Below are positions 1 through 64,000 of a DNA stretch of 64,000 nt, piece by piece. The first letter of the stretch is position 1, and each line of letters begins with the position of its first letter. Origin of the DNA: Vitreoscilla filiformis (GTDB lineage: Bacteria; Pseudomonadota; Gammaproteobacteria; Burkholderiales; Burkholderiaceae_C); NCBI RefSeq assembly GCF_002222655.1, contig NZ_CP022423.1, positions 1,736,001-1,800,000 on the forward strand, read 5' to 3'. A program made the position numbers and the translations under genes. The notes beneath the pieces are model-generated. The model was not told where the DNA came from. It was given only the letters and a program-made list of their open reading frames with translations, and did no database searches.

Positions 1-256
1 TGCGCGCAAGCAGATCGTCGAAGACTTGGCGTCCGAGCACATCGAAGCGGCGCCGTACTGCAAGCCGCTGCACCAGCAGTTCTTCTACCAGCAGCAGGGC
101 TGGCAGCGCGGCCAGTTGCCCTTGGCCGAACGCATCGGCGACCGGGCGCTGGCGCTGCCTTTCCACGCCCATCTGGACGCTGACGAAATCCATTTCCTCG
201 TCAGCACGCTCAAGGACACGGCCACCAACGTCGGGGCCGGAGCCGCCATTTACTGA
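1..256 (+). CDS. DegT/DnrJ/EryC1/StrS-type aminotransferase, C-terminal end only
   Basis: The gene enters from the left edge, so only about 84 C-terminal residues are visible, read in frame from base 2. The tail, with an ALPFHAHLDADEI segment followed by a helix ending VSTLKD, resembles the C-terminus of PLP-dependent sugar aminotransferases of the DegT/DnrJ/EryC1/StrS family. The PLP lysine lies outside the window, so the family call rests on the tail alone. The next gene starts 21 bases after the stop on the same strand, so this is probably the upstream member of the same transcript. Confidence 0.55.
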   Translation, partial: ARKQIVEDLASEHIEAAPYCKPLHQQFFYQQQGWQRGQLPLAERIGDRALALPFHAHLDADEIHFLVSTLKDTATNVGAGAAIY

Positions 257-277
257 TCCTTTGTTTTGGAGCCCGCC

Positions 278-1141
278 ATGAGCCCCCTGCCGACCTTCCC
301 CACCGTGGCCGAATTGCCCGCCGATGTGCCCCTGGGCCTGTTGAACGGTGCGCTGGCCCCGTACCTCGGCCCCGGTTTGTTGAGCCTGTGCGACAACGTG
401 CCGGTGCCAGCCGATCCGCAAGCCCTGGTCAACCTGCTGACGGCGCGCAACAGCGTGCCCGGCAAAATCAAAAACAAGCTGACGCAAGCGGCGCAGTTCA
501 TCGAGAACTTCAAGCACCGCAAAACCCTGGTGGCGGGCATGGACAGCGCCTACGCGGCCTGCCCGGTGCCCTCGGCGCTGCACCACTGGCTGGCCGCCCT
601 GCCGACGCCGCTGCTGGTGGACACCTGGTACGACGACACCGTGCGCGCCGCCCTGCGCAGCCGCGACGATTGGGCCGAAGTGCAGGGTCTGTCACAAAGC
701 GAGCATTTCGGCACCTGGACAGGCTGGTATGCCGCCGACGGTTCCGCCCTGGCCGACCCGGCTGAAAGCGTGCGCACGGTGTTTTACAAACCGTGGGGCG
801 GCCACGCGCCGGCCAGCAACTACCTGATTTCCGATTCGGATTTCGTTGAAGTGCTGACCGAGATCGACATCCAAACCCCGATCCCGCAGACGGTGCAAGA
901 GCGCCGCAGCGAGCTGGGGTTTGTGTTCCTCGGTTGCCGTTTCAACGACCAACTGGCGCGCAGCTTTGCACGCCAGATCATGAAGCGTTCCAAAGGGCCG
1001 CACTACGCCGTGCTGCCCGAGGAGCCGACGCGCATGGAAGCGCGTTTCTTTGAGGAGCAGGGCATCACCCGCATTGCCTTGCCCTTGGCCGATGTGGCCG
1101 CTGCGTTGTGTTCTTCTTCCACCTTGAGTTTTGCACCATGA
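278..1141 (+). CDS. SIR2-like domain protein
   Basis: The protein is about 287 residues and resembles the SIR2-like (SIR2_2) family, Rossmann-fold relatives of NAD-dependent deacetylases. Visible landmarks are TPLLVDTWYDD near residue 115, the FYKPWGGHAP loop near residue 170, YLISDSDFVEVL, and FLGCRFNDQLAR near residue 230. The ATG at 278 is preferred because TTGGAG lies about seven bases upstream. The stop overlaps the ATG of the ferredoxin gene as ATGA, so the two are probably translationally coupled. In other bacteria SIR2-like proteins bind or cleave NAD, but its role here is unknown. The neighbouring ferredoxin and AAA ATPase, and dra genes 9 kb away, make a link to nitrogen fixation possible. 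That link is inference. Confidence 0.65.
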   Translation: MSPLPTFPTVAELPADVPLGLLNGALAPYLGPGLLSLCDNVPVPADPQALVNLLTARNSVPGKIKNKLTQAAQFIENFKHRKTLVAGMDSAYAACPVPSALHHWLAALPTPLLVDTWYDDTVRAALRSRDDWAEVQGLSQSEHFGTWTGWYAADGSALADPAESVRTVFYKPWGGHAPASNYLISDSDFVEVLTEIDIQTPIPQTVQERRSELGFVFLGCRFNDQLARSFARQIMKRSKGPHYAVLPEEPTRMEARFFEEQGITRIALPLADVAAALCSSSTLSFAP

Positions 1142-1443
1142 CCACGCTCACCATCCTGCCCGCCGGTGTCACCACCGAAGTTGAAGCCGGCACGCCCTTG
1201 CTCCAAGCCCTGATCAACGCCGGGCAGCAATTGATCACCAAGTGCGGTGGCAAAGCCAGTTGCGGCGCGTGCCATTTGTTTGTCACCCAGGGGCGCAAAG
1301 GCGTGTCCAAGCTGACGCCAGCGGAAAACGCCAAACTCGACACCCTGGTCGGCATCGGCAACAAAAGCCGTTTGGCTTGCCAAGTCACCGTGCTGGGCAC
1401 CGAGCCGGTGACGGTGGAGTTGCTGGGCGCCTTGTCGGGCTGA
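1138..1443 (+). CDS. [2Fe-2S] plant-type ferredoxin
   Basis: This 101-residue soluble electron carrier has the plant/adrenodoxin-type cysteine pattern: CGGKASCGAC near residues 37-46, giving three ligands, and a fourth cysteine in RLACQ near residue 81. Length and ligand spacing match small [2Fe-2S] ferredoxins. The start overlaps the SIR2-like gene stop by four bases, and the AAA ATPase gene follows after seven bases, so it lies inside one transcript. Its electron donor and acceptor cannot be read from the sequence. Ferredoxins are common in nitrogen fixation gene clusters, but this one is not identifiable as a named Nif/Fdx protein. Confidence 0.88.
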   Translation: MTTLTILPAGVTTEVEAGTPLLQALINAGQQLITKCGGKASCGACHLFVTQGRKGVSKLTPAENAKLDTLVGIGNKSRLACQVTVLGTEPVTVELLGALSG

Positions 1444-1450
1444 GGCCCTC

Positions 1451-3178
1451 ATGAACCTGCTGCTCGACGCCTCTCAAACCCAGGCCCTGGTGGCCCAGCA
1501 CCCGCGCTTGGCCCACTTGTGCGAGGCGCTGCGGTTGTCGCACCGCATTGAAGTGCCCAGTGGCCAGTTGGCGCTGGCGGAGCTGCACACGCTGGCGGCG
1601 CTGCTGGCCCCGGCCAACGCTGACGCCAACGCGCCCGCTCTGGGCCCGGTGGCGCAAGTGCGGGGCCTGATTGCGGCGCGTGCAGCGGGCGGCCCCACCT
1701 TTGGCAAAACCGACGATCTGGAGCAACTGCTGCCCGCCCTGGCGGCCTACCTGGGCGAAGGTGCCCAGCGCGGCTGGTTGTTTGCCATGCAAGCCAGCGG
1801 GCGCCCGTTGCCGTGGGTGGTGACGCGGCTGGACTACATCGCCCCCTCCAACGAGGAAATGGGCAAGGTGCTGATCGAGCTGAAGGCGCATGTGCGGCTG
1901 GGCATCGTCAGCCAGACCTTGCGCATCGCGGAAGCGGATCTGCGCGGCCTCACCGTGCCCGAGCTGCTGGCGGCCAAAGGCTGGCTGAAAGAATCCCCCG
2001 AATTGCTGGCCGCCTATGACGCGATGGCCGAGCGTTACCTCGCTTGGCGTGCGCACCACGGCCAGCAGTTCTGCGGCCAGGGCATGGGGTTTCACGCGGA
2101 AGACCCGAGCGCCAGCCACCGCGATGTGGACTGGACGCGCAAAGACCAGCTCGTGCTTTCCACCTCCGGCGCCCCAGCGCGGCTGGTGAACGACGAAGGT
2201 GTGTTGCCGCCGCGCAGCGCGGTGCTGGACACCACGGGGGACATCCTCGGCCCTTATCTGCGCAAAGCTGCCAAGAGCAACCGCTATAGCGCCGAAGACG
2301 CGGTGCAGACCCAGCGCGAGGCGCTGGCCGCCGGCTTGTTCACCCAGTTGCCGCTGCACGGTTACGTGTTCATGTTCCACCTGGAGCTGCACCAGCATTT
2401 GTGGGTGCATGTGCTGGATGTGCAGCCCTACGTCTACCGCCCCGATCTCAAAAGCAGCTTGGTGTTGCCGCCCGAGCAAACCGACTTGATCGACATCCTC
2501 ACCGCCGAAATGGATGTGTTGATGGACGACATCGTCGCTGGCAAGGGCGGTGGCACCACGGTGCTGTGTGCTGGGCCGCCGGGCGTGGGCAAGACGCTCA
2601 CCGCCGAGGTCTACGCCGAGATCGTCGGTCGGCCACTTTACCGGGTGCATTCGGGCCAATTGGGGCTGAACGTCGCCAGCATGGAGCACGCGCTCAAGGA
2701 AGCCCTGACACGGGCGCAGCGCTGGGGCGCGGTGATGTTGATCGACGAAGCCGACGTGTACATCAAGCGCCGCGACGACGACATCACCATGAACGCCGTG
2801 GTGGGCGTGTTCCTGCGCGTGCTGGAGTATTTCAATGGCCTGCTGTTCCTCACCACCAACCGGCTGGATGACATCGACGAGGCCATCGTCAGCCGTTGCA
2901 TCGCCCTGATTCGCTACCACGCGCCGGATGAGGCAGCCCGCCAGCGCATCTGGCAGGTGATGGCCGCGCAGTTCGGGCTGGTGCTGGATGAGGCGGAATG
3001 CCGGCGCCTGGCGCAGCGCTTTGCCTGCGCCAGTGGGCGGGACATCAAGGGCCTGGCCAAACTCGTCGCCAAGTACTGCCAGCACAAGGACGAGGCGCCG
3101 ACGCCGGCGGTGTTTGAGCGTTGTGCGGTGTTTCGGGGTTTGGACGGCTTGCCCGCCCCGGTGGAACAGGAGGCGTGA
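1451..3178 (+). CDS. AAA-family ATPase with large unassigned N-terminal region
   Basis: The protein is 575 residues. Residues 1-340 match no family I recognise. From about 370 a classical AAA module follows: Walker A GPPGVGKT near 376, Walker B VMLIDEADVYI near 430, a sensor-1 type LTTNRLDDID near 475, and an arginine-finger style VSRC segment. A small helical lid ends the protein. Such single-ring AAA proteins usually remodel or unfold a partner protein. Placement between a ferredoxin gene and a small acidic protein gene one base downstream suggests the neighbours are partners or substrates. This is inferred from position only. Confidence 0.85.
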   Translation: MNLLLDASQTQALVAQHPRLAHLCEALRLSHRIEVPSGQLALAELHTLAALLAPANADANAPALGPVAQVRGLIAARAAGGPTFGKTDDLEQLLPALAAYLGEGAQRGWLFAMQASGRPLPWVVTRLDYIAPSNEEMGKVLIELKAHVRLGIVSQTLRIAEADLRGLTVPELLAAKGWLKESPELLAAYDAMAERYLAWRAHHGQQFCGQGMGFHAEDPSASHRDVDWTRKDQLVLSTSGAPARLVNDEGVLPPRSAVLDTTGDILGPYLRKAAKSNRYSAEDAVQTQREALAAGLFTQLPLHGYVFMFHLELHQHLWVHVLDVQPYVYRPDLKSSLVLPPEQTDLIDILTAEMDVLMDDIVAGKGGGTTVLCAGPPGVGKTLTAEVYAEIVGRPLYRVHSGQLGLNVASMEHALKEALTRAQRWGAVMLIDEADVYIKRRDDDITMNAVVGVFLRVLEYFNGLLFLTTNRLDDIDEAIVSRCIALIRYHAPDEAARQRIWQVMAAQFGLVLDEAECRRLAQRFACASGRDIKGLAKLVAKYCQHKDEAPTPAVFERCAVFRGLDGLPAPVEQEA

Positions 3179-3179
3179 C

Positions 3180-3443
3180 ATGGCGGTTGAGCTGCCCGAA
3201 AGCTGGGTGATCGCCGAAATGATCACCCATGACTACATCTGGCGTGGCGCCGGCCTGACCTGCGACGAAGCCCGCGAGGCGCTGCTGCAAGCCTGGCACC
3301 AACACCGCCGCAGCATGCTGGCCCAACTGCCACAACTGGAAGCCAGCTTGCCCGAAGCGGCGCAGATGCCGCAGCACTTCAAGATTCGTTATTTCGCCTA
3401 CGAGCGCGGCGCGGGCTACCGCGACACGACGCGTTTGGTGTGA
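3180..3443 (+). CDS. small protein of unknown function
   Basis: An 87-residue soluble protein whose ATG lies directly after the AAA ATPase stop (one base between), with AGGAGG just upstream at the end of that gene. It is rich in acidic and aromatic residues, begins MAVELPESWVIAEMI, and ends in an aromatic stretch FKIRYFAYERGAGYRD. It has no signal peptide, transmembrane segment or metal motif. I do not recognise the family. The tight spacing to the ATPase suggests an adaptor, substrate or regulator of that ATPase. The downstream HD-like gene overlaps or follows within 20 bases. Confidence 0.7.
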   Translation: MAVELPESWVIAEMITHDYIWRGAGLTCDEAREALLQAWHQHRRSMLAQLPQLEASLPEAAQMPQHFKIRYFAYERGAGYRDTTRLV

Positions 3444-3460
3444 AGCCTCCGGTGGCGCCC

Positions 3461-4300
3461 ATGTCTGCTTTGTACGATCTCAATCAAGCGTGGTGGCACA
3501 TCGCGCAAGCCGTGGCCGAGCGCGCCGAACCGACGCTGGCGGCAGAGGAAGCCACCGCCCTCAGCCTCGCCAAAGTCGCCGACGCCATTGGCCGCGCCAC
3601 CCCCGCCGAGCGTTGGCATGGGCTGGCCGCTGTGTTGATGGCGCCGCACCCCTCCCACGGCCTGCGTGCTTGGCGGGTGGCGGGTTTGCTGGGCGTGCTG
3701 CTGCCCGAGGTCGAAGGGCTGTTCGGGGTGCCGCAACTGTCGGATGCGGCCACGTCCATCGATGTCGGGCGGCACCAGTTGGCGCTGGTGGACGAATGCG
3801 CCCGCGTCCACGCGCCGCTGGCGGTACGCTTTGCCGCCTTGGCGCACAAGATCGGCAAAGCCGGCACCCCGCGTGACATCTGGCCCAGCCACTACAAACA
3901 CGAGCAGCGCGCCCACGCGGCGCTGGATCGCTGGGCGGTGTGGCTGGCCCTGCCGCCGGAGGCGCTCACACTGGCCCGCTGGGTGGTGGACGAGGCCGAC
4001 CGCATCCACCGTGTCAGCGACCTGCGTGCTGGCCCCATTGCCGCCATGTTGGAGCGGCTGCAAGCCCCCAGCGAGCCGGAGCGCTTCGAACAGTTGCTGC
4101 TGGTGTGTACCTGCGATTGGGCGGCCCACGACGGCCACAGCGCCGCCACCTACCCCAAAGCCCCCAAGCTGCGCCGCGCCCTGGCGGCCTACCTCGCCAC
4201 CGACGTGACCGGCCTGGACGCCGACGCCGCTTTGCACGCCCGGGCCCAGGCCATCGCCACGGCGCTGCACCGGCGTTCCCCTTCCTCCACCCAAGGCTGA
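3461..4300 (+). CDS. Cca-like HD-domain protein lacking the nucleotidyltransferase domain
   Basis: The 279-residue protein aligns by eye with the HD domain that follows the catalytic part of bacterial CCA-adding tRNA nucleotidyltransferases. It has the conserved LLPEVEGLFGVPQ, then IDVGRHQLALVDE, RFAALAHKIGK, WPSHYKHEQRA and a second DEADRIHRVSDLRAG helix pair. The nucleotidyltransferase domain is absent. The canonical His-Asp pair reads His-Lys (AHKIGK instead of HDLGK), so metal-dependent phosphohydrolase activity is doubtful. ATG 3461 is chosen, though a GTG at 3440 overlapping the previous stop is also possible. It lies in the six-gene run, so it may be a recycled RNA- or nucleotide-binding module. 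Confidence 0.75.
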   Translation: MSALYDLNQAWWHIAQAVAERAEPTLAAEEATALSLAKVADAIGRATPAERWHGLAAVLMAPHPSHGLRAWRVAGLLGVLLPEVEGLFGVPQLSDAATSIDVGRHQLALVDECARVHAPLAVRFAALAHKIGKAGTPRDIWPSHYKHEQRAHAALDRWAVWLALPPEALTLARWVVDEADRIHRVSDLRAGPIAAMLERLQAPSEPERFEQLLLVCTCDWAAHDGHSAATYPKAPKLRRALAAYLATDVTGLDADAALHARAQAIATALHRRSPSSTQG

Positions 4301-4306
4301 CCGACC

Positions 4307-4666
4307 ATGTACGCCCGCGCCCTGTTCGACATCATCCACACCAGCGGCGACCAGGTGCTGCAACTCGTGCTCCCCCTGCAAGGCGGCGCCGATGAGCTGT
4401 TCGCCAGCCGCAACACCCTGGCGGTGGTGGAGGATCATTTGCTCACCGTGGCCCACACCCTGGCGCACTTGCCGCCGGTGGTGTTGCTGCGGTTGCCGCA
4501 GGTGGATTGGTCGGGCTGGTCGGCGCTGCACCAGGCCCTGCGCTGGAAAACCGAGCCGCGCCGCGACGTGGTGTGGTACGGCGTTTGTTCCCTGCTGCCA
4601 GCCACGCTGGTGCTGCTCGACAAACTGCGCGTGGCCGAACCCGAGTGGTTTGAGATCCAGTATTGA
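4307..4666 (+). CDS. small protein of unknown function, last gene of the SIR2/ferredoxin/AAA run
   Basis: This 119-residue protein begins MYARALFDIIHTSGDQVLQ, six bases after the stop of the Cca-like gene. It is leucine-rich (HLPPVVLLRLPQVDW) and has a moderately hydrophobic C-terminal part (YGVCSLLPATLVLLDKL), too interrupted by charges for a confident membrane segment. I recognise no family or catalytic motif. It appears to close the operon: the next gene, at 4720, is on the opposite strand and convergent. Any function is unknown. Confidence 0.65.
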   Translation: MYARALFDIIHTSGDQVLQLVLPLQGGADELFASRNTLAVVEDHLLTVAHTLAHLPPVVLLRLPQVDWSGWSALHQALRWKTEPRRDVVWYGVCSLLPATLVLLDKLRVAEPEWFEIQY

Positions 4667-4719
4667 AGCTCTTGGGGCCGGCCCACCCATTTCACGAAGT
4701 TTTGAATGCGCTTACGGCG

Positions 4720-5004
4720 TCACTCCGCAGGCTCATAGGTGGATTGGAAAATATCAGGCTTGCAGGCGTAGAACTCGCCCTGAACGCCCTTGATGATCCA
4801 GTCCCCTTCGGTGGCGACATGGAGGGCGCGTCCGTCGCTCCCATCCTCCAGTGTGACGATGTCCGCCTCGGCCCTGGCGAGAGGGTCGGCGGCTTTTCTG
4901 ACATTGCGAAGCGCAGGACACCAGGCCAAAAGTTCAGAAGAAGGTGGATACGTGAATTGAACCGCCTCGATAAGAACAGGCCGTTTTCGGAAAAGAGTCA
5001 CCAT
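4720..5004 (-). CDS. small phage-type protein of unknown function
   Basis: A 94-residue protein beginning MVTLFRKRPVLIEAVQF and ending GDWIIKGVQGEFYACKPDIFQSTY. This N- and C-terminal pattern (KRPVxIEAxQF ... WIIKGVxGEFYxCKPDIF) is typical of small proteins found in many phages and prophages, whose function is not established to my knowledge. The start at 5004 has a GGGGG Shine-Dalgarno stretch a few bases upstream. No other phage gene is beside it, so it is an orphan, possibly a prophage remnant. It converges with the operon ending at 4666. Confidence 0.7.
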   Translation of the reverse strand: MVTLFRKRPVLIEAVQFTYPPSSELLAWCPALRNVRKAADPLARAEADIVTLEDGSDGRALHVATEGDWIIKGVQGEFYACKPDIFQSTYEPAE

Positions 5005-5145
5005 AAAACCCCCAGTCACTTTGTAAGTGAATATCAACAACCGATGGGCCATTTTCTGCCGTTTCGGGGTGACAGGGTGTGATAAGTGTTCGGTGTCATT
5101 TCGAAGAAGTGTGGGGACGGCGCGTCTTTTGCTTGGGTGTCGGCC

Positions 5146-5913
5146 ATGAACACGCCCAACACGTCCCCAGACACCGCCGCCCGTGCGTTTTTCCAAGCAC
5201 TGCACCAAGCATTCGATCAAACCCTGGTGGCCTACCAAGGCCAGCCGGCTTGGCTGGAGGCGTTGTTGTCGCAGGCGTTTGACAGTTTTCAGGGCAACCT
5301 CGCTGCGCAATGTGACGGGGAACCGCCCTTGGCCTGCCATCGTGGTTGCGACAGTTGCTGCACCCTGCGCGTGAGCGCCACAGCGCCCGAGGTGCTGTTG
5401 GTGGCGCGTTTTCTGCGTGCGGTGCAGCCGCGCTTGCTGGAGCGTGGCATCGACTTGGTCGGGCGCTTGCGCGAGGCCAATGCCCGCACCCAAGGTCTGA
5501 GCGAAGCCGAGCGTGTGGCCTTGCGCCAGCCGTGCCCGTTTGTGGCGCAGGGCGTGTGTGTGGTGTACGGTGTGCGCCCTTTGGCTTGCCGGGGCCACGC
5601 TTCGCACGATGTGGTGGCCTGCCGTCAAGCGGCTGCCGGCGAGGTGGCGCAAGTGCCCTACAGCCAGGGCCACTGGATGGTGCGCAGCTTGGTGCAAAAC
5701 GCTTTGCAATCGGCCCTGCGCGAAAGCGGGCGCGCCTGGGCCAGCTACGAGCTGAACCACGCCCTGTGCTTGGCGCTGGACGATGCGCAAGCCGAAGCCG
5801 CTTGGCTGGCTGGCGCCGATCCTTTGGCCGCCGCCGCATTGCCCGAAGCAGCGGCTGAGGCTCCCGAAATGGCGCGTGTGTTTGATCAGCTCAAGCCCAC
5901 GGCTGCCCAGTGA
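5146..5913 (+). CDS. YkgJ-like cysteine cluster protein
   Basis: The 255-residue protein carries the zinc/iron-chelating CxxxCxxCC pattern (CHRGCDSCC near residue 65) of the YkgJ family. Further cysteines fall at PCPFVAQGVC near residue 129 and at PLACRGHA near residue 148, completing the family's 8-Cys set. ATG 5146 is preferred over an upstream in-frame GTG at 5086 because family similarity starts after it. Family members are proposed to bind a metal ion, but their biochemical role is not settled. The next gene overlaps the end or follows within 40 bases. Confidence 0.8.
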   Translation: MNTPNTSPDTAARAFFQALHQAFDQTLVAYQGQPAWLEALLSQAFDSFQGNLAAQCDGEPPLACHRGCDSCCTLRVSATAPEVLLVARFLRAVQPRLLERGIDLVGRLREANARTQGLSEAERVALRQPCPFVAQGVCVVYGVRPLACRGHASHDVVACRQAAAGEVAQVPYSQGHWMVRSLVQNALQSALRESGRAWASYELNHALCLALDDAQAEAAWLAGADPLAAAALPEAAAEAPEMARVFDQLKPTAAQ

Positions 5914-5951
5914 TAACGTGTGCGGCGCCGACATTTCAGAAGGCCCGTCCG

Positions 5952-6464
5952 ATGCTCCCGACCCTTTCCCCCCAGGACTACATCACCCAACGCATCGACC
6001 ACCAAATCGAGTGGTATGACAAGAAAAGCAGTTTCAACCAATGGCGCTACAAGCCGCTGAAGTCGTTTGAAATCGTTGCGGCGGCGGCGATTCCCTTGAT
6101 CACGGCCTATGTGGGGGGCTCGGAACCTTGGTCGGAGATCACGAAGTTCAGTGTTGGTTTTTTGGGGGCGGCGATTGTGGCCAGTTCTGGCATTGCTGGG
6201 TTGTGCCGCTATCGAGAGTTGTGGGTGGAGTACCGAGGGATGGCCGACGTGCTGCGCCAACAAAAATTTCTTTTTTTGACCCGCACGGCCCCTTACGACG
6301 GGGATGATCCTTTCCCCCTGTTGGTTCAGACCGTGGAAAACTTGCTGTCCAAGGAAAACGCCAATTGGATGACGGGTGCGAAGGCACGCAACAACCAAGA
6401 CGGCGAAGCAACGACCGCGTCCAGCTCCAGCAGCCCGGTTGCGCCTCAAGCTCCTGCGCGCTGA
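5952..6464 (+). CDS. DUF4231 two-helix membrane protein (SLATT-like)
   Basis: The 170-residue protein starts with the DUF4231 signature: an arginine-flanked QIEWYDKKSSFNQWRY stretch near residue 20. Two hydrophobic helices follow, around 38-55 (EIVAAAAIPLITAYVGG) and 63-83 (FSVGFLGAAIVASSGIAGL), then a RYRELWVEYRGMAD helix. DUF4231 is related to the SLATT two-transmembrane proteins, some of which are predicted pore-forming effectors coupled to nucleotide-second-messenger defence systems. No cyclase or sensor gene is adjacent, so this copy may serve another membrane role. An in-frame GTG at 5910 overlapping the YkgJ stop is an alternative start. Its last 19 bases overlap the convergent gene at 6446. 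Confidence 0.75.
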   Translation: MLPTLSPQDYITQRIDHQIEWYDKKSSFNQWRYKPLKSFEIVAAAAIPLITAYVGGSEPWSEITKFSVGFLGAAIVASSGIAGLCRYRELWVEYRGMADVLRQQKFLFLTRTAPYDGDDPFPLLVQTVENLLSKENANWMTGAKARNNQDGEATTASSSSSPVAPQAPAR

Positions 6465-6724
6465 AGCAGCGCCAACACCTGCGGCTCCTCCTCGCCCACC
6501 TGAATCACCGCTTGCGCCAACTGCCCACTGGCCTCGTCCCAGGTGTAGCGGTGTGTCATTTCGACTTCACCGTACACGCATTTGTCGATCTCGCTGAGGC
6601 GGCCAGCGGCGTCGTAGCGGGCGGCGAAGTAGGTGTTGCGGTTGCGCACGTCCTCGGCGCTCAATTCTTCGGCCAGTTGCAGCGGCAGACGCACGCCTCG
6701 GTAGGTGAGGAAATAACGGGTCAC
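6446..6724 (-). CDS. DUF6156-like small protein
   Basis: A 92-residue protein starting at a GTG with AAAGG upstream. It begins VTRYFLTYRGVRLPLQL and continues into a run with NRNTYFAARYDAAGRL and KCVYGEVEMTHRY, which I associate with the DUF6156 family found widely in Betaproteobacteria, with no assigned function. It has no signal peptide or membrane segment. It sits directly after the remnant iron-sulfur oxidoreductase gene on the same strand and overlaps the 3' end of the DUF4231 gene. Confidence 0.65.
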   Translation of the reverse strand: MTRYFLTYRGVRLPLQLAEELSAEDVRNRNTYFAARYDAAGRLSEIDKCVYGEVEMTHRYTWDEASGQLAQAVIQVGEEEPQVLALLQRAGA

Positions 6725-6747
6725 GGTGGGGCCTTTCTCAGACAAGG

Positions 6748-8137
6748 TCAGACGGTTGCGCGGGCCGGCAGCGCGGCGCACAGCACATGCACAAAATGGC
6801 GCGCTTCACGCTGCGCCCCATCGGCGATTTGGTGGCGGCAGCTCGTGCCGTTGGCCACCAGCCACGCATCTGGGGCGGCGGCGCGCACGGCGGGCAGCAG
6901 CGCCGCTTCGGCCATTTGCATCGACAGCGCGTGGTGCTCGGCCTCATACCCAAACGCGCCAGCCATGCCGCAGCACGAGCTTTCAATGAAACTCACGCGC
7001 AACTGCGGCACCCAGCCCAGCACTTTGCGCAGGGCTTTCATGGCGCCAAACGCTTTTTGGTGGCAGTGGCCGTGTACCAGCACCTCGCGGTTCAGGGCTT
7101 GGAAGGCGGGCAAGTCGGCGGGTTTGAACTCGCGGGCCAGGTATTCCTCCAGCAACCATGCTTGTTTGGCGGCGCGGGCGGCGGGTTCGCCCAGATGCAG
7201 GGCTTGGTATTCGTCGCGCAGCATCAACAAGCAGGACGGCTCCAGGCCCAGCACCGGCACGCCGCGTGCTTGCCACGGCGCCAAGGCGGCCAGCAGGCGT
7301 CGCGCTTCGGCGCGGGCGCTGTCCACGTCGCCCACGGACAGCGCGCTGCGTCCGCAGCACAGCGCCCGTTCACCCGGCGGGAGCGTGAGCACATGCACCG
7401 TGCAGCCCAAGGTGCGCAGCAGGCGCACGGCGGCGTGGGCGGTGTCGGGGTCTAAATGGTTGCTGAAGGTGTCGGCCAGCAGCACGACTTCGCGGCGTGG
7501 GGGCGGGTCGCAAACCGGTGGCGGCGGTGCCCAATCGTCCAAAAAAGCACGCGGCGCTGGCGTGGGCAGGGAGCGGGCTGCGGCCAGCCCGTGCCGGTGT
7601 TCCATCCAGCGGGCCAGCCAGTTGCCCGGCTGGCGCCACGCCAGCAGCCCGCGCAAGCGGCGCAGGTGCGGCAACCAATGCGGCAGATGAGCGATGAGGC
7701 GTTCCCGCGCCGGCATGGGCTGCACGCGCCAGCGCTGCGCCAGCACTTCGGTGCGCAGCAAGGCCATGTCCACACCGTTCGGACACTCGCGCTTGCAGCC
7801 TTTGCAGGCTAGGCACAAATCCATCGCCGCATCCACATCCGGATGGGTGAAGGGCTGCGGCCCCAGCTCGCCATTCATCGCGGCGCGCAGGGTGGCGGGT
7901 GGAGTGGGTGGTGTCCTGCGTCACCCGAAAGCTTGGGCACATCACGCCTTTGGCATCGCTGCGCTGGCAGGTGCGGCTGCCAATGCACACCGCCGCCGCC
8001 TTGCCAAAACCCGCGCCGTGCGTGGGCACGGCGGCGTAGGCGTCGCCTTGGCCGTAGGCGTCGTAAGGGCGCCAATCGAGCACCAGCTCGGGTTCGGGCA
8101 TAGAGGCGGGTGCGGAAGGGGCAGCGGGCGTCGTCAT
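6748..8137 (-). pseudogene. remnant of a FAD-linked oxidase / iron-sulfur oxidoreductase fusion gene
   Basis: The 3' part (to 7878) encodes the ferredoxin-like motif CLACKGCKRECPNG and two cysteine-rich CCG domains (ALCCGRSALS, SSCCGMAGAFG) of GlpC/GlcF-like heterodisulfide-type reductases. The 5' part, in another frame, encodes the preceding cluster motif CIGSRTCQRSDAKGVMCPSF. The frames meet near 7895, where THSTR runs into HPARR instead of the family's STRGRAxTLR. About 11 bases seem to be missing between two CACCC copies. The FAD-binding half expected upstream is absent, because the hydrolase gene lies immediately beyond. Truncation plus frameshift argue for a decayed D-lactate/glycolate-type dehydrogenase. 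A functional C-terminal fragment starting near 7878 cannot be excluded. Confidence 0.75.
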
Positions 8138-8251
8138 GCAAGGGGGCGGCAGGTAGAACGGACGCGGCGCCGTGTCGGGTTTGCGACGGGCCGCCCGCCT
8201 GTCTTGCACAAGCCATGCCCAGCGTCCATGCGGGTGGCGCGGGGCCTTCGT

Positions 8252-9454
8252 TCAGCCCATCACCCGCGTCAGCACGGTGGCGAGTTGGCCGTCCAGCAGG
8301 TCAAACACCCAACTGCTGCCATCGGCGCTGGTGAAGGCGGTGTTGCTGATGGCGAACACCGCCCAGCTGCCATCCTGCGCCAGCACGGTTTCGGCCATGA
8401 ACCCCGGCGCGTTGCCCCGGTGGAACAACATCATCGTGCCGCCCAGATCGAGGCTGTCCCAGCCCAGGGCATAACGATTGGGCGCCAGCGCTCTGAGACG
8501 ACGCAGCGTGGCGGCGGGCAGCGGGGTGGTTTCACCACGCAACCCGGCGGCCAGCGTAGCCAGCCACTGGGTGTAGCTGGTGGCGGTGCAGGCGTAAAAC
8601 CCCGCCGGGGCCAGGGCGTAGCTCCAAGTTTGTTCGAGAGCGTTGGAGGTGTCGGGTGGCGTGAGCGCCCCGGGCAGGCCTTCATAGCCTTGTGGATACG
8701 TCGCGGGGCGCTCGGCCCAGCGGGTGGTGTCGATGCGCAGCCCCAGCGGCTGGGCCAATTGCTGTTGGATGAGGGCTTCAAACGGTTGGCCGCAGCGGGC
8801 CTCGGCCATCGCAGCGGCCAGCATGTAACCGGCGTTCGAATACAGGTAATGCCCCGGACGCCCCGCCGGGGCCTGACGCAGCAGCCAGCGGGCGGCGTAG
8901 CGCCGCTGCCCGGCCAGGGCGGTGGGCAACGGGTCAGGGGTGGTCAGCAGATGCTGGAAAAAACGCGCTTCCTGGGTTCCCGTGTCCGTGAACGGCGCCA
9001 GCCCACCCCGGTGGTTCAGCAGTTGCAGCAGGGTGACATCGGCGTAATCCGGCCGAGCGATGCGGGCCAAGTCGGGCAGCGCATCGAAGATGCGCGTGTC
9101 CCACGCCAACACCTGTTGTTCGACCAGCCGGGCGATGGCCATGGCCGTCATGGCCTTGCCGTTGGAGCCGAAATTGAGGAAATCGGCCGGGCGCAGCGCG
9201 GTGTTCTCACCCAAACGGCGCGTGCCAGCGGCGGCCAGGGCTTGCTGCGTGGGGGTGATCGCGCCCACCACCGCGCCGACCACGCCACCGGCCACCGATT
9301 GGCGTGCTGCGCGGCGCACGGCGTGTTCCAACTCCGTCAGCGCGGGGGCGGTCTGGGTCGATGGCGCCCCGGCCCAGGCGGTTGGTGTGGTGAGCCCCAA
9401 GGCGCCCAGTTGGGTCAGCCACTGGCGTCGGGGGATGGCGGGCGGTGTCAGCAT
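8252..9454 (-). CDS. exported serine hydrolase, beta-lactamase (class C-like) fold
   Basis: The 400-residue protein belongs to the beta-lactamase/esterase/transpeptidase-like family. It has a twin-arginine-like signal (RRQWLTQLGALGL) with a processing site near residue 28. The nucleophile motif SxxK reads SNGK near residue 93, with YSN (LYSNAGYM) near residue 200, and a HRGNAPGF segment stands in the third-motif position. AGGGAGC lies before the ATG. Members hydrolyse esters, peptides or beta-lactams; the substrate is not deducible. The upstream FmdB gene ends 69 bases before it on the same strand, so it may share the dra transcript or have its own promoter. Confidence 0.82.
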   Translation of the reverse strand: MLTPPAIPRRQWLTQLGALGLTTPTAWAGAPSTQTAPALTELEHAVRRAARQSVAGGVVGAVVGAITPTQQALAAAGTRRLGENTALRPADFLNFGSNGKAMTAMAIARLVEQQVLAWDTRIFDALPDLARIARPDYADVTLLQLLNHRGGLAPFTDTGTQEARFFQHLLTTPDPLPTALAGQRRYAARWLLRQAPAGRPGHYLYSNAGYMLAAAMAEARCGQPFEALIQQQLAQPLGLRIDTTRWAERPATYPQGYEGLPGALTPPDTSNALEQTWSYALAPAGFYACTATSYTQWLATLAAGLRGETTPLPAATLRRLRALAPNRYALGWDSLDLGGTMMLFHRGNAPGFMAETVLAQDGSWAVFAISNTAFTSADGSSWVFDLLDGQLATVLTRVMG

Positions 9455-9522
9455 GAAAAGCTCCCTGAAAGGTGATCTCCCGATTGTGGGAGTTCGACCT
9501 GAAGCTTTCCCAAAGAGGCGTG

Positions 9523-9771
9523 CTAAACGCTCTTGCCCTTGAGCAAACGCGCCTGCTCCGACGGGCTGTAATTGCTGAACGCTCCCTGCGCATGTGCCAC
9601 GCGCCGGTGCGCCATGCGGATGGCTTCGATCTTGCCCGCCGGGGCCAGGCGCGACACGATTTTGGTCAGATCGGCGCTGCCGCACGTTGGGCAGGTGGGC
9701 ACCATCTCGCCGCGCACCAGGCGTTCAAACTCGGCGTGGCAGGCGTTGCATTGGTATTCAAACAGCGGCAT
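9523..9771 (-). CDS. FmdB-family zinc-ribbon protein
   Basis: An 82-residue protein beginning MPLFEYQCNACHAEFERLV with two CxxC pairs (CNAC near residue 8 and CPTC near residue 29), the FmdB-type zinc ribbon thought to act as a small regulator. The C-terminal half (HRRVAHAQGAFSNYSPSEQ) is an extension seen in longer family members. It lies 66 bases downstream of the NifO-like gene on the same strand, so it is probably the last member of the dra operon. FmdB proteins are named after a formamidase operon, and no link to nitrogenase is established. Confidence 0.8.
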   Translation of the reverse strand: MPLFEYQCNACHAEFERLVRGEMVPTCPTCGSADLTKIVSRLAPAGKIEAIRMAHRRVAHAQGAFSNYSPSEQARLLKGKSV

Positions 9772-9837
9772 GGCAGCCTCGACAAGGAGAGTGGATCGGG
9801 ACACAACATCACACCCGCCTTGTCGGATTTGGCAACT

Positions 9838-10278
9838 TCACGCCACCGAGGGCGCCGGGGTGGCGCAGCGTTCGGTGGGAGAAGCGCAACCTTCAAGGCT
9901 GGGCTGGGCTGTGATTGCAGGATTCAGGCCCACCCAAGCGTCGATCTCGGCGGTGTCGAACCCGACGTGGCGGCTGCCGTCGTCGGCGCGTTGCATCAGC
10001 GGGCGGCGGATGAGCAGCGGCTCGGCGATGAGCAAGGCCAACGCGGTTTCGGCGTTCAGTTCTTCAGGCACCACGTCGCCATTTTTCACACGTGGCGCGG
10101 CGCGGTTGAACCACGCCGGCACCGGCAGCGGCGCCAAAAAAGCCAGCAGCGATTCCCGCGTCCACGCTTCGGCCAGCAAGCTGCGGCGCTCCAGCGTGTG
10201 GCCGGCAGCCTCCAGGGCGGCGCGCTGGCGGGCGTTGCCGCCGCAGCCGGGTTTTTCAAAGAACACAAGGTGGGTCAT
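9838..10278 (-). CDS. nitrogenase-associated ArsC/NifO-like protein
   Basis: The 146-residue protein has the thioredoxin-like ArsC/Spx fold, with MTHLVFFEKPGCGGNARQR at the N-terminus (single cysteine in PGCGGN), TRESLLAFL near residue 40 and LLIRRPLMQ near residue 88. The GCGGN variant and NPAITA tail match the nitrogenase-associated branch of the family, which includes NifO, described as affecting nitrate and molybdenum use during nitrogen fixation. True arsenate reductases have a different catalytic loop. It follows the SagB-type gene by 39 bases on the same strand, so it is probably co-transcribed with draTG. Confidence 0.8.
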   Translation of the reverse strand: MTHLVFFEKPGCGGNARQRAALEAAGHTLERRSLLAEAWTRESLLAFLAPLPVPAWFNRAAPRVKNGDVVPEELNAETALALLIAEPLLIRRPLMQRADDGSRHVGFDTAEIDAWVGLNPAITAQPSLEGCASPTERCATPAPSVA

Positions 10279-10317
10279 GGCGGGTCTCCTGGTGCATAGG
10301 AATGGGGTCTGCGGGGC

Positions 10318-12027
10318 TCACGTTGCCGGGCGGGGGGCCTGCAAATGGGCGTACGGCGGTTCAGACGCAATGCGCCCATCCTCCACCCGCCGCCCGATGG
10401 TGAAGTGGTAAACGCTTTGCAGCGCGGCACCGTGTTGGGCGTCCATGCCGCTGGCGGTGTGGGGCAGGCCGATGAGCTGGTGCAGCCCGTCGTCAAAAAA
10501 ACAGCCGATGCCGGTGCCCGCCAAGCCGGCGGCCTCGGCTTCGAGGTAGAGCACCTGGCCGATGAGGCCGGCTTCCTGCAACCGCTGGCGGTAGGCGTGG
10601 GGGGCGGGCAGGCCATCGGCGCTGCACCAGTCGTCCCATTGAGCGAGCAGGGCCACGCCCAGCATGGCATCCGAGCCCAGCGCTTGGTGACAGTTGAGCG
10701 TGCGCAGCGTGCCAGCCAGCGCCGGGTTGTCGGCTAAACGCCGTAACGGCAAACCTGCCGGCGCTTGTGGCACCTCATCCCAATCCAGCATCGCCGGTAA
10801 AACTCCGCGCAACCGCGCCAACGCCCCCGTACCGCGCCCCAACACATAAGCCCCCGCCGCCAGCCCCTCCACGCGATGCACGAACAGCAGCACCTGCACC
10901 GCCGGGGCACCGGCCAAGGCGTCAAACGGCGCCCGCTCCGGCGCCAGCGCTGCCAGCACGGGCCACAACTGCGCTGCCTCCATGCACGCCCGCGCATCAA
11001 ACCGCTGCGCACTGCGCCGCTGCCGAACCACCCGCGCCGCAACCGCTTTCCCCCCCACGCCCAGCACATCAGCTCCCTCTCCCATCTCGGGAGAGGGCGG
11101 GGGTGAGGGCATGCCCTGCGCACTCGCCCGCGCCACCTCCTCAATCACCGGCCAGCGGTACATCGGATGCGCATCCAAGCGATTCGGCTGCCCAAACCAC
11201 GCCGCCACCCGCTCCGGTGGCAACGCCCCGGCGCGGGCGGGGGCGTCGGCGGGCAGCAGCTCAAACAAACTGTCCGCATCCTCGCGTTCCGCTGCACCGA
11301 AGTCCGCATTGCGATCCAACCCCAAGCGCGCCGCCAAAGCCGGCAACGGCAAAGCCACCGGCACCAAACGCCAACCCAACAGCGCCGCCGCCACCCGCAG
11401 TGCGCCGATGGCGTGGCCCGCGTCCAACTGGCAGTAACGGAAAGCCCGCTCGCCATACTTCCAAGCCTCACGCCAATGGATGCTGGACAGCGCCACCCAC
11501 GCCCGTGCCGTCTCCCCCAAGGCCGCACGCGCCAGCGGCGCAAACGCGGCGCGGCGCTCCAGCGCGTGGGCGTGGGGGGCGTAGTGGTAAAGGCCGTCGC
11601 ACAACTCGGGATCGGTGTCCGGCAGACCGTGCAGCCAGAGCCACCCTTCCGTCGGGTGCAGGTTGCCACTGGACGGGTTGATGCGCACCGCCCAGCGATC
11701 CGGCCCGGCCTGCTTCCACGCCGCCAACGCCAAACTCAGTTCGAACAACAACCCGAGGTGAACGCGGTCCAACGGCTGCGCCGGGCGCGGCTGGGCCCAG
11801 GCCGACCACGGCGCGTCGGGCTCGGTGGCGGCGTTGGCCAAGGGCAGCGGCACCGCATCGGCCCCGATCCAGCGGCGAAACGGGCTGGGTTGCGCGTCCC
11901 AATCCAGCGTTTCGGGGCCACGGGCGTAGGCGTTCAGGTGATGTTTGGTGCGCTGGTGGTAGCCCTGCACTTGGCGCAGGGCGTCGGCCAGGGAGTCGGC
12001 GGGCGAGGGGGCGAGCGTGTCAGACAT
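10318..12027 (-). CDS. SagB-type nitroreductase-fold oxidoreductase in the dra operon
   Basis: This 569-residue protein contains two nitroreductase-like halves. The first has the family's flavin-site sequence RINPSSGNLHPTEGW near residue 120. The second has VVRQRRSAQRFD near residue 343, an NCHQALGSDAML stretch and a C-terminal GIGCFFDD / YHFTIGRR ending. This is the pattern of SagB/ThcOx-type FMN-dependent dehydrogenases in the form often annotated near nitrogen fixation genes. The start overlaps the end of draG by eight bases. Codons near 11071-11112 derive from a REP-like palindrome and encode a proline-rich linker between the halves. Substrate unknown. Oxidation of a peptide or small molecule is a guess. 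Confidence 0.75.
   Translation of the reverse strand: MSDTLAPSPADSLADALRQVQGYHQRTKHHLNAYARGPETLDWDAQPSPFRRWIGADAVPLPLANAATEPDAPWSAWAQPRPAQPLDRVHLGLLFELSLALAAWKQAGPDRWAVRINPSSGNLHPTEGWLWLHGLPDTDPELCDGLYHYAPHAHALERRAAFAPLARAALGETARAWVALSSIHWREAWKYGERAFRYCQLDAGHAIGALRVAAALLGWRLVPVALPLPALAARLGLDRNADFGAAEREDADSLFELLPADAPARAGALPPERVAAWFGQPNRLDAHPMYRWPVIEEVARASAQGMPSPPPSPEMGEGADVLGVGGKAVAARVVRQRRSAQRFDARACMEAAQLWPVLAALAPERAPFDALAGAPAVQVLLFVHRVEGLAAGAYVLGRGTGALARLRGVLPAMLDWDEVPQAPAGLPLRRLADNPALAGTLRTLNCHQALGSDAMLGVALLAQWDDWCSADGLPAPHAYRQRLQEAGLIGQVLYLEAEAAGLAGTGIGCFFDDGLHQLIGLPHTASGMDAQHGAALQSVYHFTIGRRVEDGRIASEPPYAHLQAPRPAT
11071..11112. repeat. REP-like palindromic element inside a coding sequence
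   Basis: A nine-base perfect palindrome CCCTCTCCC-ATCTC-GGGAGAGGG at 11075-11097 is followed by GGGGGTGAGGG. This is the pattern of the dispersed intergenic repeat common in Beta- and Gammaproteobacteria. It falls between the two domains of the SagB-type gene and is read in frame as a Pro/Ser/Glu linker. A related copy lies at 22619-22672. Confidence 0.7.
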
Positions 12028-12961
12028 GGGCCGGTTCCTCCGCCAGTTCACCGGCCAGGGCGAGCAGGGCGCCGGTCTGTTCGGTGATGGCCCGCACCGT
12101 GGCCGGTTGCAGCCGATCCAACCAGTGGCGCGGCAACGCACGGGCGCCGCAGTGTGCGCCCGCCAACATGCCGACGAGCGCACCGGTCGTGTCCGCATCG
12201 TCCCCCTGGTTGACCACGGCGACGATGGCCGCTTCGGCATCCGGCTGGGTGAACAGGCCATGCAGCACGGTTTGCACCGTGTCCACCACATAGGCCGTGG
12301 CGCGGCCTTTGTAGGGAGCGTAACGGAAGATCGGGTAACGCTGCACCCATGCTTCAGCCCAGCCTTGCACCTCGAACACTGAGGCGCCGCGCAGGAGCAA
12401 GCGCGTCATCTGCCCCAGGCCGAGCGTGGCCGCGTCGGACAGCGGGTTGTGGTGCGTCAGCCGCGCCTGCGCCAGCGAGAGCGATTCAAACGCCGCATCG
12501 TTCCACAGCGTGGCCAACACGGCGGGCAGGTTGCGCATCACGGCGCCGTTGCCGGCATCGCCATCGTTTTGCGGCCCGGCCAGGGTGCCTTCGTGCATGA
12601 AACGCAGGATGCCCCGGCGGCAGGTGTTGCCACAGTCCACCGGCTTGCCGCGCCACCAACCGACGTACGCTTGGCCGATGCGGCGCACCAGCGCTTCATC
12701 TCCGTGCGCCAGGGCGCGCAGCTCGGGGGCACCGCCTTGGGTGAGGGCATCGCCCAAGGCGAGGCTCATGGTGGTGTCATCGGTGACTTGGCCGCGTGCC
12801 AGTTTGAGCCAGCCGCCGCCCACCATCTCGCGGTGGGTGCCGTATTGGGCCTGGATTTCACGCGGGCGCATGAATTCCACCGTGGCGCCCAAGGCGTCGC
12901 CGATGGCCAGGCCGAGGTAGGCGCCCAGCGCCTTGTCGAACAAGCGATCCAAATCAGACAT
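12020..12961 (-). CDS. draG: ADP-ribosyl-[dinitrogen reductase] hydrolase
   Basis: DraG removes ADP-ribose from the arginine of nitrogenase Fe protein, reactivating nitrogen fixation when ammonium is used up. The 313-residue protein shows the ADP-ribosylhydrolase dinuclear-metal motifs: GDALGATVEF near residue 19, QVTDDTTMSLALGDAL near residue 54 and NQGDDADTTGALVGM near residue 250. Length fits the family. The start follows the family N-terminus LFDKALGAYLGLAIGDA. Its 5' end overlaps draT by eight bases and its 3' end overlaps the SagB-type gene by eight bases, so all three are probably one transcript. Confidence 0.95.
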   Translation of the reverse strand: MSDLDRLFDKALGAYLGLAIGDALGATVEFMRPREIQAQYGTHREMVGGGWLKLARGQVTDDTTMSLALGDALTQGGAPELRALAHGDEALVRRIGQAYVGWWRGKPVDCGNTCRRGILRFMHEGTLAGPQNDGDAGNGAVMRNLPAVLATLWNDAAFESLSLAQARLTHHNPLSDAATLGLGQMTRLLLRGASVFEVQGWAEAWVQRYPIFRYAPYKGRATAYVVDTVQTVLHGLFTQPDAEAAIVAVVNQGDDADTTGALVGMLAGAHCGARALPRHWLDRLQPATVRAITEQTGALLALAGELAEEPAHV

Positions 12962-13901
12962 AGGAAGCCTCCACTTCATAGTCGCCGCCCAGGGCCAGCA
13001 CTTCTTGCTCACCCTGCAACACCTGGCCGGGCAACATGCCGGGGGCCACCACCACTTTGGACAGGGGCACGCGGGTTTCAAACACCCAATCGCCAAAACA
13101 CGAGGCGGCCTCGCGTGAACGGCTGAACGAGGCGATGTTGTTGAGCCGAATCACACAACGCCGTTCCCGCAACCCTCCGTTGACGACCTGTTCTTCGGCG
13201 CGGGTGCTGCCACGCCAGAGGCGCAGGTGGTGATCGTCGTCGCCCTCGGGGGCCAGGCGGCCAGCGGCGCGGCGCTCGCTGGCGCGGCAACAGGTGAAAC
13301 GTGCCGGTTCGGGGGCGTAGGGCGAGCTGGGTTCGGGCAGGGCGAAGCGGCGCAACGCCCATTGGGTGTACTCGTACACCAGATCCACCTGCTGGTAAAT
13401 GCTGTTGTTGTGATAGCGGCTGGCGGTTTTTTCTTCCAGATATGTCACCCACGGCGGTGAGGGGAAGCGCCCCAAGGGGTCTTTGTGGAACAGCGGTGTC
13501 ATGCCGAATCGGCTTTCCACCCAGCCTTTGAGGACGGCGCCAGCCGGGCCGTTCGAATCCATGCCCCAGCCCTGCAACAGCTTGCGCCAGGAGCTGCGCC
13601 AACGGCGGCCTTCGGTTTCGCACAAGGTGGCGAGTTCTTGGGCGCTGGGTTTTTGCAGGCCGAAGACGATGGTGAGGTAATGGTCGAACACCTCGCCGGC
13701 TTCGCGCAGCGTGTGGGCACGGGCCAGCAGCGCAAACAGCCCTTTGTGCGAGGGCCGCACCCCCGCGATGGACAACAGCGCCGGGTGGGCGTTGAACTCC
13801 AAGCTGGTGAGCACCGGGGCGGGTACGCCGACCAAGTTGGTGCTGTACCAGTGTCGGGGGTGGGGATCAGGTGAGGGGGAATGCTCGGCCGCCAGGTTCA
13901 T
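12954..13901 (-). CDS. draT: NAD(+)-dinitrogen-reductase ADP-D-ribosyltransferase
   Basis: DraT inactivates nitrogenase Fe protein by transferring ADP-ribose from NAD to one arginine when ammonium appears or energy falls. The 315-residue protein shows the family's conserved parts: YSTNLVGVPAPVLTSLEFNAHP at residues 24-45 in overlapping blocks, SRYHNNSIYQQVDLVYEY near residue 166, and CFGDWVFETRVPLSKVV near residue 275. The start is placed at the ATG at 13901. A sigma-54 promoter ends about a dozen bases upstream of it, which would leave almost no leader. No other good start codon lies between it and the conserved STNL segment. Confidence 0.93.
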   Translation of the reverse strand: MNLAAEHSPSPDPHPRHWYSTNLVGVPAPVLTSLEFNAHPALLSIAGVRPSHKGLFALLARAHTLREAGEVFDHYLTIVFGLQKPSAQELATLCETEGRRWRSSWRKLLQGWGMDSNGPAGAVLKGWVESRFGMTPLFHKDPLGRFPSPPWVTYLEEKTASRYHNNSIYQQVDLVYEYTQWALRRFALPEPSSPYAPEPARFTCCRASERRAAGRLAPEGDDDHHLRLWRGSTRAEEQVVNGGLRERRCVIRLNNIASFSRSREAASCFGDWVFETRVPLSKVVVAPGMLPGQVLQGEQEVLALGGDYEVEASYV

Positions 13902-13913
13902 GGGCTGCGGGGC

Positions 13914-13929
13914 TGCAAGCGGTGTGCCA
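13914..13929 (-). promoter_or_regulatory. sigma-54 (RpoN) promoter upstream of draT
   Basis: On the minus strand the sequence reads TGGCAC-ACCGC-TTGCA, a full match to the -24/-12 consensus TGGCAC-N5-TTGCA with exact spacing. Such promoters need an activator such as NifA or NtrC and fit nitrogen control of draTG. The predicted start of transcription, about 12 bases past the GC of the -12 element, falls at about 13903, nearly at the draT ATG. Confidence 0.8.
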
Positions 13930-13966
13930 AGGAGTTTGGCGGAGGCGTTTGGGCGGTTTGTGGAGG

Positions 13967-13989
13967 TTGTGCCAAGTGGAGTCGCACAA
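13967..13989. promoter_or_regulatory. inverted repeat upstream of the draT sigma-54 promoter
   Basis: TTGTGC-N11-GCACAA is a perfect six-base dyad centred about 50 bases upstream of the -24 element, at the distance expected for an activator site. It contains TGT and ACA half-elements, but their spacing is 15 rather than the 10 of the canonical NifA site, so the binding protein is unclear. Confidence 0.4.
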
Positions 13990-14126
13990 CCCAACACAGG
14001 GGTTCAGCGATGCGACCTGTATGAAGTCACGCGAAGCATCAACTGGCTGCGAAAATGAGCCGCTGACCGTGCCACCATCCCCTTTGCGTAGGAGACACGG
14101 CAACCTGTGGCGTAACGTGGTTTTTC

Positions 14127-16055
14127 ATGGCGATTTTTCCCCAAGGTCTCACCCAGATCGGTGAACGATGCAACCCCGGTGAGCGCCGAACCCTGCACCA
14201 GCTCAAGCGCTGCCTGAGCGACGATTACCTGGTCTGGCACAACATCCCCATTGGCCCCCGAGCGCGGCAGCCGGATTTTGTGGTTCTCAGCCCGCGCCAG
14301 GGCGTGCTGCTGCTGGAAGTCAAAGACTGGAAAGCCACCACGCTGACCGACGCCAACCGGGACGCCGTGACCTTGAACACCGCACGCGGCACCGTCACCG
14401 AAGCTCATCCGTTGCGTCAAGCGCAGGGCTATTGCATGGAGCTTGTTCAACTCATGCAGCAAGACCCGGTGTTGATCCACAAGGAAGGCCGTTTCGCCGG
14501 CAAGCTGGTGTTTCCGTATGGCTGGGGGGCGGTGTTTTCACGCATTCGGGCGGCAGAGGTGGCCGATACCGAGTTTTTCGACATCTTCCCGCGTGAACGG
14601 GTGCTGATGGCCGACGATCTCGACGACACCCTGCCCCCCAGCGAGTTCGCCACCCGGCTGTGGGGCATGTTCACGGTGAGTTATCCGCACACCCTGAGCG
14701 CCGAGCAGCGGGATCGCATCCGCTGGCACCTGTTTCCCGAAGTGCGCATCACCCCGCGACAGCTCGATTTAGAGTGGAGCGATGCCGCCGCGCCCGACGA
14801 TGCCACCGCCACGCCCCCCGTGGCGGTGTTGCCCGACCTGCTGCACGTCATGGACTTGCAGCAAGAGCAGTTGGCGCGTTCGTTGGGCGAGGGGCACCGC
14901 GTCATCCACGGCGCGGCGGGGTCGGGCAAGACGATGATCCTGGTTTTTCGCGCTCATCAACTCGCCCAAGCGGCGCGGCCTGAGCAGCCCGTGCTGGTGC
15001 TTTGTTACAACCGCCAACTGGCCCATGCCATCGGTGCGCAACTGCACCAGCGTGGATGTGATGAACCGCACGTCCAAGTGCGTACCTTCCATGCGTGGTG
15101 CATCGACATGGCACGACAGCACCGCCTGCCCGTGCCAACGCTGGGCCTGGGTTCAGACGATTACCCCAAAGTGGTGGCCGCCGTGGCCGAGGCCCTGCGC
15201 GACGGCACAATCCCCGCAGGCCAATACACGGCGGTGCTGCTCGACGAAGCCCACGACTTGGAAAACGACTGGCTGCGCATGATGCCCACCCTCGTCAGCC
15301 CCAGCACACAAAGCCTGCTGGTGCTCTACGACGACACGCAATCGATCTACCAAAAGCAGCGCCGGCGTTTCAACTTTGCCAGCGTGGGCATCCAAGCGCG
15401 GGGGCGCACGCACACGCTCAAGATCAACTATCGGAACACGGCGGAGGTGCTGGCGCTGTCCATGCGCTGCGCCCAAAACCTGCTGCCGCCGCCGGAAGGG
15501 GAGGCCCGTGCCGGCGCCTATCCCACGCTGGAGGGCACGGCCACGGTGTTGCACACCGCCGAAGAAGCTCCGATCAGCGCCTGGGTGCGCCCCACCAGCG
15601 CCGGGCGACATGGCCCGCGCCCGGTGCTGATCGAAGCGCGCACCAAGGCCGAGGAGGCCCAACTGGTGGCCGAGCGCGTCGAAGCTGCGTTGGCGCAAAG
15701 GGGCGATGCTTCAGACATCCTCATCCTCTACCGGGCGCAATCGATGGTCGAGGCGGTGGAGCGGGCGTTGGAGAAGCGGCAGATTGCGTTTCAATCGATG
15801 ACGAGCGGGCGACGCATCAACTGGCAGCGGGCCGGCGTCAAGGTGATGACCATGCACAGCGCCAAGGGGCTGGAGTGTCCGCTGGTGTTCGTGGTCGGGT
15901 TGCAGGGCCTGCCGACGATGTACGAAAACTTCGACGAAGCCGTGCGCTTGCTGTACGTCGCCATGACACGCGCCACGCACGAGCTGGTGTTGTCGGCGTG
16001 CGGGTCGTCGGCGGTGGTGGCGCAGGTGAAGTCTGCGCTGGCACAAGAAGGGTGA
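14127..16055 (+). CDS. NERD-domain UvrD/REP-type helicase
   Basis: This 642-residue protein begins with a NERD nuclease-related domain (residues 15-110: PGERRTLHQL, QPDFVVLSPRQGVLLLEVKDWK with the D...ExK pattern). A superfamily-1 helicase follows: Walker A HGAAGSGKTMI near 268, motif II LLDEAHDLEND near 372, QSIYQKQRRRFNF, motif IV-type INYRN, then MTMHSAKGLECPLVFVVGL near 573 and YVAMTRATHELVL near 612. It probably acts on DNA ends or intermediates in repair. It is divergent from draT with about 225 bases between. Its 3' end is convergent with the Rieske gene across a large hairpin. Confidence 0.88.
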   Translation: MAIFPQGLTQIGERCNPGERRTLHQLKRCLSDDYLVWHNIPIGPRARQPDFVVLSPRQGVLLLEVKDWKATTLTDANRDAVTLNTARGTVTEAHPLRQAQGYCMELVQLMQQDPVLIHKEGRFAGKLVFPYGWGAVFSRIRAAEVADTEFFDIFPRERVLMADDLDDTLPPSEFATRLWGMFTVSYPHTLSAEQRDRIRWHLFPEVRITPRQLDLEWSDAAAPDDATATPPVAVLPDLLHVMDLQQEQLARSLGEGHRVIHGAAGSGKTMILVFRAHQLAQAARPEQPVLVLCYNRQLAHAIGAQLHQRGCDEPHVQVRTFHAWCIDMARQHRLPVPTLGLGSDDYPKVVAAVAEALRDGTIPAGQYTAVLLDEAHDLENDWLRMMPTLVSPSTQSLLVLYDDTQSIYQKQRRRFNFASVGIQARGRTHTLKINYRNTAEVLALSMRCAQNLLPPPEGEARAGAYPTLEGTATVLHTAEEAPISAWVRPTSAGRHGPRPVLIEARTKAEEAQLVAERVEAALAQRGDASDILILYRAQSMVEAVERALEKRQIAFQSMTSGRRINWQRAGVKVMTMHSAKGLECPLVFVVGLQGLPTMYENFDEAVRLLYVAMTRATHELVLSACGSSAVVAQVKSALAQEG

Positions 16056-16067
16056 GAGGGGCGCGGG

Positions 16068-16106
16068 GGCCTCAGGCACCCGTCGGGGGCACGACGGGGC
16101 GAGGCC
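16068..16106. terminator. nested hairpin between convergent genes
   Basis: GGCCTC (16068-16073) pairs with GAGGCC (16101-16106), and inside it CCCGTC pairs with GACGGG. The stem lies between the convergent helicase and Rieske genes and could end both transcripts. There is no T-tract on either side, so factor-independent termination is uncertain. Confidence 0.4.
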
Positions 16107-16113
16107 GCCAGGC

Positions 16114-17235
16114 TCACCAAGAGGCGCGGCCCATCCCCATCACGCGGCGATACCACTCATGGAAGTGCTTCATGCCGTCTTCCATCGGGCTTTGGTAGGG
16201 GCCGATTTCGTCGTCACCGCGCTGGAACAGGGCTTTGCGGCCAGCGTCCATGCGATCGCCGATCTCGTCGTCTTCGATGCAGGTTTCCATGTAGGCGGCA
16301 CGTTGCGCCTCGCAGAATTCCGGCTCAAACGCGGCGATCTCCTCGGGGTAGAAAAACTCCACCACGTTGAGCGTTTTGTTCACGCTGATCGGGTACAGCG
16401 TCGAGACCGTCAACACCTTCGGATACCACTCGATGGTGATGTTCGGGTAGTAGGTCAGCCAGATGGCGCCTTGTTTGGGCGGCTGGCCGTCGTGCGCTTT
16501 CAGCACCTGATCGCGCCAGCGCTGGTACACCGGCGAGCCGACTTTGTTCAAGCCATCGAGCACGCCCACGGTTTGCACCGAGTGGTGTTTGCCGAATTCC
16601 CAGGTCAAATCGTCGCAGGTGACGAAGTTACCCAAGCCGGGGTGGAACGGGCCGACGTGGTAATCCTCCAGATAGACCTCGACGAAGGTCTTCCAGTTGT
16701 AGTTGCACTCGTGCATCTCGACGTGGCCCAGCACGTAGCCGGAAAAATCGAGATCGGCACGCGGCCCCAGGTTGGCGAGGTCAGCGGCGATGTCGCGGCC
16801 GTTGTCCTCGAACACCATGCCGTTCCAGGTGCGCACTTTGTAGTTGTTGAGGTGCAGGCAGGGGTCGTGGTCGAAGTGCGGGGCGCCGATGAGTTGGCCT
16901 TGCAGATCGTAGGTCCAGCGGTGCAGCGGGCAGACGATGCTGTTGTGCGTGTTGCCACGCCCTTTGAGCATCACCGCCTGACGGTGGCGGCAGACGTTCG
17001 AAACCAGTTCCACGCCATTGCGGGTGCGCACCAAGGCGCGGCCTTCCCCTTCTTGGGGCAGGGCATAGTAGTCACCGAGGTTGGGCACGGACAGCTCATG
17101 CGCCAGATAGCGCGGCCCGTGCTGAAAGATGATTTCCTGTTCTTTGCGGAACAGGTCTTCATCGAAGTAGGTTGAAACAGAGAGTTGAGAGCGCGAGCGC
17201 TCCAGAGCTTCCAGCTTGATGCTCAGGTCCGACAT
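16114..17235 (-). CDS. Rieske non-heme iron oxygenase, alpha-subunit type
   Basis: The 373-residue protein carries a Rieske [2Fe-2S] site, CRH followed after 17 residues by CPLH (residues 83-106), and a catalytic mononuclear-iron domain. That domain has the motif NWKTFVEVYLEDYHVGPFHP near residue 180, supplying the two histidines and acidic bridge. Length and order match ring-hydroxylating oxygenase alpha subunits and related monooxygenases. No beta subunit, ferredoxin or reductase gene is adjacent, so it must use a reductase encoded elsewhere. The substrate is unknown. The ATG at 17235 is followed directly by a family-like N-terminus. Confidence 0.85.
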   Translation of the reverse strand: MSDLSIKLEALERSRSQLSVSTYFDEDLFRKEQEIIFQHGPRYLAHELSVPNLGDYYALPQEGEGRALVRTRNGVELVSNVCRHRQAVMLKGRGNTHNSIVCPLHRWTYDLQGQLIGAPHFDHDPCLHLNNYKVRTWNGMVFEDNGRDIAADLANLGPRADLDFSGYVLGHVEMHECNYNWKTFVEVYLEDYHVGPFHPGLGNFVTCDDLTWEFGKHHSVQTVGVLDGLNKVGSPVYQRWRDQVLKAHDGQPPKQGAIWLTYYPNITIEWYPKVLTVSTLYPISVNKTLNVVEFFYPEEIAAFEPEFCEAQRAAYMETCIEDDEIGDRMDAGRKALFQRGDDEIGPYQSPMEDGMKHFHEWYRRVMGMGRASW

Positions 17236-17413
17236 GATCCCCAGGATCTCCAAAAAACATGTCTGTAACCCCCCACCCGGTGGCCCCGCGGATGGGTTTG
17301 TACGGTGGTTAAAGAAAACCCCTTGCGTCTGCAAAGGGCGGATGATTTTAGCGATGTGGCCGCTCAGGCGCCCCAAAGACCCAGCGCCCAGCCGTCTTGC
17401 TCGGCGGGGGGTG

Positions 17414-17773
17414 TCAGCGACCGACGCCGTTGAAGACCGCCAAGATCAGTTGCTTGACATAGGCTTGGCCCTGCTCGCGGTTAACGCTCAGGACGCAGCC
17501 TTCTTCGTCCAGCGTCCCCTGTATCGCGCCGCATTGGATCAGGGGAGCATAAAGCTCGTGTTCCCACCCGCTGTTGCCAAAGGGGCGCTTGCCGCTGAAG
17601 CCTTCCTTTTCTTCCCATACGGTTTCGAGCAGCAGGCGCAGGTAGTCCCGCACCGTGATGTTGTCCCCGGCATCGGATTGTTCCAGTCGCATCTCCAGCG
17701 CAGCCAGCAAGCCTTGGCCCTCCGGTACATCTGGCACGGGGGCGTAGCGCACGCCATCAATCAGCACTTCCAT
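17414..17773 (-). CDS. hypothetical protein
   Basis: A 119-residue soluble, acidic protein (MEVLIDGVRYAPVPDVPEG at the start). A strong AGGAG lies before the ATG, so it is likely translated. It contains LLAALEMRLEQSDAGDNITV and a C-terminal VNREQGQAYVKQLILAVF helix. I do not recognise a family; the composition recalls small phage-carried proteins. It lies between the Rieske gene (same strand, 178 bases of apparently empty sequence between) and the divergent DUF1566 lipoprotein gene. Confidence 0.65.
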   Translation of the reverse strand: MEVLIDGVRYAPVPDVPEGQGLLAALEMRLEQSDAGDNITVRDYLRLLLETVWEEKEGFSGKRPFGNSGWEHELYAPLIQCGAIQGTLDEEGCVLSVNREQGQAYVKQLILAVFNGVGR

Positions 17774-17884
17774 AGTTCTCCTCTATCAAATGAGATGGTG
17801 AAGTTGGGGCTGACATTGTTGAGTTTTTCATGGTCACTCTGCCCCGAAAATCCCCCCATCCAAACGATGCAGGAGCTGGGAAAC

Positions 17885-18481
17885 ATGTTCGGAGCAAAGG
17901 TGAGCCACGGGGGTGGCGTGCTGGCGTGGTGTGGAGTGGTGGTCACGTTGGCGCTGACGGGGTGCGGGAAAAAAGAGGAGGCGTTGCTGGTTGAAGCACA
18001 GCCGGCCCCGCAGCCGTTGATCGCCAGCCGTTACCGCCCTTCGGCGGATGGCAGCGAGATCACCGATACCCAAACCGGGCTCACCTGGCAGCGGTGCAGC
18101 GTGGGGCAGCGCTGGAGTGGTTCAAGCTGTGAGGGTGAGGCCAAAATATTCACGTTTGGTGAAGCCCTGGCCCAGGCGGGCAACGGCTGGCGCGTGCCGA
18201 CGGTGCGGGAATTCCAAAGCCTGCGAGTGTGTTCGACAGGGTTCGAGGCTAAAACGCTCGATTTTCAAGACGGGAAGGCGAAGGTTTCCTACGCGTGCAG
18301 CTATGGCAGCGCCCGGCCTACGATCCACACCGGGGCGTTTCCTAATACACCTTTACTGCATCACTGGGCTTCGCCCCTGCTGGGGGACAGTTCCGACAGC
18401 GCCTGGAGCGTTGTTTTCTACGACGGTAGCCTCGGCCTCAGTGGCCGCGGCTACGGTCACCATGTCCGGCTGGTGCGGTAG
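17885..18481 (+). CDS. DUF1566 lipoprotein
   Basis: This 198-residue exported protein has a lipoprotein signal ending in the lipobox LALTGC near residue 25. It then shows the DUF1566 features DTQTGLTWQRCSVGQ near residue 62, GNGWRVPTVREFQSL near residue 105 and a HWASPLLGDSS segment. DUF1566 resembles the sulfatase-modifying/C-type-lectin-like fold, and lipidated forms sit on the outer envelope with unknown ligands. ATG 17885 is preferred because AGGAG lies nine bases upstream; an in-frame ATG at 17867 is possible. It precedes xseB by 120 bases. Confidence 0.8.
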   Translation: MFGAKVSHGGGVLAWCGVVVTLALTGCGKKEEALLVEAQPAPQPLIASRYRPSADGSEITDTQTGLTWQRCSVGQRWSGSSCEGEAKIFTFGEALAQAGNGWRVPTVREFQSLRVCSTGFEAKTLDFQDGKAKVSYACSYGSARPTIHTGAFPNTPLLHHWASPLLGDSSDSAWSVVFYDGSLGLSGRGYGHHVRLVR

Positions 18482-18601
18482 TGGGTGTGAGGCGTGCCCG
18501 TCAGTGTTTGGGGTGCGCAGCGCCTTTGGGTTTTGGGGTTGAACCGGCGCCCAAGAGGGGCCTTACTACAATGCCCGGCTCCCCGAAGCCCCGCCGCCGC
18601 C

Positions 18602-18847
18602 ATGCCAGACGCCCACGCGCCCACCCCGCTCCCCGAACCCGCCAGCTACGAACAAGCCCTGGCCGAGTTGGAACATCTGGTGCAGGCCATGGAGGCCGGG
18701 CGGCTGCCGCTGGATCAGCTCATGAACAGCCACCACCGTGCCACCGCTTTGCTGGCGTTTTGCCGCGAGCAGTTGCAAGCCCTCGAAACGCAGGTGCAGC
18801 GGCTCGACGCCAGCACCGGCCAACTCACCGCCTGGAGCGCCGCATGA
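18602..18847 (+). CDS. xseB: exodeoxyribonuclease VII small subunit
   Basis: The 81-residue protein has the XseB sequence pattern YEQALAELEHLVQAMEAGRL near residue 15, followed by the coiled helix that binds the large subunit. Exonuclease VII degrades single-stranded DNA into short oligonucleotides. The stop overlaps the start of ispA as ATGA, the usual xseB-ispA-dxs arrangement. The gene begins at the first ATG that retains the whole family domain. Confidence 0.93.
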   Translation: MPDAHAPTPLPEPASYEQALAELEHLVQAMEAGRLPLDQLMNSHHRATALLAFCREQLQALETQVQRLDASTGQLTAWSAA

Positions 18848-19767
18848 GTGCCTCTTTCGCCATCACCGCGCCGCTGCCGGCCGCCGCTTCGTTCGCTGAT
18901 TGGTCCGCCGCCGGGCTGCACACCGTCGAGCGCGCCCTCGAAGCTTGGGTGCCCGCCGACGCCCCCGCCGGCCTCGGCGCCGCCATGCGTTATGCCGTGC
19001 TGGACGGCGGCAAACGCCTGCGCCCGCTGTTGGTGTTGGCCGCCGCCCAGGCCGTGGGCGGCGCACACGCCGCCGCGCTGCGCGCCGCCGTGGCCGTCGA
19101 GCTGATCCACGCCTATTCGCTGGTTCACGATGACATGCCGTGCATGGACAACGACTTGCTGCGCCGTGGCAAGCCCACCGTCCATGTGCAATTCGGCGAG
19201 GCCCAAGCCTTGCTCGCCGGGGACGCGATGCAAGCCCTGGCCTTTGAAATTCTCACCCCTGATGACGAGCCGGCCCTGCCGCCCGCGTTGCAGGCGCGTC
19301 TGGTGCAGTTGTTGGCGCGGGCGTCCGGCCAGCAAGGCATGGCCGGCGGGCAGGCCATCGACTTGGCCAGCGTCGGCAAAGCCCTGGACGAAGCCACCCT
19401 GCGCGACATGCACCGCCGCAAAACCGGCGCCCTGCTGCAAGCCAGCGTGCTCATGGGCGCCGCCTGCGGTGCGACGCAGGCCGGCGCTTGGGATGCGCTG
19501 TCCGAGTACGGCGCCGCGCTGGGCCTGGCCTTTCAGGTGGTGGACGACATCCTCGACGTCACGCAAGCGTCAGAAGTGCTGGGCAAGACCGCCGGCAAGG
19601 ATCAGGATGCCAACAAGCCGACCTACGTCACCATGCTGGGTCTGGATGCGGCGCGTCAGTACGCCAACGACCTTCACTCCCAGGCGTTGTCGGCTTTGAC
19701 TCGTGCGGGGTTGACGGCACCGCTGTTGGTCAGCTTGGCTGACCGCTTGGTGATCCGCCAGAGTTGA
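18844..19767 (+). CDS. ispA: (2E,6E)-farnesyl diphosphate synthase
   Basis: IspA condenses dimethylallyl diphosphate with two isopentenyl diphosphates to make farnesyl diphosphate for quinones, undecaprenol and hopanoids. The 307-residue protein has the first aspartate-rich motif HDDMPCMDND near residue 97, the second QVVDDILDVT near residue 230, and LDGGKRLRPLL near residue 52. Length matches the family. It is translationally coupled to xseB and shares a pathway with dxs, 79 bases downstream. Confidence 0.95.
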   Translation: MSASFAITAPLPAAASFADWSAAGLHTVERALEAWVPADAPAGLGAAMRYAVLDGGKRLRPLLVLAAAQAVGGAHAAALRAAVAVELIHAYSLVHDDMPCMDNDLLRRGKPTVHVQFGEAQALLAGDAMQALAFEILTPDDEPALPPALQARLVQLLARASGQQGMAGGQAIDLASVGKALDEATLRDMHRRKTGALLQASVLMGAACGATQAGAWDALSEYGAALGLAFQVVDDILDVTQASEVLGKTAGKDQDANKPTYVTMLGLDAARQYANDLHSQALSALTRAGLTAPLLVSLADRLVIRQS

Positions 19768-19792
19768 CACCGACCGCTTTGTGGGGTCGGTG
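19768..19792 (+). terminator. hairpin after ispA
   Basis: CACCGACC-N9-GGTCGGTG, an eight-base perfect stem, starts immediately after the ispA stop. No T-run follows, so it may be a pause, processing or mRNA-stability element between ispA and dxs rather than a strong terminator. Confidence 0.4.
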
Positions 19793-19846
19793 CCTGGGGA
19801 GTGCTGTGGTGCTGCCCGCGTTTTTGTGTCCGCCTTTCGCTAGGTC

Positions 19847-21718
19847 ATGAATCATCCGTTGCTGGAAACCATCCAATCGCCGCAGGACGTGCGCCGTCTC
19901 AACCGAGCCCAGCTCAAGACGCTGGCTGCCGAGCTGCGGGACTTTTTGTTGCACAGCGTCAGCCGCACCGGGGGCCATTTGTCGTCCAACTTGGGCACGG
20001 TGGAACTGACGATCGCGCTGCACCACGTGTTCCACACCCCCGAGGATCGTTTGGTCTGGGACGTGGGCCACCAAAGCTACCCGCACAAAATCCTCACCGG
20101 TCGGCGCGAAGCCATGGCCACGCTGAAACAACTCGACGGCATCAGCGGCTTCCCCCGCCGCTGCGAAAGCGAGTACGACACCTTCGGCACCGGCCACTCT
20201 TCGACCTCCATTTCGGCGGCGCTGGGCATGGCGCACGCGGCGCGGTTGAAGGGCGAGAGCCGGCGCGCCGTGGCCATCATCGGCGATGGTGCGCTCACCG
20301 GCGGCATGGCCTTCGAAGCGCTGAACCACGGTGGCTACGACGGCGGCGCCGGCCTGCCCGACATGCTGGTGATCTTGAACGACAACGACATGTCGATCTC
20401 GCCGCCCGTGGGTGCGCTGAACGGCTACCTGGCGCGGCTCATGAGCGGGCGTTTTTACGCTGCCGCCCGTGAGGGCGCCAAAAGTGTGCTGCGCAACACG
20501 CCGCTGTACGAGATCGCCAAACGGCTCGAAGAACACGCCAAAGGCATGGTGGTGCCGGGCACGATCTTCGAAGAGTTTGGTTTCAACTACGTCGGCCCGA
20601 TCGATGGGCACGACTTGGATTCGCTGGTGCCGACGCTGGAAAACCTGCGCCACGCCAAGGGGCCGCAGTTTCTGCACGTCGTCACCAAAAAAGGACGCGG
20701 CTACAAGCTGGCCGAGGCCGACCCGATCAACTACCACGGCCCCGGCAAGTTTGACCCGGCCATCGGGCTGCAAAAACCCGCCACCGCGCCCAAACAAACC
20801 TTCACCCAGGTGTTCGGCCAGTGGTTGTGTGACATGGCCGCCGCCGATGCGCGCCTGGTCGGCATCACGCCGGCGATGCGCGAAGGGTCGGGCATGGTCG
20901 AGTTCCAGCAGCGTTTCCCGACGCGCTATCACGATGTGGGCATCGCCGAGCAACATGCCGTGACGTTCGCCGCCGGGCTGGCCTGCGAGGGCCTGAAACC
21001 CGTGGTGGCGATTTATTCGACCTTCCTGCAACGCGGTTACGACCAGCTCATCCACGATGTGGCGTTGCAAAACCTGCCAGTGGTGTTTGCGTTGGATCGC
21101 GCCGGCATCGTCGGTGCCGATGGCGCAACGCATTGCGGGGCGTACGACATCGCTTACATCCGCTGCATTCCGAACATGAGCCTGCTCACGCCCGCCGATG
21201 AGCGCGAATGCCGCCAGGCGCTGACGACGGCGTTCCAGCAAAACCATCCGGTGGCCGTGCGCTACCCACGCGGCAGTGGCGCGGGCACGCCCACGGACGG
21301 CGCATTGGAAGTGCTGCCCTGGGGCCAAGGCGAAGTGCGTCGCCCAGGCCAGCGCGTGGCGTTGTTGGCGTTTGGCACCTTGTTGTATCCGGCGCTGCAA
21401 GCCGCCGAAGCGCTGGATGCCACCGTGGCCAACATGCGCTTCGCCAAGCCGCTGGACGAAGCCCTGGTGCTCGAACTGGCGCGCACGCACACGGCCCTGG
21501 TGACGCTGGAAGAAGGTTGCTTGCCCGGCGGCGCGGGCAGTGCGGTGCTCGAAACCCTGGCGCGTGCCGGGGTGACGGTGCCGGTGCTGAACCTGGGCAT
21601 CCCCGATGCGTTCATCGAGCATGGCGACCCGGCCAAGCTGCACAGCTTGCTGGGGCTGGATGCAGCGGGCATCGAGCGGGCCATTCGCCAGCGTTTCCCC
21701 TTCGTGGATGCGGCCTGA
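19847..21718 (+). CDS. dxs: 1-deoxy-D-xylulose-5-phosphate synthase
   Basis: DXS joins pyruvate and glyceraldehyde 3-phosphate in a thiamine-diphosphate reaction that opens the MEP isoprenoid pathway and feeds thiamine and pyridoxal synthesis. The 623-residue protein shows the expected transketolase-like motifs: [17 protein letters not shown] near residue 66, the thiamine-binding [18 protein letters not shown] near residue 145, [14 protein letters not shown] [15 protein letters not shown] near residue 363, and FLQRGYDQ near residue 393. Placement after xseB-ispA is classic for Burkholderiales. Confidence 0.96.
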
Positions 21719-21817
21719 ACCGCCGCGCCCGATCATCCTTGTGACAGCACCGCCTTGCGTTTGCTGACATGCTGACGCCTGACGCTGCCCACATGGGGCG
21801 GCCAAGGTTTTTGCGTT

Positions 21818-22618
21818 ATGACCCATCTCACCGAAGCTCTGCACATCCCCGACACCCAAAGCGAACGCGACGAGCGCCATGTGGCGATCCAGCGCGTGGG
21901 CGTCAAGGGTGTGCGTTACCCGCTCACCGTGCGCGTGGGCGGTGCCGAACAATCCACCGCCGCCCGTTGGACGTTGGACGTGGCCTTGCCTGCCGAGCAA
22001 AAAGGCACGCACATGTCGCGCTTCGTGGCGTGGCTGGAAGCGCTGGACGCGCCGATGGACGCCGCCGAGCTGCACCGCCAGCTCGCCGTGATGCTGGACA
22101 AGCTGCACGCCAGCGAAGGCAGCATCGAAGCGCGGTTTGCGTTTTTCATCAAGAAGCGGGCGCCGGTGTCGGGCCTGCAAAGTTTGTTGGATCACGAAGG
22201 GGCGTTCGTGGCCGAGCGCCGCAACGGGCGGGATGCGATTTGGCTCGAAGTCGGTGTGCCGGTGAAAAGCCTGTGCCCGTGCTCCAAAGAAATCTCAGAC
22301 TACGGAGCGCACAACCAGCGCTCGCTGGTGACGATTCGCGTGGAGCTGGCCGATCCGCTGGGGGCGCCGATTCAGTGGCATGAATTGGTGCGCTACGCCG
22401 AAGAGTCAGCGTCCAGCGAAATTTGGCCGATGCTCAAGCGCGCCGATGAAAAGTGGATCACCGAACGCGCTTACGAAAACCCGAAGTTCGTCGAAGACTT
22501 GGTGCGCGACGTGGCGCTGCGCTTGAACGCCGATGTGCGCATCGGGCGTTATCGGGTGGAGGTGGAGAACTTTGAGTCGATCCACAACCATTCGGCTTGG
22601 GCGTGTATTGAGCGGTAG
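21818..22618 (+). CDS. folE2: GTP cyclohydrolase FolE2
   Basis: FolE2 converts GTP to 7,8-dihydroneopterin triphosphate for folate synthesis. It is the metal-flexible type IB form often used when zinc is scarce. The 266-residue protein has the conserved catalytic stretch [20 protein letters not shown] near residue 148 with the essential cysteine, and [13 protein letters not shown] at the C-terminus. No Zur box was recognised upstream, so zinc control is not shown. It is 99 bases downstream of dxs and convergent with the HemL-like gene. Confidence 0.94.
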
Positions 22619-22672
22619 CCCTCACCCCGGCCCTCTCTCAGGGGGAGAGGGGATAGGTTGGGGTGGGGTGGG
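22619..22672. repeat. REP-like palindromic repeat between convergent genes
   Basis: Nested palindrome: outer CACCCC/GGGGTG and inner CCCTCTC/GAGAGGG, in the order CCCTCACCCC-GG-CCCTCTC...GAGAGGG...GGGGTGGGG. It starts right at the folE2 stop and ends at the stop of the convergent aminotransferase, where such elements usually sit and may act as bidirectional terminators. It is related to the copy at 11071-11112. Confidence 0.7.
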
Positions 22673-22673
22673 G

Positions 22674-24050
22674 TCAGCGGGTTTCGGTGATGAAGGTTTC
22701 GAACGCTGTTACCAGTTTGGTCACGTGGTCGGGCGTGGTGGCGGGGCACACCAGCATCATGTTGTGAAACGGCGTGATCATCAGGCCGCGATTCAGCAGA
22801 TACAAGTGCAGCAGTTGCTCCAGCGCGGGCACCAACATCGCATCGGCTTGGCTGCCGTTGCGGGGTGGCATGGGGCTGAACTGGCACTCGGTGCGTGCGC
22901 CCACTTGGGTGACGCACCACGGCAGGCCATGCCGGGCGATCACGCCGCGCAGGCCATCGGCCAGCGTGTGCGCCAGATCGATCATGTGGCGATAAGCCGC
23001 CTCAGTCATCACCTGTTCGAGGTTGGCGCGCAGGGCCGCCAGGGTCAACCCGTTGGCGGTGAGCGTGGTGCCGATGCCGCTGTGCCCCGGTGGTGCCGCC
23101 CGCTTGGCGGCTTCGGCGCGTGGCGCCACAGCGTCGCTGAAACCGTACAGCGCACACGGCACCCCACCTGCCACCGGTTTGCCCAGCACCAGCCCATCGG
23201 GCGTGAGGCCGTGGGCACGGGCGTAACCGCCGGGGCCGCTGCTCAGGGTGTGGGTTTCGTCCAGCACCCACAGCGTGCCGTGGCGGCGGCACAGCGCTTG
23301 CGCAGCTTGCCAAAACCCTGGCTCGGGCAACACCATGCCGATGTTGGTCATCACCGGTTCGGCCAACAAACAGGCCACTTGACCATCAGCCAGCGCCGCT
23401 TCCAGCGCCGCCAGATCGTTGAACTCGATGCTGCGGGTGGTGCGGGTGATGTCGTGAACTTGGCCGAGCAGGCTGTCGCGGGTGCGGGGCTGGCCGTGAA
23501 CCAAATCCACAAACACATCGTCGACCGTGCCGTGGTAACAGCCGTTGAACACCAAAATCTGCGTCCGCCCGGTGAGCGCCCGCGCCCAGCGGATGACGAA
23601 ACGGTTGGCGTCTGACGCGGACAGCGCCATCTGCCAACGCGCCAAGCCAAAGCGGCGCGTCAGCTCGGCGCCGATCCAGGCGGTGTCTTCGCCGGGCAGC
23701 ATCGTGGTGAGGCCGCGTGCCGCTTGCCGGGCCAGCGCTTCGGCCACGGGCGCAGGGCTGTGGCCGAACATGGCGCCGGTGTCGCCCAGGCAAAAATCCA
23801 CGCGGGTGTGGCCGTCCACATCGGTGACGTGGGCGCCTTGCGCGTGGGCGACGTACAGGCTGAAAGGGGTGGCCCAGTCGTTCATCCAGTGCAGGGGCAC
23901 GCCGAACAGCCAGTGCGGCGCGGCGGCGGCACTCAGGGTGCGTGAACGCGGGTGAGCGTCGATGAACGCCGCTTGCTCACGCGCCCAGAGCGCGGTCAAG
24001 CGGTGCGACGACAGGCCCAGGGTGTCGGGCCAAGACGGGGAAGCAGTCAT
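22674..24050 (-). CDS. class III aminotransferase, glutamate-1-semialdehyde aminomutase-like
   Basis: The 458-residue PLP enzyme follows the HemL-like pattern: DVDGHTRVDFCLGDTGAMFGH near residue 78 in two blocks, FNGCYHGTVDDVFVD near residue 175, LVLDETHT-type LWVLDETHTLSSGPGG near residue 258, and the PLP lysine in LVLGKPVAGGVPCALYGF near residue 281. True HemL has a different substrate pocket (the usual FGKVIGGG is altered here), and the N-terminal 60 residues are an extension. It is therefore probably an aminotransferase with another substrate. It is divergent from the gene at 24272. Confidence 0.75.
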   Translation of the reverse strand: MTASPSWPDTLGLSSHRLTALWAREQAAFIDAHPRSRTLSAAAAPHWLFGVPLHWMNDWATPFSLYVAHAQGAHVTDVDGHTRVDFCLGDTGAMFGHSPAPVAEALARQAARGLTTMLPGEDTAWIGAELTRRFGLARWQMALSASDANRFVIRWARALTGRTQILVFNGCYHGTVDDVFVDLVHGQPRTRDSLLGQVHDITRTTRSIEFNDLAALEAALADGQVACLLAEPVMTNIGMVLPEPGFWQAAQALCRRHGTLWVLDETHTLSSGPGGYARAHGLTPDGLVLGKPVAGGVPCALYGFSDAVAPRAEAAKRAAPPGHSGIGTTLTANGLTLAALRANLEQVMTEAAYRHMIDLAHTLADGLRGVIARHGLPWCVTQVGARTECQFSPMPPRNGSQADAMLVPALEQLLHLYLLNRGLMITPFHNMMLVCPATTPDHVTKLVTAFETFITETR

Positions 24051-24209
24051 GCAAATCACGCCAAAAACCGAGGAAGAACGATGGTGATGGCCGCCGCTTG
24101 GCACCGAATCGAACCACTGATCTGAGCGTCGGAGCCGTTCATCGGCCTCGGCCCCATGGCAACCGCCGATTGCGTACAACATACCCGCCGCGTGCGAGGA
24201 GAGGTTACC

Positions 24210-24236
24210 ATGCGAACAAATCGGTAAAAAGGTCGG
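24210..24236 (+). repeat. partial copy of the pilV 5' end
   Basis: ATGCGAACAAATCGGTAAA onward matches the first 27 bases of pilV at 24851-24877, differing at only a few positions, mostly transitions. Here the copied reading frame stops after five codons. The two copies bracket the low-GC gene at 24272-24835. Confidence 0.6.
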
Positions 24237-24251
24237 GCCCCATTTTTTAAC

Positions 24252-24268
24252 CTCCTCCAGGAGTTTTT
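24252..24268 (+). promoter_or_regulatory. hairpin over the ribosome binding site
   Basis: CTCCT-CC-AGGAG followed by TTTTT places the only Shine-Dalgarno sequence of the gene at 24272 inside a small stem. The stem plus T-run could also act as a weak attenuator. Stability is low and effect unproven. Confidence 0.3.
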
Positions 24269-24271
24269 GTT

Positions 24272-24835
24272 GTGAAAATCAAGTGTCTGGCATTAACAGC
24301 AGTCGTTGTATTTCATTCGAATATCGTGACCGCCAATGAACCGGTCGTTGTTGTCAATCAAGCAGTGACAGAGGGTGAAGCCCTTGCCGCTCAACGCGCT
24401 TGGTGCAGTGCTCTGCTGGAGATCAATGCCACCTACGAAAAAGAAGGGCAAGCAGCAGCGAAAGCCCTTGCAGAGAAGGTCATCGATGCCGCTTACGCTT
24501 ACCAGATGGGCGCCGTGCTTTTTAAGCCAACGCTTACCGTGAACCCTCAAACATTCCGCCCGACACGGGCCGGGGCTTTGTCTTATTTCGTTGGTGGCGA
24601 TCCAGCTTTCCCTAACGACAAAGGTTTTGCCCTGAAAGGGTGGAAAAAATGTGAGGCTGTTAACAATGCCATCTTCCTTGATGGTAACAGTGCCATTACG
24701 ATGGGGAAAGTCCATTTCACCGATAAGAATGGGAAAGTCACCACGGTCGATAAAACATGGGGTTACGTGAGAGATGGTGCGGGAAATTTGAGAATTAACC
24801 TCCACCACTCTTCGCTGGAATACCAGCCCAAGTAA
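24272..24835 (+). CDS. small exported protein, low GC, function unknown
   Basis: The 187-residue protein starts at a GTG and has a Sec-type signal peptide (KCLALTAVVVFHSNIVTA) with cleavage near residue 21. The mature part is alpha/beta-like (AQRAWCSALLEINATYEKEG, VIDAAYAYQMGAVLFKPT, ITMGKVHFTDKNGKVTTVDK) and recalls SnoaL/cystatin-like exported proteins. I cannot assign a family with confidence. Base use is clearly more AT-rich than all neighbours, and the gene is flanked by two near-copies of the pilV start, both pointing to acquisition by transfer. AGGAG eight bases before the start lies inside a short hairpin. Confidence 0.75.
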   Translation: MKIKCLALTAVVVFHSNIVTANEPVVVVNQAVTEGEALAAQRAWCSALLEINATYEKEGQAAAKALAEKVIDAAYAYQMGAVLFKPTLTVNPQTFRPTRAGALSYFVGGDPAFPNDKGFALKGWKKCEAVNNAIFLDGNSAITMGKVHFTDKNGKVTTVDKTWGYVRDGAGNLRINLHHSSLEYQPK

Positions 24836-24850
24836 ATTCGGTGCGGCGCC

Positions 24851-25414
24851 ATGCGAATAAATCGGCAAAGAAGTCAGCGCGGATCGTCATTGATCGAAGT
24901 TCTGGTGGCGCTGGCCCTCTCGGCCTTGGGGGTGATGGCGCTGGTGGGCATGTCCGGCGCGGCGGTGCGGCAGGTGCGCACCAGCGAATTTCGCATCACC
25001 GCCACGTTGCTGGCCCAAGATTTGGCCGAACGCCTGCGCGCTCACCGGGCCGGATGGTCGTTCTACAACTTGGCTCCTACGGCATTGGCCATGCAAGCAC
25101 CCGAAGCCCCGCAGCCGTGTGCCCAGCCTCGGGCATGCAGCGCCGCTGAATTGGCGAATTTGGATTTGCGCACCTGGCAGCGCGGGTTGTTCAGCCAGTT
25201 ACCGCAAGGCACAGGGGCCGTGCGGGTGTTGCCTGGCACGCCAGCCCGGGCGGAGTTGTGGGTGATGTGGAAGGATCCGCAAGCCCTGTCCGGTGATGAG
25301 GCTTCGGCTTGGGGCATGGCTTTGAACCCTGGGGACGTGGAGCGAGCGTGTCCACCGGGGATGCAGGCGCTGTCGCCGCAGCCGCGCTGCGTTTTTTTTC
25401 AAATCGGGTTATGA
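24851..25414 (+). CDS. pilV: type IV pilus minor pilin / modification protein PilV
   Basis: The 187-residue protein has a short leader ending QRG followed by the class III prepilin sequence SSLIEVLVALALSALGVMAL. This is the PilD cleavage site, with the glutamate at position +5 of the mature protein and a hydrophobic helix. The rest resembles PilV minor pilins. Its stop overlaps the pilW start as ATGA. It is the first gene of a coupled pilVWXY1E cluster whose products prime pilus assembly at the inner membrane. Confidence 0.9.
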   Translation: MRINRQRSQRGSSLIEVLVALALSALGVMALVGMSGAAVRQVRTSEFRITATLLAQDLAERLRAHRAGWSFYNLAPTALAMQAPEAPQPCAQPRACSAAELANLDLRTWQRGLFSQLPQGTGAVRVLPGTPARAELWVMWKDPQALSGDEASAWGMALNPGDVERACPPGMQALSPQPRCVFFQIGL

Positions 25415-26241
25415 GCGCCCCACAACGCGGGTTTTCGTTGGTGGAGCTGATGGTGGCTTCGGCGTTGGCGCTGATGTCGCTGGCGGCGCTGTTCAACCTC
25501 GGGCGTGCGGTGTGGATGGCGCAGAGCACGGGCACTGCCCTCTCCCAAATGGCCGAAGACGGCATGGTGACACTGGCATTGCTGCGCGGTTTCATCGCCC
25601 AAGCCGGGTACAGCACGCCCATCGCGGTGGAGGCTTCGGGAACCCTGCGCCGAACGTGGGCCCTGCGCGCCGTGTTCGGGTGCGACACGGAGTTCAGCCA
25701 GCCCTCGGCCCCGATTCAGTCACTCACCTGCGGCAAAAAAGGGCAAGACGCACTGGCCGTGGCCTTCCAAGCCGATGCCCAGAACAGTTTGCTCGGTTCA
25801 GACGGGCTGCCGATGGATTGCGCAGGCAACCAAATCGCCCCGACGGCGGGGCCGGGCGGCGTGCCATTTCACCTGTCCTACAACCGCTTTTACGTGGTGG
25901 ATGGGACGCTGTACTGCAAAGGCTCGGGCGGCACAGGGCAGGCCATGGCGTTGCTGGATCACGTGCAGACGCTGGATATCCACTATGGGTTGGCCGCATC
26001 GGTGCCGGATCAGGTGACCGCCTACGTGCCTGCGGCTGACGTGCTGAATTGGGGGCAGGTGGTGGCCGTGCGGCTGTGTTTGGTGGTGCGCAGCGCCAGC
26101 GATGGGATGGTGCCTGAGCCTGTTCCCTATGTCGGGTGCGATCCGTTCGCGGCCTCAATCACCCCGCTGGATCGGCGTTTGTACCGGGCTTACACCCTGA
26201 CCGTCATGCTGCGCAACGCCCGAGGGATGGCCGCTGCATGA
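25411..26241 (+). CDS. pilW: type IV pilus minor pilin PilW
   Basis: The 276-residue protein starts MSAPQRGFSLVELMVASALA with the prepilin cleavage site after Gly7 and Glu at mature position 5. It then has a long globular domain with cysteines (FGCDTEF, LTCGKKG, MDCAGNQ, LYCKGSG) that could form disulfides. It is coupled to pilV and pilX by four-base overlaps. PilW helps form the priming complex and display PilY1 at the pilus tip. Confidence 0.92.
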   Translation: MSAPQRGFSLVELMVASALALMSLAALFNLGRAVWMAQSTGTALSQMAEDGMVTLALLRGFIAQAGYSTPIAVEASGTLRRTWALRAVFGCDTEFSQPSAPIQSLTCGKKGQDALAVAFQADAQNSLLGSDGLPMDCAGNQIAPTAGPGGVPFHLSYNRFYVVDGTLYCKGSGGTGQAMALLDHVQTLDIHYGLAASVPDQVTAYVPAADVLNWGQVVAVRLCLVVRSASDGMVPEPVPYVGCDPFAASITPLDRRLYRAYTLTVMLRNARGMAAA

Positions 26242-26756
26242 GGCCATCGGTTCGATCGCGGGGCACAGCGCTCTTGCTGGCGCTGGTGATGTTGCTCATC
26301 AGCAGCCTGGGGGCCACGGCGTTGCTGCGTCAAGCGTTTGGCACCGAGCGCGTGGCTTGGGGCGCACGCGGGCAGCTTCAAGCCCAACAAGCAGCCGAGC
26401 TGGCGCTGCGCTATTGCGAGCAGCAGTTGCTGCGCAGCGACGGGGCCTGGCCCGTCCAGCCGCTGCGCGCTGGTCAGGTGACATCACACTGGGCCCAGGC
26501 CAGCAGTTGGACGGGGCCAGGGCGGTTGGCGCGCAGTGTGCCGGCGGCGGTGATGGTGTCCGAGCAGAGCCCCTTTCGCCTGCTGTCTTTGCCGGACTGT
26601 CTGGCTGAGGAGCAAGCGCTGGCCGATGGGGCCACCGTGCTGCTGGTGACGGCGCGGGGTTTCAGCCCCGACTACCACGCCAATGCACAAGGGCGCACCG
26701 TGGCCGGATCGGTGGCGTGGATGCAAGCCTGGTTGCGCCTGGGGGATGGGCGATGA
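26238..26756 (+). CDS. pilX: type IV pilus assembly protein PilX
   Basis: The 172-residue protein has an N-terminal SRGTALLLALVMLLISSLGA helix and the AQQAAELALRYCEQQLL segment typical of PilX N-terminal regions. In this group the residue at mature position 5 is not glutamate, as is usual for PilX. It overlaps pilW and pilY1 by four bases each. It acts with PilV, PilW and PilY1 in pilus initiation. Confidence 0.88.
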   Translation: MRPSVRSRGTALLLALVMLLISSLGATALLRQAFGTERVAWGARGQLQAQQAAELALRYCEQQLLRSDGAWPVQPLRAGQVTSHWAQASSWTGPGRLARSVPAAVMVSEQSPFRLLSLPDCLAEEQALADGATVLLVTARGFSPDYHANAQGRTVAGSVAWMQAWLRLGDGR

Positions 26757-29700
26757 ACCCATGGCTGCGGCGCGGAGGGTGGTGCCTCGTGTGTTGGCCC
26801 CTGTGCCTGGGGGCAGAGCCCGCTCAGCATCCTTTGTTGAGCCAAGAAGGTGAGGCCCCGCGCCCCAACTTGATGCTGACGCTGGACGATTCCCGGTCGA
26901 TGAACTGGGATTTTTTGCCCGATGGGTTTTTCAGTCGCCAAGGGGTGAACGGCCTGTGGCTGGGGCAGGACGGCAGCGTGGCTGCCTTTCCGCACGATCC
27001 GCTGTCTGGCAACGGCCTCACCTTGGTGCCGGCCCAGCGGCGCGAACCCGCCACCTTGGAGCCGATCTACCAGAAGCAGTACCGCTCGCCCGACGTGAAC
27101 GCGCTGTTTTACAACCCCGATGTGCGTTATCTCCCATGGGTGGCGCGCAGCGGTGCGCGTTGGTCGCAGGCGGTGGCCGTGGCGGCACGGCACGATCCGC
27201 TCACCTTGGCCACCCTGGATTTAACGCGCATGTGGCCGCAGCAAACCGCCCGTTTTTGCTTCGGACGGGAGGCGGGTTGTCGCACAGAGACGCAGGATTT
27301 CCACCCCGGGCTGTATTACCGCCTGCGATCGGGGGGCGATCCGCACGATCCCGCTGCCTATCAGCGGTTTGACCTCAACGTCGCGGGGGAGCATGCGCCC
27401 CTGAGCAAACATCCTGCGCGCACCGACTGCGCAGGCCCCCGCTGCACCCAAGCCGAAGAGCGGCAAAACTTTGCCAACTGGTTCACGTACCACCGTCATC
27501 GGTTGAGCATCGCCAAAGCGGCGCTGTCCGAAGCCCTGGCGCGGGCGGTGGGCCGGGTGCGTGTGGGGTGGGGGACGATCAACCAACCCGACGCCTGGGT
27601 GGATGAGCTCCACATGGCCGTGGTGCGCCAAGGGGTGCGCGAGCTGGACACCCATCATCTGACCCACGTGTTGCAGGGGGTGCAAGCCATCCAAGCCCAG
27701 GGCGAAACCCCGTTGCGCACGGCGGTGCCATCCGTGGGGCGTTACTTCCGAGCGCGGAACGATCGGTGGAACCCTTGGCTGGAGATTCCCGGCGAGGCTG
27801 ACACGGCACAAGCCCCCTGCCGCCGCGCCTTCCACCTGCTGATGACGGACGGCCAATACAACGACCCAGCCCCAGCGATTGGCGATTTGGACGGCCAAGA
27901 CGGCCCCGATCACGCCCACGCCAATCCACTGGGAGCACAGCCCACGCGCATTCTCGCTGCGCCCCCTCGGCGGGACGGGCCTGCGGATCAGCCCGGGCGT
28001 GCTGCCACCCTGGCCGACACGGTCATGCAGGATTACTGGGCCGACCTCATGCCCCGACTCTCCAACCGCGTGCCCCCGACACCGGACGATCCCGCGTTTT
28101 GGCAGCACCTCAGTTTGTTGGCCGTGGGGCTGGGTTTGCAGGGCGAGCTGCCAGCGACCAACGAGGCGGAACGGGCCAACACCTTGGCACAGTTGCGGGC
28201 GGGGCAGTGGCATTGGCCGGATCCGAACACCTCCTTGGCGGCGCGGGTGGACGATCTTTGGCATGCCGCCGTCAACACGGGCGGGGCATTTTACACCGTG
28301 CAGCAAGCCCAGGATTTGGAGCGCGCCTTGCAAGCGGCCCTCACCCAAACCCACGGGGGCAGCATCCAGTCGGGCGGCGTGGCGTGGGCGGGGCAGCGTT
28401 TGTCGGTCGATGGGCTCACGCGCTACGTTACCCGTTACCGCTGGCCGGCTGCGTGGGGGGATGTGCAGGCGTACGCGGTGGATGCTTCCGGCGAGGCCAC
28501 AGCGCCCGGTGGTGCGTGGGTGTGGAGTGCTGCCGAACAACTGCCTGCGCCCATGGATCGGGCCTTGGTGACTTGGAACGGCACGGCAGGGGTGCCATTC
28601 ACCTGGGAGGGCATCGGGGTGGACAACCAAGCGCGCCTGGGCGCTCCCCATGTGGTGGACTACGTGCGCGGTGAGACCTCCTTCGAAGGGGCGGGGCAGT
28701 GGTTTCGGCCACGAGGGGGGCATGTGCTGGGGGCGTTTGTCCACACGCCGCCGACCTTGGTGCAGGCCGGAGCGTCTCTCGGGTATGAGCGTTTGAGCGA
28801 TGCGCAGGCCGCCGCCACGTACCCAGCCTACCGAGCGGCACGCCAGGCGCGGCGCGAGGGGGTGTTGTGGGCGGGAAGCAGTGCGGGGGTGTTGAGCGCG
28901 TTCCGGCTGTCGGATGGGCGGGAGGTGTTTGGTTATTTGCCCCAAGCCGGTTTGGAGCGCATGGCTCAGGTGATGCGGTTGGATACGACAGGCACCGCCC
29001 CGCCCCCCGTGATGGGGGTGGACGGGCCGTTGTTGGAAACCGATGCCTATCTCCAGCCACGCGGTGAAGCGGCGCGGCGGTGGGCCAATCTGCTGGTGGG
29101 CAGCTTGGGGGCTGGGGGGCGGGCGTTGTTCGCTCTGGCCCTGCCCACGTCCGACGTGACAGCCTTGTCGGCAGATGCTGTGCAGTGGGAACTGACCGAT
29201 GACGCGGATTTGGGCCACGTCACCGCGCCCTTTCAAGCGGGGCGCTTGGTGGGAGGCGAGGGGTACGCTTTTGTGGGCAATGGGGTAGACAGCCCATCTG
29301 GCGAGGCGGTGTTGCTGGTGGTGTCCCTGCAAACGGGGCGTATCGTGCAGCGCTTGCGTGTACCGAGTGGGGATGGCGCCCGCAATGGCCTGATGGGGGT
29401 GCAACTGCTGCGCAACGCCCAGGAAGAGGTGTACGCCGCCTATGCCGGGGATTTGCAGGGCCATTTGTGGCGTTTCGATTTCCCCGATGCCGATCCCCAG
29501 CACGCGGGCGTGGCGTGGGGCGGGCGGCCACTGTTCTCAGCGCACGATGCCCAGGGGCGGCCCCAGCCCTTCAGTGCGCCCCCGTTGGTGGGGCCTCATC
29601 CTGCGGGCGGTGTCGGTGTGCTGGTCGGCACGGGGCGTTTGTTGCATGACATCGACGTGGCCACCAGCAACGTGCAATCGTTCTACGGCCTGCGCGATCC

Positions 29701-30412
29701 CACCCCGCTGGAAACCTCGGCCCTGGATGCCCTGCCCGTTTCCGTTGATCGGGCGCGCTTGCTGACGCAGCAAGTGCAACCCACCCCCATTGCCGGCAGC
29801 GATGGCCAGCGTTACCTGAGCGTGACGGCCCATGCGCTCGATCCAGCCCAGCACGACGGATGGGTGTTGGATTTGACAGTGCAAGCCGGCCAGCGGGTGC
29901 TGTCGGCGGCGCAATGGGTGGCTGGCCAGGTGCTGTTCAGCAGCGTGACGCCGCCGCAGCGCGCAGCCGTGTGCGAACTGGCGCAGGCGCAGGCCCACCA
30001 TTTCGTGCTCGATGCATGGAGCGGTGCCGCCATCACGACACCGCTGTTCGATGTCAACGCCGATGGCGTGGTCAACACCCACGACACGGTGAACTTACCC
30101 GCAGGCCAGGGCGTGGCCGCTGTCCTCAGCACCGATCCGGTGATGGGGCCTGTGTTGGGGGCGCAGGCGGGGCTGGTGTCGGCAGGGTCAAGCAGTGCGG
30201 CCACGGCGGTCAGCACGCCCATTTGCCGCCCCGATCCGCTGGGCAAATGCCCGCCCCATCACTGCCTGGTGGCGCTGACCCGGGCGGATGCCGCCCACAT
30301 CGAACTGTGCTTGCCGGATCGCTGCGCCCGCAGCCCCGACGCGGAAGGCTGCCGCGACAAAGTCATCCTCGACCGCATCTGGCGCCCCTTGCTCAATCCC
30401 CCGGTTTTTTGA
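26753..30412 (+). CDS. pilY1: type IV pilus tip adhesin/anti-retraction protein PilY1
   Basis: This 1219-residue exported protein begins with a signal sequence and a von Willebrand A-like domain whose metal site reads DDSRSM (DxSxS) near residue 44. The VWA part is interrupted by a long insert, and LLMTDGQYNDPAP near residue 364 is its second strand. The C-terminal half is a PilY1 beta-propeller with SSAGVLSAFRLSDGREVFGY near residue 707 and YAGDLQGHLWRFD near residue 900. The calcium loop DVNADGVVNTHD, which controls retraction in known PilY1, is near residue 1100. It is coupled to pilX; pilE follows after 17 bases. Confidence 0.94.
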   Translation: MNPWLRRGGWCLVCWPLCLGAEPAQHPLLSQEGEAPRPNLMLTLDDSRSMNWDFLPDGFFSRQGVNGLWLGQDGSVAAFPHDPLSGNGLTLVPAQRREPATLEPIYQKQYRSPDVNALFYNPDVRYLPWVARSGARWSQAVAVAARHDPLTLATLDLTRMWPQQTARFCFGREAGCRTETQDFHPGLYYRLRSGGDPHDPAAYQRFDLNVAGEHAPLSKHPARTDCAGPRCTQAEERQNFANWFTYHRHRLSIAKAALSEALARAVGRVRVGWGTINQPDAWVDELHMAVVRQGVRELDTHHLTHVLQGVQAIQAQGETPLRTAVPSVGRYFRARNDRWNPWLEIPGEADTAQAPCRRAFHLLMTDGQYNDPAPAIGDLDGQDGPDHAHANPLGAQPTRILAAPPRRDGPADQPGRAATLADTVMQDYWADLMPRLSNRVPPTPDDPAFWQHLSLLAVGLGLQGELPATNEAERANTLAQLRAGQWHWPDPNTSLAARVDDLWHAAVNTGGAFYTVQQAQDLERALQAALTQTHGGSIQSGGVAWAGQRLSVDGLTRYVTRYRWPAAWGDVQAYAVDASGEATAPGGAWVWSAAEQLPAPMDRALVTWNGTAGVPFTWEGIGVDNQARLGAPHVVDYVRGETSFEGAGQWFRPRGGHVLGAFVHTPPTLVQAGASLGYERLSDAQAAATYPAYRAARQARREGVLWAGSSAGVLSAFRLSDGREVFGYLPQAGLERMAQVMRLDTTGTAPPPVMGVDGPLLETDAYLQPRGEAARRWANLLVGSLGAGGRALFALALPTSDVTALSADAVQWELTDDADLGHVTAPFQAGRLVGGEGYAFVGNGVDSPSGEAVLLVVSLQTGRIVQRLRVPSGDGARNGLMGVQLLRNAQEEVYAAYAGDLQGHLWRFDFPDADPQHAGVAWGGRPLFSAHDAQGRPQPFSAPPLVGPHPAGGVGVLVGTGRLLHDIDVATSNVQSFYGLRDPTPLETSALDALPVSVDRARLLTQQVQPTPIAGSDGQRYLSVTAHALDPAQHDGWVLDLTVQAGQRVLSAAQWVAGQVLFSSVTPPQRAAVCELAQAQAHHFVLDAWSGAAITTPLFDVNADGVVNTHDTVNLPAGQGVAAVLSTDPVMGPVLGAQAGLVSAGSSSAATAVSTPICRPDPLGKCPPHHCLVALTRADAAHIELCLPDRCARSPDAEGCRDKVILDRIWRPLLNPPVF

Positions 30413-30429
30413 TGTTGGGAGGAAGAACC

Positions 30430-30822
30430 ATGTCCGTCACCCGCCGTTCTCAGGGATTCACGCTGATCGAATTGATGGTGAGTGTGGCCATCGTCGGCAT
30501 CGTGGCGATGGTGGCGTATCCGAGTTATGTGCAGCACATCCAGCATGGGCGACGGGCACAAGCCCAATCCACCATGATGCTGGCCACGCAGCATTTGCAC
30601 CGTTTCCATGCGGCTCGGGGGCATTACGGCGGTGCCATCCTGCCGCCGGCCTATGCACACAGCGACGGCTACACGCTGGCCTTGCGGGTGGGGGAGGATT
30701 TGCAGTCGTTCAGCCTCGAAGCCACGCCGGACACGCCCGACGAACGCTGCGGCGTGCTGCGCCTCGAAGACACCGGCGCCAAAAGCCAGAGCGGCAGCGG
30801 ATCGGTGGCGACGTGCTGGTGA
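30430..30822 (+). CDS. pilE: type IV pilin-like minor pilin PilE
   Basis: The 130-residue protein begins with a nine-residue leader ending SQG, then FTLIELMVSVAIVGIVAMVA, the classical type IV prepilin site. A SYVQHIQHGRRAQAQ helix follows, and the C-terminal Cys pair (RCGVL ... ATCW) forms the D-region disulfide. The size fits minor pilin PilE rather than the main PilA pilin. GGAGG lies about a dozen bases before the ATG, after pilY1. It ends 12 bases before the convergent nrdR. Confidence 0.88.
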   Translation: MSVTRRSQGFTLIELMVSVAIVGIVAMVAYPSYVQHIQHGRRAQAQSTMMLATQHLHRFHAARGHYGGAILPPAYAHSDGYTLALRVGEDLQSFSLEATPDTPDERCGVLRLEDTGAKSQSGSGSVATCW

Positions 30823-30834
30823 GCAGCGGCGGGT

Positions 30835-31278
30835 TCAGATGTCGCCGATCAGGCGGCTGAACTCGTCCACATCCTCAAAACTGCGGTAGACCGAGGCGAA
30901 ACGCACATAAGCGACCTTGTCGATGTGGCGCAGCTCGGCCAACACCAATTCGCCGATGCGGGTGGTCGGCACTTCGCGCTCGCCACAGGCGAGCAGTTTT
31001 TCTTGGATGCGCTCGATGGCCGCTTCCAACTGCTCGATGCTGACCTGGCGCTTTTTGAGCGCCAGGCGCATGGAGGCGCGCATTTTGCTCACGTCAAACT
31101 CCACCCGCGTGCCGCTGCGTTTGATCACCCACGGCAGGGCGATTTCGGCACGCTCATAGGTGGTGAAGCGCTTCTCACAGCGCCCGCAGCGCCGCCGACG
31201 GCGCACCACGCCGCCCTCGTCCGATTCGCGAGTCTCGGCAACCTGGGTGTCGGCGTGGCCGCAAAAAGGGCAGCGCAT
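30835..31278 (-). CDS. nrdR: transcriptional repressor NrdR
   Basis: NrdR is an ATP/dATP-sensing repressor of ribonucleotide reductase genes. The 147-residue protein has the zinc ribbon [17 protein letters not shown] with the second pair in RCGRCEKRF, and the ATP-cone ([19 protein letters not shown]) from residue 50. Length matches the family. It lies 20 bases after glyA on the same strand, the usual glyA-nrdR order, so it is probably co-transcribed. Confidence 0.97.
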
Positions 31279-31298
31279 GCGGGGCGATCAATCCGCGA

Positions 31299-32549
31299 TC
31301 AGCGGTAGACCGGGAAACGCGCCGTCAGGGCCGCCACTTGCTCGCGCACGCGGGCGATGTTGGCTTCGTCGTGCGGGTTGTCCAGCACATCGGCGATCAG
31401 GTTGGCGGTCAGGCGGGCTTCTTCTTCCTTGAAACCCCGCGTGGTCATGGCCGGCGTGCCCAGACGGATGCCGCTGGTCACCATCGGCTTTTGCGGGTCG
31501 TTCGGGATGCCGTTCTTGTTGCAGGTCATGTGCGCGGCGCCCAGGATGGCCTCGGCTTCCTTGCCCGTCAGGTTCTTCGGACGCAGATCCACCAGCATGA
31601 CGTGGCTCTCGGTGCGGCCCGAAACGATGCGCAGACCGCGCTCGATCAAGGTTTCAGCCAGCACCTTGGCGTTCTTCGCCACTTGTTCTTGGTAAGCCTT
31701 GAACTCGGGCGTCAGGGCTTCCTTGAACGCCACAGCTTTGCCAGCAATGACGTGCATCAGCGGGCCGCCTTGGATGCCGGGGAAGATGGCCGAGTTGATC
31801 TTCTTGGCCACGGCCTCATCGTTCATGAGGATGATGCCGCCACGCGGGCCGCGCAGGCTCTTGTGGGTGGTGGAGGTCACCACATCGGCGTGAGGCACGG
31901 GGTTCGGGTAGACGCCAGCGGCAATCAGACCGGCATAGTGGGCCATGTCCACCATGAAGTAGGCGCCGATTTCCTTGGCGATTTTGGCGAAGCGCTCGAA
32001 ATCAATGCGCAGGGCAAAGGCCGATGCGCCAGCGATGATCAGCTTGGGCTTGTGCTCACGCGCCAAGGCTTCCATCTGCTCGTAGTTGATGTCTTCAGCC
32101 GCGTCCAGGCCGTAGCTGACGACCTTGAACCACTTGCCCGACATGTTCAGCGGCATGCCGTGCGTCAGGTGGCCGCCTTCGGCCAGGCTCAGGCCCATGA
32201 TGGTGTCGCCCGGTTGCAGCAGGCCGAAGAACACGGCCTGGTTGGCTTGCGAACCGGAGTTGGGCTGCACGTTGGCGAAGTTGGCGCCGAACAGTTGCTT
32301 CACGCGGTCGATGGCGAGTTGTTCCACCACGTCCACGTTTTCGCAGCCGCCGTAGTAACGCTTGGCCGGGTAGCCTTCGGCGTACTTGTTGGTGAGCTGG
32401 CTGCCTTGGGCGGCCATCACGGCGGGCGAGGTGTAGTTTTCGCTGGCGATCAGCTCGATGTGTTCTTCTTGGCGCAGGTTTTCGGCCTGAACGGCGGCGA
32501 AGATTTCGGGGTCGACGTTGGCAAGGGTCGATTGGGAGCGGTCGAACAT
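31299..32549 (-). CDS. glyA: serine hydroxymethyltransferase
   Basis: GlyA converts serine and tetrahydrofolate to glycine and methylene-tetrahydrofolate. The 416-residue PLP enzyme shows [17 protein letters not shown] near residue 54, the PLP lysine in [15 protein letters not shown] near residue 229, and [14 protein letters not shown] near residue 359. Start and length match the family. About 190 bases of upstream sequence separate it from the transglycosylase gene, and no riboswitch was recognised there. Confidence 0.97.
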
Positions 32550-32742
32550 GGAGAAGCTTCCTTCAGGTCGGGGCGTTGAATTCCGGCGCGCCGACGCCAG
32601 CAGCGTCAGCGGCGGTTGCCCAGGCGAACGGCTTTGGCGATGGCGATCAGGCCATCTCGCGCTCCCCGGTGGTGATCCACCTCGTGGTGCCAGCCGCCGT
32701 GTGCGGGCCGGCCTGACACCCTATCGCCAGTTGCGCGAACCG

Positions 32743-33543
32743 TTAGTGTAACGTCAGCGCGCTCGACTCGGCACGCAGCAAGGCCACTTGCGCCGGGCTG
32801 GCGTGAGCCACCGGGGACGCCTCAGGCTGGGGCGGCGGGGCCATCACCGGTTGATTCGAGACGGAGGTGGGCACCTTTTGCCCCGAGGCGACGCGTGTCA
32901 AAAACTGTTGTTCATTGAGCACGCGAGCGGCGTAGCCGTCATCACTGTCCAGATTGGTGGCGCCGACGTAGTATTTCAGCCCCTCCTCCAAACTACCCCC
33001 GGCTTTGGCGATGCACTCGGAGAGCACTTGCACGCCCACACGCAGGTTGGTTACAGGGTCGAAGGCGGTGAGCTTGCCGCCGAAAGCTTGGTATTTGTCG
33101 TCGTGGATGCGGGTCATGACCTGCATCAGCCCTTGCGCCCCGACCGAGCTTTGCGCGAACGGGTTGAAACTCGATTCGATGGCCAGATCGAACGCAGCTT
33201 GCGCATTGGCGGCCATCATCTCTAATACGGATGAGGCGGCTGGGGGGGCCGCTTTCAGCTCGGCTGTGGCAACAACGACGGCAGAAGGGGGACGGTTGTC
33301 CAATTCCTCCACCAACCGTTCGGCCTCACGTTCTTGAAGCCAGCCGTAGAGCTGTTCTTCCAGTTCGTGGCGCCAGTCGGCGTGGTTGAGGACGAACAGT
33401 GAACCGGCCACCACGCCCAGCCCTACCAGGGCGAGCATGCTGTGGCTCACGTACCAAAGCCCCCGGGCGATGTCACGCCAAAAGGCGGTTGATACGCGGC
33501 GGGTTGTGGCTGCCAGATGCGGCCACCATGACATGTTTCCCAT
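32743..33543 (-). CDS. membrane-anchored lytic transglycosylase (SLT domain)
   Basis: The 266-residue protein has one N-terminal transmembrane helix (SMLALVGLGVVAGSLFVLNH near residue 34). After a charged linker it has an SLT-type lysozyme-like domain with the catalytic glutamate in IESSFNPFAQSSVGAQGLMQ near residue 121 and a YYVGATNLDSDDGYAARVL segment. Enzymes of this class cleave the glycan strands of peptidoglycan to make anhydromuropeptides. AGGAG lies before the ATG. Its C-terminal proline/alanine tail is low in complexity. It is upstream of glyA on the same strand. Confidence 0.85.
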   Translation of the reverse strand: MGNMSWWPHLAATTRRVSTAFWRDIARGLWYVSHSMLALVGLGVVAGSLFVLNHADWRHELEEQLYGWLQEREAERLVEELDNRPPSAVVVATAELKAAPPAASSVLEMMAANAQAAFDLAIESSFNPFAQSSVGAQGLMQVMTRIHDDKYQAFGGKLTAFDPVTNLRVGVQVLSECIAKAGGSLEEGLKYYVGATNLDSDDGYAARVLNEQQFLTRVASGQKVPTSVSNQPVMAPPPQPEASPVAHASPAQVALLRAESSALTLH

Positions 33544-33826
33544 GTCCAGCTCCTTTTCCTGACCACCTGACTGGCCTCTCGGCCAGTGTCCCTGCGAGCG
33601 GTGGGCCCGGGGAGGCGGTGGTGATAATCGGCTGCCATCGCTGTGTCACACGGCGCATTGGGCGCGCCGCCATGGCAGTTCAAAGGTTTGGGCTCCCTGT
33701 CACGAGCACTTGCGCCAGATCAAGGCGAGTGCGGGTTGACCCTTATCGTTCTTGTGTGGCGAGATTGTAGGAAGGCTGGAAATAACCAGTCAACAATAAA
33801 AACCTCTGTCTTTATGACTTTCTGAT
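33544..33826. other. intergenic region before ubiD
   Basis: This 283-base gap separates the divergent transglycosylase and ubiD genes, so it must carry promoters for both. A TTGACC box near 33736 and an AT-rich stretch (aataaaaacctc) near 33795 are the only promoter-like features I can point to. I see no open reading frame, palindrome or RNA gene. Confidence 0.4.
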
Positions 33827-35380
33827 ATGAAATACCGTGATTTGCGCGACTTCATCGCCGGTTTGGAGCGCCAAGGCGAGCTGCGCCGCGTCGCGCAGCC
33901 GGTGTCGCCACACTTGGAGATGACCGCCTTGGCGGACAAGGTGTTGCGTGCTGCCGGCCCGGCGCTGCTGTTTGAAAACACCACAGTCACCGGGGGCGTG
34001 CCGGTGTTGGCCAACCTGTTTGGCACGCCGCGCCGGGTGGCCCTGGGCATGGGCGCGCAGGATGTGCGCGATCTGCGGGATGTCGGTCGTTTGCTGGCGG
34101 CGCTCAAAGAGCCGGATCCACCCAAATCACTACGAGAAGTCGGTAAATTGTGGGACATGGCCAAGGCCGTCTGGGACATGAAACCCCAGCGCGTGCGCTC
34201 GGCGCCGTGTCAAGAAGTGGTGGTGGACGGCCCCGATGTGGATTTGGGCCGCTGGCCGATTCAGCACTGCTGGCCGGGGGATGCGGCGCCGCTCATCACC
34301 TGGGGGCTGGTGATCACACGCGGGCCGCGTGGCGCGGCGCAGCCTCGGTTGCGGCAGAACTTGGGCATTTATCGCCAGCAGGTCATTGGCCGTCGCCAAG
34401 TCATCATGCGGTGGTTGGCTCACCGGGGCGGAGCGTTGGATTTTCGCGACTTTGGGCGCATCAACCCCGGCCAGCCCTTCCCGATGGCGGTGGCCTTGGG
34501 GGCCGATCCGGCCACAACGCTGGGGGCCGTCACGCCGGTGCCGGACACGCTGTCTGAATACCAATTCGCTGGTCTGCTGCGTGGCGGGCACACCGAGTTG
34601 GCCGATTGCAGCGTCGGCGAGGGCGATCTGAAGTTGCAGGTGCCGGCCCGCGCCGAGCTGATTTTGGAGGGCCACATTCCCCCTGCGCCAGCCGGTTACA
34701 GCGGGGTGAGTGAACACGGTGTGCCGCTCAAAGAGAAAAACGGCTACCTGCACGCGCTCGAAGGACCCTACGGGGATCACACGGGTTACTACAACGAGCA
34801 GGATTGGTTCCCGGTGTTCGAAATCCAGCGCCTGACCCATCGGCGCGATGCGATTTACCACAGCACCTACACCGGCAAACCGCCCGACGAACCCGCCGTG
34901 CTGGGCGTGGCGCTCAACGAAGTGTTCGTGCCGATCCTGCAAAAGCAGTTTCCCGAGATCGCGGATTTCTACCTGCCGCCTGAAGGATGCAGTTACCGCC
35001 TGGCGGTCATCAGCATCAAAAAGAGCTACCCCGGCCACGCCAAGCGGTTGATGTTTGGGTTGTGGAGCTTTTTGCGCCAGTTCATGTATACCAAGTTCAT
35101 CATCATCACCGATGATGATGTGAACATCCGCGATTGGAAGGAAGTGGTCTGGGCCCTGACGACCCGCATGGATCCTGTGCGCGATGTGACGCTGGTGGAA
35201 AACACACCCATTGACTACCTCGACTTCGCCTCCCCCATCAGCGGCCTGGGCGGCAAGATGGGGCTGGATGCCACCAACAAATGGCCGGGCGAAACCTCAC
35301 GCGAATGGGGCCGCCCCATCGCCATGACGCCCGAGGTGGACGCACGCATGCAAACCTTGTTTGAACAGATCATGCGCTGA
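33827..35380 (+). CDS. ubiD: UbiD family decarboxylase (3-octaprenyl-4-hydroxybenzoate carboxy-lyase)
   Basis: UbiD removes the carboxyl group of 3-polyprenyl-4-hydroxybenzoate in ubiquinone synthesis using prenylated FMN made by UbiX. The 517-residue protein begins [19 protein letters not shown]. It has the conserved [20 protein letters not shown] near residue 182, [13 protein letters not shown] near residue 223, GEWxxPP-like [16 protein letters not shown], and [19 protein letters not shown] near residue 423. Size and motifs match UbiD proper rather than other UbiD-type aromatic decarboxylases. Confidence 0.92.
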
Positions 35381-35443
35381 AGCCTTGCCAGACGGCGCGG
35401 CGCGGGTTACGCTGGGGCCGTCTCACAGCGAGGCACTTTGAAC

Positions 35444-35553
35444 GGAACGCCTTCGCGGTGTTCCTCCAAGGCTCGGACGCTCCTCTCCGAGTGCTTGCCG
35501 GGCGAAATGTCGCCCACGAACCCCTCCCGTCCCCGTGGCGTCCGAGGGGTTTC
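35444..35553 (+). ncRNA. candidate structured leader/attenuator with competing hairpins
   Basis: Four short stems follow each other downstream of ubiD: GGAACGCC/GGTGTTCC (35444-35464), CTCGGA/TCCGAG (35472-35491), GGGCGA/TCGCCC (35500-35515) and AACCCCT/AGGGGTT (35519-35551). CTCGGACGC at 35472-35480 is also a perfect complement of GCGTCCGAG at 35538-35546, which overlaps the last stem, so two folds exclude each other. I match it to no known RNA family. It may be a leader of the DUF748 gene or the terminator region of ubiD. Confidence 0.35.
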
Positions 35554-35622
35554 GTCGTTATGGGCCTTGCCCCACAATCGGGTTCGACTTTCTTCGACTC
35601 CGGCGTGCCTGCCCCACCTCCC

Positions 35623-38600
35623 ATGACCGAGCCCACTTCCCCGACGTCCGATACCGCTCCGCCTCCTCCAGCGTCCTCTGCTGACGCTGCACCGGCGGCA
35701 TCGCCACCGCGTCGCCCCTGGCCGCGAGCGGCGCGGGTGGCGGCTTACACGGTCGGCGGCGTGGCGGGGTTGGGCGTGGCCGTGTGGGCGGCGGTGCCGT
35801 TGATCGTGCCTCGGGTGGTGGCGGGGACGGTGTCGGAGATGCTGGGGCGCCCGGTGTCGCTGGCGCGGGTGAGTTTTCAGCCGTGGTCGCTGTCCCTGGA
35901 GCTGGGCGGCTTGAAGCTGGCTGGGCGCACCCCCGATGCACCGCCGCAGTTCGAGCTGGAGCAGTTGAGCGCCAATCTGGCGTGGAGCACGCTGTGGCGG
36001 GGCGGGGCGGTGGTCGAATCGGTGACGGTCAAGGGGCCGCGCATCCGCTTGGCCCGCACGGGGGAGGGGCGGTATGACATCGATGACCTCATCGCCCGCG
36101 TTCAAGCGCTGATTCCGCCGCCCGATCCGAACGCCAAGCCGGCCAAGTTTGCGGTTCACAACGTCACACTGGAAGGCGGGGAGTTCCTGTTTGACGATCA
36201 GCCCAAGCAGCGCCAACACCGCATCAGCGATTTGCGCGTGGGGGTGCCGTTTGTGGCCAACCTGTCGGCGCAGGACATCGCCACCGTCGTCCAACCCCAC
36301 CTGGCGTTGACGCTGGACGGCACCCCGCTGGCGCTGGATGCCAAAACCACGCCCTTCGCAGCCGACAAAGCCAGCGAGCTTCAATTGAAGTTAGGCGCTT
36401 TCGATTTGGCCGCCTTGCAACCCTACGTGCCGGCCAGCGTGCCATTGAAGTTGAAGCAAGGCACGTTGGCACTCGACCTGGGGCTGCGTTTTGCCGCGCC
36501 GCTGCAACAGGCGCCGCAGGTGGGGGTGTCCGGCACCATCGAGCTGGCGCAGTTGGCTGTGACCGACCGGCAAGACGCCGACCTGGCCCGCCTGGGCTTG
36601 CTGCGCGTGCAGATGGCCGATGTGCAGCCGCTGAACCGCCAAATCGGCTTGGAAGCCGTGCTCCTCGACGATGTGCTGGTGGACGTGCAACGCGCTGGCG
36701 ACGGCTCGCTCAACTGGCTGCGGGCGTTGCAAACGGCACCCGCACCCGCAGCGGCTGGACGTGCGCCCGCTGCATCGGCTGCATCGGCGGCGTCGGTACC
36801 GGCTTCGGCGCCGGTCGAACCGGCCACAGCGCCGCCTGCGGCACCCTGGGCGGTGACGTTGCAGCGCCTGGACATGCACCACATCGCCACCCGCTGGCGC
36901 GACCAAACGCTCCAGCCGGCGCCGGACATGACGTTGGATCTTCAGCGCCTCGAAGCCCGGGAATTGCGCTGGCCATTGGCCAAGGGGCAGGCTCCCGCCA
37001 CGCTACAAGCCACGCTGCAACTGCTGAAGGCGCCGCCACCCCCAACGGCTGCGTCTGCCGCCCCGGCTGCGCACCAAGGGCAAATCGATCTCCAAGCCCA
37101 AGTCGATCAGGCAGGGGGCTCGGCCCAAGTGGAGGCCCAGGGCTGGACGCCCACGCCAGTGGCGGCCTACCTGTCTCAGTGGTTGGTGCCGCGTGTGGAA
37201 GGCACCCTCGGCCTGTCGGCGCAGGCGAGTTGGCAGGGGATGCCGGGGGCGCAACCGCCGGCTGTCAAGCTGAATCACCTGCGGCTGGCCGATGTGAAGG
37301 TGCAAGACCCACAAGCCCCCCGCGCCACCGGTTGGACGGGCTGGAAGCTGTTCGAGGTGGCGGGCGTGGAGGTGGATCTGGCGGCGCAACAGGTGGCGGT
37401 GCAGCGCATCGCGCTGGAGCAGCCGCAGGCGTGGGCCTTGCGGGACGCGCAAGGGCGCCTGAATGTGCAACGCTGGGTGCGCACGCCGCCAGCGGCCCAG
37501 CAGCCAGCGAGTCCGCCGGCAGCGAAGCCCGCTGCCGCGCCGGCCCAACCGTGGCGCGTGGCATTGAACGAATTCAAGATCGATGGGGCACAGCTCCATT
37601 GGCGCGACGAGGCGACGCCCAGCGGCACCCCGGTGGCGCTGGATGTAGCGCCGTTCAACCTGAACGTCGGTTCGGTGGCGTGGCCGGCCCAGGCCGGTCG
37701 GCCCATGCGGGTGAGTGGCCACCTCAAACTCTCCCCGCCTGGCACCGAGCCGGCGCGCATGAGCGAGCTGAACTGGCGTGGCCAACTCGATTTGGCGCCG
37801 TTGGCTTGGCAAGGGGAGATCGACCTTCAGCGTTTTTCGGTGCCCATCGTGCTGCCGTACGTGGGCGAGAAGCTGCCGGTGCAACTGGTGCGTGCCGAGG
37901 CGGGCCTGAAAGCCAAAACCCAAGTGAGTTTGCCGCCTTCGGGGCCGCAGGTTGTGCTGGATGGCGTGGTGCGCTTGAACGATGTGTTGGTGCGCGGCGC
38001 CGCCGCTGCGGGCCGCCCAGCCGAAGATTGGTTGGCTTGGCGGGCGTTCGAAGTGGCGGGGGTGACTTTGGATGGCGCCGCGCACCGTGTCGCGGTGCAG
38101 CGCGTCACCCTGGCGCAGCCGGAGGTGTGGGCCTCGCGGGATGCGCAAGGCCAGATCAACTTGATGCGCGCCGTGCCACCCGCTGCGGCGTCGCAGCCCG
38201 CGCCGGCGGCTTCGGGGCCGGTGTGGCGTGTGCAACTGGATCAATTCGCCCTCGAAGGGGCGCGCTTGCATTGGCGTGATGCCGCTGCGCCCGGTGGCGC
38301 GGTGGCGCTGGATGTGGCGCCGCTGGATTTGAACGTCGCGCAGGTGGCGTGGCCAGCAGCCCAGGGAACACCGATTCGTGTGCAGGGCCAGTTGCGAATC
38401 GCCCCGCCCGGTACGGCCAGCGACAGCGCCGGCCACCTCACCTGGCAAGGGCAACTCGGCCTGGCCCCCGTGGCTTGGCAAGGCGGTTTGACGTTGCAGC
38501 GCCTGCCCGTTCACGCGCTGGCGCCATACGCTGGCAAGGCGTTGCCGGTGGAAATCGTGCGGGCCGAAGCGGGGCTGAACCTGCAAACCCAGGTGAGTCT

Positions 38601-39861
38601 GCCGCCGGAGGGGCTGCGAGCGCAGGCGTCAGGGGAGGTGCATCTGAGCCGGGGTTGGCTGCGAGCGCCAGCCGTGGGTCAGGATGAGGCCCACGATCTG
38701 CTGTCTTGGGAGGACATCGGTTTGACGGGGTTGCTGGTGGCCTTGCAACCCAACCAAAAGCCCACGGTGCAGTTGGCCAACGGGCGGTTGGCGGACGTTC
38801 ACCTGCGGGTGCGTCGCAACGCCGAGGGCCAGCTCAATTTGCAAGCTTTGGCGGGTGCGGGGGCGGCCAGCGAACCGGCTTCGGCGGCGGCGCCGGCGCC
38901 AGCGGCGTCCGCATCGGGTGAGCTGCCGGTGAACTTGGAGGTCAAACAAATCGAACTCGCCGGCTGGCGGGTCGATTGGCGCGACCAAGCCGTGCGTCCG
39001 GGCGTGCAGATCGCGGCCTTGAGCGAGTTCGGTGGCCGCGTGGGGCGCTTTGGCACGGCGGTGGCCGAGCCCGCCGCACTGCAATTCCAAGGCCGTGTGC
39101 TGGAAAGCGGGTTGTTGGGCGTGACGGGTCATGTGCGCCCCTTGGCACAGCCGCTGGCGGGGGATGCACAAGTCACGCTGAATGATTTGGAGCTGTCGCC
39201 GTTGACGCCGTACAGCGTGCGCTACATCGGCCAGCCCATCGAGCGCGGCAAGTTGGGGCTGGATTTGAACAACACCCTCGCGTCCACCGGTCAGCTCACG
39301 GGGCAGAACCGGGTGCGGGTGGATCAGCTCACCTTGGGGCGTCACAACGGCGACCCCGAAGCCGCCAACCTGCCCACCGGCCTGGCGCTGGCGCTGCTCA
39401 AGGATCGGCATGGGGCCATCGATGTCAGCGTGCCGCTCAGTGGATCGCTGCACAACCCGTCGTTCAGTGTCATGGGGGTGCTGGGGCAGTGGTTCGGTGG
39501 TTTGATGGCCAAGGTGGTGAGTGCGCCCTTCAGTTTGTTGTCCGGGGGGCGTGAAGAAGCGCTGGATCGGGTGACCTTTGAGGCCGGGCAAGCGCGCCTC
39601 TCACCCGCCGCCGCCGGGGTGGTGCAGCAAGCGGCGCAAGCCTTGGCGCAGCGCCCGGCGGTCAAGGTGTTGGTCACGGGGGCGGCGGATCTGAAAGAAG
39701 GCGCTGGCGGCTCCGAGGCCCGTGCCCGCCAGTTGGCGCTGGAGCGGGCCGTGTCGGTGCGTGACGCGCTGGCCGCCCAAGGCGTGGCCCGCGAGCGGGT
39801 TTTTGTGGCCCCGCCCGACGTCAACGCCCAACCCGGTGTGCAATTGACGTTGCAACCTTGA
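35623..39861 (+). CDS. very large AsmA-like DUF748 protein with internal duplication
   Basis: The 1412-residue protein has one N-terminal membrane helix (near residue 40, VAAYTVGGVAGLGVAVWAAV) and then a long periplasmic DUF748/AsmA-like region, the repeating beta-groove proteins thought to bridge the envelope and move lipids. A unit with FEVAGV, VAVQRI/VTLAQP, LHWRD and ALDVAP motifs occurs twice about 232 residues apart, with a shorter third start near residue 1029. The C-terminus (FEAGQARLSPAAAGVVQQ onward) looks OmpA-like. The chosen ATG 35623 lies after an in-frame upstream stretch that looks non-coding. Confidence 0.8.
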   Translation: MTEPTSPTSDTAPPPPASSADAAPAASPPRRPWPRAARVAAYTVGGVAGLGVAVWAAVPLIVPRVVAGTVSEMLGRPVSLARVSFQPWSLSLELGGLKLAGRTPDAPPQFELEQLSANLAWSTLWRGGAVVESVTVKGPRIRLARTGEGRYDIDDLIARVQALIPPPDPNAKPAKFAVHNVTLEGGEFLFDDQPKQRQHRISDLRVGVPFVANLSAQDIATVVQPHLALTLDGTPLALDAKTTPFAADKASELQLKLGAFDLAALQPYVPASVPLKLKQGTLALDLGLRFAAPLQQAPQVGVSGTIELAQLAVTDRQDADLARLGLLRVQMADVQPLNRQIGLEAVLLDDVLVDVQRAGDGSLNWLRALQTAPAPAAAGRAPAASAASAASVPASAPVEPATAPPAAPWAVTLQRLDMHHIATRWRDQTLQPAPDMTLDLQRLEARELRWPLAKGQAPATLQATLQLLKAPPPPTAASAAPAAHQGQIDLQAQVDQAGGSAQVEAQGWTPTPVAAYLSQWLVPRVEGTLGLSAQASWQGMPGAQPPAVKLNHLRLADVKVQDPQAPRATGWTGWKLFEVAGVEVDLAAQQVAVQRIALEQPQAWALRDAQGRLNVQRWVRTPPAAQQPASPPAAKPAAAPAQPWRVALNEFKIDGAQLHWRDEATPSGTPVALDVAPFNLNVGSVAWPAQAGRPMRVSGHLKLSPPGTEPARMSELNWRGQLDLAPLAWQGEIDLQRFSVPIVLPYVGEKLPVQLVRAEAGLKAKTQVSLPPSGPQVVLDGVVRLNDVLVRGAAAAGRPAEDWLAWRAFEVAGVTLDGAAHRVAVQRVTLAQPEVWASRDAQGQINLMRAVPPAAASQPAPAASGPVWRVQLDQFALEGARLHWRDAAAPGGAVALDVAPLDLNVAQVAWPAAQGTPIRVQGQLRIAPPGTASDSAGHLTWQGQLGLAPVAWQGGLTLQRLPVHALAPYAGKALPVEIVRAEAGLNLQTQVSLPPEGLRAQASGEVHLSRGWLRAPAVGQDEAHDLLSWEDIGLTGLLVALQPNQKPTVQLANGRLADVHLRVRRNAEGQLNLQALAGAGAASEPASAAAPAPAASASGELPVNLEVKQIELAGWRVDWRDQAVRPGVQIAALSEFGGRVGRFGTAVAEPAALQFQGRVLESGLLGVTGHVRPLAQPLAGDAQVTLNDLELSPLTPYSVRYIGQPIERGKLGLDLNNTLASTGQLTGQNRVRVDQLTLGRHNGDPEAANLPTGLALALLKDRHGAIDVSVPLSGSLHNPSFSVMGVLGQWFGGLMAKVVSAPFSLLSGGREEALDRVTFEAGQARLSPAAAGVVQQAAQALAQRPAVKVLVTGAADLKEGAGGSEARARQLALERAVSVRDALAAQGVARERVFVAPPDVNAQPGVQLTLQP
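37342..38709 (+). repeat. tandem internal duplication in the DUF748 gene
   Basis: TTCGAGGTGG at 37351 recurs as TTCGAAGTGG at 38047, an offset of 696 bases (232 codons). The encoded units align through WRVALNEF/WRVQLDQF, HWRD, LDVAP and VRAEAGL. A shorter third start (LLSWEDIGLTGLLVAL) begins 669 bases later, near 38707. Confidence 0.75.
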
Positions 39862-39881
39862 ACGAAACCCCGGAGATCGAC

Positions 39882-40439
39882 ATGACCCACGCATCCATCA
39901 CCCTGGCCGGCGGCTGTTTCTGGTGCCTGGAAGCGGTGTATGAGCAGGTGCGGGGCGTCGTGTCGGTGGAATCGGGCTACGCCAACGGCACGCTGGCACA
40001 GCCCAGCTACGAGGCCGTCTGCACCGGTCGAACGGGGCACGCTGAGGTGGTGCGGGTGGTGTTCGATCCGGCACAGGTGAGCTTGGCCGATTTGCTGCGC
40101 GTGTTCTTCGTCATCCACGATCCGACCACGCTGAATCGCCAAGGCAACGACGTGGGCACACAGTACCGCTCCGGCATTTACTGGCACGACGAGGCAACGC
40201 AACGCCCGGTGATCGACACCGTGCTGGCCGAAGTGCGCCACGCCCTGACCGCCCAAGGCGCTCCCGACTTGGTGACCGAAGCCGAACCGCTGCGTGCTTA
40301 CTGGCCCGCTGAGCCTGAACACCAGCACTATTTCGCCCGGCATCCGCATCAGGGCTATTGCGCCTGGGTGGTGGCCCCGAAGGTGGACAAGTTCCGGCAG
40401 GTGTTCGCGTCGCTGGTGCGCCCGGACGCCGCCGGATGA
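39882..40439 (+). CDS. msrA: peptide-methionine (S)-S-oxide reductase
   Basis: MsrA repairs oxidised methionine in proteins. The 185-residue protein has the catalytic motif GGCFWCLEAVYE near residue 10, followed by GYANGTLAQPSYEAVCTGRTGHAE near residue 33 in two blocks, and YRSGIYWHDE near residue 97, all typical of the family. CGGAGA lies about eight bases before the ATG. It follows the DUF748 gene by 20 bases, and its stop overlaps the start of the small gene after it. Confidence 0.95.
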   Translation: MTHASITLAGGCFWCLEAVYEQVRGVVSVESGYANGTLAQPSYEAVCTGRTGHAEVVRVVFDPAQVSLADLLRVFFVIHDPTTLNRQGNDVGTQYRSGIYWHDEATQRPVIDTVLAEVRHALTAQGAPDLVTEAEPLRAYWPAEPEHQHYFARHPHQGYCAWVVAPKVDKFRQVFASLVRPDAAG

Positions 40440-40810
40440 CCGTTCAACCACCGACACTGTTGCGTTGGGGACGAGCGCTGCGCAGCGCATGGGCGGCGCT
40501 GGCGCTGGGTTGGCTTCTGACCCAAGGGCTGGGCGTTTGGCACCGCAGCCTGCACGGGGAAGGGCGCCTGTTGGCGCAAGAGGTGGCGGCGCTTTCGGGC
40601 GCCCACGGTTCCGTGCTCGGCCACGAGGCGGGCGACGCGGTGTGCGCGTTGCTCGACCATTTGTTGCTTGGGGCATCGTTGCCCGGTGTCCAGGTGCCGC
40701 CCTCTGCGCCGGACGCCTGGGCTTTTTGGCTCCCCGTCAGCGGGGACATCGGTGCAGGTCAGCGCCTCAGCCTGGCCTATCACGCTCGCGCTCCGCCGCA
40801 TCGGGGCTGA
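40436..40810 (+). CDS. small membrane-associated protein of unknown function
   Basis: A 124-residue protein coupled to msrA by an ATGA overlap. It has an N-terminal hydrophobic helix (SAWAALALGWLLTQGLGVW near residue 18), an HGEGRLLAQEVAAL stretch and a histidine/cysteine-bearing middle (HEAGDAVCALLDHLLLG). The form recalls the DUF2946-type small proteins encoded just upstream of TonB receptors for metals, but I do not assign it. The ZnuD-like receptor gene lies 101 bases downstream, so a shared role in metal uptake is possible. Confidence 0.6.
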   Translation: MTVQPPTLLRWGRALRSAWAALALGWLLTQGLGVWHRSLHGEGRLLAQEVAALSGAHGSVLGHEAGDAVCALLDHLLLGASLPGVQVPPSAPDAWAFWLPVSGDIGAGQRLSLAYHARAPPHRG

Positions 40811-40911
40811 ACAAGCGGCCTGTGGGCCGCGAGAAATCCACCTTTTGAATGATGCATCGCCTGCCCATCTGCACAGATCGGCGGGCGATCGGTGCTTTGC
40901 GAGTGTTTGAC

Positions 40912-43002
40912 ATGATGCGTGAATTTCAATGCCGCCCCGTGGTGCGGGCCTGCATGGTGAGTTTGGGTTGGGCGCTGCCCGCTGTGACAGCTTGGGCTGC
41001 CGACGCACCCACCCCTGTCGAAAGTGAATTGCCAGCGGTGGTGATCACCGGCAACCCGCTGCGCAGCCAGAACCTGGCCCAGCCGGCGCAGGTGTTGACT
41101 GGCAACGGCCTGTTGCTGCGCCGCGCCGCCACTTTGGGCGAAACGCTGGACGGCCTGCCGGGCGTGACCGCGTCGTGGTTCGGGCCGAACAGCAACCGGC
41201 CTGCGATCCGGGGTTTGGACGGCGACCGCGTGCGGGTGCTGGACAACGCGGGCGCCTCGGTCGATGCCTCGAACCTGAGTTTTGATCACGCGGTGGCCCT
41301 CGATCCGCTGGTGGTGGAGCGGGTGGAGGTGCTACGCGGCCCGGCTTCGTTGCTGTATGGCGGCAACGCCACGGGCGGCGTGGTGAACACGCTGGACAAC
41401 CGCATTCCGAGTGACACCCTGGCCGGTTTGAGCGGACGCGCCGAACTGCGCGCCGGTGGCGCTGCGCGGGAAAAGGCGGGATCGTTGGTGTTAGAAGGTG
41501 GCTCAGGGGAAACCTCGGGCAGCTTCAACTGGCATGTGGACGCATTCGGGCGTGAGACCGACGATTTGCGCGTGCCCCGTTTCACCCCGGTGGCCGATGG
41601 CGTGTCGGCGGAACCGACCACGCGGGTGCGCAACTCAGCGGCGCAGGCCCAGGGCGGGGCGCTGGGGGTGTCGTGGACGGACGAACACGGTTACCTCGGG
41701 GCCGCGCTCGACAGCTACCGCAACGACTACGGCGTGACCGTCGAACCCGATGTGTTGATCCGCATGGAGCGCGAGCGCCTCACCCTGGCCGGGGAGCGGC
41801 GTTTGGGCGGCGGGGGCTTTTTCACCCAAATCAACGGGCGGGCGAGCCACACGCGCTATCAACATCAGGAGGTGGAAGGCACGGGCGAGGTGGGCACCAC
41901 CTTCCGCAGCAGTGGCCAAGAACTGCGCCTCGAAGCCCAACACGCCGAGCGTGCCGGCTGGCGGGGCGTGTGGGGTGTGCAAGCCGAGCGGCTGGATTTT
42001 GAGGCGCTGGGCACCGAGGCGTTCGTGCCGGGCACCCTCACACGCAACCTGGGCCTGTTCGCGTTGGAGCAAACCCGCTGGGGGGACGCCGACATCAGCC
42101 TGGGTCTGCGGGCCGAGCGGGTGAGCGTGCGCTCCGAGGGGGACGCGCCCAGTGCGGAAGAAGCTCGCTTTGGCAGCGCCGACGAGCGCCGTTTCACCCC
42201 GGTGAGTGCGTCCCTGGGGGGCGTGTGGCCCTTGGGCGGGGCGTGGTCGGGCAGTGCGACGCTGGGGCTGACGCAGCGTGCCCCCGCCTACTATGAGCTG
42301 TACGCCAACGGTTTGCACGTCGCCACTGGTGCTTACGAGCGCGGCAATGCCGAGCTGGCGGTGGAGCGTGGCCGGCATGTCGATGTGGGGGTGCAGTGGC
42401 AGCAGGCTGGCGGGCTGTTCAAGGCCAATGCCTATGTGATGCGTTTTGCCAACTACATCGCGCTGGAGGCTTCGGGGCGGGACATCGCCGTGGAGGATGA
42501 AGCCTCTGGCGGCACCACCAAGGTGCCGGAGTACGTGTTCCATGCCGTGCCCGCGCAACTGTGGGGGCTGGAGCTGGAAGGGCGCCAACGCTTTGACGCC
42601 CTGGGCTGGCGCTGGGAGGCCAGCAGCACTTTCGACCTGAGCCGGGGTGAGAACCGCCGCACCGGCGAGGCCCTGCCGCGTTTGGCGCCGTGGCGCCTGG
42701 GGGTGAGCTTGTCGGCACAGCGTGACGGCTGGCGCGGGTCGCTGGGCGTGCGCCACGCGGGGCGTCAAACCCAAGTGCCCAGCGGTGACGTGGCCACGCC
42801 CAGCTACACCCTCTGGAACGCCTCGGTGGCGTTGGATCAGCGTTGGACGTGGGGCCAACAAGCCCTCGACGCCACTTGGTTCCTCAAGCTCGACAACCTG
42901 AGCAACACCCTGGCCTACAACGCCACCGCTTTGCGCACGGCGCGTGAGCTGTCGCCCCTGCCGGGTCGGGCGGCCACGGTGGGGCTGCGGGTGACGTTCT
43001 GA
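40912..43002 (+). CDS. znuD: TonB-dependent receptor, ZnuD-like zinc uptake type
   Basis: This 696-residue outer-membrane receptor has an N-terminal signal (VRACMVSLGWALPAVTAWAA), a TonB box-like PAVVITGN region and a plug domain. The plug contains SWFGPNSNRPAIRGLDGDRV near residue 85 in two blocks and VEVLRGPASLLYGGNATGGV near residue 137, and a 22-strand-type barrel ends in aromatic VTF. The SxDASNLSFDHAVALDPL plug motif is typical of the ZnuD branch that imports zinc. Alternative ATG at 40915. A GCGGCC/GGCCGC hairpin lies upstream at 40815-40830; no Zur box was identified. Confidence 0.85.
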   Translation: MMREFQCRPVVRACMVSLGWALPAVTAWAADAPTPVESELPAVVITGNPLRSQNLAQPAQVLTGNGLLLRRAATLGETLDGLPGVTASWFGPNSNRPAIRGLDGDRVRVLDNAGASVDASNLSFDHAVALDPLVVERVEVLRGPASLLYGGNATGGVVNTLDNRIPSDTLAGLSGRAELRAGGAAREKAGSLVLEGGSGETSGSFNWHVDAFGRETDDLRVPRFTPVADGVSAEPTTRVRNSAAQAQGGALGVSWTDEHGYLGAALDSYRNDYGVTVEPDVLIRMERERLTLAGERRLGGGGFFTQINGRASHTRYQHQEVEGTGEVGTTFRSSGQELRLEAQHAERAGWRGVWGVQAERLDFEALGTEAFVPGTLTRNLGLFALEQTRWGDADISLGLRAERVSVRSEGDAPSAEEARFGSADERRFTPVSASLGGVWPLGGAWSGSATLGLTQRAPAYYELYANGLHVATGAYERGNAELAVERGRHVDVGVQWQQAGGLFKANAYVMRFANYIALEASGRDIAVEDEASGGTTKVPEYVFHAVPAQLWGLELEGRQRFDALGWRWEASSTFDLSRGENRRTGEALPRLAPWRLGVSLSAQRDGWRGSLGVRHAGRQTQVPSGDVATPSYTLWNASVALDQRWTWGQQALDATWFLKLDNLSNTLAYNATALRTARELSPLPGRAATVGLRVTF

Positions 43003-43006
43003 GGCG

Positions 43007-43657
43007 TCAGGGCGCGAGGCGCTCGCGCTGCCATTGGCCGGCGGTGTCCAGACGGTAACGCAGCCGGTCATGCAGGCGAGACTTGCGCCCTTGCCAGAAC
43101 TCCCAGGTGTCGGGGATGAGTCGATAGCCGCCCCAATGCGGCGGGCGCGGCGGGTTCAGGCCATGCTGCGCCGCTGCCTTGGCCGCATTGACCACCAGCA
43201 CCGCCCGCGAACCGATGGGCTGGCTTTGCGGCGAGGCCCACGCGCCCAGGCGCGAGTCCAGCGGGCGCGAGTGGTAATAGGCGTCGGATTCGGCGTCGCT
43301 CACCTTCTCGACCGTGCCTTCCACACGCACCACACGCTCCAACTCGACCCAGTGGAATTGCAGCGCCGCTACCGGGTGTTGCGCCAGCTCCTGGCCTTTG
43401 CGGCTGGCGTAGTTGGTGTACCAGACCAGACCACGTGCGTCCCACCCCTTGATGAGCACGATGCGGGTGGAAGGCCGCCCATCGGCGCCGACCGTGGCCA
43501 GCGTCATGGCGTTGGGCTCGGGAATGTGCGCGGCGATGGCCTCGTTCATCCACTGCTCAAACTGTTGCAGCGGGGCGCTGAGGGCTTGGTGTTCGTCGAG
43601 TTCGGCCAACTCGTAGCTTTTGCGCAGGTTGGCGATGTCTTGGGCGAGGTGCTTCAT
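43007..43657 (-). CDS. pdxH: pyridoxamine 5'-phosphate oxidase
   Basis: PdxH is the FMN-dependent enzyme that makes pyridoxal 5'-phosphate. The 216-residue protein has the family motifs [20 protein letters not shown] near residue 48, [13 protein letters not shown] near residue 77, [14 protein letters not shown] near residue 101 and the C-terminal tail WQRERLAP, which is the PdxH dimer-end signature. It is convergent with the receptor gene, ending four bases beyond it. Confidence 0.94.
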
Positions 43658-43765
43658 GGTGCAGGGCAGTGTAGTGGCCCCTCCTTTCCCTTGCCTGTGG
43701 GATGGCCTGGGTTGTCGCGCCTTGGCGCAACACTGGGGCTGTGCGAGGGACTTATCATCCCTGCC

Positions 43766-44557
43766 ATGGTCTTTTTCCGTCCCTTGTTGAATCGGACTGC
43801 CTGGATCGGGGTGGTCGCGGCACTGGCGCTGGGCGCTTGTGCCGAACCGCCACGCCAGCCGACGGAAACGCCATCGGCAGCGTCTCCTCGCTATGACGGG
43901 CATGATGGTTACGAGGAGTCCATCTCTCCTCCCACCACCCGCTACGACCTTCAAACGCAGCGGCGTGCCATCCAACAGCCCGCTCAGGCGATGGCCAGCG
44001 ATGCGTGCGTCGGGCTGGATGCGGCTGTGCTCAAGCTGCGCGCTGCCGAGCAACGGCACACACCGCGTGGTCACCGCTCGCTGGCACAAGATCGCACCGA
44101 AGTGTTGGCCCGAGCCCTGGCACAGACGCTGACGGGGCAGGCGCAAGCCAATCAGATGCTGTTGGTGGATCAGGCGGACGGCTCGGTGTCCTTGCGCATC
44201 CCAGGGCCTGTGCTGTTGACAGGCCCCCGCCAAATCAGCCGGCAGTTTCTGGACATTGCCCAGCGCATCGCCCAAGCTGTGGGGCGTTACTGCCAGGTCA
44301 CAGCGCATGTGGTGGGACACACCGAACGGGGCATGAACGAGGCTTACAACCGCAGCTTGTCCACGGCCCGCGCCCTGCGTGTGGCGCAGTTGATTTCCGA
44401 AGCATTGGCCCGCCAAGGCGTGCGCGATCGGCGTTTGAGCTACGAGGGCATGGGCTCGCGCCAGCCCGTGGCCAGCAATGCCACCTCGCAGGGGCAGGTG
44501 CTGAACAACCGGGTCGAGATTGTCATCAAGCTGGTGGCCCCGGCGGTGCGGCGCTGA
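43766..44557 (+). CDS. OmpA-family outer-membrane lipoprotein
   Basis: The 263-residue protein has a lipoprotein signal with lipobox LALGAC near residue 21. After a low-complexity linker with [19 protein letters not shown] sequence comes a C-terminal OmpA domain (residues 140-255). Its peptidoglycan-binding motif includes [20 protein letters not shown] and [11 protein letters not shown] followed by NNRVEI. It should anchor the outer membrane to peptidoglycan. The final 32 bases overlap the 3' end of the convergent mobA gene. Confidence 0.87.
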
Positions 44558-45185
44558 GGCCTGCCGACAGCCCGGCCAGCTCGTCCAGCGTATTGGCGTT
44601 GACAAACGCGCCGGCGTCTTCAAAGGCCACGCGCACGCCGGTTTGTTGTGCCAGCCAGTGCCCGACCCGACGCTCCCCGCTGGCCACAAACGCCGCCAAA
44701 CGCGGCGCCAAAGTGCGGCGCAGCAAACAAAACACCGGCTGGGCGCGCAGGCGCGGTGGGCCACCGGCCTCGTCGTTTTCCCAGGTGGCGGCCCATGCCA
44801 CGTCCGAGCCGCTGCGCCAGACCGCTTCGGCCAGGCGGGCCACGCCATCGAGCGGGAAGCGCGGGGTGTCGCATGGCACCGTCATCAGCCAGGGCGTGGG
44901 GCAGCGTTCCAGCCCGGCCAGCCAGCCCGCCAGGGGGCCGGGGAAGTCGGGCAGCGTGTCCGGCAAAACGGGCACCCCCAGCGCAGCATAGTCCGCCAGA
45001 TGGCGGTTGGCGCTGATGAGCACCCCGCCCACCTGCGGTGCCAGCCGGCGCAGGGCGTGGTACACCAGGGGTTCGCCGTCCAGCCGTTGCAGGCCCTTGT
45101 CCACCCCACCCATGCGGCGGCCTTGACCGCCAGCCAAAATCAACCCGGTGATCTCCCCCCGGGCGATGCCGGCGCCGAGGTTCAC
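44526..45185 (-). CDS. mobA: molybdenum cofactor guanylyltransferase
   Basis: MobA attaches GMP to molybdenum cofactor to make the bis-MGD form used by nitrate reductase and formate dehydrogenase. The 219-residue protein has the nucleotidyltransferase loop [20 protein letters not shown] near residue 12, an SANRHLADY segment, a [14 protein letters not shown] loop and [11 protein letters not shown] near residue 103. It starts at a GTG whose codon overlaps the stop of the apbC gene, so the two are coupled. Confidence 0.92.
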
Positions 45186-46273
45186 GAGTTTTTCGAGATG
45201 CTGATGGTGGGGAACTTGGCCGAGAAGTCCTTGGCGCGCTGTGCCACCTTCACTGCCACTTGGCGGGCCAGCGATTTGTAGATCGCCGCGATCTCGCCTT
45301 CGGGTTCAGCCACCACGGTCGGGCAGCCGGCGTCGGCCTGCTGGCGGATCGACAGGTTGAGCGGCAGGGCGCCGAGGAAATCCACCCCGTACTGCTGCGC
45401 CATGGCCTTGCCACCGTCGGCACCAAAAATGTGCTCGGTGTGGCCACAGTTCGGGCAGCAGTAGACCGCCATGTTTTCCACGATGCCGAGGATGGGCACC
45501 CCCACCTTTTCGAACATCTTGAGGCCCTTCTTCGCGTCCAGCAGGGCGATGTCTTGCGGCGTGGTGACGATGACGGCGCCGGTGATGGGCACGCGCTGGC
45601 TCAGGCTGAGTTGGATGTCGCCGGTGCCGGGCGGCATGTCCACGATCAGGTAATCGAGGTCTTTCCAGTTGGTTTGGCGCAGCAGTTGGTCCAGCGCTTG
45701 CGAGGCCATGGGGCCGCGCCAGATCATGGCGTCGTCCGGATTCACCAAAAAGCCGATGGAGTTGACCTGCACGCCGTGGCCTTCGAGCGGTTCCATGCTC
45801 TTGCCGTCCAGGCTTTCGGGCGTGCCGCTGACACCCATCATCATGGGCTGGCTGGGGCCGTAGATGTCCGCATCCAAAATGCCCACCCGCGCCCCTTCGG
45901 CGGCCAGCGCCAAGGCGAGGTTCACCGTGGTGGTGCTTTTGCCCACACCGCCCTTGCCCGACGCCACGGCGATGATATTTTTCACCCCCGGCAACAACGC
46001 GACGCCGCGCTGCACTTGGTGAGCAACGATCTTCACGCTCAAGTTGACGCTGACGTTGCCCACACCCGCCACCGTGCGCGCAGCGGCGATCAGGGCTTGG
46101 CGCAGCGCCGGGATTTGGCTTTGTGCCGGGTAGCCCAGTTCCACGTCGAAGGAAACGTCGCTGCCATCGATGCGCAGGTTTTTGAGCTGGCGGGTGGAGA
46201 CGAAATCCTTGCCGGTGTTGGGGTCGAGGACGGTTTGCAAAGCGGCTAACAAAGCCGTGTCAGGGCAAGACAT
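45182..46273 (-). CDS. apbC: iron-sulfur cluster carrier ATPase ApbC/Mrp
   Basis: The 363-residue protein combines an N-terminal MIP18-like part (LDPNTGKDFVSTRQLKNL near residue 13) with a Mrp/NBP35 P-loop ATPase. The P-loop has the deviant Walker A VASGKGGVGKSTTTVNLALA near residue 101 and a C-terminal CxxC pair (VYCCPNCGHTEHIFG near residue 270) for a bridging [4Fe-4S] cluster. It delivers clusters to target apoproteins. Its end overlaps mobA by four bases. The product may supply [4Fe-4S] proteins including nitrogenase, which is inference. Confidence 0.94.
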   Translation of the reverse strand: MSCPDTALLAALQTVLDPNTGKDFVSTRQLKNLRIDGSDVSFDVELGYPAQSQIPALRQALIAAARTVAGVGNVSVNLSVKIVAHQVQRGVALLPGVKNIIAVASGKGGVGKSTTTVNLALALAAEGARVGILDADIYGPSQPMMMGVSGTPESLDGKSMEPLEGHGVQVNSIGFLVNPDDAMIWRGPMASQALDQLLRQTNWKDLDYLIVDMPPGTGDIQLSLSQRVPITGAVIVTTPQDIALLDAKKGLKMFEKVGVPILGIVENMAVYCCPNCGHTEHIFGADGGKAMAQQYGVDFLGALPLNLSIRQQADAGCPTVVAEPEGEIAAIYKSLARQVAVKVAQRAKDFSAKFPTISISKNS

Positions 46274-46319
46274 GGGATGATTGTTTTCAAGAAGGGCAAC
46301 GGTGGGGCAGTCTAGCGCC

Positions 46320-46688
46320 ATGAAAAAAACGTGGGTGGAAGGGTTGGAAATGCTGGTGGTGGGGCTGGCGCTGTCCGGGCTCACCGTGTCGGTGGTGTTT
46401 CGCAAATTGGCGGTGGCGCTGGTGTCGCTGTGGTTGTTGGTGATGGTGTTCCGGCGGGTGATCCGGCGCACCAGCGTGCCTGCGCAACCTGCGTCACGGC
46501 GGGCACTGGGCGCGATTTTTGTGCTGTCCGTGCTCGAAATGGGCGTTTTGGTGGAAATGACCCAACTGCCCGTTCGTTTTGATCAGCCGGGTTTTGAAAT
46601 GTCCCACTGGCTGTGGGTTTTGTTGGGGTTGGCGGTGTTGTTCATCGTGCAGGTGGCCTGGTTTCGACCCAAGAATCCCACCGCTTAA
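46320..46688 (+). CDS. small integral membrane protein of unknown function
   Basis: This 122-residue protein has four hydrophobic stretches (residues 8-27, 29-45, 62-78 and 96-114) and positively charged connectors such as FRRVIRRTS, so it is a polytopic inner-membrane protein. It is divergent from apbC by 46 bases and converges on the LysR gene, overlapping it by four bases. I know no domain that fits. Confidence 0.7.
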   Translation: MKKTWVEGLEMLVVGLALSGLTVSVVFRKLAVALVSLWLLVMVFRRVIRRTSVPAQPASRRALGAIFVLSVLEMGVLVEMTQLPVRFDQPGFEMSHWLWVLLGLAVLFIVQVAWFRPKNPTA

Positions 46689-47617
46689 AAACATCCCGCA
46701 TGGGTATTTTTGAGTTCAACCAAAAAGGCGCGACCCAATCGGGATGGCCCCGGCCACGCTCGGCCAATGGCCACAAACTGCACGTGATAGTCTGCTTCCG
46801 GCAATACCAAGCGCCGCATCTGCCCACTGTTGACGAAAATCGCCGCATAGTGATCCGGTAAAAAACCGATGTAACGCCCCGACAAAATCAGAGTGGCCAA
46901 CGCCTCTTGATCTGTCACCGTGGCGGTGCGGCGCAGGCGCAGGCGGTGCGTCACCTCCATGTTGGGCGAGTGAAAGGCCAAGCCAGCGTAGTCGGTTTGG
47001 CGCAGGGTGTCCCAATCGAGCCGTTCGGGATGCGGTGCCTGCGCCCAGAGCGCATGGCCAGGGCCGCAGTAGAGGTACATGGTTTCGTCGAACAGTGGGT
47101 GATAGTGCAGGCTGTCCGACCGGCGATGATCCGGGGCAATGGCCAGTTGCAAGCGGCCATCCAGCACGGCAGTTTCCAACTGATTGAGGGCACCCATGCT
47201 CAACTCCAGTGTCACCCGGGGCGCTCGCTGGCCAAACGCGGCAATCGCAGCGTGAATGCGGCAACGTGGATTCGTCACCGTTTTATCGAACAGCCCCAGG
47301 GTGAGCACGCCTTGCAAGTCGGCGTGTAAATCGTGGATGTCACTGCGGAAGCCGTCCAGCGCTTCCAGCAAGCGCAGGGTGCCTTCGTAAACGCGCTGGC
47401 CGTCGGCGGTGAGCGCAAAACCGGCGCGGCCTCGGCGGCACAGCGTCAGGCCCAGGCGGGTTTCCAAGTCCTTCAAATGCCGGCTGACGGTGGAGCGTCC
47501 GATGTTCAGCTCCAACTCCGCCGCACTCAGCCCACCGCATTCGACCATCGTTTTGAAGATGCGCAGCAGGCGGATTTCGGTGTCGCCGACTTGCCCGAGC
47601 AGAGCTTTTTTCACCAT
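46685..47617 (-). CDS. LysR-family transcriptional regulator
   Basis: The 310-residue protein has a winged helix-turn-helix at residues 15-75 (RLLRIFKTMVECGGLSAAE, then NIGRSTVSRHLKDLETRLGL) and a periplasmic-binding-like effector domain from about 95. It is divergent from an omega-amino-acid aminotransferase gene, with 93 bases between them. That is the usual arrangement for a LysR regulator controlling the neighbour, as with BauR and beta-alanine catabolism. The ligand is unknown. Confidence 0.9.
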   Translation of the reverse strand: MVKKALLGQVGDTEIRLLRIFKTMVECGGLSAAELELNIGRSTVSRHLKDLETRLGLTLCRRGRAGFALTADGQRVYEGTLRLLEALDGFRSDIHDLHADLQGVLTLGLFDKTVTNPRCRIHAAIAAFGQRAPRVTLELSMGALNQLETAVLDGRLQLAIAPDHRRSDSLHYHPLFDETMYLYCGPGHALWAQAPHPERLDWDTLRQTDYAGLAFHSPNMEVTHRLRLRRTATVTDQEALATLILSGRYIGFLPDHYAAIFVNSGQMRRLVLPEADYHVQFVAIGRAWPGPSRLGRAFLVELKNTHAGCF

Positions 47618-47646
47618 GCATACCTCGGCCGAAAAGTTGTCATACG

Positions 47647-47673
47647 CTGCAAGTAAATGGCCAAAGATTGCAG
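47647..47673. promoter_or_regulatory. inverted repeat, candidate LysR operator
   Basis: CTGCAA-N15-TTGCAG, a perfect six-base dyad, lies between the divergent LysR and aminotransferase genes. Its form agrees with LysR-type operators, which contain T-N11-A cores. Spacing to either start codon is under 70 bases. Confidence 0.45.
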
Positions 47674-47710
47674 TTTATGCACCCATGATCTTGCTCAAGA
47701 ATCCCCGGCC

Positions 47711-49072
47711 ATGGACATGCACACCCTCCCCACGTCGATGGCCTCAGACAGCCCCGACGCCCTCACGCCCGCCCAATTGGCCGCCCATTGGATGCCGTTC
47801 ACCAGCAACCGCCAGTTCAAGGCCGATCCGCGCCTGTTGGTGAGCGGGCAGGGCGCTTACTACATGGATGACCGGGGCCGCTCGATTTTTGATGGCCTGT
47901 CCGGCTTGTGGACCTGCGGCCTGGGCCATGGCCGCAGCGAAATTTCCGCTGCCGTGGCGCGCCAAATCGGCACGCTGGACTATTCGCCCGGTTTCCAGTT
48001 CGGGCACAAACTGTCCTTTCAACTGGCGGAACGCATCGTGGCGCACACGCCCGAAGGGTTGGATCATGTGATCTTCACCGCGTCAGGTTCCGAAGCGGCG
48101 GACACCTCGCTCAAACTCGCCCGCGCCTACTGGCGTCTCAAAGGCCAGCCGAGCAAAACACGCTTCATCGGTCGCATGAAGGGTTACCACGGCGTCAACT
48201 ACGGTGGCATCAGCGTGGGGGGCATTGGCGGCAATCGCAAGCTGTATGGCGAGGGGCTGCACGCGGATCACCTGCCGCACACCCTGCTGCCTGGCAATGA
48301 GTTCAGCCACGGCCAACCGGCCACGGGCGCCCACTTGGCCGACGAGCTGCTGGAGCTGATCAACCTGCATGACGCTTCCAACATCGCCGCCGTGATCGTG
48401 GAGCCGTTTTCGGGGTCGGCGGGGGTGATCGTGCCGCCGGTGGGTTACTTGCAGCGTCTGCGCGACATTTGCACCCGACACCACATCCTGCTGATTTTTG
48501 ATGAGGTCATCACCGGTTTTGGCCGGGCGGGGGCTTGGACGGGCTCGGAAGCCTTCGGCGTCACGCCGGATATTTTGAATTTCGCCAAACAAGTCACCAA
48601 TGGCGCGCAGCCGCTGGGCGGTGTGGTGGCCAGCCGCGAGATTCACGATACCTTCATGGCCGCTGGCGGGCCGGACTATGCGGTCGAATTCCCGCATGGT
48701 TACACCTACTCGGCGCATCCCGTGGCGTGCGCAGCCGGCTTGGCCACGCTCGACGCGCTGGAGCGCGAACACGCCCCCGCTCGTGTGGCCGAGCTGGCCC
48801 CGTATTTCGAGAAGGCAGTTCACAGCCTGCGCGGCGCCAAGCATGTGACGGACATCCGCAACATCGGCCTGGCTGCTGGCTTGAGCATCGCGGCGATGCC
48901 GGGTGAGCCGGCGCGCCGGCCCTTCGAAGTGGGCCTGCGCTGCTGGGAAAAAGGCTTTTACGTGCGCTTCGGCGGGGACACGATCCAGCTCGCCCCGCCC
49001 TTCATCAGCACGCCGGCGCAAATTGACGCGCTGGTCAACGCCCTGGGCGAAGCGCTGAACGCCCAGGCGTGA
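47711..49072 (+). CDS. omega-amino acid-pyruvate aminotransferase (beta-alanine/taurine type)
   Basis: The 453-residue class III PLP enzyme has HWMPFTSNRQFKADPRLLVSG near residue 22 in two blocks, DGLSGLWTCGLGHGRSEIS near residue 58, and LIFDEVITGFGRAGAW near residue 258. The PLP lysine lies in ILNFAKQVTNGAQPLGGVV near residue 287. This is the sequence pattern of beta-alanine-pyruvate and related omega-transaminases that start degradation of beta-alanine or similar amines. It is divergent from, and probably controlled by, the LysR gene. Alternative ATG at 47717. Confidence 0.88.
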   Translation: MDMHTLPTSMASDSPDALTPAQLAAHWMPFTSNRQFKADPRLLVSGQGAYYMDDRGRSIFDGLSGLWTCGLGHGRSEISAAVARQIGTLDYSPGFQFGHKLSFQLAERIVAHTPEGLDHVIFTASGSEAADTSLKLARAYWRLKGQPSKTRFIGRMKGYHGVNYGGISVGGIGGNRKLYGEGLHADHLPHTLLPGNEFSHGQPATGAHLADELLELINLHDASNIAAVIVEPFSGSAGVIVPPVGYLQRLRDICTRHHILLIFDEVITGFGRAGAWTGSEAFGVTPDILNFAKQVTNGAQPLGGVVASREIHDTFMAAGGPDYAVEFPHGYTYSAHPVACAAGLATLDALEREHAPARVAELAPYFEKAVHSLRGAKHVTDIRNIGLAAGLSIAAMPGEPARRPFEVGLRCWEKGFYVRFGGDTIQLAPPFISTPAQIDALVNALGEALNAQA

Positions 49073-49081
49073 CGGGCGAAC

Positions 49082-50122
49082 TCAGTCCACCAGACGCCAG
49101 TTCATCACCTCGCCGCCGCGCAGCGGCTTGAGGCTGGCGTCGCCGAAGGCCACGCTCTCGGGCAGCGTCCAGGCTTCGCGCTTGAGCGTGATCGTGCCTT
49201 CGTTCACCGGCAGGTTGTAGAACGCCGGGCCATTGCGGCTGGCAAAGGCTTCGAGCCGATCCAGCGCACCCGCCGACTCGAACGCTTCGGCGTACAGCTC
49301 CATGGCGGACAGCGCCGTGTAGCAGCCTGCGCACGCGGCAGCGTGTTCTTTCAGGTGGGCGGGGTGCGGAGCGCTGTCCGTGCCGAGGAAGAAACGGTCG
49401 CTGCCGCTGGTGGCCGCCGCCAGCAGGGCTTGGCGGTGGATTTCGCGCTTGAGCACCGGCAAGCAGTAATAGTGTGGCCGCAGCCCGCCTTGGAAAATCG
49501 CGTTGCGGTTGTACAGCAGATGGTGAGCGGTGATCGTCGCGGCGGTGAACATGCCGGCGCTGGCGACGTAATCAGCCGCTTCTTTTGTGGTGATGTGCTC
49601 GAACACCACCTTCAGCTCGGGGAAGTCTTGGCGCAGCGGCTGCATCACGCGGTCGATGAACACGGCTTCGCGGTCGAACAAATCCACCGTCGAATCCGTC
49701 ACTTCACCGTGGACGCACAGCACCAAGCCGGCGCGTTGCATCGCTTCCAAAGTGGCGTAGGTTTTGCGGATGTCGGTGACGCCGGCATCGCTGTTCGTCG
49801 TCGCGCCGGCAGGGTAGAGCTTGAGGGCCACCACACCGGCAGCTTGGGCGCGTTCGATTTCGCTGGCTGGGGTGTTGTCCGTCAGGTACAGCGTCATCAA
49901 GGGCGTGAACGACAGGCCAGCGGGCACGCTGGCCAGGATGCGGTCACGGTAAGCCAGCGCTTGCTCGGTGGTCGTCACCGGTGGGCGCAGGTTGGGCATG
50001 ATGATGGCGCGACCAAACTGGCGTGCGGTGTGCGGCACCACGGTGGCCATGGCGGCGCCGTCACGCACGTGCAGGTGCCAATCGTCGGGGCGAAGGAGGG
50101 TGAGGGTGTCTTGCGTGCTCAT
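49082..50122 (-). CDS. pyrC: dihydroorotase
   Basis: PyrC cyclises carbamoyl aspartate to dihydroorotate in pyrimidine synthesis. The 346-residue protein is of the E. coli-type class. It has the zinc-binding [12 protein letters not shown] near residue 10, the carboxylated lysine in [18 protein letters not shown] near residue 96, LCVHGEVTD near residue 132, and the catalytic aspartate stretch [16 protein letters not shown] near residue 245. It ends nine bases past the convergent aminotransferase. Confidence 0.95.
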
Positions 50123-50172
50123 GGCGGCGCATTGTCCCAGAGCCGTCCCGCGTCCTGCGTCCCGCACCTGCT

Positions 50173-52437
50173 TCAGAACAGGAACCCTGCCGAGTGCATC
50201 TTGGCGTTGCCTTCCAGGGACGGGCGCGTGCGGGCGCCGTCGGGCCGCATGTGCTGGAGGTGCGTCATGGCCCATTCGGCCAGTTTGTCCCCAGGCAGTG
50301 GGCGGCTGAACAAATACCCTTGCATGATGTTGCAGTCCAAACTGCGCAGCAAACTGGCTTGCGGCAGGGTTTCCACCCCTTCGGCCACCACGCGCAAATT
50401 GAGCGAGCGTGCCAGCGACACAATCAGGTTGATCACCTCCACCGCCTTGGGTTTGACCGCCATGTTTTCCACAAAACTGCGATCCACCTTCAGCTCGGAA
50501 ATCGGCAATTCGGTCAGATACTGCAAGGACGAATACCCGGTGCCGAAATCGTCCACCGAGATTTGCACCCCTCGGTCGTTCAAGTTTTGCAAGATCGGCA
50601 AGATGCGCTCCAAATCCTGCATCAAACTGCTTTCGGTGATTTCCAGCACCAGCATGTGCGACGGAATACCGTAAGGCTCCAAGGTCTTGTCGATCAATTG
50701 GGCCAGGTCTTGGCGCAAGAACATGCGGCTGGGCATGTTCACCGCCACTGCGCCATCAAAGCCGAACTGATCGCGCCACACCGCCGCTTGGCGTGCTGCT
50801 TCACCCAGGGCCCATTCGCTCAGGGTGATGATCAGCCCGGTTTCTTCGGCCAGCGGGATGAATTCGCCCGGGGGCACCAAACCGCCATCGCTGCCGCGAT
50901 CCCAGCGCATCAGCGCTTCGACACCGACCATCGCATTGGTGTGAATGTCGATTTTGGGCTGGTAGTGCAGGATGAGCTGCTGGCGGCCAATGGCTTTGTA
51001 AAGTGCGCTCTCCAGCTCCAATTTTTCGCGCCCACGCTCGGACAGCAGCGGGGTATAAGTGACGCAACTGTTGCGTCCGCGTTCCTTGGCGGCGTACATC
51101 GCCACGTCGGCGGCACGCATCAGCTCGGCCACCGAGTGGCCATCGCGGGGGTACAGCGCCACCCCAATGCTGGCGGTGGCGATCAAGTCTTGGCCGTCGA
51201 TCGACACCGGTGCCCGCAGCGCATGCAACATGCGCTGGGCCACGCGCTCGGCGTCGCTGTCTTGGCGAATTTCGGGCAGGAGTGCGACGAACTCGTCGCC
51301 ACCCAGCCGCCCGACCGCTTCGAGCATGCGGTGCAGGCGCACGCCAGCCATGTCGATGTTGCCGTCGATGATTTGGTCGCTGTGGCGCACGCAACTGCGC
51401 AGCCGGTGCGCCACCTCGATCAGCAGTTCATCGCCGGCGGTGTGGCCCAGGGTGTCGTTGACCTTCTTGAAGCGATCCAAGTCGATGAGCAGCAGCGCCA
51501 TGCGATGGCCCATGCGGCGGGCTTGCTCCAAGGCTTTTTCGGCGCGCCACTGCAACTGGCGCCGGTTGGGCAGTTGGGTGAGTGAATCCTTGTTGGCCAG
51601 GCGCCGGATCGAGTCTTCGGCCAAATGGCGTTCGGTCACGTCCTGGATGATGCCGGTGTAGCCCAGGCATTGCCCCAAGTCACCGAACTCCGGCTCGGCC
51701 TCGACGTGGATGATGCGCAACCCGCCCGGCGCCCGGCGCATGGGCACGTCCATGGCGACCGGGAAGACGTGCCGCAGCACACGGCGCAGCGTGATCAGCA
51801 AAGCCCGCCGGTCATCGGGTTGCATCTGGCGCAGCAGGCTGTGCAGCGACAACGCCTCATCCGAGGTGTAACCGAACACATGCAGCGCCTCCGCTGACCA
51901 CTCCAGCCCTTGAATCACGGGCAGGCGGGGGCGGTAACGCCAATCGAAGCTGCCCATGCGGGCCAAATCTTGCGCCCGGGCCAGGCGGGCGCGGCTGCGC
52001 ACCAGCTCTTGGTGGGTGCGTGCGGCGCGCAGCATGTGGTGCAACCGGCCGGCCAGCAAACTCCACTGGCTGGATTTGACGATGAAGTCTGTGGCCCCAG
52101 CTCGGTAGGCGCGTTCAATCGAAGCGTCGTCGTCCAGGCCCGTGAGCATGAGCACGGGCAGATCCTCCAAACCCCGGCGGGCGCGCAGGCGACGGCAGGT
52201 TTCGAAACCATCCAAGCCGGGCATGAGCGCGTCCAAAATCACCAGATCGGGCACCCACTCGCCCAGCATGTGCAGGGCGTCTTCACCGTTGTGGGTTTCG
52301 GTGACATCAAAGCCATACTGCCCCAGCGCCGCACTGACGAGCGCCAAGTTGACGGGCTCGTCATCGACCAGCAGCACGGTGGGCCGCTCTCGGTCGGAGG
52401 AGGCGTCAGCCCATGGCTGAATCGGCGTGATCGTCAC
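50173..52437 (-). CDS. response regulator with PAS, GGDEF and EAL domains
   Basis: The 754-residue protein has a REC domain (residues 20-140; DDEP acidic pair, phospho-acceptor aspartate in [10 protein letters not shown], lysine in DFIVKSS), a PAS-like part (150-275), GGDEF (280-470; [12 protein letters not shown]) and EAL (490-740; [10 protein letters not shown]). It may make or break cyclic di-GMP. The first GGDEF block has an unusual insert of about 20 residues ([13 protein letters not shown]) before LGGDEF. It starts at a GTG whose last two bases form the stop of the Hpt gene, so a phosphorelay with that protein is likely. Confidence 0.88.
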
Positions 52438-52847
52438 ACCGGCCTCCCCAGGAGGGCATCGACGGCCTCGGTGGTGCGCCGCAAGGTGTCCAAGCAAGGC
52501 GCGACCCAACGGGAAGCCTCATCCCAATGTTCGTGGCGCAGGGCTTGCTCCAGTGCGTGGCACACCTCGGCCAGCTCACGGGCACCGATGTTGGCCGATG
52601 CCGATTTGAGGGTGTGGGCACTGTCTTGAATGACGCGGAAATGCCGGGTGGCCCAAGCCGTTGAGATGGCTTGCTGATGTTTGTCCAGGGTGTCGCGGTA
52701 CAGGCGCAGCAGGCGGTTCACGAAGGCGACGCCGTCGCGTGGCTGCAACCGTTGTAAGTCTTTCAGGACAACGGGGTCAAGGGCCAGCCCGGTGGCAGGG
52801 GGCCGGTCATCGGGCAGGGCGCTGGAACCGTACGGGGATGAATTCAT
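52434..52847 (-). CDS. Hpt-domain phosphotransfer protein
   Basis: This 137-residue protein has an Hpt four-helix bundle with the phospho-accepting histidine in FRVIQDSAHTLKSASANIG near residue 77. It should relay a phosphoryl group to the adjacent GGDEF/EAL response regulator, to which it is coupled by a GTGA overlap. No sensor kinase is present in the window. An upstream in-frame extension of 17 residues lacks a convincing ribosome binding site, so the ATG at 52847 is chosen. The 212 bases upstream, to ychJ, look empty. Confidence 0.83.
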   Translation of the reverse strand: MNSSPYGSSALPDDRPPATGLALDPVVLKDLQRLQPRDGVAFVNRLLRLYRDTLDKHQQAISTAWATRHFRVIQDSAHTLKSASANIGARELAEVCHALEQALRHEHWDEASRWVAPCLDTLRRTTEAVDALLGRPV

Positions 52848-53059
52848 GATGGCAAAGGCTAGAAGCACGAACAAGCGAGCCAGCGACGCGCGGTTCACCC
52901 GTCATTGTCGGTGCCTCCAGCGCTTTTCTTGCGTCGGTTGATAGGGGATCCCGGCAGCGGATGCGAGCTATAAGCATGGCGCCGGAGCGACATGGGGTCA
53001 AGTGTGGGCCTGAGGAGCTTCCCTATAACATGCACTGTTATCTCAAGGGTGTTGTCTGC

Positions 53060-53461
53060 ATGAAGAATGTTTGCCCGTGCGGTTCAGGGGTGGCGTATAC
53101 GTCCTGCTGTGGACGGTGGCACCAAGGCCCCCAAGCGCGACAGGCCCCCGATGCCGAGGCCCTGATGCGTTCGCGTTACAGCGCCTTCGTCCTCAATCTG
53201 CGGGACTATCTGCTGGCCACCTGGCACCCCAGCACCCGCCCCGCCGATTTGGCCCCGAACGAACCCGGCCTGCGCTGGCTGGGCCTGACGGTGCGGGCGC
53301 ACCGCGTCGTGGATGCGCACCATGCCGAAGTAGAGTTTGTGGCGCGCAGCAAGTGGGGTGGGCGCGCCCACCGTCTGCACGAACGCAGCCGTTTTGTGCG
53401 CGAGGCCGATGGCCGGTGGTACTACGTGGACGGCGAATTTCCCGAGGCGACCCGTGCTTGA
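53060..53461 (+). CDS. YchJ family SEC-C metal-binding protein
   Basis: The 133-residue protein begins MKNVCPCGSGVAYTSCCGRW, the SEC-C zinc motif (CPCGS ... CC). An RSRYSAFVLNLRDYLLATWH segment follows near residue 37, with a compact YchJ-type middle domain of the UPF0225 family. Function is uncharacterised. The GTG of the pseudouridine synthase gene begins eight bases before its end. Confidence 0.88.
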   Translation: MKNVCPCGSGVAYTSCCGRWHQGPQARQAPDAEALMRSRYSAFVLNLRDYLLATWHPSTRPADLAPNEPGLRWLGLTVRAHRVVDAHHAEVEFVARSKWGGRAHRLHERSRFVREADGRWYYVDGEFPEATRA

Positions 53462-54188
53462 GCCATCGCCCGTGCCGATTCTCTACGCCGACGACGACGT
53501 GTGGGTGGTGGATAAACCCGCCGGTTTGCTGGTGCATCGCAGCCGGCTGGATGCCCACGAGGAAGACACCTTGGTGGAGCGCTTGCGCCAGCAAGCCGCG
53601 CTGGCTTCGCGGGATTTTTTAGCGCCAGCGCACCGGTTGGACAAAGGCACGTCTGGCCTGCTGCTGCTGGCTCGCCATGCGGAGGCCGCTCGTCGCTTGG
53701 GAGCCTTGTTCGAAGCGGGAGCGGTCCACAAGCGCTACGTGGCGCTGGTGCGCGGCTGGCCCGCGCCGACGCTGCACTGTGAGCATCCGTTGGCGCGTGA
53801 CCCCGAACGCCCGAGCGCCGGCCAGCCCCTGCTGCCCGCACAAACGACGTTCGAGCGGCTGGCCTGCATCGAGTGGCCCTTCAGTGTGGATGGGCGCCAT
53901 CCGTCCAGCCGGTACGCTGTGGTGAGCGCCCAGCCACTCACGGGGCGGCGCCATCAAATTCGGCGGCATCTCAAGCATCTGGCGCACCCCATCGTTGGGG
54001 ATTCGACGCACGGCAAAGGGGCTCACAACCGTGCCGTGGCGGCGTGGTTGGGGATTCAACGGCTGTGGTTGCATGCACAGTCCCTGTCCTTGCCCCATCC
54101 CATGCGGCCTGAACAGCGCTTGGCGCTCACGGCACCGCTGGGGGCGGAGTGGGCCGCCGTGCTGCCCGCCGATCACACCGGGGTGTAA
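53454..54188 (+). CDS. RluA-family pseudouridine synthase (TruC-like)
   Basis: The 244-residue protein has the RluA-family layout: VPILYADDDVWVVDKPAGLL near residue 7, the catalytic aspartate in APAHRLDKGTSGLLLLARH near residue 59, and TGRRHQIRRHLKHLAHPIVG near residue 163. It is closest in length to TruC, which modifies tRNA-Ile1/Asp uridine 65, but another tRNA or rRNA uridine is possible. The start may be GTG 53454 or the in-frame GTG 53472. It converges on scpA, overlapping it by 16 bases. Confidence 0.87.
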   Translation: MLEPSPVPILYADDDVWVVDKPAGLLVHRSRLDAHEEDTLVERLRQQAALASRDFLAPAHRLDKGTSGLLLLARHAEAARRLGALFEAGAVHKRYVALVRGWPAPTLHCEHPLARDPERPSAGQPLLPAQTTFERLACIEWPFSVDGRHPSSRYAVVSAQPLTGRRHQIRRHLKHLAHPIVGDSTHGKGAHNRAVAAWLGIQRLWLHAQSLSLPHPMRPEQRLALTAPLGAEWAAVLPADHTGV

Positions 54189-54970
54189 CTCAGGCGCACG
54201 TAAATCGGGGCGTAGGCCTCGGCTTGGGTGATCTCCACCAACTGCTCGCGGGCCAGCTCTAGCAGGGCGATGAAGGTCACCACCACGACGCTGCGCCCAC
54301 GCTCCACCTCAAACAATTGTTCGAAGGCCAGGAAGCGCACCGGTTGCAGCCGGCGCAGCAGTTGGCCCATGAAGTCGCGCACCGAGAGCTGTTCGCGGGT
54401 GATGCGGTGATGTTGGTGCAGCTTGGCGCGGCGCAGAATGTCGCGCCAGGCTTGGCGCAGATCGTCGGCGGACACGTCCGGCAAGCGCCGTGCGAGGCTT
54501 TGCTCGATGGTGACTTGGGCTGCCAGCCAATCGCGGCCCAACTGCGGCAGGGCGTCGATTTGGCGTGCAGCCAACTTGATTTGCTCGTATTCGAGCAAGC
54601 GGCGCACGAGTTCGGCGCGTGGGTCGTCGGCTTCTTTGCCGTCGTCGCTGGGCCGGGCGGGCAGCAACATGCGCGATTTGATCTCGATGAGCATCGCCGC
54701 CATCAGCAGGTATTCGGCGGCCAGTTCGAGGTTGTGAGCGCGGATGTCGTCCACATACCGCAGGTACTGGCGCGTGACCTCGACCATGGGAATGTCGAGG
54801 ATGTTGAAGTTCTGCTTGCGGATCAGGTACAGCAGCAGATCCAACGGCCCCTGGAAGGCTTCCAGAAACACCCGCAGCGCGTCGGGCGGGATGTAGAGAT
54901 CGTGGGGCAATTCAAAGAGGGGCTCGCCATACAGCCGGGCCACGGCCCCGGCGGCCGCCTCATCCGTCAC
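54173..54970 (-). CDS. scpA: segregation and condensation protein A
   Basis: ScpA is the kleisin subunit that, with ScpB, closes the SMC ring for chromosome condensation and segregation. The 265-residue protein starts at a GTG. It has the family core FQGPLDLLLYLIRKQNFNIL near residue 39, YLLMAAMLIEIKSRMLLP near residue 87, and the C-terminal winged-helix region VVVTFIALLELAREQLVEI near residue 227. It lies next to a DUF3460 gene on the same strand. ScpB is not in the window. Confidence 0.94.
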   Translation of the reverse strand: MTDEAAAGAVARLYGEPLFELPHDLYIPPDALRVFLEAFQGPLDLLLYLIRKQNFNILDIPMVEVTRQYLRYVDDIRAHNLELAAEYLLMAAMLIEIKSRMLLPARPSDDGKEADDPRAELVRRLLEYEQIKLAARQIDALPQLGRDWLAAQVTIEQSLARRLPDVSADDLRQAWRDILRRAKLHQHHRITREQLSVRDFMGQLLRRLQPVRFLAFEQLFEVERGRSVVVVTFIALLELAREQLVEITQAEAYAPIYVRLSYTPV

Positions 54971-55177
54971 TTACTTGGCCTTGGTGCCGAAGTAGACGTA
55001 GGCCGATTGCGCCACGCGCCCAGCCTTGAAGGCAGCGGCGGCCTCGGCGTCTTGCGGACGATCCCACAGCAGGCCCCGGCCCGTGCGTTGCTCGGCTTCC
55101 AGGGTGGGCTTCTTGGCCTTCAAATCGTTGATGAATTGGGTGGCGTCGGACTGATACGGTTTCCAGAACAGCGGCAT
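54971..55177 (-). CDS. DUF3460 family protein
   Basis: A 68-residue protein starting MPLFWKPYQSDATQFINDLK and ending YVYFGTKAK, with an RTGRGLLWDRPQDAEAAAAF middle. This is the DUF3460 pattern, seen mainly in Betaproteobacteria next to scpA or panC. No function is known. Its stop directly abuts the scpA start, so the two are co-transcribed and probably coupled. Confidence 0.88.
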   Translation of the reverse strand: MPLFWKPYQSDATQFINDLKAKKPTLEAEQRTGRGLLWDRPQDAEAAAAFKAGRVAQSAYVYFGTKAK

Positions 55178-55286
55178 GGCAGTCAGCGGCACGAGGCCGA
55201 CATCAAAGGGTTGAGAACAAGCGCAAAGCCCATAATTTTAGGCGGGATGAGGGCGCAGAATGCGGGTTTTTCACCGGTGGGCGGCG

Positions 55287-56381
55287 ATGCAAGAAATCGA
55301 ACTCAAGTGCCAAATTCCCGCCGCCAACCTGGCGGCGCTGCGGGCAGACCTGCAAACCGTCGGCCAAAGCCCCGGCGCGTCGCTGACACAACAGCGCTTG
55401 CAGGCCCGTTACTTCGACACACCTTCGCGTCATCTGGCACACGCTCGGGCCGCTTTGCGCTTGCGCCGCGAGGGCGATGTTTGGGTGCAAACGCTCAAAG
55501 CGTTGTCCACAACGCCGGGAGCCACTCACCTGCACCGGCTGGAGCACAACGCCGAGGTGATCGACGCAGCCGATGGGGGCGTGCCTGCTCTGCATCTCGC
55601 ACGGCACCTGCACACCCCGGCTGGGGAGGCGCTGGCGGCGGCGTTGGGTGTCACGCTGGAGGCGTTCGAAATTCACGCCAAGGCGGGTGAAACGCTGGGC
55701 CTGGCCCAGACGTTCGAAACCGACATCCACCGCACCCAAGCCACAGTGATGCACCAAGGCGCGTGCATCGAGCTGGCGCTGGACGAAGGCGAAGTGCGGG
55801 CCAGCGGGCGCGTGCTGACGCTGTGTGAGTTGGAGATGGAGTTGCGTTCCGGCTCGGTGGCGGCGCTGATCGATTTGGCGCAGCATTGGGCGCAGGCGCA
55901 TGGCCTGTGGCTGGATGTGCGCAGCAAGGCCGAACGCGGTGAACGCTTGGCGCGTGGGGAGGCGTTGCCTGTGGCGCACCCCATCTCCCGCCCCGTGTTG
56001 CCGCCAGACGGGCCGACGCCAGCGGCGTTGCGCCAAGCTGTGGCCGGGGTGTTGAATCCGCTGCTGGCCTTGGGCAGCGTGGTGGCCGATCCGACCCTGA
56101 CAGCCCAACTCACGCCCGAACACCTGCGCCATTGGCACCGGGGCTTGGGGTTGCTGCACCAAGCGCTCGCCCAAGCGGCTGAACCCGCGTTGGTGGGGGG
56201 CAGTGGGTCGGGGCCGGCGGGGTTGTCGGCGGCTTGGGCCGAGTCGCTGATGCTGTTGCTGGCGCCGCTGGACGCCGCCGGCCCGCAAGATGCGGCCTTG
56301 TGGGCACGGGCTGCGCGGTCGGGGCGCACTCAGCAGTTGATGCTGGCGTTGCTGGGGTGGGTGGCGTCCGGGCGAGATTGA
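55287..56381 (+). CDS. CYTH-domain protein (inorganic triphosphatase-like)
   Basis: The 364-residue protein begins with a CYTH tunnel-enzyme domain: the ExExK motif EIELK at residues 3-7, TQQRLQARYFDTPS near residue 40 and ALRLRREGDVWVQTLKAL near residue 63, through to LCELEMELRSG near residue 185. Such domains cleave triphosphate or bind polyphosphate. The remaining 150 residues resemble a shortened helical CHAD-like tail, as in YgiF. The gene is divergent from the DUF3460-scpA pair. Confidence 0.85.
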   Translation: MQEIELKCQIPAANLAALRADLQTVGQSPGASLTQQRLQARYFDTPSRHLAHARAALRLRREGDVWVQTLKALSTTPGATHLHRLEHNAEVIDAADGGVPALHLARHLHTPAGEALAAALGVTLEAFEIHAKAGETLGLAQTFETDIHRTQATVMHQGACIELALDEGEVRASGRVLTLCELEMELRSGSVAALIDLAQHWAQAHGLWLDVRSKAERGERLARGEALPVAHPISRPVLPPDGPTPAALRQAVAGVLNPLLALGSVVADPTLTAQLTPEHLRHWHRGLGLLHQALAQAAEPALVGGSGSGPAGLSAAWAESLMLLLAPLDAAGPQDAALWARAARSGRTQQLMLALLGWVASGRD

Positions 56382-56399
56382 GGGGGATTCCCCTCGCCC

Positions 56400-57653
56400 T
56401 CAATCGGCCTCGCTCTCGGCGTCTGTATCGGCTTCAACTTGGGTGGCATACCAACGCCCCTGACGCTGCACGGCGTCCACTTCGACAAGCAACCCCACGG
56501 CCCAAAGCGCCCCGTCCAGCTCGAAGACGGTGTCATCGGTGTAATGCACGGTGTAACCGCGCAGGACGAACGTGCCGGCTTGGGTGTCCAGATGGGTCAA
56601 GCGTCCGTGCAGCTCGAACTCGTTGTCACGCACGTCCTCCTCTTCCAACCGCTCCACTTCGGTGGCCCGCACCACCCCTTGGGACACCGCACCTTTCACC
56701 TCCACGCGGCTGCCCAGCGTCAGCCCCAACGCGGCAACGCCCGACACCCCACGGGCATCCACAGGGCAGCCATTCACCGAAAAATCGGTGGCACTGCGGT
56801 GCGCGGTGATGCGGCCTTTGAGTTCGGCTTCGTCGGCTTCGCTGATGTCCAGGTCGGTGAGGAGCTGATCGAGCACCTGCCATCGGGTCACGGCCCATCG
56901 CCCAGCGGCATCGGGCTGCGGGACGAGGTGAACCCGTAACAGCATGCCTTCATACAGCGACACCCCCGCTTGTCCTGGGGTGTACGACAGGGTCAAAGGC
57001 CCCAGCGTGCAGCGGTCATGGCGCAGATCGGACAACAGCCCGCTGAGTTTGTAGGCGCCGGGCGCACTGGCGCGAACCTCCACCCGCGTGGCCTGCAACG
57101 TTTGTGTGGCGGGGTTGACGTAACCGTACACCTCCACCCAGTGCGTCGGGCGCAGGTCGGCCAGCTCGCGCACGTTCGTGCCATCGAACACGGTGGCGCT
57201 GGAGACGCTCACCGTGTTGCCCAGCAGGGCGAAGGTGGACGCGGCGACATCGATCTGCCCCACGGGGCCGATCCATTCGCTGTCGTAACTGATGCGCGTC
57301 GCGGTGGCCGTGGCCGTGCCCGCGCTGACACTGCCGCTGATCGCCGACCCCTCGACACTCACCACCATGCCCAGTTTGAAGGTGTTGGCCGCTGTGGTGC
57401 CGTCGCTGTGCTGCACCTGGGCTTGGCGGTTGTCGTAGCGAATGCGGTTCACGATGATCGAACCCAAGCCGTTGACCGTGCCATTGGTGAACGAGCCTGT
57501 GCCGCCGGTACTCAGCCCCGCCGTGTTGCCACTGCCGCCGCCACATCCCGAAACGGGCCACATCGTGGCCCCGGCCAGCCAAGTCAGCCAGCGGCGGCGG
57601 TGGTGGCCGAGTGTTGTCAGGGGGAGAGGGGGCGTGCGGGGTGTGGAGGGCAT
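56400..57653 (-). CDS. DUF5666 exported lipoprotein
   Basis: The 417-residue protein has a signal with a TMWPVSGCGGG lipobox-type end near residue 37, followed by three or more DUF5666 beta-domain repeats. Examples are GSIIVNRIRYD near residue 66, a WVEVYGYVNPATQTLQATRVEV segment near residue 172 in two blocks, and a later RVEVKGAVSQGVVRATEVE. Such proteins are thought to sit in the periplasm or on the surface. It is preceded by the DUF6502 gene with one base between stop and start, the usual pair in Betaproteobacteria. Confidence 0.82.
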   Translation of the reverse strand: MPSTPRTPPLPLTTLGHHRRRWLTWLAGATMWPVSGCGGGSGNTAGLSTGGTGSFTNGTVNGLGSIIVNRIRYDNRQAQVQHSDGTTAANTFKLGMVVSVEGSAISGSVSAGTATATATRISYDSEWIGPVGQIDVAASTFALLGNTVSVSSATVFDGTNVRELADLRPTHWVEVYGYVNPATQTLQATRVEVRASAPGAYKLSGLLSDLRHDRCTLGPLTLSYTPGQAGVSLYEGMLLRVHLVPQPDAAGRWAVTRWQVLDQLLTDLDISEADEAELKGRITAHRSATDFSVNGCPVDARGVSGVAALGLTLGSRVEVKGAVSQGVVRATEVERLEEEDVRDNEFELHGRLTHLDTQAGTFVLRGYTVHYTDDTVFELDGALWAVGLLVEVDAVQRQGRWYATQVEADTDAESEAD

Positions 57654-57654
57654 G

Positions 57655-58536
57655 TCAAGAATCCGAAGCAGGGGCCGGTGGTGGTTCGGTCATGGGCCGA
57701 CTGAAGCTGTACAGGCCCAACCGTACACACTGATCGGCCAGACGCCCTTGGGCACGGTCCTCATCCATCAGGGCGGACAGCGCGGGGGCGAGGGTGGTCA
57801 GCAGGTGCTGCCACTGTGCGGCGATCAAGGGCCGAATCTGGGCGAGCGATTCCGCCGACAGTTCGTCCGCGAACAGGGCTTGTTCAAAATGGGCCCGGCC
57901 ATCTCCCTGCACGTTGAGCACCGCCGCTTCCAGGTGATCGCCGACGTTGTCCCCCAAATACCGCAGCATCTGGGTGACATCGTGGCGCGGGACGAAGGCT
58001 TCAGGGCACAAGGTCAGCCAATCGTGTGCCGGGTCGTGGCTCACCCAGCCCAAGCGCAGCAGCTCATCGAGCAGGGAGCGCGGATGCACATCCTGCGTCA
58101 CCTGAGCGGCCAAGCTTTCGAAGCTCGGGGCAGGCCCGGTGCGCGGCAGGGGTTGCCATGCGCCTTGGTCATCTCGGGCGCCTGGCAAAGCTTGCCAGTG
58201 GGCCAGCACATCGGCCACCAAACTGCGCGATGTGTTGCGCTTGGGCGGATGGTGGGCTTCCAGGCGTGCGACTTCACGCCGCGTCAGCCCGGTCATGGTG
58301 CTGATGCGGCTGGTGAGTCGATGGGGTGGGTGGTGGGGATGTTCATGCTCGCAGGCATCGCGGGCGGCCCGAACCACGGCGCGGCGCACATGTTCTTCCA
58401 GCGCTTGGATGGACACCCCTCGCGCCACGCACAGCCGCGCCAGCGGCCCCAGGATCAAATCCAGCGCGCCGAGCACAGCGGCTTGATCGGCTTGTGGGCC
58501 GGAGAGCGCAGGGGGGGCGGATGCGGGGTCTAACAT
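57655..58536 (-). CDS. DUF6502 family protein
   Basis: The 293-residue soluble protein has a DNA-binding-like N-terminal region (VLGALDLILGPLARLCVARG, then SRISTMTGLTRREVARLEA with helix-turn-helix character near residue 85). Its long helical C-terminal part contains LLDELLRLGWVSHDPAHDW. This matches DUF6502, usually encoded upstream of DUF5666 lipoproteins in Betaproteobacteria, so it may regulate that partner. The gene and the DUF5666 gene are separated by a single base. Confidence 0.8.
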   Translation of the reverse strand: MLDPASAPPALSGPQADQAAVLGALDLILGPLARLCVARGVSIQALEEHVRRAVVRAARDACEHEHPHHPPHRLTSRISTMTGLTRREVARLEAHHPPKRNTSRSLVADVLAHWQALPGARDDQGAWQPLPRTGPAPSFESLAAQVTQDVHPRSLLDELLRLGWVSHDPAHDWLTLCPEAFVPRHDVTQMLRYLGDNVGDHLEAAVLNVQGDGRAHFEQALFADELSAESLAQIRPLIAAQWQHLLTTLAPALSALMDEDRAQGRLADQCVRLGLYSFSRPMTEPPPAPASDS

Positions 58537-58583
58537 GGCCTGTCCATCAAACGGGCGCCGATTGTCTCGCTTCCCGGTTCGCA

Positions 58584-59159
58584 TCAATCCCGCTGGGGAC
58601 GGCGCTGCTTGCGAAGCCACCCCCAGCCACCGCCCCCGAGGCACAGAACGGCCAGCAAGCCCCCTGCCACCTCGGGCCATCCGAAGCCGTCTAAGTGCCA
58701 GCGTCTTCCCAGCCAGAGGCTGGAGGCCGCAGCGTCGGGCAAGGCGATGGTCAAAATGCGCTCTTGAGGGGGATGGCACAGGCCCGCTTCTGCACAACCT
58801 TGGTAGGTGATGTGCAGCCGCAGCGTTGGCGTGGTGGGGTCGGCATGAACTGGCAAGAGAAAAATCGCTCGATCGGTCAAAGCATTCATCCAACCGCCGT
58901 GGGGCGCTGGCTTGCGGACAGCCGGCGGAAGCACCGCCGCCCCCAAGGTTGCCGATGGGGGACGGGTGCTGAACACCACCCGATCCCTGTCCAAATAATG
59001 GCCCGGCGCGATGTGGAAGCGCACTTCGACCGTTTTCGCGTCCAGTGCCTGAATGGTGGGCCGAAACGCCTGGGAGGGGTGAAGCGCATCGGCGTCCTCC
59101 GCCCATGCGGAGAGCCCCGGCCACAACGCCATGAACATCCACAACAACCAAGGTGGCAT
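58584..59159 (-). CDS. stand-alone DsbD N-terminal (alpha) domain with C-terminal anchor
   Basis: The 191-residue protein has a signal peptide (MPPWLLWMFMALWPGLSAWA) and the DsbD alpha-domain fold. Its two reactive cysteines lie in YQGCAEAGLCHPP near residue 122, and one C-terminal transmembrane helix (VAGGLLAVLCLGGGGWGWL) is followed by a basic tail. Full DsbD proteins have eight membrane helices and a thioredoxin domain after this part; here they are absent. It could pass electrons from a membrane partner to periplasmic targets such as the TlpA-like thioredoxin upstream. It closely follows the RTX gene. Confidence 0.83.
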   Translation of the reverse strand: MPPWLLWMFMALWPGLSAWAEDADALHPSQAFRPTIQALDAKTVEVRFHIAPGHYLDRDRVVFSTRPPSATLGAAVLPPAVRKPAPHGGWMNALTDRAIFLLPVHADPTTPTLRLHITYQGCAEAGLCHPPQERILTIALPDAAASSLWLGRRWHLDGFGWPEVAGGLLAVLCLGGGGWGWLRKQRRPQRD

Positions 59160-59191
59160 CTCGGCCTCCAACAAAGGCTTGCGGCCAGCGC

Positions 59192-60091
59192 TTAGACAAC
59201 CCAAAAGTCGCTGGCCGACAGGTTCGGGTGTGTGCCCGTGCCCAGCGTGGCCACCAGCACTTGGTCGCTGCTGCCCAGGGCGCTGCCGGTCGGGTCGTAG
59301 AAAAGTTGACCGGTGTGGGCGTCGTAAACGAGGCGATCTTCGGTGCCGAGCGCCTGGGTGCCTTGCACCAAAACGCTGGCGGTCGCAGGACGGCTGGCCA
59401 GAGACACCCCCGCCGCCGTCCCCGTGATGCCCAAGTGGAACACCGCATCGTCCAGCGCGATGCGGTCGCTTCCGCTGAAATCTTGGATGAGGTCGCTGCT
59501 GGCGCCAGACTGCAACGGTGCATTGAACAGGAACACATCTTGGCCCGCGCCGCTGCTCAGGGTGTCGTGGCCTGTGCCGCCGGCCAAGGTGTCGGCTCCG
59601 GTGCCGCCAGTCAGGGTGTCGTTGCCGGCTTGGCCCAGCAGCCGGTCGCGTCCTGCGCCGCCGTCCAGCGTATCGCTGCCCGTTCCGCCGTCCAGCGTGT
59701 CGTTACCGGCGGCACCGATGAGGGTGTCTTGGCCGGCCAGCGCACTGAGTTGGTCATGCCCGGCGCTGCCGGTGAGGACATCGTTTCCGGCGGTCGGTGA
59801 GGTGCTCACCGCCGGGGTCAAATCGACGACCGCGTTCTGGAATTGAATCTGCTCAAAATTCGCCAACGACACCGATCCACCACTGGCCGTGGACAGCGTC
59901 ACCACGCCACTGGTGGACTCGGTCAGGGTAAAAATCGAGTCCGGGTAGTCCACGATCAGCACATCCGTGCCGGTGGCGCCGTCCAGGGTGACGCCCCGCA
60001 ACGAGGCCCAGCCGCTGCCGGAGATTTGGCCAAAAAACCCTTCGTAGAGGGTGACGGTGTCGTTACCGCTGGTCAAGGTGGTGGTGCTCAT
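59192..60091 (-). CDS. RTX-type calcium-binding repeat protein
   Basis: The 299-residue protein has an N-terminal beta-rich domain, then about nine glycine/aspartate nonapeptides of the GGxGxDxLx type from residue 102 to 187 (for example LDGGTGSDT and LTGGTGADT). A C-terminal region has FLFNAPLQSGASSDLIQDFS and DRIALDDAVFHL. Such repeats bind calcium after type I secretion. Its ATG overlaps the apbE stop by four bases, so it is produced together with a flavin transferase. No type I secretion gene is in the window. Confidence 0.88.
   Translation of the reverse strand: MSTTTLTSGNDTVTLYEGFFGQISGSGWASLRGVTLDGATGTDVLIVDYPDSIFTLTESTSGVVTLSTASGGSVSLANFEQIQFQNAVVDLTPAVSTSPTAGNDVLTGSAGHDQLSALAGQDTLIGAAGNDTLDGGTGSDTLDGGAGRDRLLGQAGNDTLTGGTGADTLAGGTGHDTLSSGAGQDVFLFNAPLQSGASSDLIQDFSGSDRIALDDAVFHLGITGTAAGVSLASRPATASVLVQGTQALGTEDRLVYDAHTGQLFYDPTGSALGSSDQVLVATLGTGTHPNLSASDFWVV
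59534..59791 (-). repeat. array of RTX nonapeptide-encoding 27-base units
   Basis: About nine tandem 27-base units encode GGxGxDxLx nonapeptides in the RTX protein. Units differ in sequence by several bases each, so they are protein-level rather than perfect DNA repeats. Confidence 0.85.
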
Positions 60092-61008
60092 GGGTGGGGG
60101 AGGTTGCGAGGTGGATGGGAGATGAGGTGGCCCAGCGGATCCACCACCAAATGGGCGTGGCCGGTGGCTTGGAGAAATTCAAGGCCCTGCTGTTCTTTGA
60201 GCATGGCAATGGTGGCGTGTGTGCCCGCCATGCAGCACAGCGGCGCCACCACACTGACCGACTGCCAGTGGCGGCAGGACTGGCCCGTGCGAGGATTCAA
60301 GATGTGGCAGTGGCGCTGCCCTTGGGGATCGTCGAAAAAGCGCTCATAGTCACCGCTGGTGGCCAGTCCGCCCTGGGCGATGGGAACCGATGCGATGAGC
60401 CGCCCCGGCTCGCGTGGATGGCGGATGCCGATGCGCCACGGTGTGCCGTTGGCCTGCGGGCCGATCACGGCAATGTCGCCACCCAGGTTGACATACCCTC
60501 GGTGCAAGCCTTGTTCACGCAGCACCTGGGCGGCGCGGTCGGCGGCGTATTCTTTGGCCAGGCCGCCCCAATCGAGTTCCATGCCTGCGATGGGCAACCG
60601 CACCCCGGCTGCCGAACGCTCGACCCGATGCCAGCCGATCAGCGGCAACAACGCCGCCAACTGCGCTGTGGTGGGCTGGATGTGGCGCTGGAAGTCCCAG
60701 GCGCGGCGCAACACCCCGGAGGTGATGTCAAACAGCCCGTCACTTTGGTGGTGGAGGGCATCGGCGGCATCCAGCAGCCAGTGGGTTTCAGCGTCACACG
60801 CGATGGTGTGGCCACTGCCAGCGCTGGCGTTGATGCGGCTGAGTTCGCTGTCCGGGCGGTAGCGGGAAAACTTGCGTTCAATGCGCTGTACTTCGGCCAT
60901 GGCGCTGGCCATGGCGGCTTCCGCGTGGCTGGCGCTGTCGGCGACCACGGTGATGTCGTTGAAGCACCCCATGGCGCGAAACTGCAACCGGAAGTTCGAA
61001 AGGGCCAT
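60088..61008 (-). CDS. apbE: FAD:protein FMN transferase
   Basis: ApbE attaches FMN from FAD to a threonine or serine of exported proteins. The 306-residue protein shows FRAMGCFNDITVVA near residue 10, SRYRPDSELSRINA near residue 48, FDITSGVLRRAWDF near residue 97, LDWGGLAKEYAADRA near residue 148 and HILNPRTGQSCRHWQSVSVV near residue 236, with the metal-binding threonine/aspartate segment. The N-terminus lacks a lipobox, so it may act in the cytoplasm or be exported otherwise. The stop overlaps the RTX gene start. Confidence 0.92.
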   Translation of the reverse strand: MALSNFRLQFRAMGCFNDITVVADSASHAEAAMASAMAEVQRIERKFSRYRPDSELSRINASAGSGHTIACDAETHWLLDAADALHHQSDGLFDITSGVLRRAWDFQRHIQPTTAQLAALLPLIGWHRVERSAAGVRLPIAGMELDWGGLAKEYAADRAAQVLREQGLHRGYVNLGGDIAVIGPQANGTPWRIGIRHPREPGRLIASVPIAQGGLATSGDYERFFDDPQGQRHCHILNPRTGQSCRHWQSVSVVAPLCCMAGTHATIAMLKEQQGLEFLQATGHAHLVVDPLGHLISHPPRNLPHP

Positions 61009-61011
61009 GGC

Positions 61012-62112
61012 TCAAAACGAAAACGTTAAACCCAGTTGAATCATGCGCGCCCGGAAGGGTTCAATGCCGGGGCTGCCCGTGCCGAACGGCAATCCGCTGG
61101 CGGTTTGCCGGTAGGTTTCGTAACGTGCGTCCGCCGTCCATTGCGGTGTGAGGCGCCGACTCACCTTCAGGCCGAGTGACATGGCGCCAAAAGCCGAAAG
61201 GCGCTGATCCTGGGATTGGATCGTTTCCACCGGGCGGATGGTGGGGAAACCTGGGTTTTCCGGGTCGAGGTAAAACCAGGCTGCCGACTGGGTATGCAAG
61301 CGCAGCAAAGGTGTGAACGTCCACGATCCCCAGGGCTGAACATATTCAGCGCCCAGTGTATGCGCCCGCACGCCGAAAGAATCCCGGTAGTAACGGTAAC
61401 TGAGGCGGGCGGTGCCATCCGTGGCCGTGAAATGGTGATTCCACCGGCCCAGCCAGGCCGTTTGGTGTTTGGTTTCGGGGCGGTGATCGCGGTATTTATA
61501 AGGGTCTGAAAAATACCCGTGGCCTGTGGCGTGGGTCACCGTCAATTGAACAATGTCGGTGGGGCTCAGAACTTGCGCCACGCCCAGCATGACGTCCCGC
61601 AGCCGCTTGGGTTCGTGCAGGCCGATGCTGGCCACGTCGATGTGGTCACTCGTGTGGCCGAGGCCGAACAACACCGTGGTGTTGCGGTCTTCCGTGCTGA
61701 CCGAGCCGGACACGGTCGAGGCCCGCGAGCGGTAGTCGTTCTCTCGGGAGTCTGCCCAGCCGACGGTGAGGGTGCCACGCGAAAAATAACGGGTGATTTT
61801 CAGATCCCGGGCGCGGCGCTCGTCTTCCAGATGGCCCGATCCCAGCGCCTCGCTGTGGAACGATGGCGAGGCGCCTGATACGGTGTCCGCTGTCCAACTG
61901 CCTTCCAGCGCCCATTCCCCGGCCACGGGCACCTGAATCGACAGCGCATGCGCCCGCACCCCCACCCGATCCCAACCCGGTTGGCTGTCTTGGTAATCGA
62001 GGTACTTGTAGCTGATTTGGCCTTGCTCCGGTGCCGTGTCGGCGTGGGCTGAGGGCAGAGCGGCCACCAGGGCCAGGGCCAGCCAGGGCACAGGCGATTC
62101 AGTTGCAGCCAC
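61012..62112 (-). CDS. DUF3570 exported beta-rich protein
   Basis: The 366-residue protein starts with a signal peptide (VPWLALALVAALPSAHA) and has repeated beta-strands (ITRYFSRGTLTVGWADSREN, HTLGAEYVQPWGSWTF, ending LGLTFSF). This gives it the look of an outer-membrane beta-barrel of DUF3570. The C-terminal phenylalanine fits barrel insertion. DUF3570 genes commonly accompany DUF4266, ApbE and thioredoxin genes in predicted extracytosolic flavinylation clusters. GGAGG precedes GTG 62112 by five bases; an upstream in-frame GTG is at 62118. It overlaps the DUF4266 gene. Confidence 0.83.
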   Translation of the reverse strand: MAATESPVPWLALALVAALPSAHADTAPEQGQISYKYLDYQDSQPGWDRVGVRAHALSIQVPVAGEWALEGSWTADTVSGASPSFHSEALGSGHLEDERRARDLKITRYFSRGTLTVGWADSRENDYRSRASTVSGSVSTEDRNTTVLFGLGHTSDHIDVASIGLHEPKRLRDVMLGVAQVLSPTDIVQLTVTHATGHGYFSDPYKYRDHRPETKHQTAWLGRWNHHFTATDGTARLSYRYYRDSFGVRAHTLGAEYVQPWGSWTFTPLLRLHTQSAAWFYLDPENPGFPTIRPVETIQSQDQRLSAFGAMSLGLKVSRRLTPQWTADARYETYRQTASGLPFGTGSPGIEPFRARMIQLGLTFSF

Positions 62113-62329
62113 AGCCACCTCCACCCACACCGGCCCCACCCGAAGCGGCTTCTTTGCTGAAATAAGTGTGCTCGTTGAACTTGGTTTCCAAATGGTCCGA
62201 GTCAAACGTCATTTCGGGGCGGGCGAGCGTCCCTTTTTCCCACGGGGCCACGGGTTGGAGGGTGCAGCCGGCACCACTCAGCGCCACAGTGGCCGCCAGT
62301 GACAGCCTTCCCCATTGCAAATACGTCAC
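62099..62329 (-). CDS. DUF4266 small lipoprotein
   Basis: A 76-residue lipoprotein with a signal containing VALSGAGCTLQPV (lipobox near residue 22) and a conserved middle WEKGTLARPEMTFDSDHLET typical of DUF4266. The C-terminal tail GGAGVGGGGCGCN holds two cysteines. In flavinylation clusters this small lipoprotein accompanies the DUF3570 barrel, but its role is not established. GTG start overlaps the TlpA stop (GTGA), and its end overlaps the DUF3570 gene. Confidence 0.85.
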   Translation of the reverse strand: MTYLQWGRLSLAATVALSGAGCTLQPVAPWEKGTLARPEMTFDSDHLETKFNEHTYFSKEAASGGAGVGGGGCGCN

Positions 62330-62835
62330 TGGGAACCTGCCAAAGCGGCTTGCAGCCGTTGTTCGAGTTGATCCCGGCTGGCGTCATTGAAACCGGCGTG
62401 CTGCTGGATGACTTTGCCATCACGCCCGATCAGCACACTCGTGGGCATGCCTTTGACGCCGTACAACCGAGGCGAAACCCCTTTCGGATCGAACATCACG
62501 GTGAATTTGGCGGGGGTTTTGGCCAAAAACTGATCGGCGGCGCTCATTTGCTGATCGAGGTTGATGCCGATGATTTGCAAGCCTTTGGCCTTGTATTTGT
62601 CCTGCATGGCATTCATCCAGGGAAATGACTGGCGGCACGGCCCGCACCAAGACGCCCAAAAATCCACATACAACACTTTGCCGGTTTGCAATGGCAGGCG
62701 CACGGTTTCGCCATTGGGGCCGAGCAGTTCAACGTTGGGCGCCGTCTCCCCGATTTCCAGGGCGTGCGCTGGCAGGGTGCTCGATGCCAAGCAGACACCA
62801 AGCCAAGCCACGAACAAAGGGCGGATGAGGGACAT
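62326..62835 (-). CDS. TlpA/ResA-like exported thioredoxin
   Basis: The 169-residue protein has a signal peptide (PLFVAWLGVCLASSTLPAHA) and a thioredoxin-fold domain with the active site ASWCGPCRQSF near residue 61 and the cis-proline segment GVKGMPTSVLI near residue 129. It should reduce or isomerise disulfides in the periplasm. GGAG lies before the ATG. It heads the co-directional cluster DUF4266-DUF3570-apbE-RTX-DsbD alpha, suggesting electron supply to a flavinylated exported protein. A terminator for the preceding ygiQ gene lies just upstream. Confidence 0.92.
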   Translation of the reverse strand: MSLIRPLFVAWLGVCLASSTLPAHALEIGETAPNVELLGPNGETVRLPLQTGKVLYVDFWASWCGPCRQSFPWMNAMQDKYKAKGLQIIGINLDQQMSAADQFLAKTPAKFTVMFDPKGVSPRLYGVKGMPTSVLIGRDGKVIQQHAGFNDASRDQLEQRLQAALAGSQ

Positions 62836-62896
62836 GAGAACTCCTTCAAGACGTGGACAGTGTAAATGTGCAATTTGCACATTTCAACCGGGGCGC

Positions 62897-62926
62897 AAAA
62901 AAAACGTCAAAGCAGGCTTTGACGTC
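62897..62926 (-). terminator. rho-independent terminator of ygiQ
   Basis: On the minus strand a ten-base perfect stem ACGTCAAAGC/GCTTTGACGT with a two-base loop is followed by eight T residues. It starts 11 bases after the ygiQ stop and lies before the TlpA gene, so it separates the two transcripts. Confidence 0.9.
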
Positions 62927-62936
62927 GGGGGGGGGC

Positions 62937-64000
<1,064 letters not shown>

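Follow-up and report, generated by a model that had tools for sequence, protein, structure and literature searches.

The 3' tail of a nif cluster in Vitreoscilla filiformis: degenerate enzyme folds, an AAA ATPase and a possible undescribed nitrogenase helper

Six closely spaced genes of Vitreoscilla filiformis form, with near certainty as to their nif membership, the 3' tail of a nif cluster or operon, and they point to an undescribed nitrogenase helper. They lie at the start of a 64,000-nucleotide stretch of contig NZ_CP022423.1 (positions 1,736,001 to 1,800,000; the window). The genes are linked to nif and nearly restricted to diazotrophs, enzyme folds among their products and that of the preceding gene have lost key residues while remaining under purifying selection, and the motifs of the AAA ATPase and the ferredoxin are intact. 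From these features we infer how the products may act, and on which candidate client protein. The account that we favour, with confidence a little short of even, is that of a nif-operon tail in which an AAA remodeller and pseudoenzyme adaptors would act on a nitrogenase component.

Gene organization

An earlier note on this DNA had described six coupled genes. This is borne out by family matches and by the gene calls, which place all six on the + strand between 278 and 4666, neighbouring genes overlapping or lying no more than 17 bp apart. They are listed here with the gene that precedes them and with draTG as context:

1..256, + strand: last part of a gene for a DegT/PseC-like protein of aminotransferase fold, with Ser at the position of the PLP lysine (whole gene spanning roughly L003:16985-18256; Pfam DegT 8e-90)
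278..1141, + strand: SIR2, nif-cluster SIR2_2-fold protein, ThsA/KomC/DSR2-like (SIR2_2 4.5e-19)
1138..1443, + strand: FDX, 2Fe-2S ferredoxin, ISC-like, with four cysteines (Fer2 1e-9)
1451..3178, + strand: AAA, classic AAA ATPase with an N-terminal region of about 340 residues (AAA 4.9e-17)
3180..3443, + strand: SM4, 87 residues long, from an uncharacterised family (alignment of homologues)
3461..4300, + strand: HD5, paralogue of the CCA-adding enzyme without its head and with HK instead of HD (PRK10885 1.5e-42)
4307..4666, + strand: SM6, degenerate HepT-like (HEPN) protein lacking RxxxxH (PF01934, best family member 8e-5)
about 12020..12964, - strand: DraG, ADP-ribosyl-nitrogenase-reductase hydrolase (ADP_ribosyl_GH 9e-51)
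about 12954..13898, - strand: DraT, nitrogenase-reductase ADP-ribosyltransferase (DRAT 9e-93)
13915..13929, - strand: sigma-54-like -24/-12 exact consensus TGGCACACCGCTTGC, directly upstream of draT

SIR2 starts 21 bp downstream of the end of the DegT gene and overlaps FDX by 4 bp; the gaps that follow are of 7 bp (FDX-AAA), 1 bp (AAA-SM4), 17 bp (SM4-HD5) and 6 bp (HD5-SM6), and an alternative GTG start of HD5 at 3440 would overlap SM4. SIR2, SM6, HD5, SM4 and AAA are real genes, because dN/dS lies between 0.04 and 0.34 in 14 pairs of these sequences, hand-picked rather than exhaustive. The gene run extends upstream of the window, where it reads nifB...nifZ-nifZ-nifS-nifT-DegT before the six genes, and from nifB to the 2Fe-2S gene named Paraburkholderia proteins match locus L003 and the window in identical order. 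Two modules, DegT-SIR2-FDX and AAA-SM4-HD5-SM6, are joined here in one gene run, probably as a single transcript.

Distribution

The order was sampled by 399 genomes, 58 with NifD (56 of the 58 matches above the family's own cut-off) and 341 without it. The counts are raw genome counts that include shared ancestry, and the named loci overlap with this sample (L078 and L031, for example, are one contig). SIR2 is present in 57 of the 58 NifD-positive genomes and in 3/341 of the others, so that 57 of its 60 carriers are NifD-positive, as are 12 of 13 carriers in the phylum sample. Strong AAA orthologues occur in 20/399 genomes (19/58 with NifD, 1/341 without), and the headless-CCA paralogue HD5 in 11/58 against 0/58. 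Among the 58 NifD-positive genomes, SM4 is accompanied by AAA in 9/9 cases and HD5 in 10/11; the searches for SM6 and SM4 covered 80 of the 399 genomes (58 with NifD, 22 without) and that for HD5 covered 58 of each kind, the NifD-negative sets purposely holding G135, G201 and G344. These distributions lend strong support to the suggestion in the earlier note that the operon is a nitrogenase accessory system.

The note had left a redox- or NAD-dependent stress or defence complex as an equally open alternative. SIR2, HEPN, AAA and HD folds do occur in defence systems, the predicted SIR2 model is nearest to known SIR2-type proteins of the ThsA/KomC/DSR2 kind, and the AAA has weak PADLOC matches to IetA (8.6e-14) and TRIP13 (6.4e-8), confined to the AAA core and far below the NCBIfam cut-off. 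The five other proteins, however, give no PADLOC match at 0.01, the catalytic motifs are lost, SIR2 holds a conserved position within the nif operon, and the distribution tracks nitrogenase. An abortive-infection system built of these parts is most improbable, and a defence island is rejected on the grounds of the distribution, the lost active sites and the nif synteny.

A single conserved unit of six genes is not supported: by the co-occurrence test set out in the earlier note, the complete set is rarely seen together. When as much as 10 kb on either side was considered at 80 AAA loci, the full set was found at 1, five genes at 1 and four at 12, with the ferredoxin counts there taking in others, for example those of the ISC type. 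G264, a genome from the same family, has DegT-SIR2-FDX in its nif cluster and no AAA. A single six-gene unit is accordingly rejected. A strict nif marker lies within the stretch at 33/80 AAA loci and a core nif marker at 25/80. Pairs on the same contig at most 30 kb apart number 31/37 for SIR2 and nifD, and 3/10 for AAA and nifD. AAA is no core need of diazotrophs, since it is missing in 39/58 NifD-positive genomes of the order and in 32/35 other NifD-positive genomes of the phylum sample. Nor are the two modules obligately coupled, because G404 and G408 have AAA and NifD with no SIR2 match. The trio DegT-SIR2-FDX is a long-standing component of the nifB operon; AAA-SM4-HD5-SM6 is a lineage-specific module.

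The DegT-SIR2-FDX module

Core nif genes are present at 19/19 SIR2 loci. The order nifB...nifT-DegT-SIR2-FDX is common to Paraburkholderia, Methylococcus has FDX before SIR2, and Rhizobium etli and Mesorhizobium show a nifB-nifZ-nifT-SIR2 arrangement.

When aligned with perosamine synthetase, the window DegT has serine in place of the lysine, which we take to be the PLP-binding residue. That lysine is replaced by S, A or F in 15/15 full-length nif DegTs, a count that leaves out matches shorter than 900 bp (L051, L062 and L103), and is kept in two non-nif DegTs that served as controls (L114 and L119) and in the perosamine synthetase 3bn1. dN/dS for DegT is 0.06-0.29.

The SIR2 fold is of the ThsA/KomC/DSR2 type, the predicted model being nearest to NAD- or gcADPR-binding SIR2 proteins. 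Two alignment columns, presumably those of the catalytic residues, are altered. The Asn column is Trp in 16/16 nif SIR2s, and the His column is W, I or L in 10/16, Trp in the window protein, with His kept in six alphaproteobacterial members; these 16 are 13 of the 19 SIR2 loci with the window, L130 and L039 (L052, L081 and L096 are contig-edge pieces). Both residues are present in 8/8 non-nif SIR2_2 relatives in the same alignment, all taken by match position. In G111, the one member looked at of a divergent SIR2 group, the first site is Asn, as part of NRD, and the His site is Met. As far as residues can tell, the DegT and SIR2 folds look catalytically dead yet under purifying selection. The four cysteines of FDX (Cys 36/42/45/81) are all present, and the protein matches fdx_isc at 1.5e-13, under the cut-off of that family.

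In the published excerpts available, Rcc03262 of R. capsulatus, a SIR2 protein, is NifA-dependent, having gone undetected when nifA1-A2 were deleted (PMC6925177), and ZMO1821, a nif SIR2 of Zymomonas mobilis, is up-regulated under N2 fixation, from which, together with the family name, its authors infer a deacetylase (PMC8600466). That the nif SIR2 removes acetyl groups from lysines of Nif proteins is very improbable and is disfavoured by the protein type (SIR2_2/ThsA) and by the loss of Asn, and usually of His, from nif members of an alignment, to which ZMO1821 does not belong, whose non-nif relatives keep both. By their descriptions in those excerpts, rcc03262, ZMO1821 and PST_1325 of P. stutzeri resemble the window SIR2 in lying inside or beside nif operons, and are named only 'SIR2 family' or 'SIR2-like', with the deacetylase guess; the likeness is one of description, outside our alignment. 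What is added here to those accounts is the residue loss, the presence in nearly all diazotrophs of an order and the association with AAA, SM4, HD5 and SM6. The earlier statement that no known pathway combines these genes was too strong as regards SIR2 and FDX, both annotated in other nif clusters. For a protein this widespread the literature found holds no tested function, and its name has led to the deacetylase hypothesis.

SIR2 might instead still bind NAD or ADP-ribose and couple the operon to the DraT/DraG switch-off of the Fe protein. The draT and draG genes, rightly recognized in the earlier note, lie on the - strand about 7.4 kb downstream, and both the nearest structural relatives of SIR2 and the His kept in six members are consistent with such binding. 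The universal loss of Asn and the frequent loss of His argue against it, as do the incomplete gene tables for the SIR2 surroundings in Rhizobium etli, Mesorhizobium and Methylococcus, which list no draTG. We consider this branch improbable.

The AAA ATPase

The window AAA carries Walker A (GPPGVGKT), Walker B (LIDEAD), TTN and SR motifs, and Walker A, Walker B, sensor 1 and the arginine finger are conserved in alignments of 21 and 60 rows, the latter comprising 59 of 78 loci and the window, with L055 and L120 dropped for a stop inside the match. By these motifs it is seemingly a working protein-remodelling motor. It shares the classic core of CDC48/VCP-type remodellers, from which ATP-driven remodelling would be expected, and differs from them in its N-terminal region and its near-restriction to nitrogenase-bearing genomes. 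The predicted model is of good quality over the N-terminal region but of poor quality in the core (mean pLDDT 75); fold searches with it were filled by AAA cores and gave no assignment for the N-terminal region. Three non-nif relatives on plasmids lie in accessory regions, with no common partner gene seen.

Neighbours at the 80 AAA loci include GST (28), FAH (14), Rieske (13), SelO (10) and Grx4 (4), and named carriers include methanotrophs, Beijerinckia, Derxia and Azorhizobium, which live aerobically. These observations are what an oxidative-damage or Fe-S repair module would lead one to expect, in which AAA and its neighbours (glutathione S-transferase, Grx4, BolA, Rieske and 2Fe-2S proteins, SelO, FAH) would, in aerobic diazotrophs, clear or reload Fe-S proteins that have been damaged, with nitrogenase as only one of the clients. 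The roles of the neighbours are, however, taken from family names, and of such partners the window operon holds the ferredoxin only. We regard Fe-S repair as a possible but tentative alternative.

SM4, HD5 and SM6

SM4 gives no NCBIfam match and a chance-level best Pfam match (0.2); it has 292 homologues, those named among the 120 listed being 'hypothetical' or 'uncharacterized'.

HD5 covers residues 171-395 of the 409 of the multifunctional Cca enzyme, the part behind the nucleotidyltransferase head. The head (GGxVRD) is absent in 6/6 HD5 proteins and the HD metal-binding doublet, with its aspartate, is replaced in all six, by HK in three and MH in three (alignment without the L058 row). HD5 is a second copy: the host genome also has a full-length CCA enzyme, with GGxVRD and HD, near G000:C1:1521620. 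The remark in the earlier note on a dead-looking RNA enzyme was right for HD5 and extends to DegT, SIR2 and SM6.

SM6 as a single sequence matches no family. As a family it matches HepT-like PF01934 (E <= 10) in 5/7 and then 9/18 members, and its profile retrieves true HepTs at 8.5e-8 to 5.4e-5. It shares with the HepT of MntA-HepT (MNT-HEPN) the HepT-like profile and the anchor residues W, LW and P, and differs in lacking RxxxxH (0/18 SM6 against 8/8 HepTs, the latter being 8 of 16 weak SM6-profile matches) and in sitting by AAA. An MntA-like gene adjoins 8/8 of the HepTs, whereas the window operon has none, Pfam and NCBIfam profile searches detecting an MNT domain in none of its six proteins. 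Of the 21 loci with SM6, 15 have it no more than 30 bp from AAA (7 downstream, 8 upstream); in the window the two are 1.1 kb apart. Searches of solved structures yielded no relevant chain for HD5 as lone query and no HepT for the SM6 profile (best E 0.18), so the two assignments rest on family or profile matches and alignments. HD5 and SM6, like DegT and SIR2, look catalytically dead yet under purifying selection.

Proposed mechanism

In the favoured account, of a remodeller with pseudoenzyme adaptors, AAA would form an ATP-driven remodeller of a nitrogenase-related client, candidates being a maturing, inhibited or oxygen-damaged Fe protein, the MoFe protein or a cofactor-assembly protein. The pseudoenzymes may have been retained as binding platforms, with SM6 the closest partner or adaptor of AAA, and HD5 and SM4 as further adaptors. 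The DegT-SIR2-FDX trio would be an accessory complex of the nifB operon, in which the dead SIR2 and DegT folds could serve to bind a Nif protein or a ligand, with FDX as the source of electrons or of an Fe-S cluster.

A narrower version, which we think rather unlikely, is a dedicated nitrogenase activase or repair chaperone, whose AAA motor would recruit its client through dead folds (SM6, HD5 and possibly SIR2 and DegT). If true, it would be a new class of nitrogenase post-translational machine, with enzyme folds turned into nitrogenase adaptors or metabolite sensors. Functional analogies are offered by the ClpX of nif clusters and by Rubisco activases. Searches of the open-licence PMC literature, supplements not included, returned no relevant paper on AAA with nif genes, 'pseudoenzyme' with nitrogenase, or DegT with nifZ and nifB. 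The AAA-SM6 pair is a testable candidate for an ATP-driven nitrogenase helper, of relevance to the transfer of nif clusters to new hosts and to the survival of nitrogenase in aerobes, and four retired enzyme folds in a single operon would be an unusual case of pseudoenzyme recruitment.

Promoter motifs

Within the window the -24/-12 consensus (at most 1 mismatch) has 9 matches against 12.7 expected, so the site upstream of draT is supported by position alone. Paired NifA/sigma-54 sites upstream of AAA elsewhere show a weak signal (7/71 loci, 3/71 on the opposite strand). The TGT-N10-ACA and -24/-12 motifs taken singly are at chance level. L003 has two pairs of them, before nifB and before fixA, with 0.06 expected and two found in 0/200 shuffles, and the operon would accordingly be predicted to be of the NifA/sigma-54 type.

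The nif operon around the window start

The window begins at position 1736001 of contig C1 in a genome of 3.79 Mb. Its six genes lie on one strand at 278-4666, the largest gap being 17 bp:

SIR2: 287 aa, Pfam SIR2_2 (4.5e-19)
FDX: 101 aa, Fer2
AAA: 575 aa, AAA family (4.9e-17)
SM4: 87 aa, no family
HD5: 279 aa, C-terminal part of a multifunctional CCA enzyme (1.5e-42, residues 171-395 of 409)
SM6: 119 aa, HepT-like PF01934, matched by its family at E <= 10

The PF01934 match was found in 9 of 18 SM6 family members at E <= 10 (best 8e-5); the window's own SM6 alone gave none.

Upstream genes were called by searching two upstream stretches (L004, L003) and the window start with named proteins from Paraburkholderia (L152), from Methylococcus and from Rhizobium. 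These matched isc genes, nifV, nifW, fixB, fixC, fixX and nifA, and then nifB, followed by genes for a 4Fe-4S protein, an IscA-like protein, a small protein and a 4Fe4S leucine-rich-repeat protein, two nifZ genes, genes for a DUF3024 protein and a nifS-like cysteine desulfurase, nifT, another small gene, DegT, SIR2 and the 2Fe-2S gene. The part from nifB to the 2Fe-2S gene lies entirely on the + strand and matches the Paraburkholderia gene order, and SIR2 starts 21 bp past the end of DegT. A TGT-N10-ACA motif paired with a -24/-12-like site lies upstream of nifB, and a second such pair upstream of a gene that we read as fixA (2 pairs observed against 0.06 expected; two pairs in 0 of 200 shuffles); on its own, neither motif exceeds chance level. 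The genome's nifD lies elsewhere, at 629.5 kb.

DegT (L003:16985-18256, ending at window 256) has an aminotransferase fold; the PLP lysine is missing in all 15 full-length nif-cluster members examined. Downstream of the six genes are a CxxCxxCC (YkgJ-type) gene (window 5146-5913), with a YkgJ-family gene also near SIR2 on a Methylococcus plasmid, and, about 7.4 kb away on the opposite strand, draT and draG. The latter stand in a row at 9526-13898 (minus): zinc-ribbon, ArsC-like (NifO-like), nitroreductase-fold, DraG and DraT genes. In Paraburkholderia, too, the nif operon is followed by the zinc-ribbon and ArsC genes.

SIR2 and nitrogenase

Among 399 genomes of the order, NifD (TIGR01282, E <= 1e-100) was found in 58, 56 of them above the family cut-off; the SIR2 profile (E <= 1e-20) matched 60, and 57 of these also carry NifD. 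The three others (G135, G201, G344) each belong to a genus with NifD-positive members; one genome (G132) has NifD without SIR2. The matches form two groups, 42 genomes at E < 1e-100 and 18 at 1.8e-37 to 4.9e-22, both of which track nitrogenase (40 and 17 NifD-positive, respectively). SIR2 and NifD share a contig in 37 of the 57 genomes having both, within 30 kb in 31 of the 37. In a phylum sample of 239 genomes, own genome included, NifD occurs in 36, SIR2 in 13 and both in 12; outside the order SIR2 remains specific to diazotrophs, but it is missing from 24 of the 36 NifD-positive genomes.

Divergent-group SIR2 genes (E 1e-37 to 1e-22; G111:C13:57131-57898, locus L161, and 17 other genomes) often lie no more than a few kb from nifD; the one examined, that of G111, carries Asn and Met where non-nif SIR2 relatives have Asn and His.

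Published papers record SIR2 genes in or beside nif clusters. Rcc03262, a "SIR2 family protein" of the operon nifB1-rcc03265-nifZT-rcc03262, was detected in wild type and undetected in a nifA1-A2 deletion (PMC6925177). ZMO1821, with a SIR2-like domain, is included in a nif cluster (PMC8594446); its expression is higher under N2 fixation, and a deacetylase role has been proposed (PMC8600466). The entry for PST_1325, a SIR2 family protein, adjoins nifH (PMC11332353), and in Rhodovulum a SIR2-like gene is 3' of nifT (PMC9412634). A search of open-licence PMC papers found none describing this AAA gene within nif clusters.

Two modules

The annotated order is nifB-...-nifZ-nifZ-...-nifT-hyp-DegT-SIR2-2Fe2S in Paraburkholderia aromaticivorans, the same in Methylococcus sp. 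EFPC2 except that the 2Fe-2S gene precedes SIR2, and nifB-4Fe4S-nifZ-nifT-SIR2 in Rhizobium etli and Mesorhizobium. DegT-SIR2-FDX is therefore an old part of the nifB operon. The AAA module is separate from it: in named genomes, the 80 top-scoring AAA loci have as partners SIR2 (19), FDX (22, other ferredoxins included), SM6 (21), SM4 (11) and HD5 (6). Among these loci all six occur together only in Roseateles cellulosilyticus (L064), five in one locus (L058) and four in 12. In Ideonella (L048, L050), which holds the nearest relatives, AAA is 1.7 kb downstream of FDX, with an FAD-dependent oxidoreductase-like gene between them in L048; SM4, HD5 and SM6 were not seen within the stretch searched around AAA. 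Of the 21 SM6-bearing loci, 15 have SM6 no more than 30 bp from AAA (7 downstream, 8 upstream); in the window the distance is 1.1 kb. This pairing on either side suggests that SM6 acts as a physical adaptor for AAA.

In Roseateles, a gene that we read from sequence as NadC/ModD-like and a ModE-like gene separate FDX from AAA (L064:8964-9905). The 89.6-kb plasmid of Methylococcus sp. EFPC2 (L002, L130) carries a large nif set with nifHDK, clpX, clpP, lon, AAA and SIR2.

Distribution of the AAA module

AAA (E <= 1e-60) occurs in 24 of the 399 order genomes. The 20 strong carriers (E < 1e-200) are 19 NifD-positive genomes and G135, and the four weak matches (1e-101 to 1e-75) are all in NifD-negative genomes. 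It is also present in 3 of 35 other NifD-positive genomes of the phylum sample (G404, G408 with one stop, G473), of which G404 and G408 gave no SIR2 match in the profile search, and with stops in G465 (SIR2-positive, NifD-negative). The HD5 paralogue (E < 1e-86) was found in 11 of 58 NifD-positive against 0 of 58 NifD-negative genomes, SM6 (E < 1e-20) in 21 of 58 against 1 of 22 (G135), and SM4 in 9 of 58 against 0 of 22, with an extra 34-residue piece in G034. The Fisher tests of co-occurrence ignore ancestry. In NifD-negative genomes the HD5 search reached 6.2e-77 at best, and its top matches there are longer frames resembling the CCA enzyme.

The AAA motor and the ferredoxin are the only parts predicted to turn over. 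Since the distribution tracks nitrogenase, the client of AAA would most simply be a nitrogenase protein or a cofactor-assembly protein. The neighbors found in other genomes (GST, Grx4, BolA, Rieske, SelO and FAH) make damage repair in aerobic diazotrophs a strong competing reading, or one particular instance of this one.

Further SM6 genes were noted: the own genome has a second strong SM6-like gene (G000:C1:2848665-2849009; L131, about 9666) near a ModE-like gene, and another genome (G047, contigs C18 and C39) has SIR2 twice, with an SM6 gene on the opposite strand about 0.4 kb from each copy.
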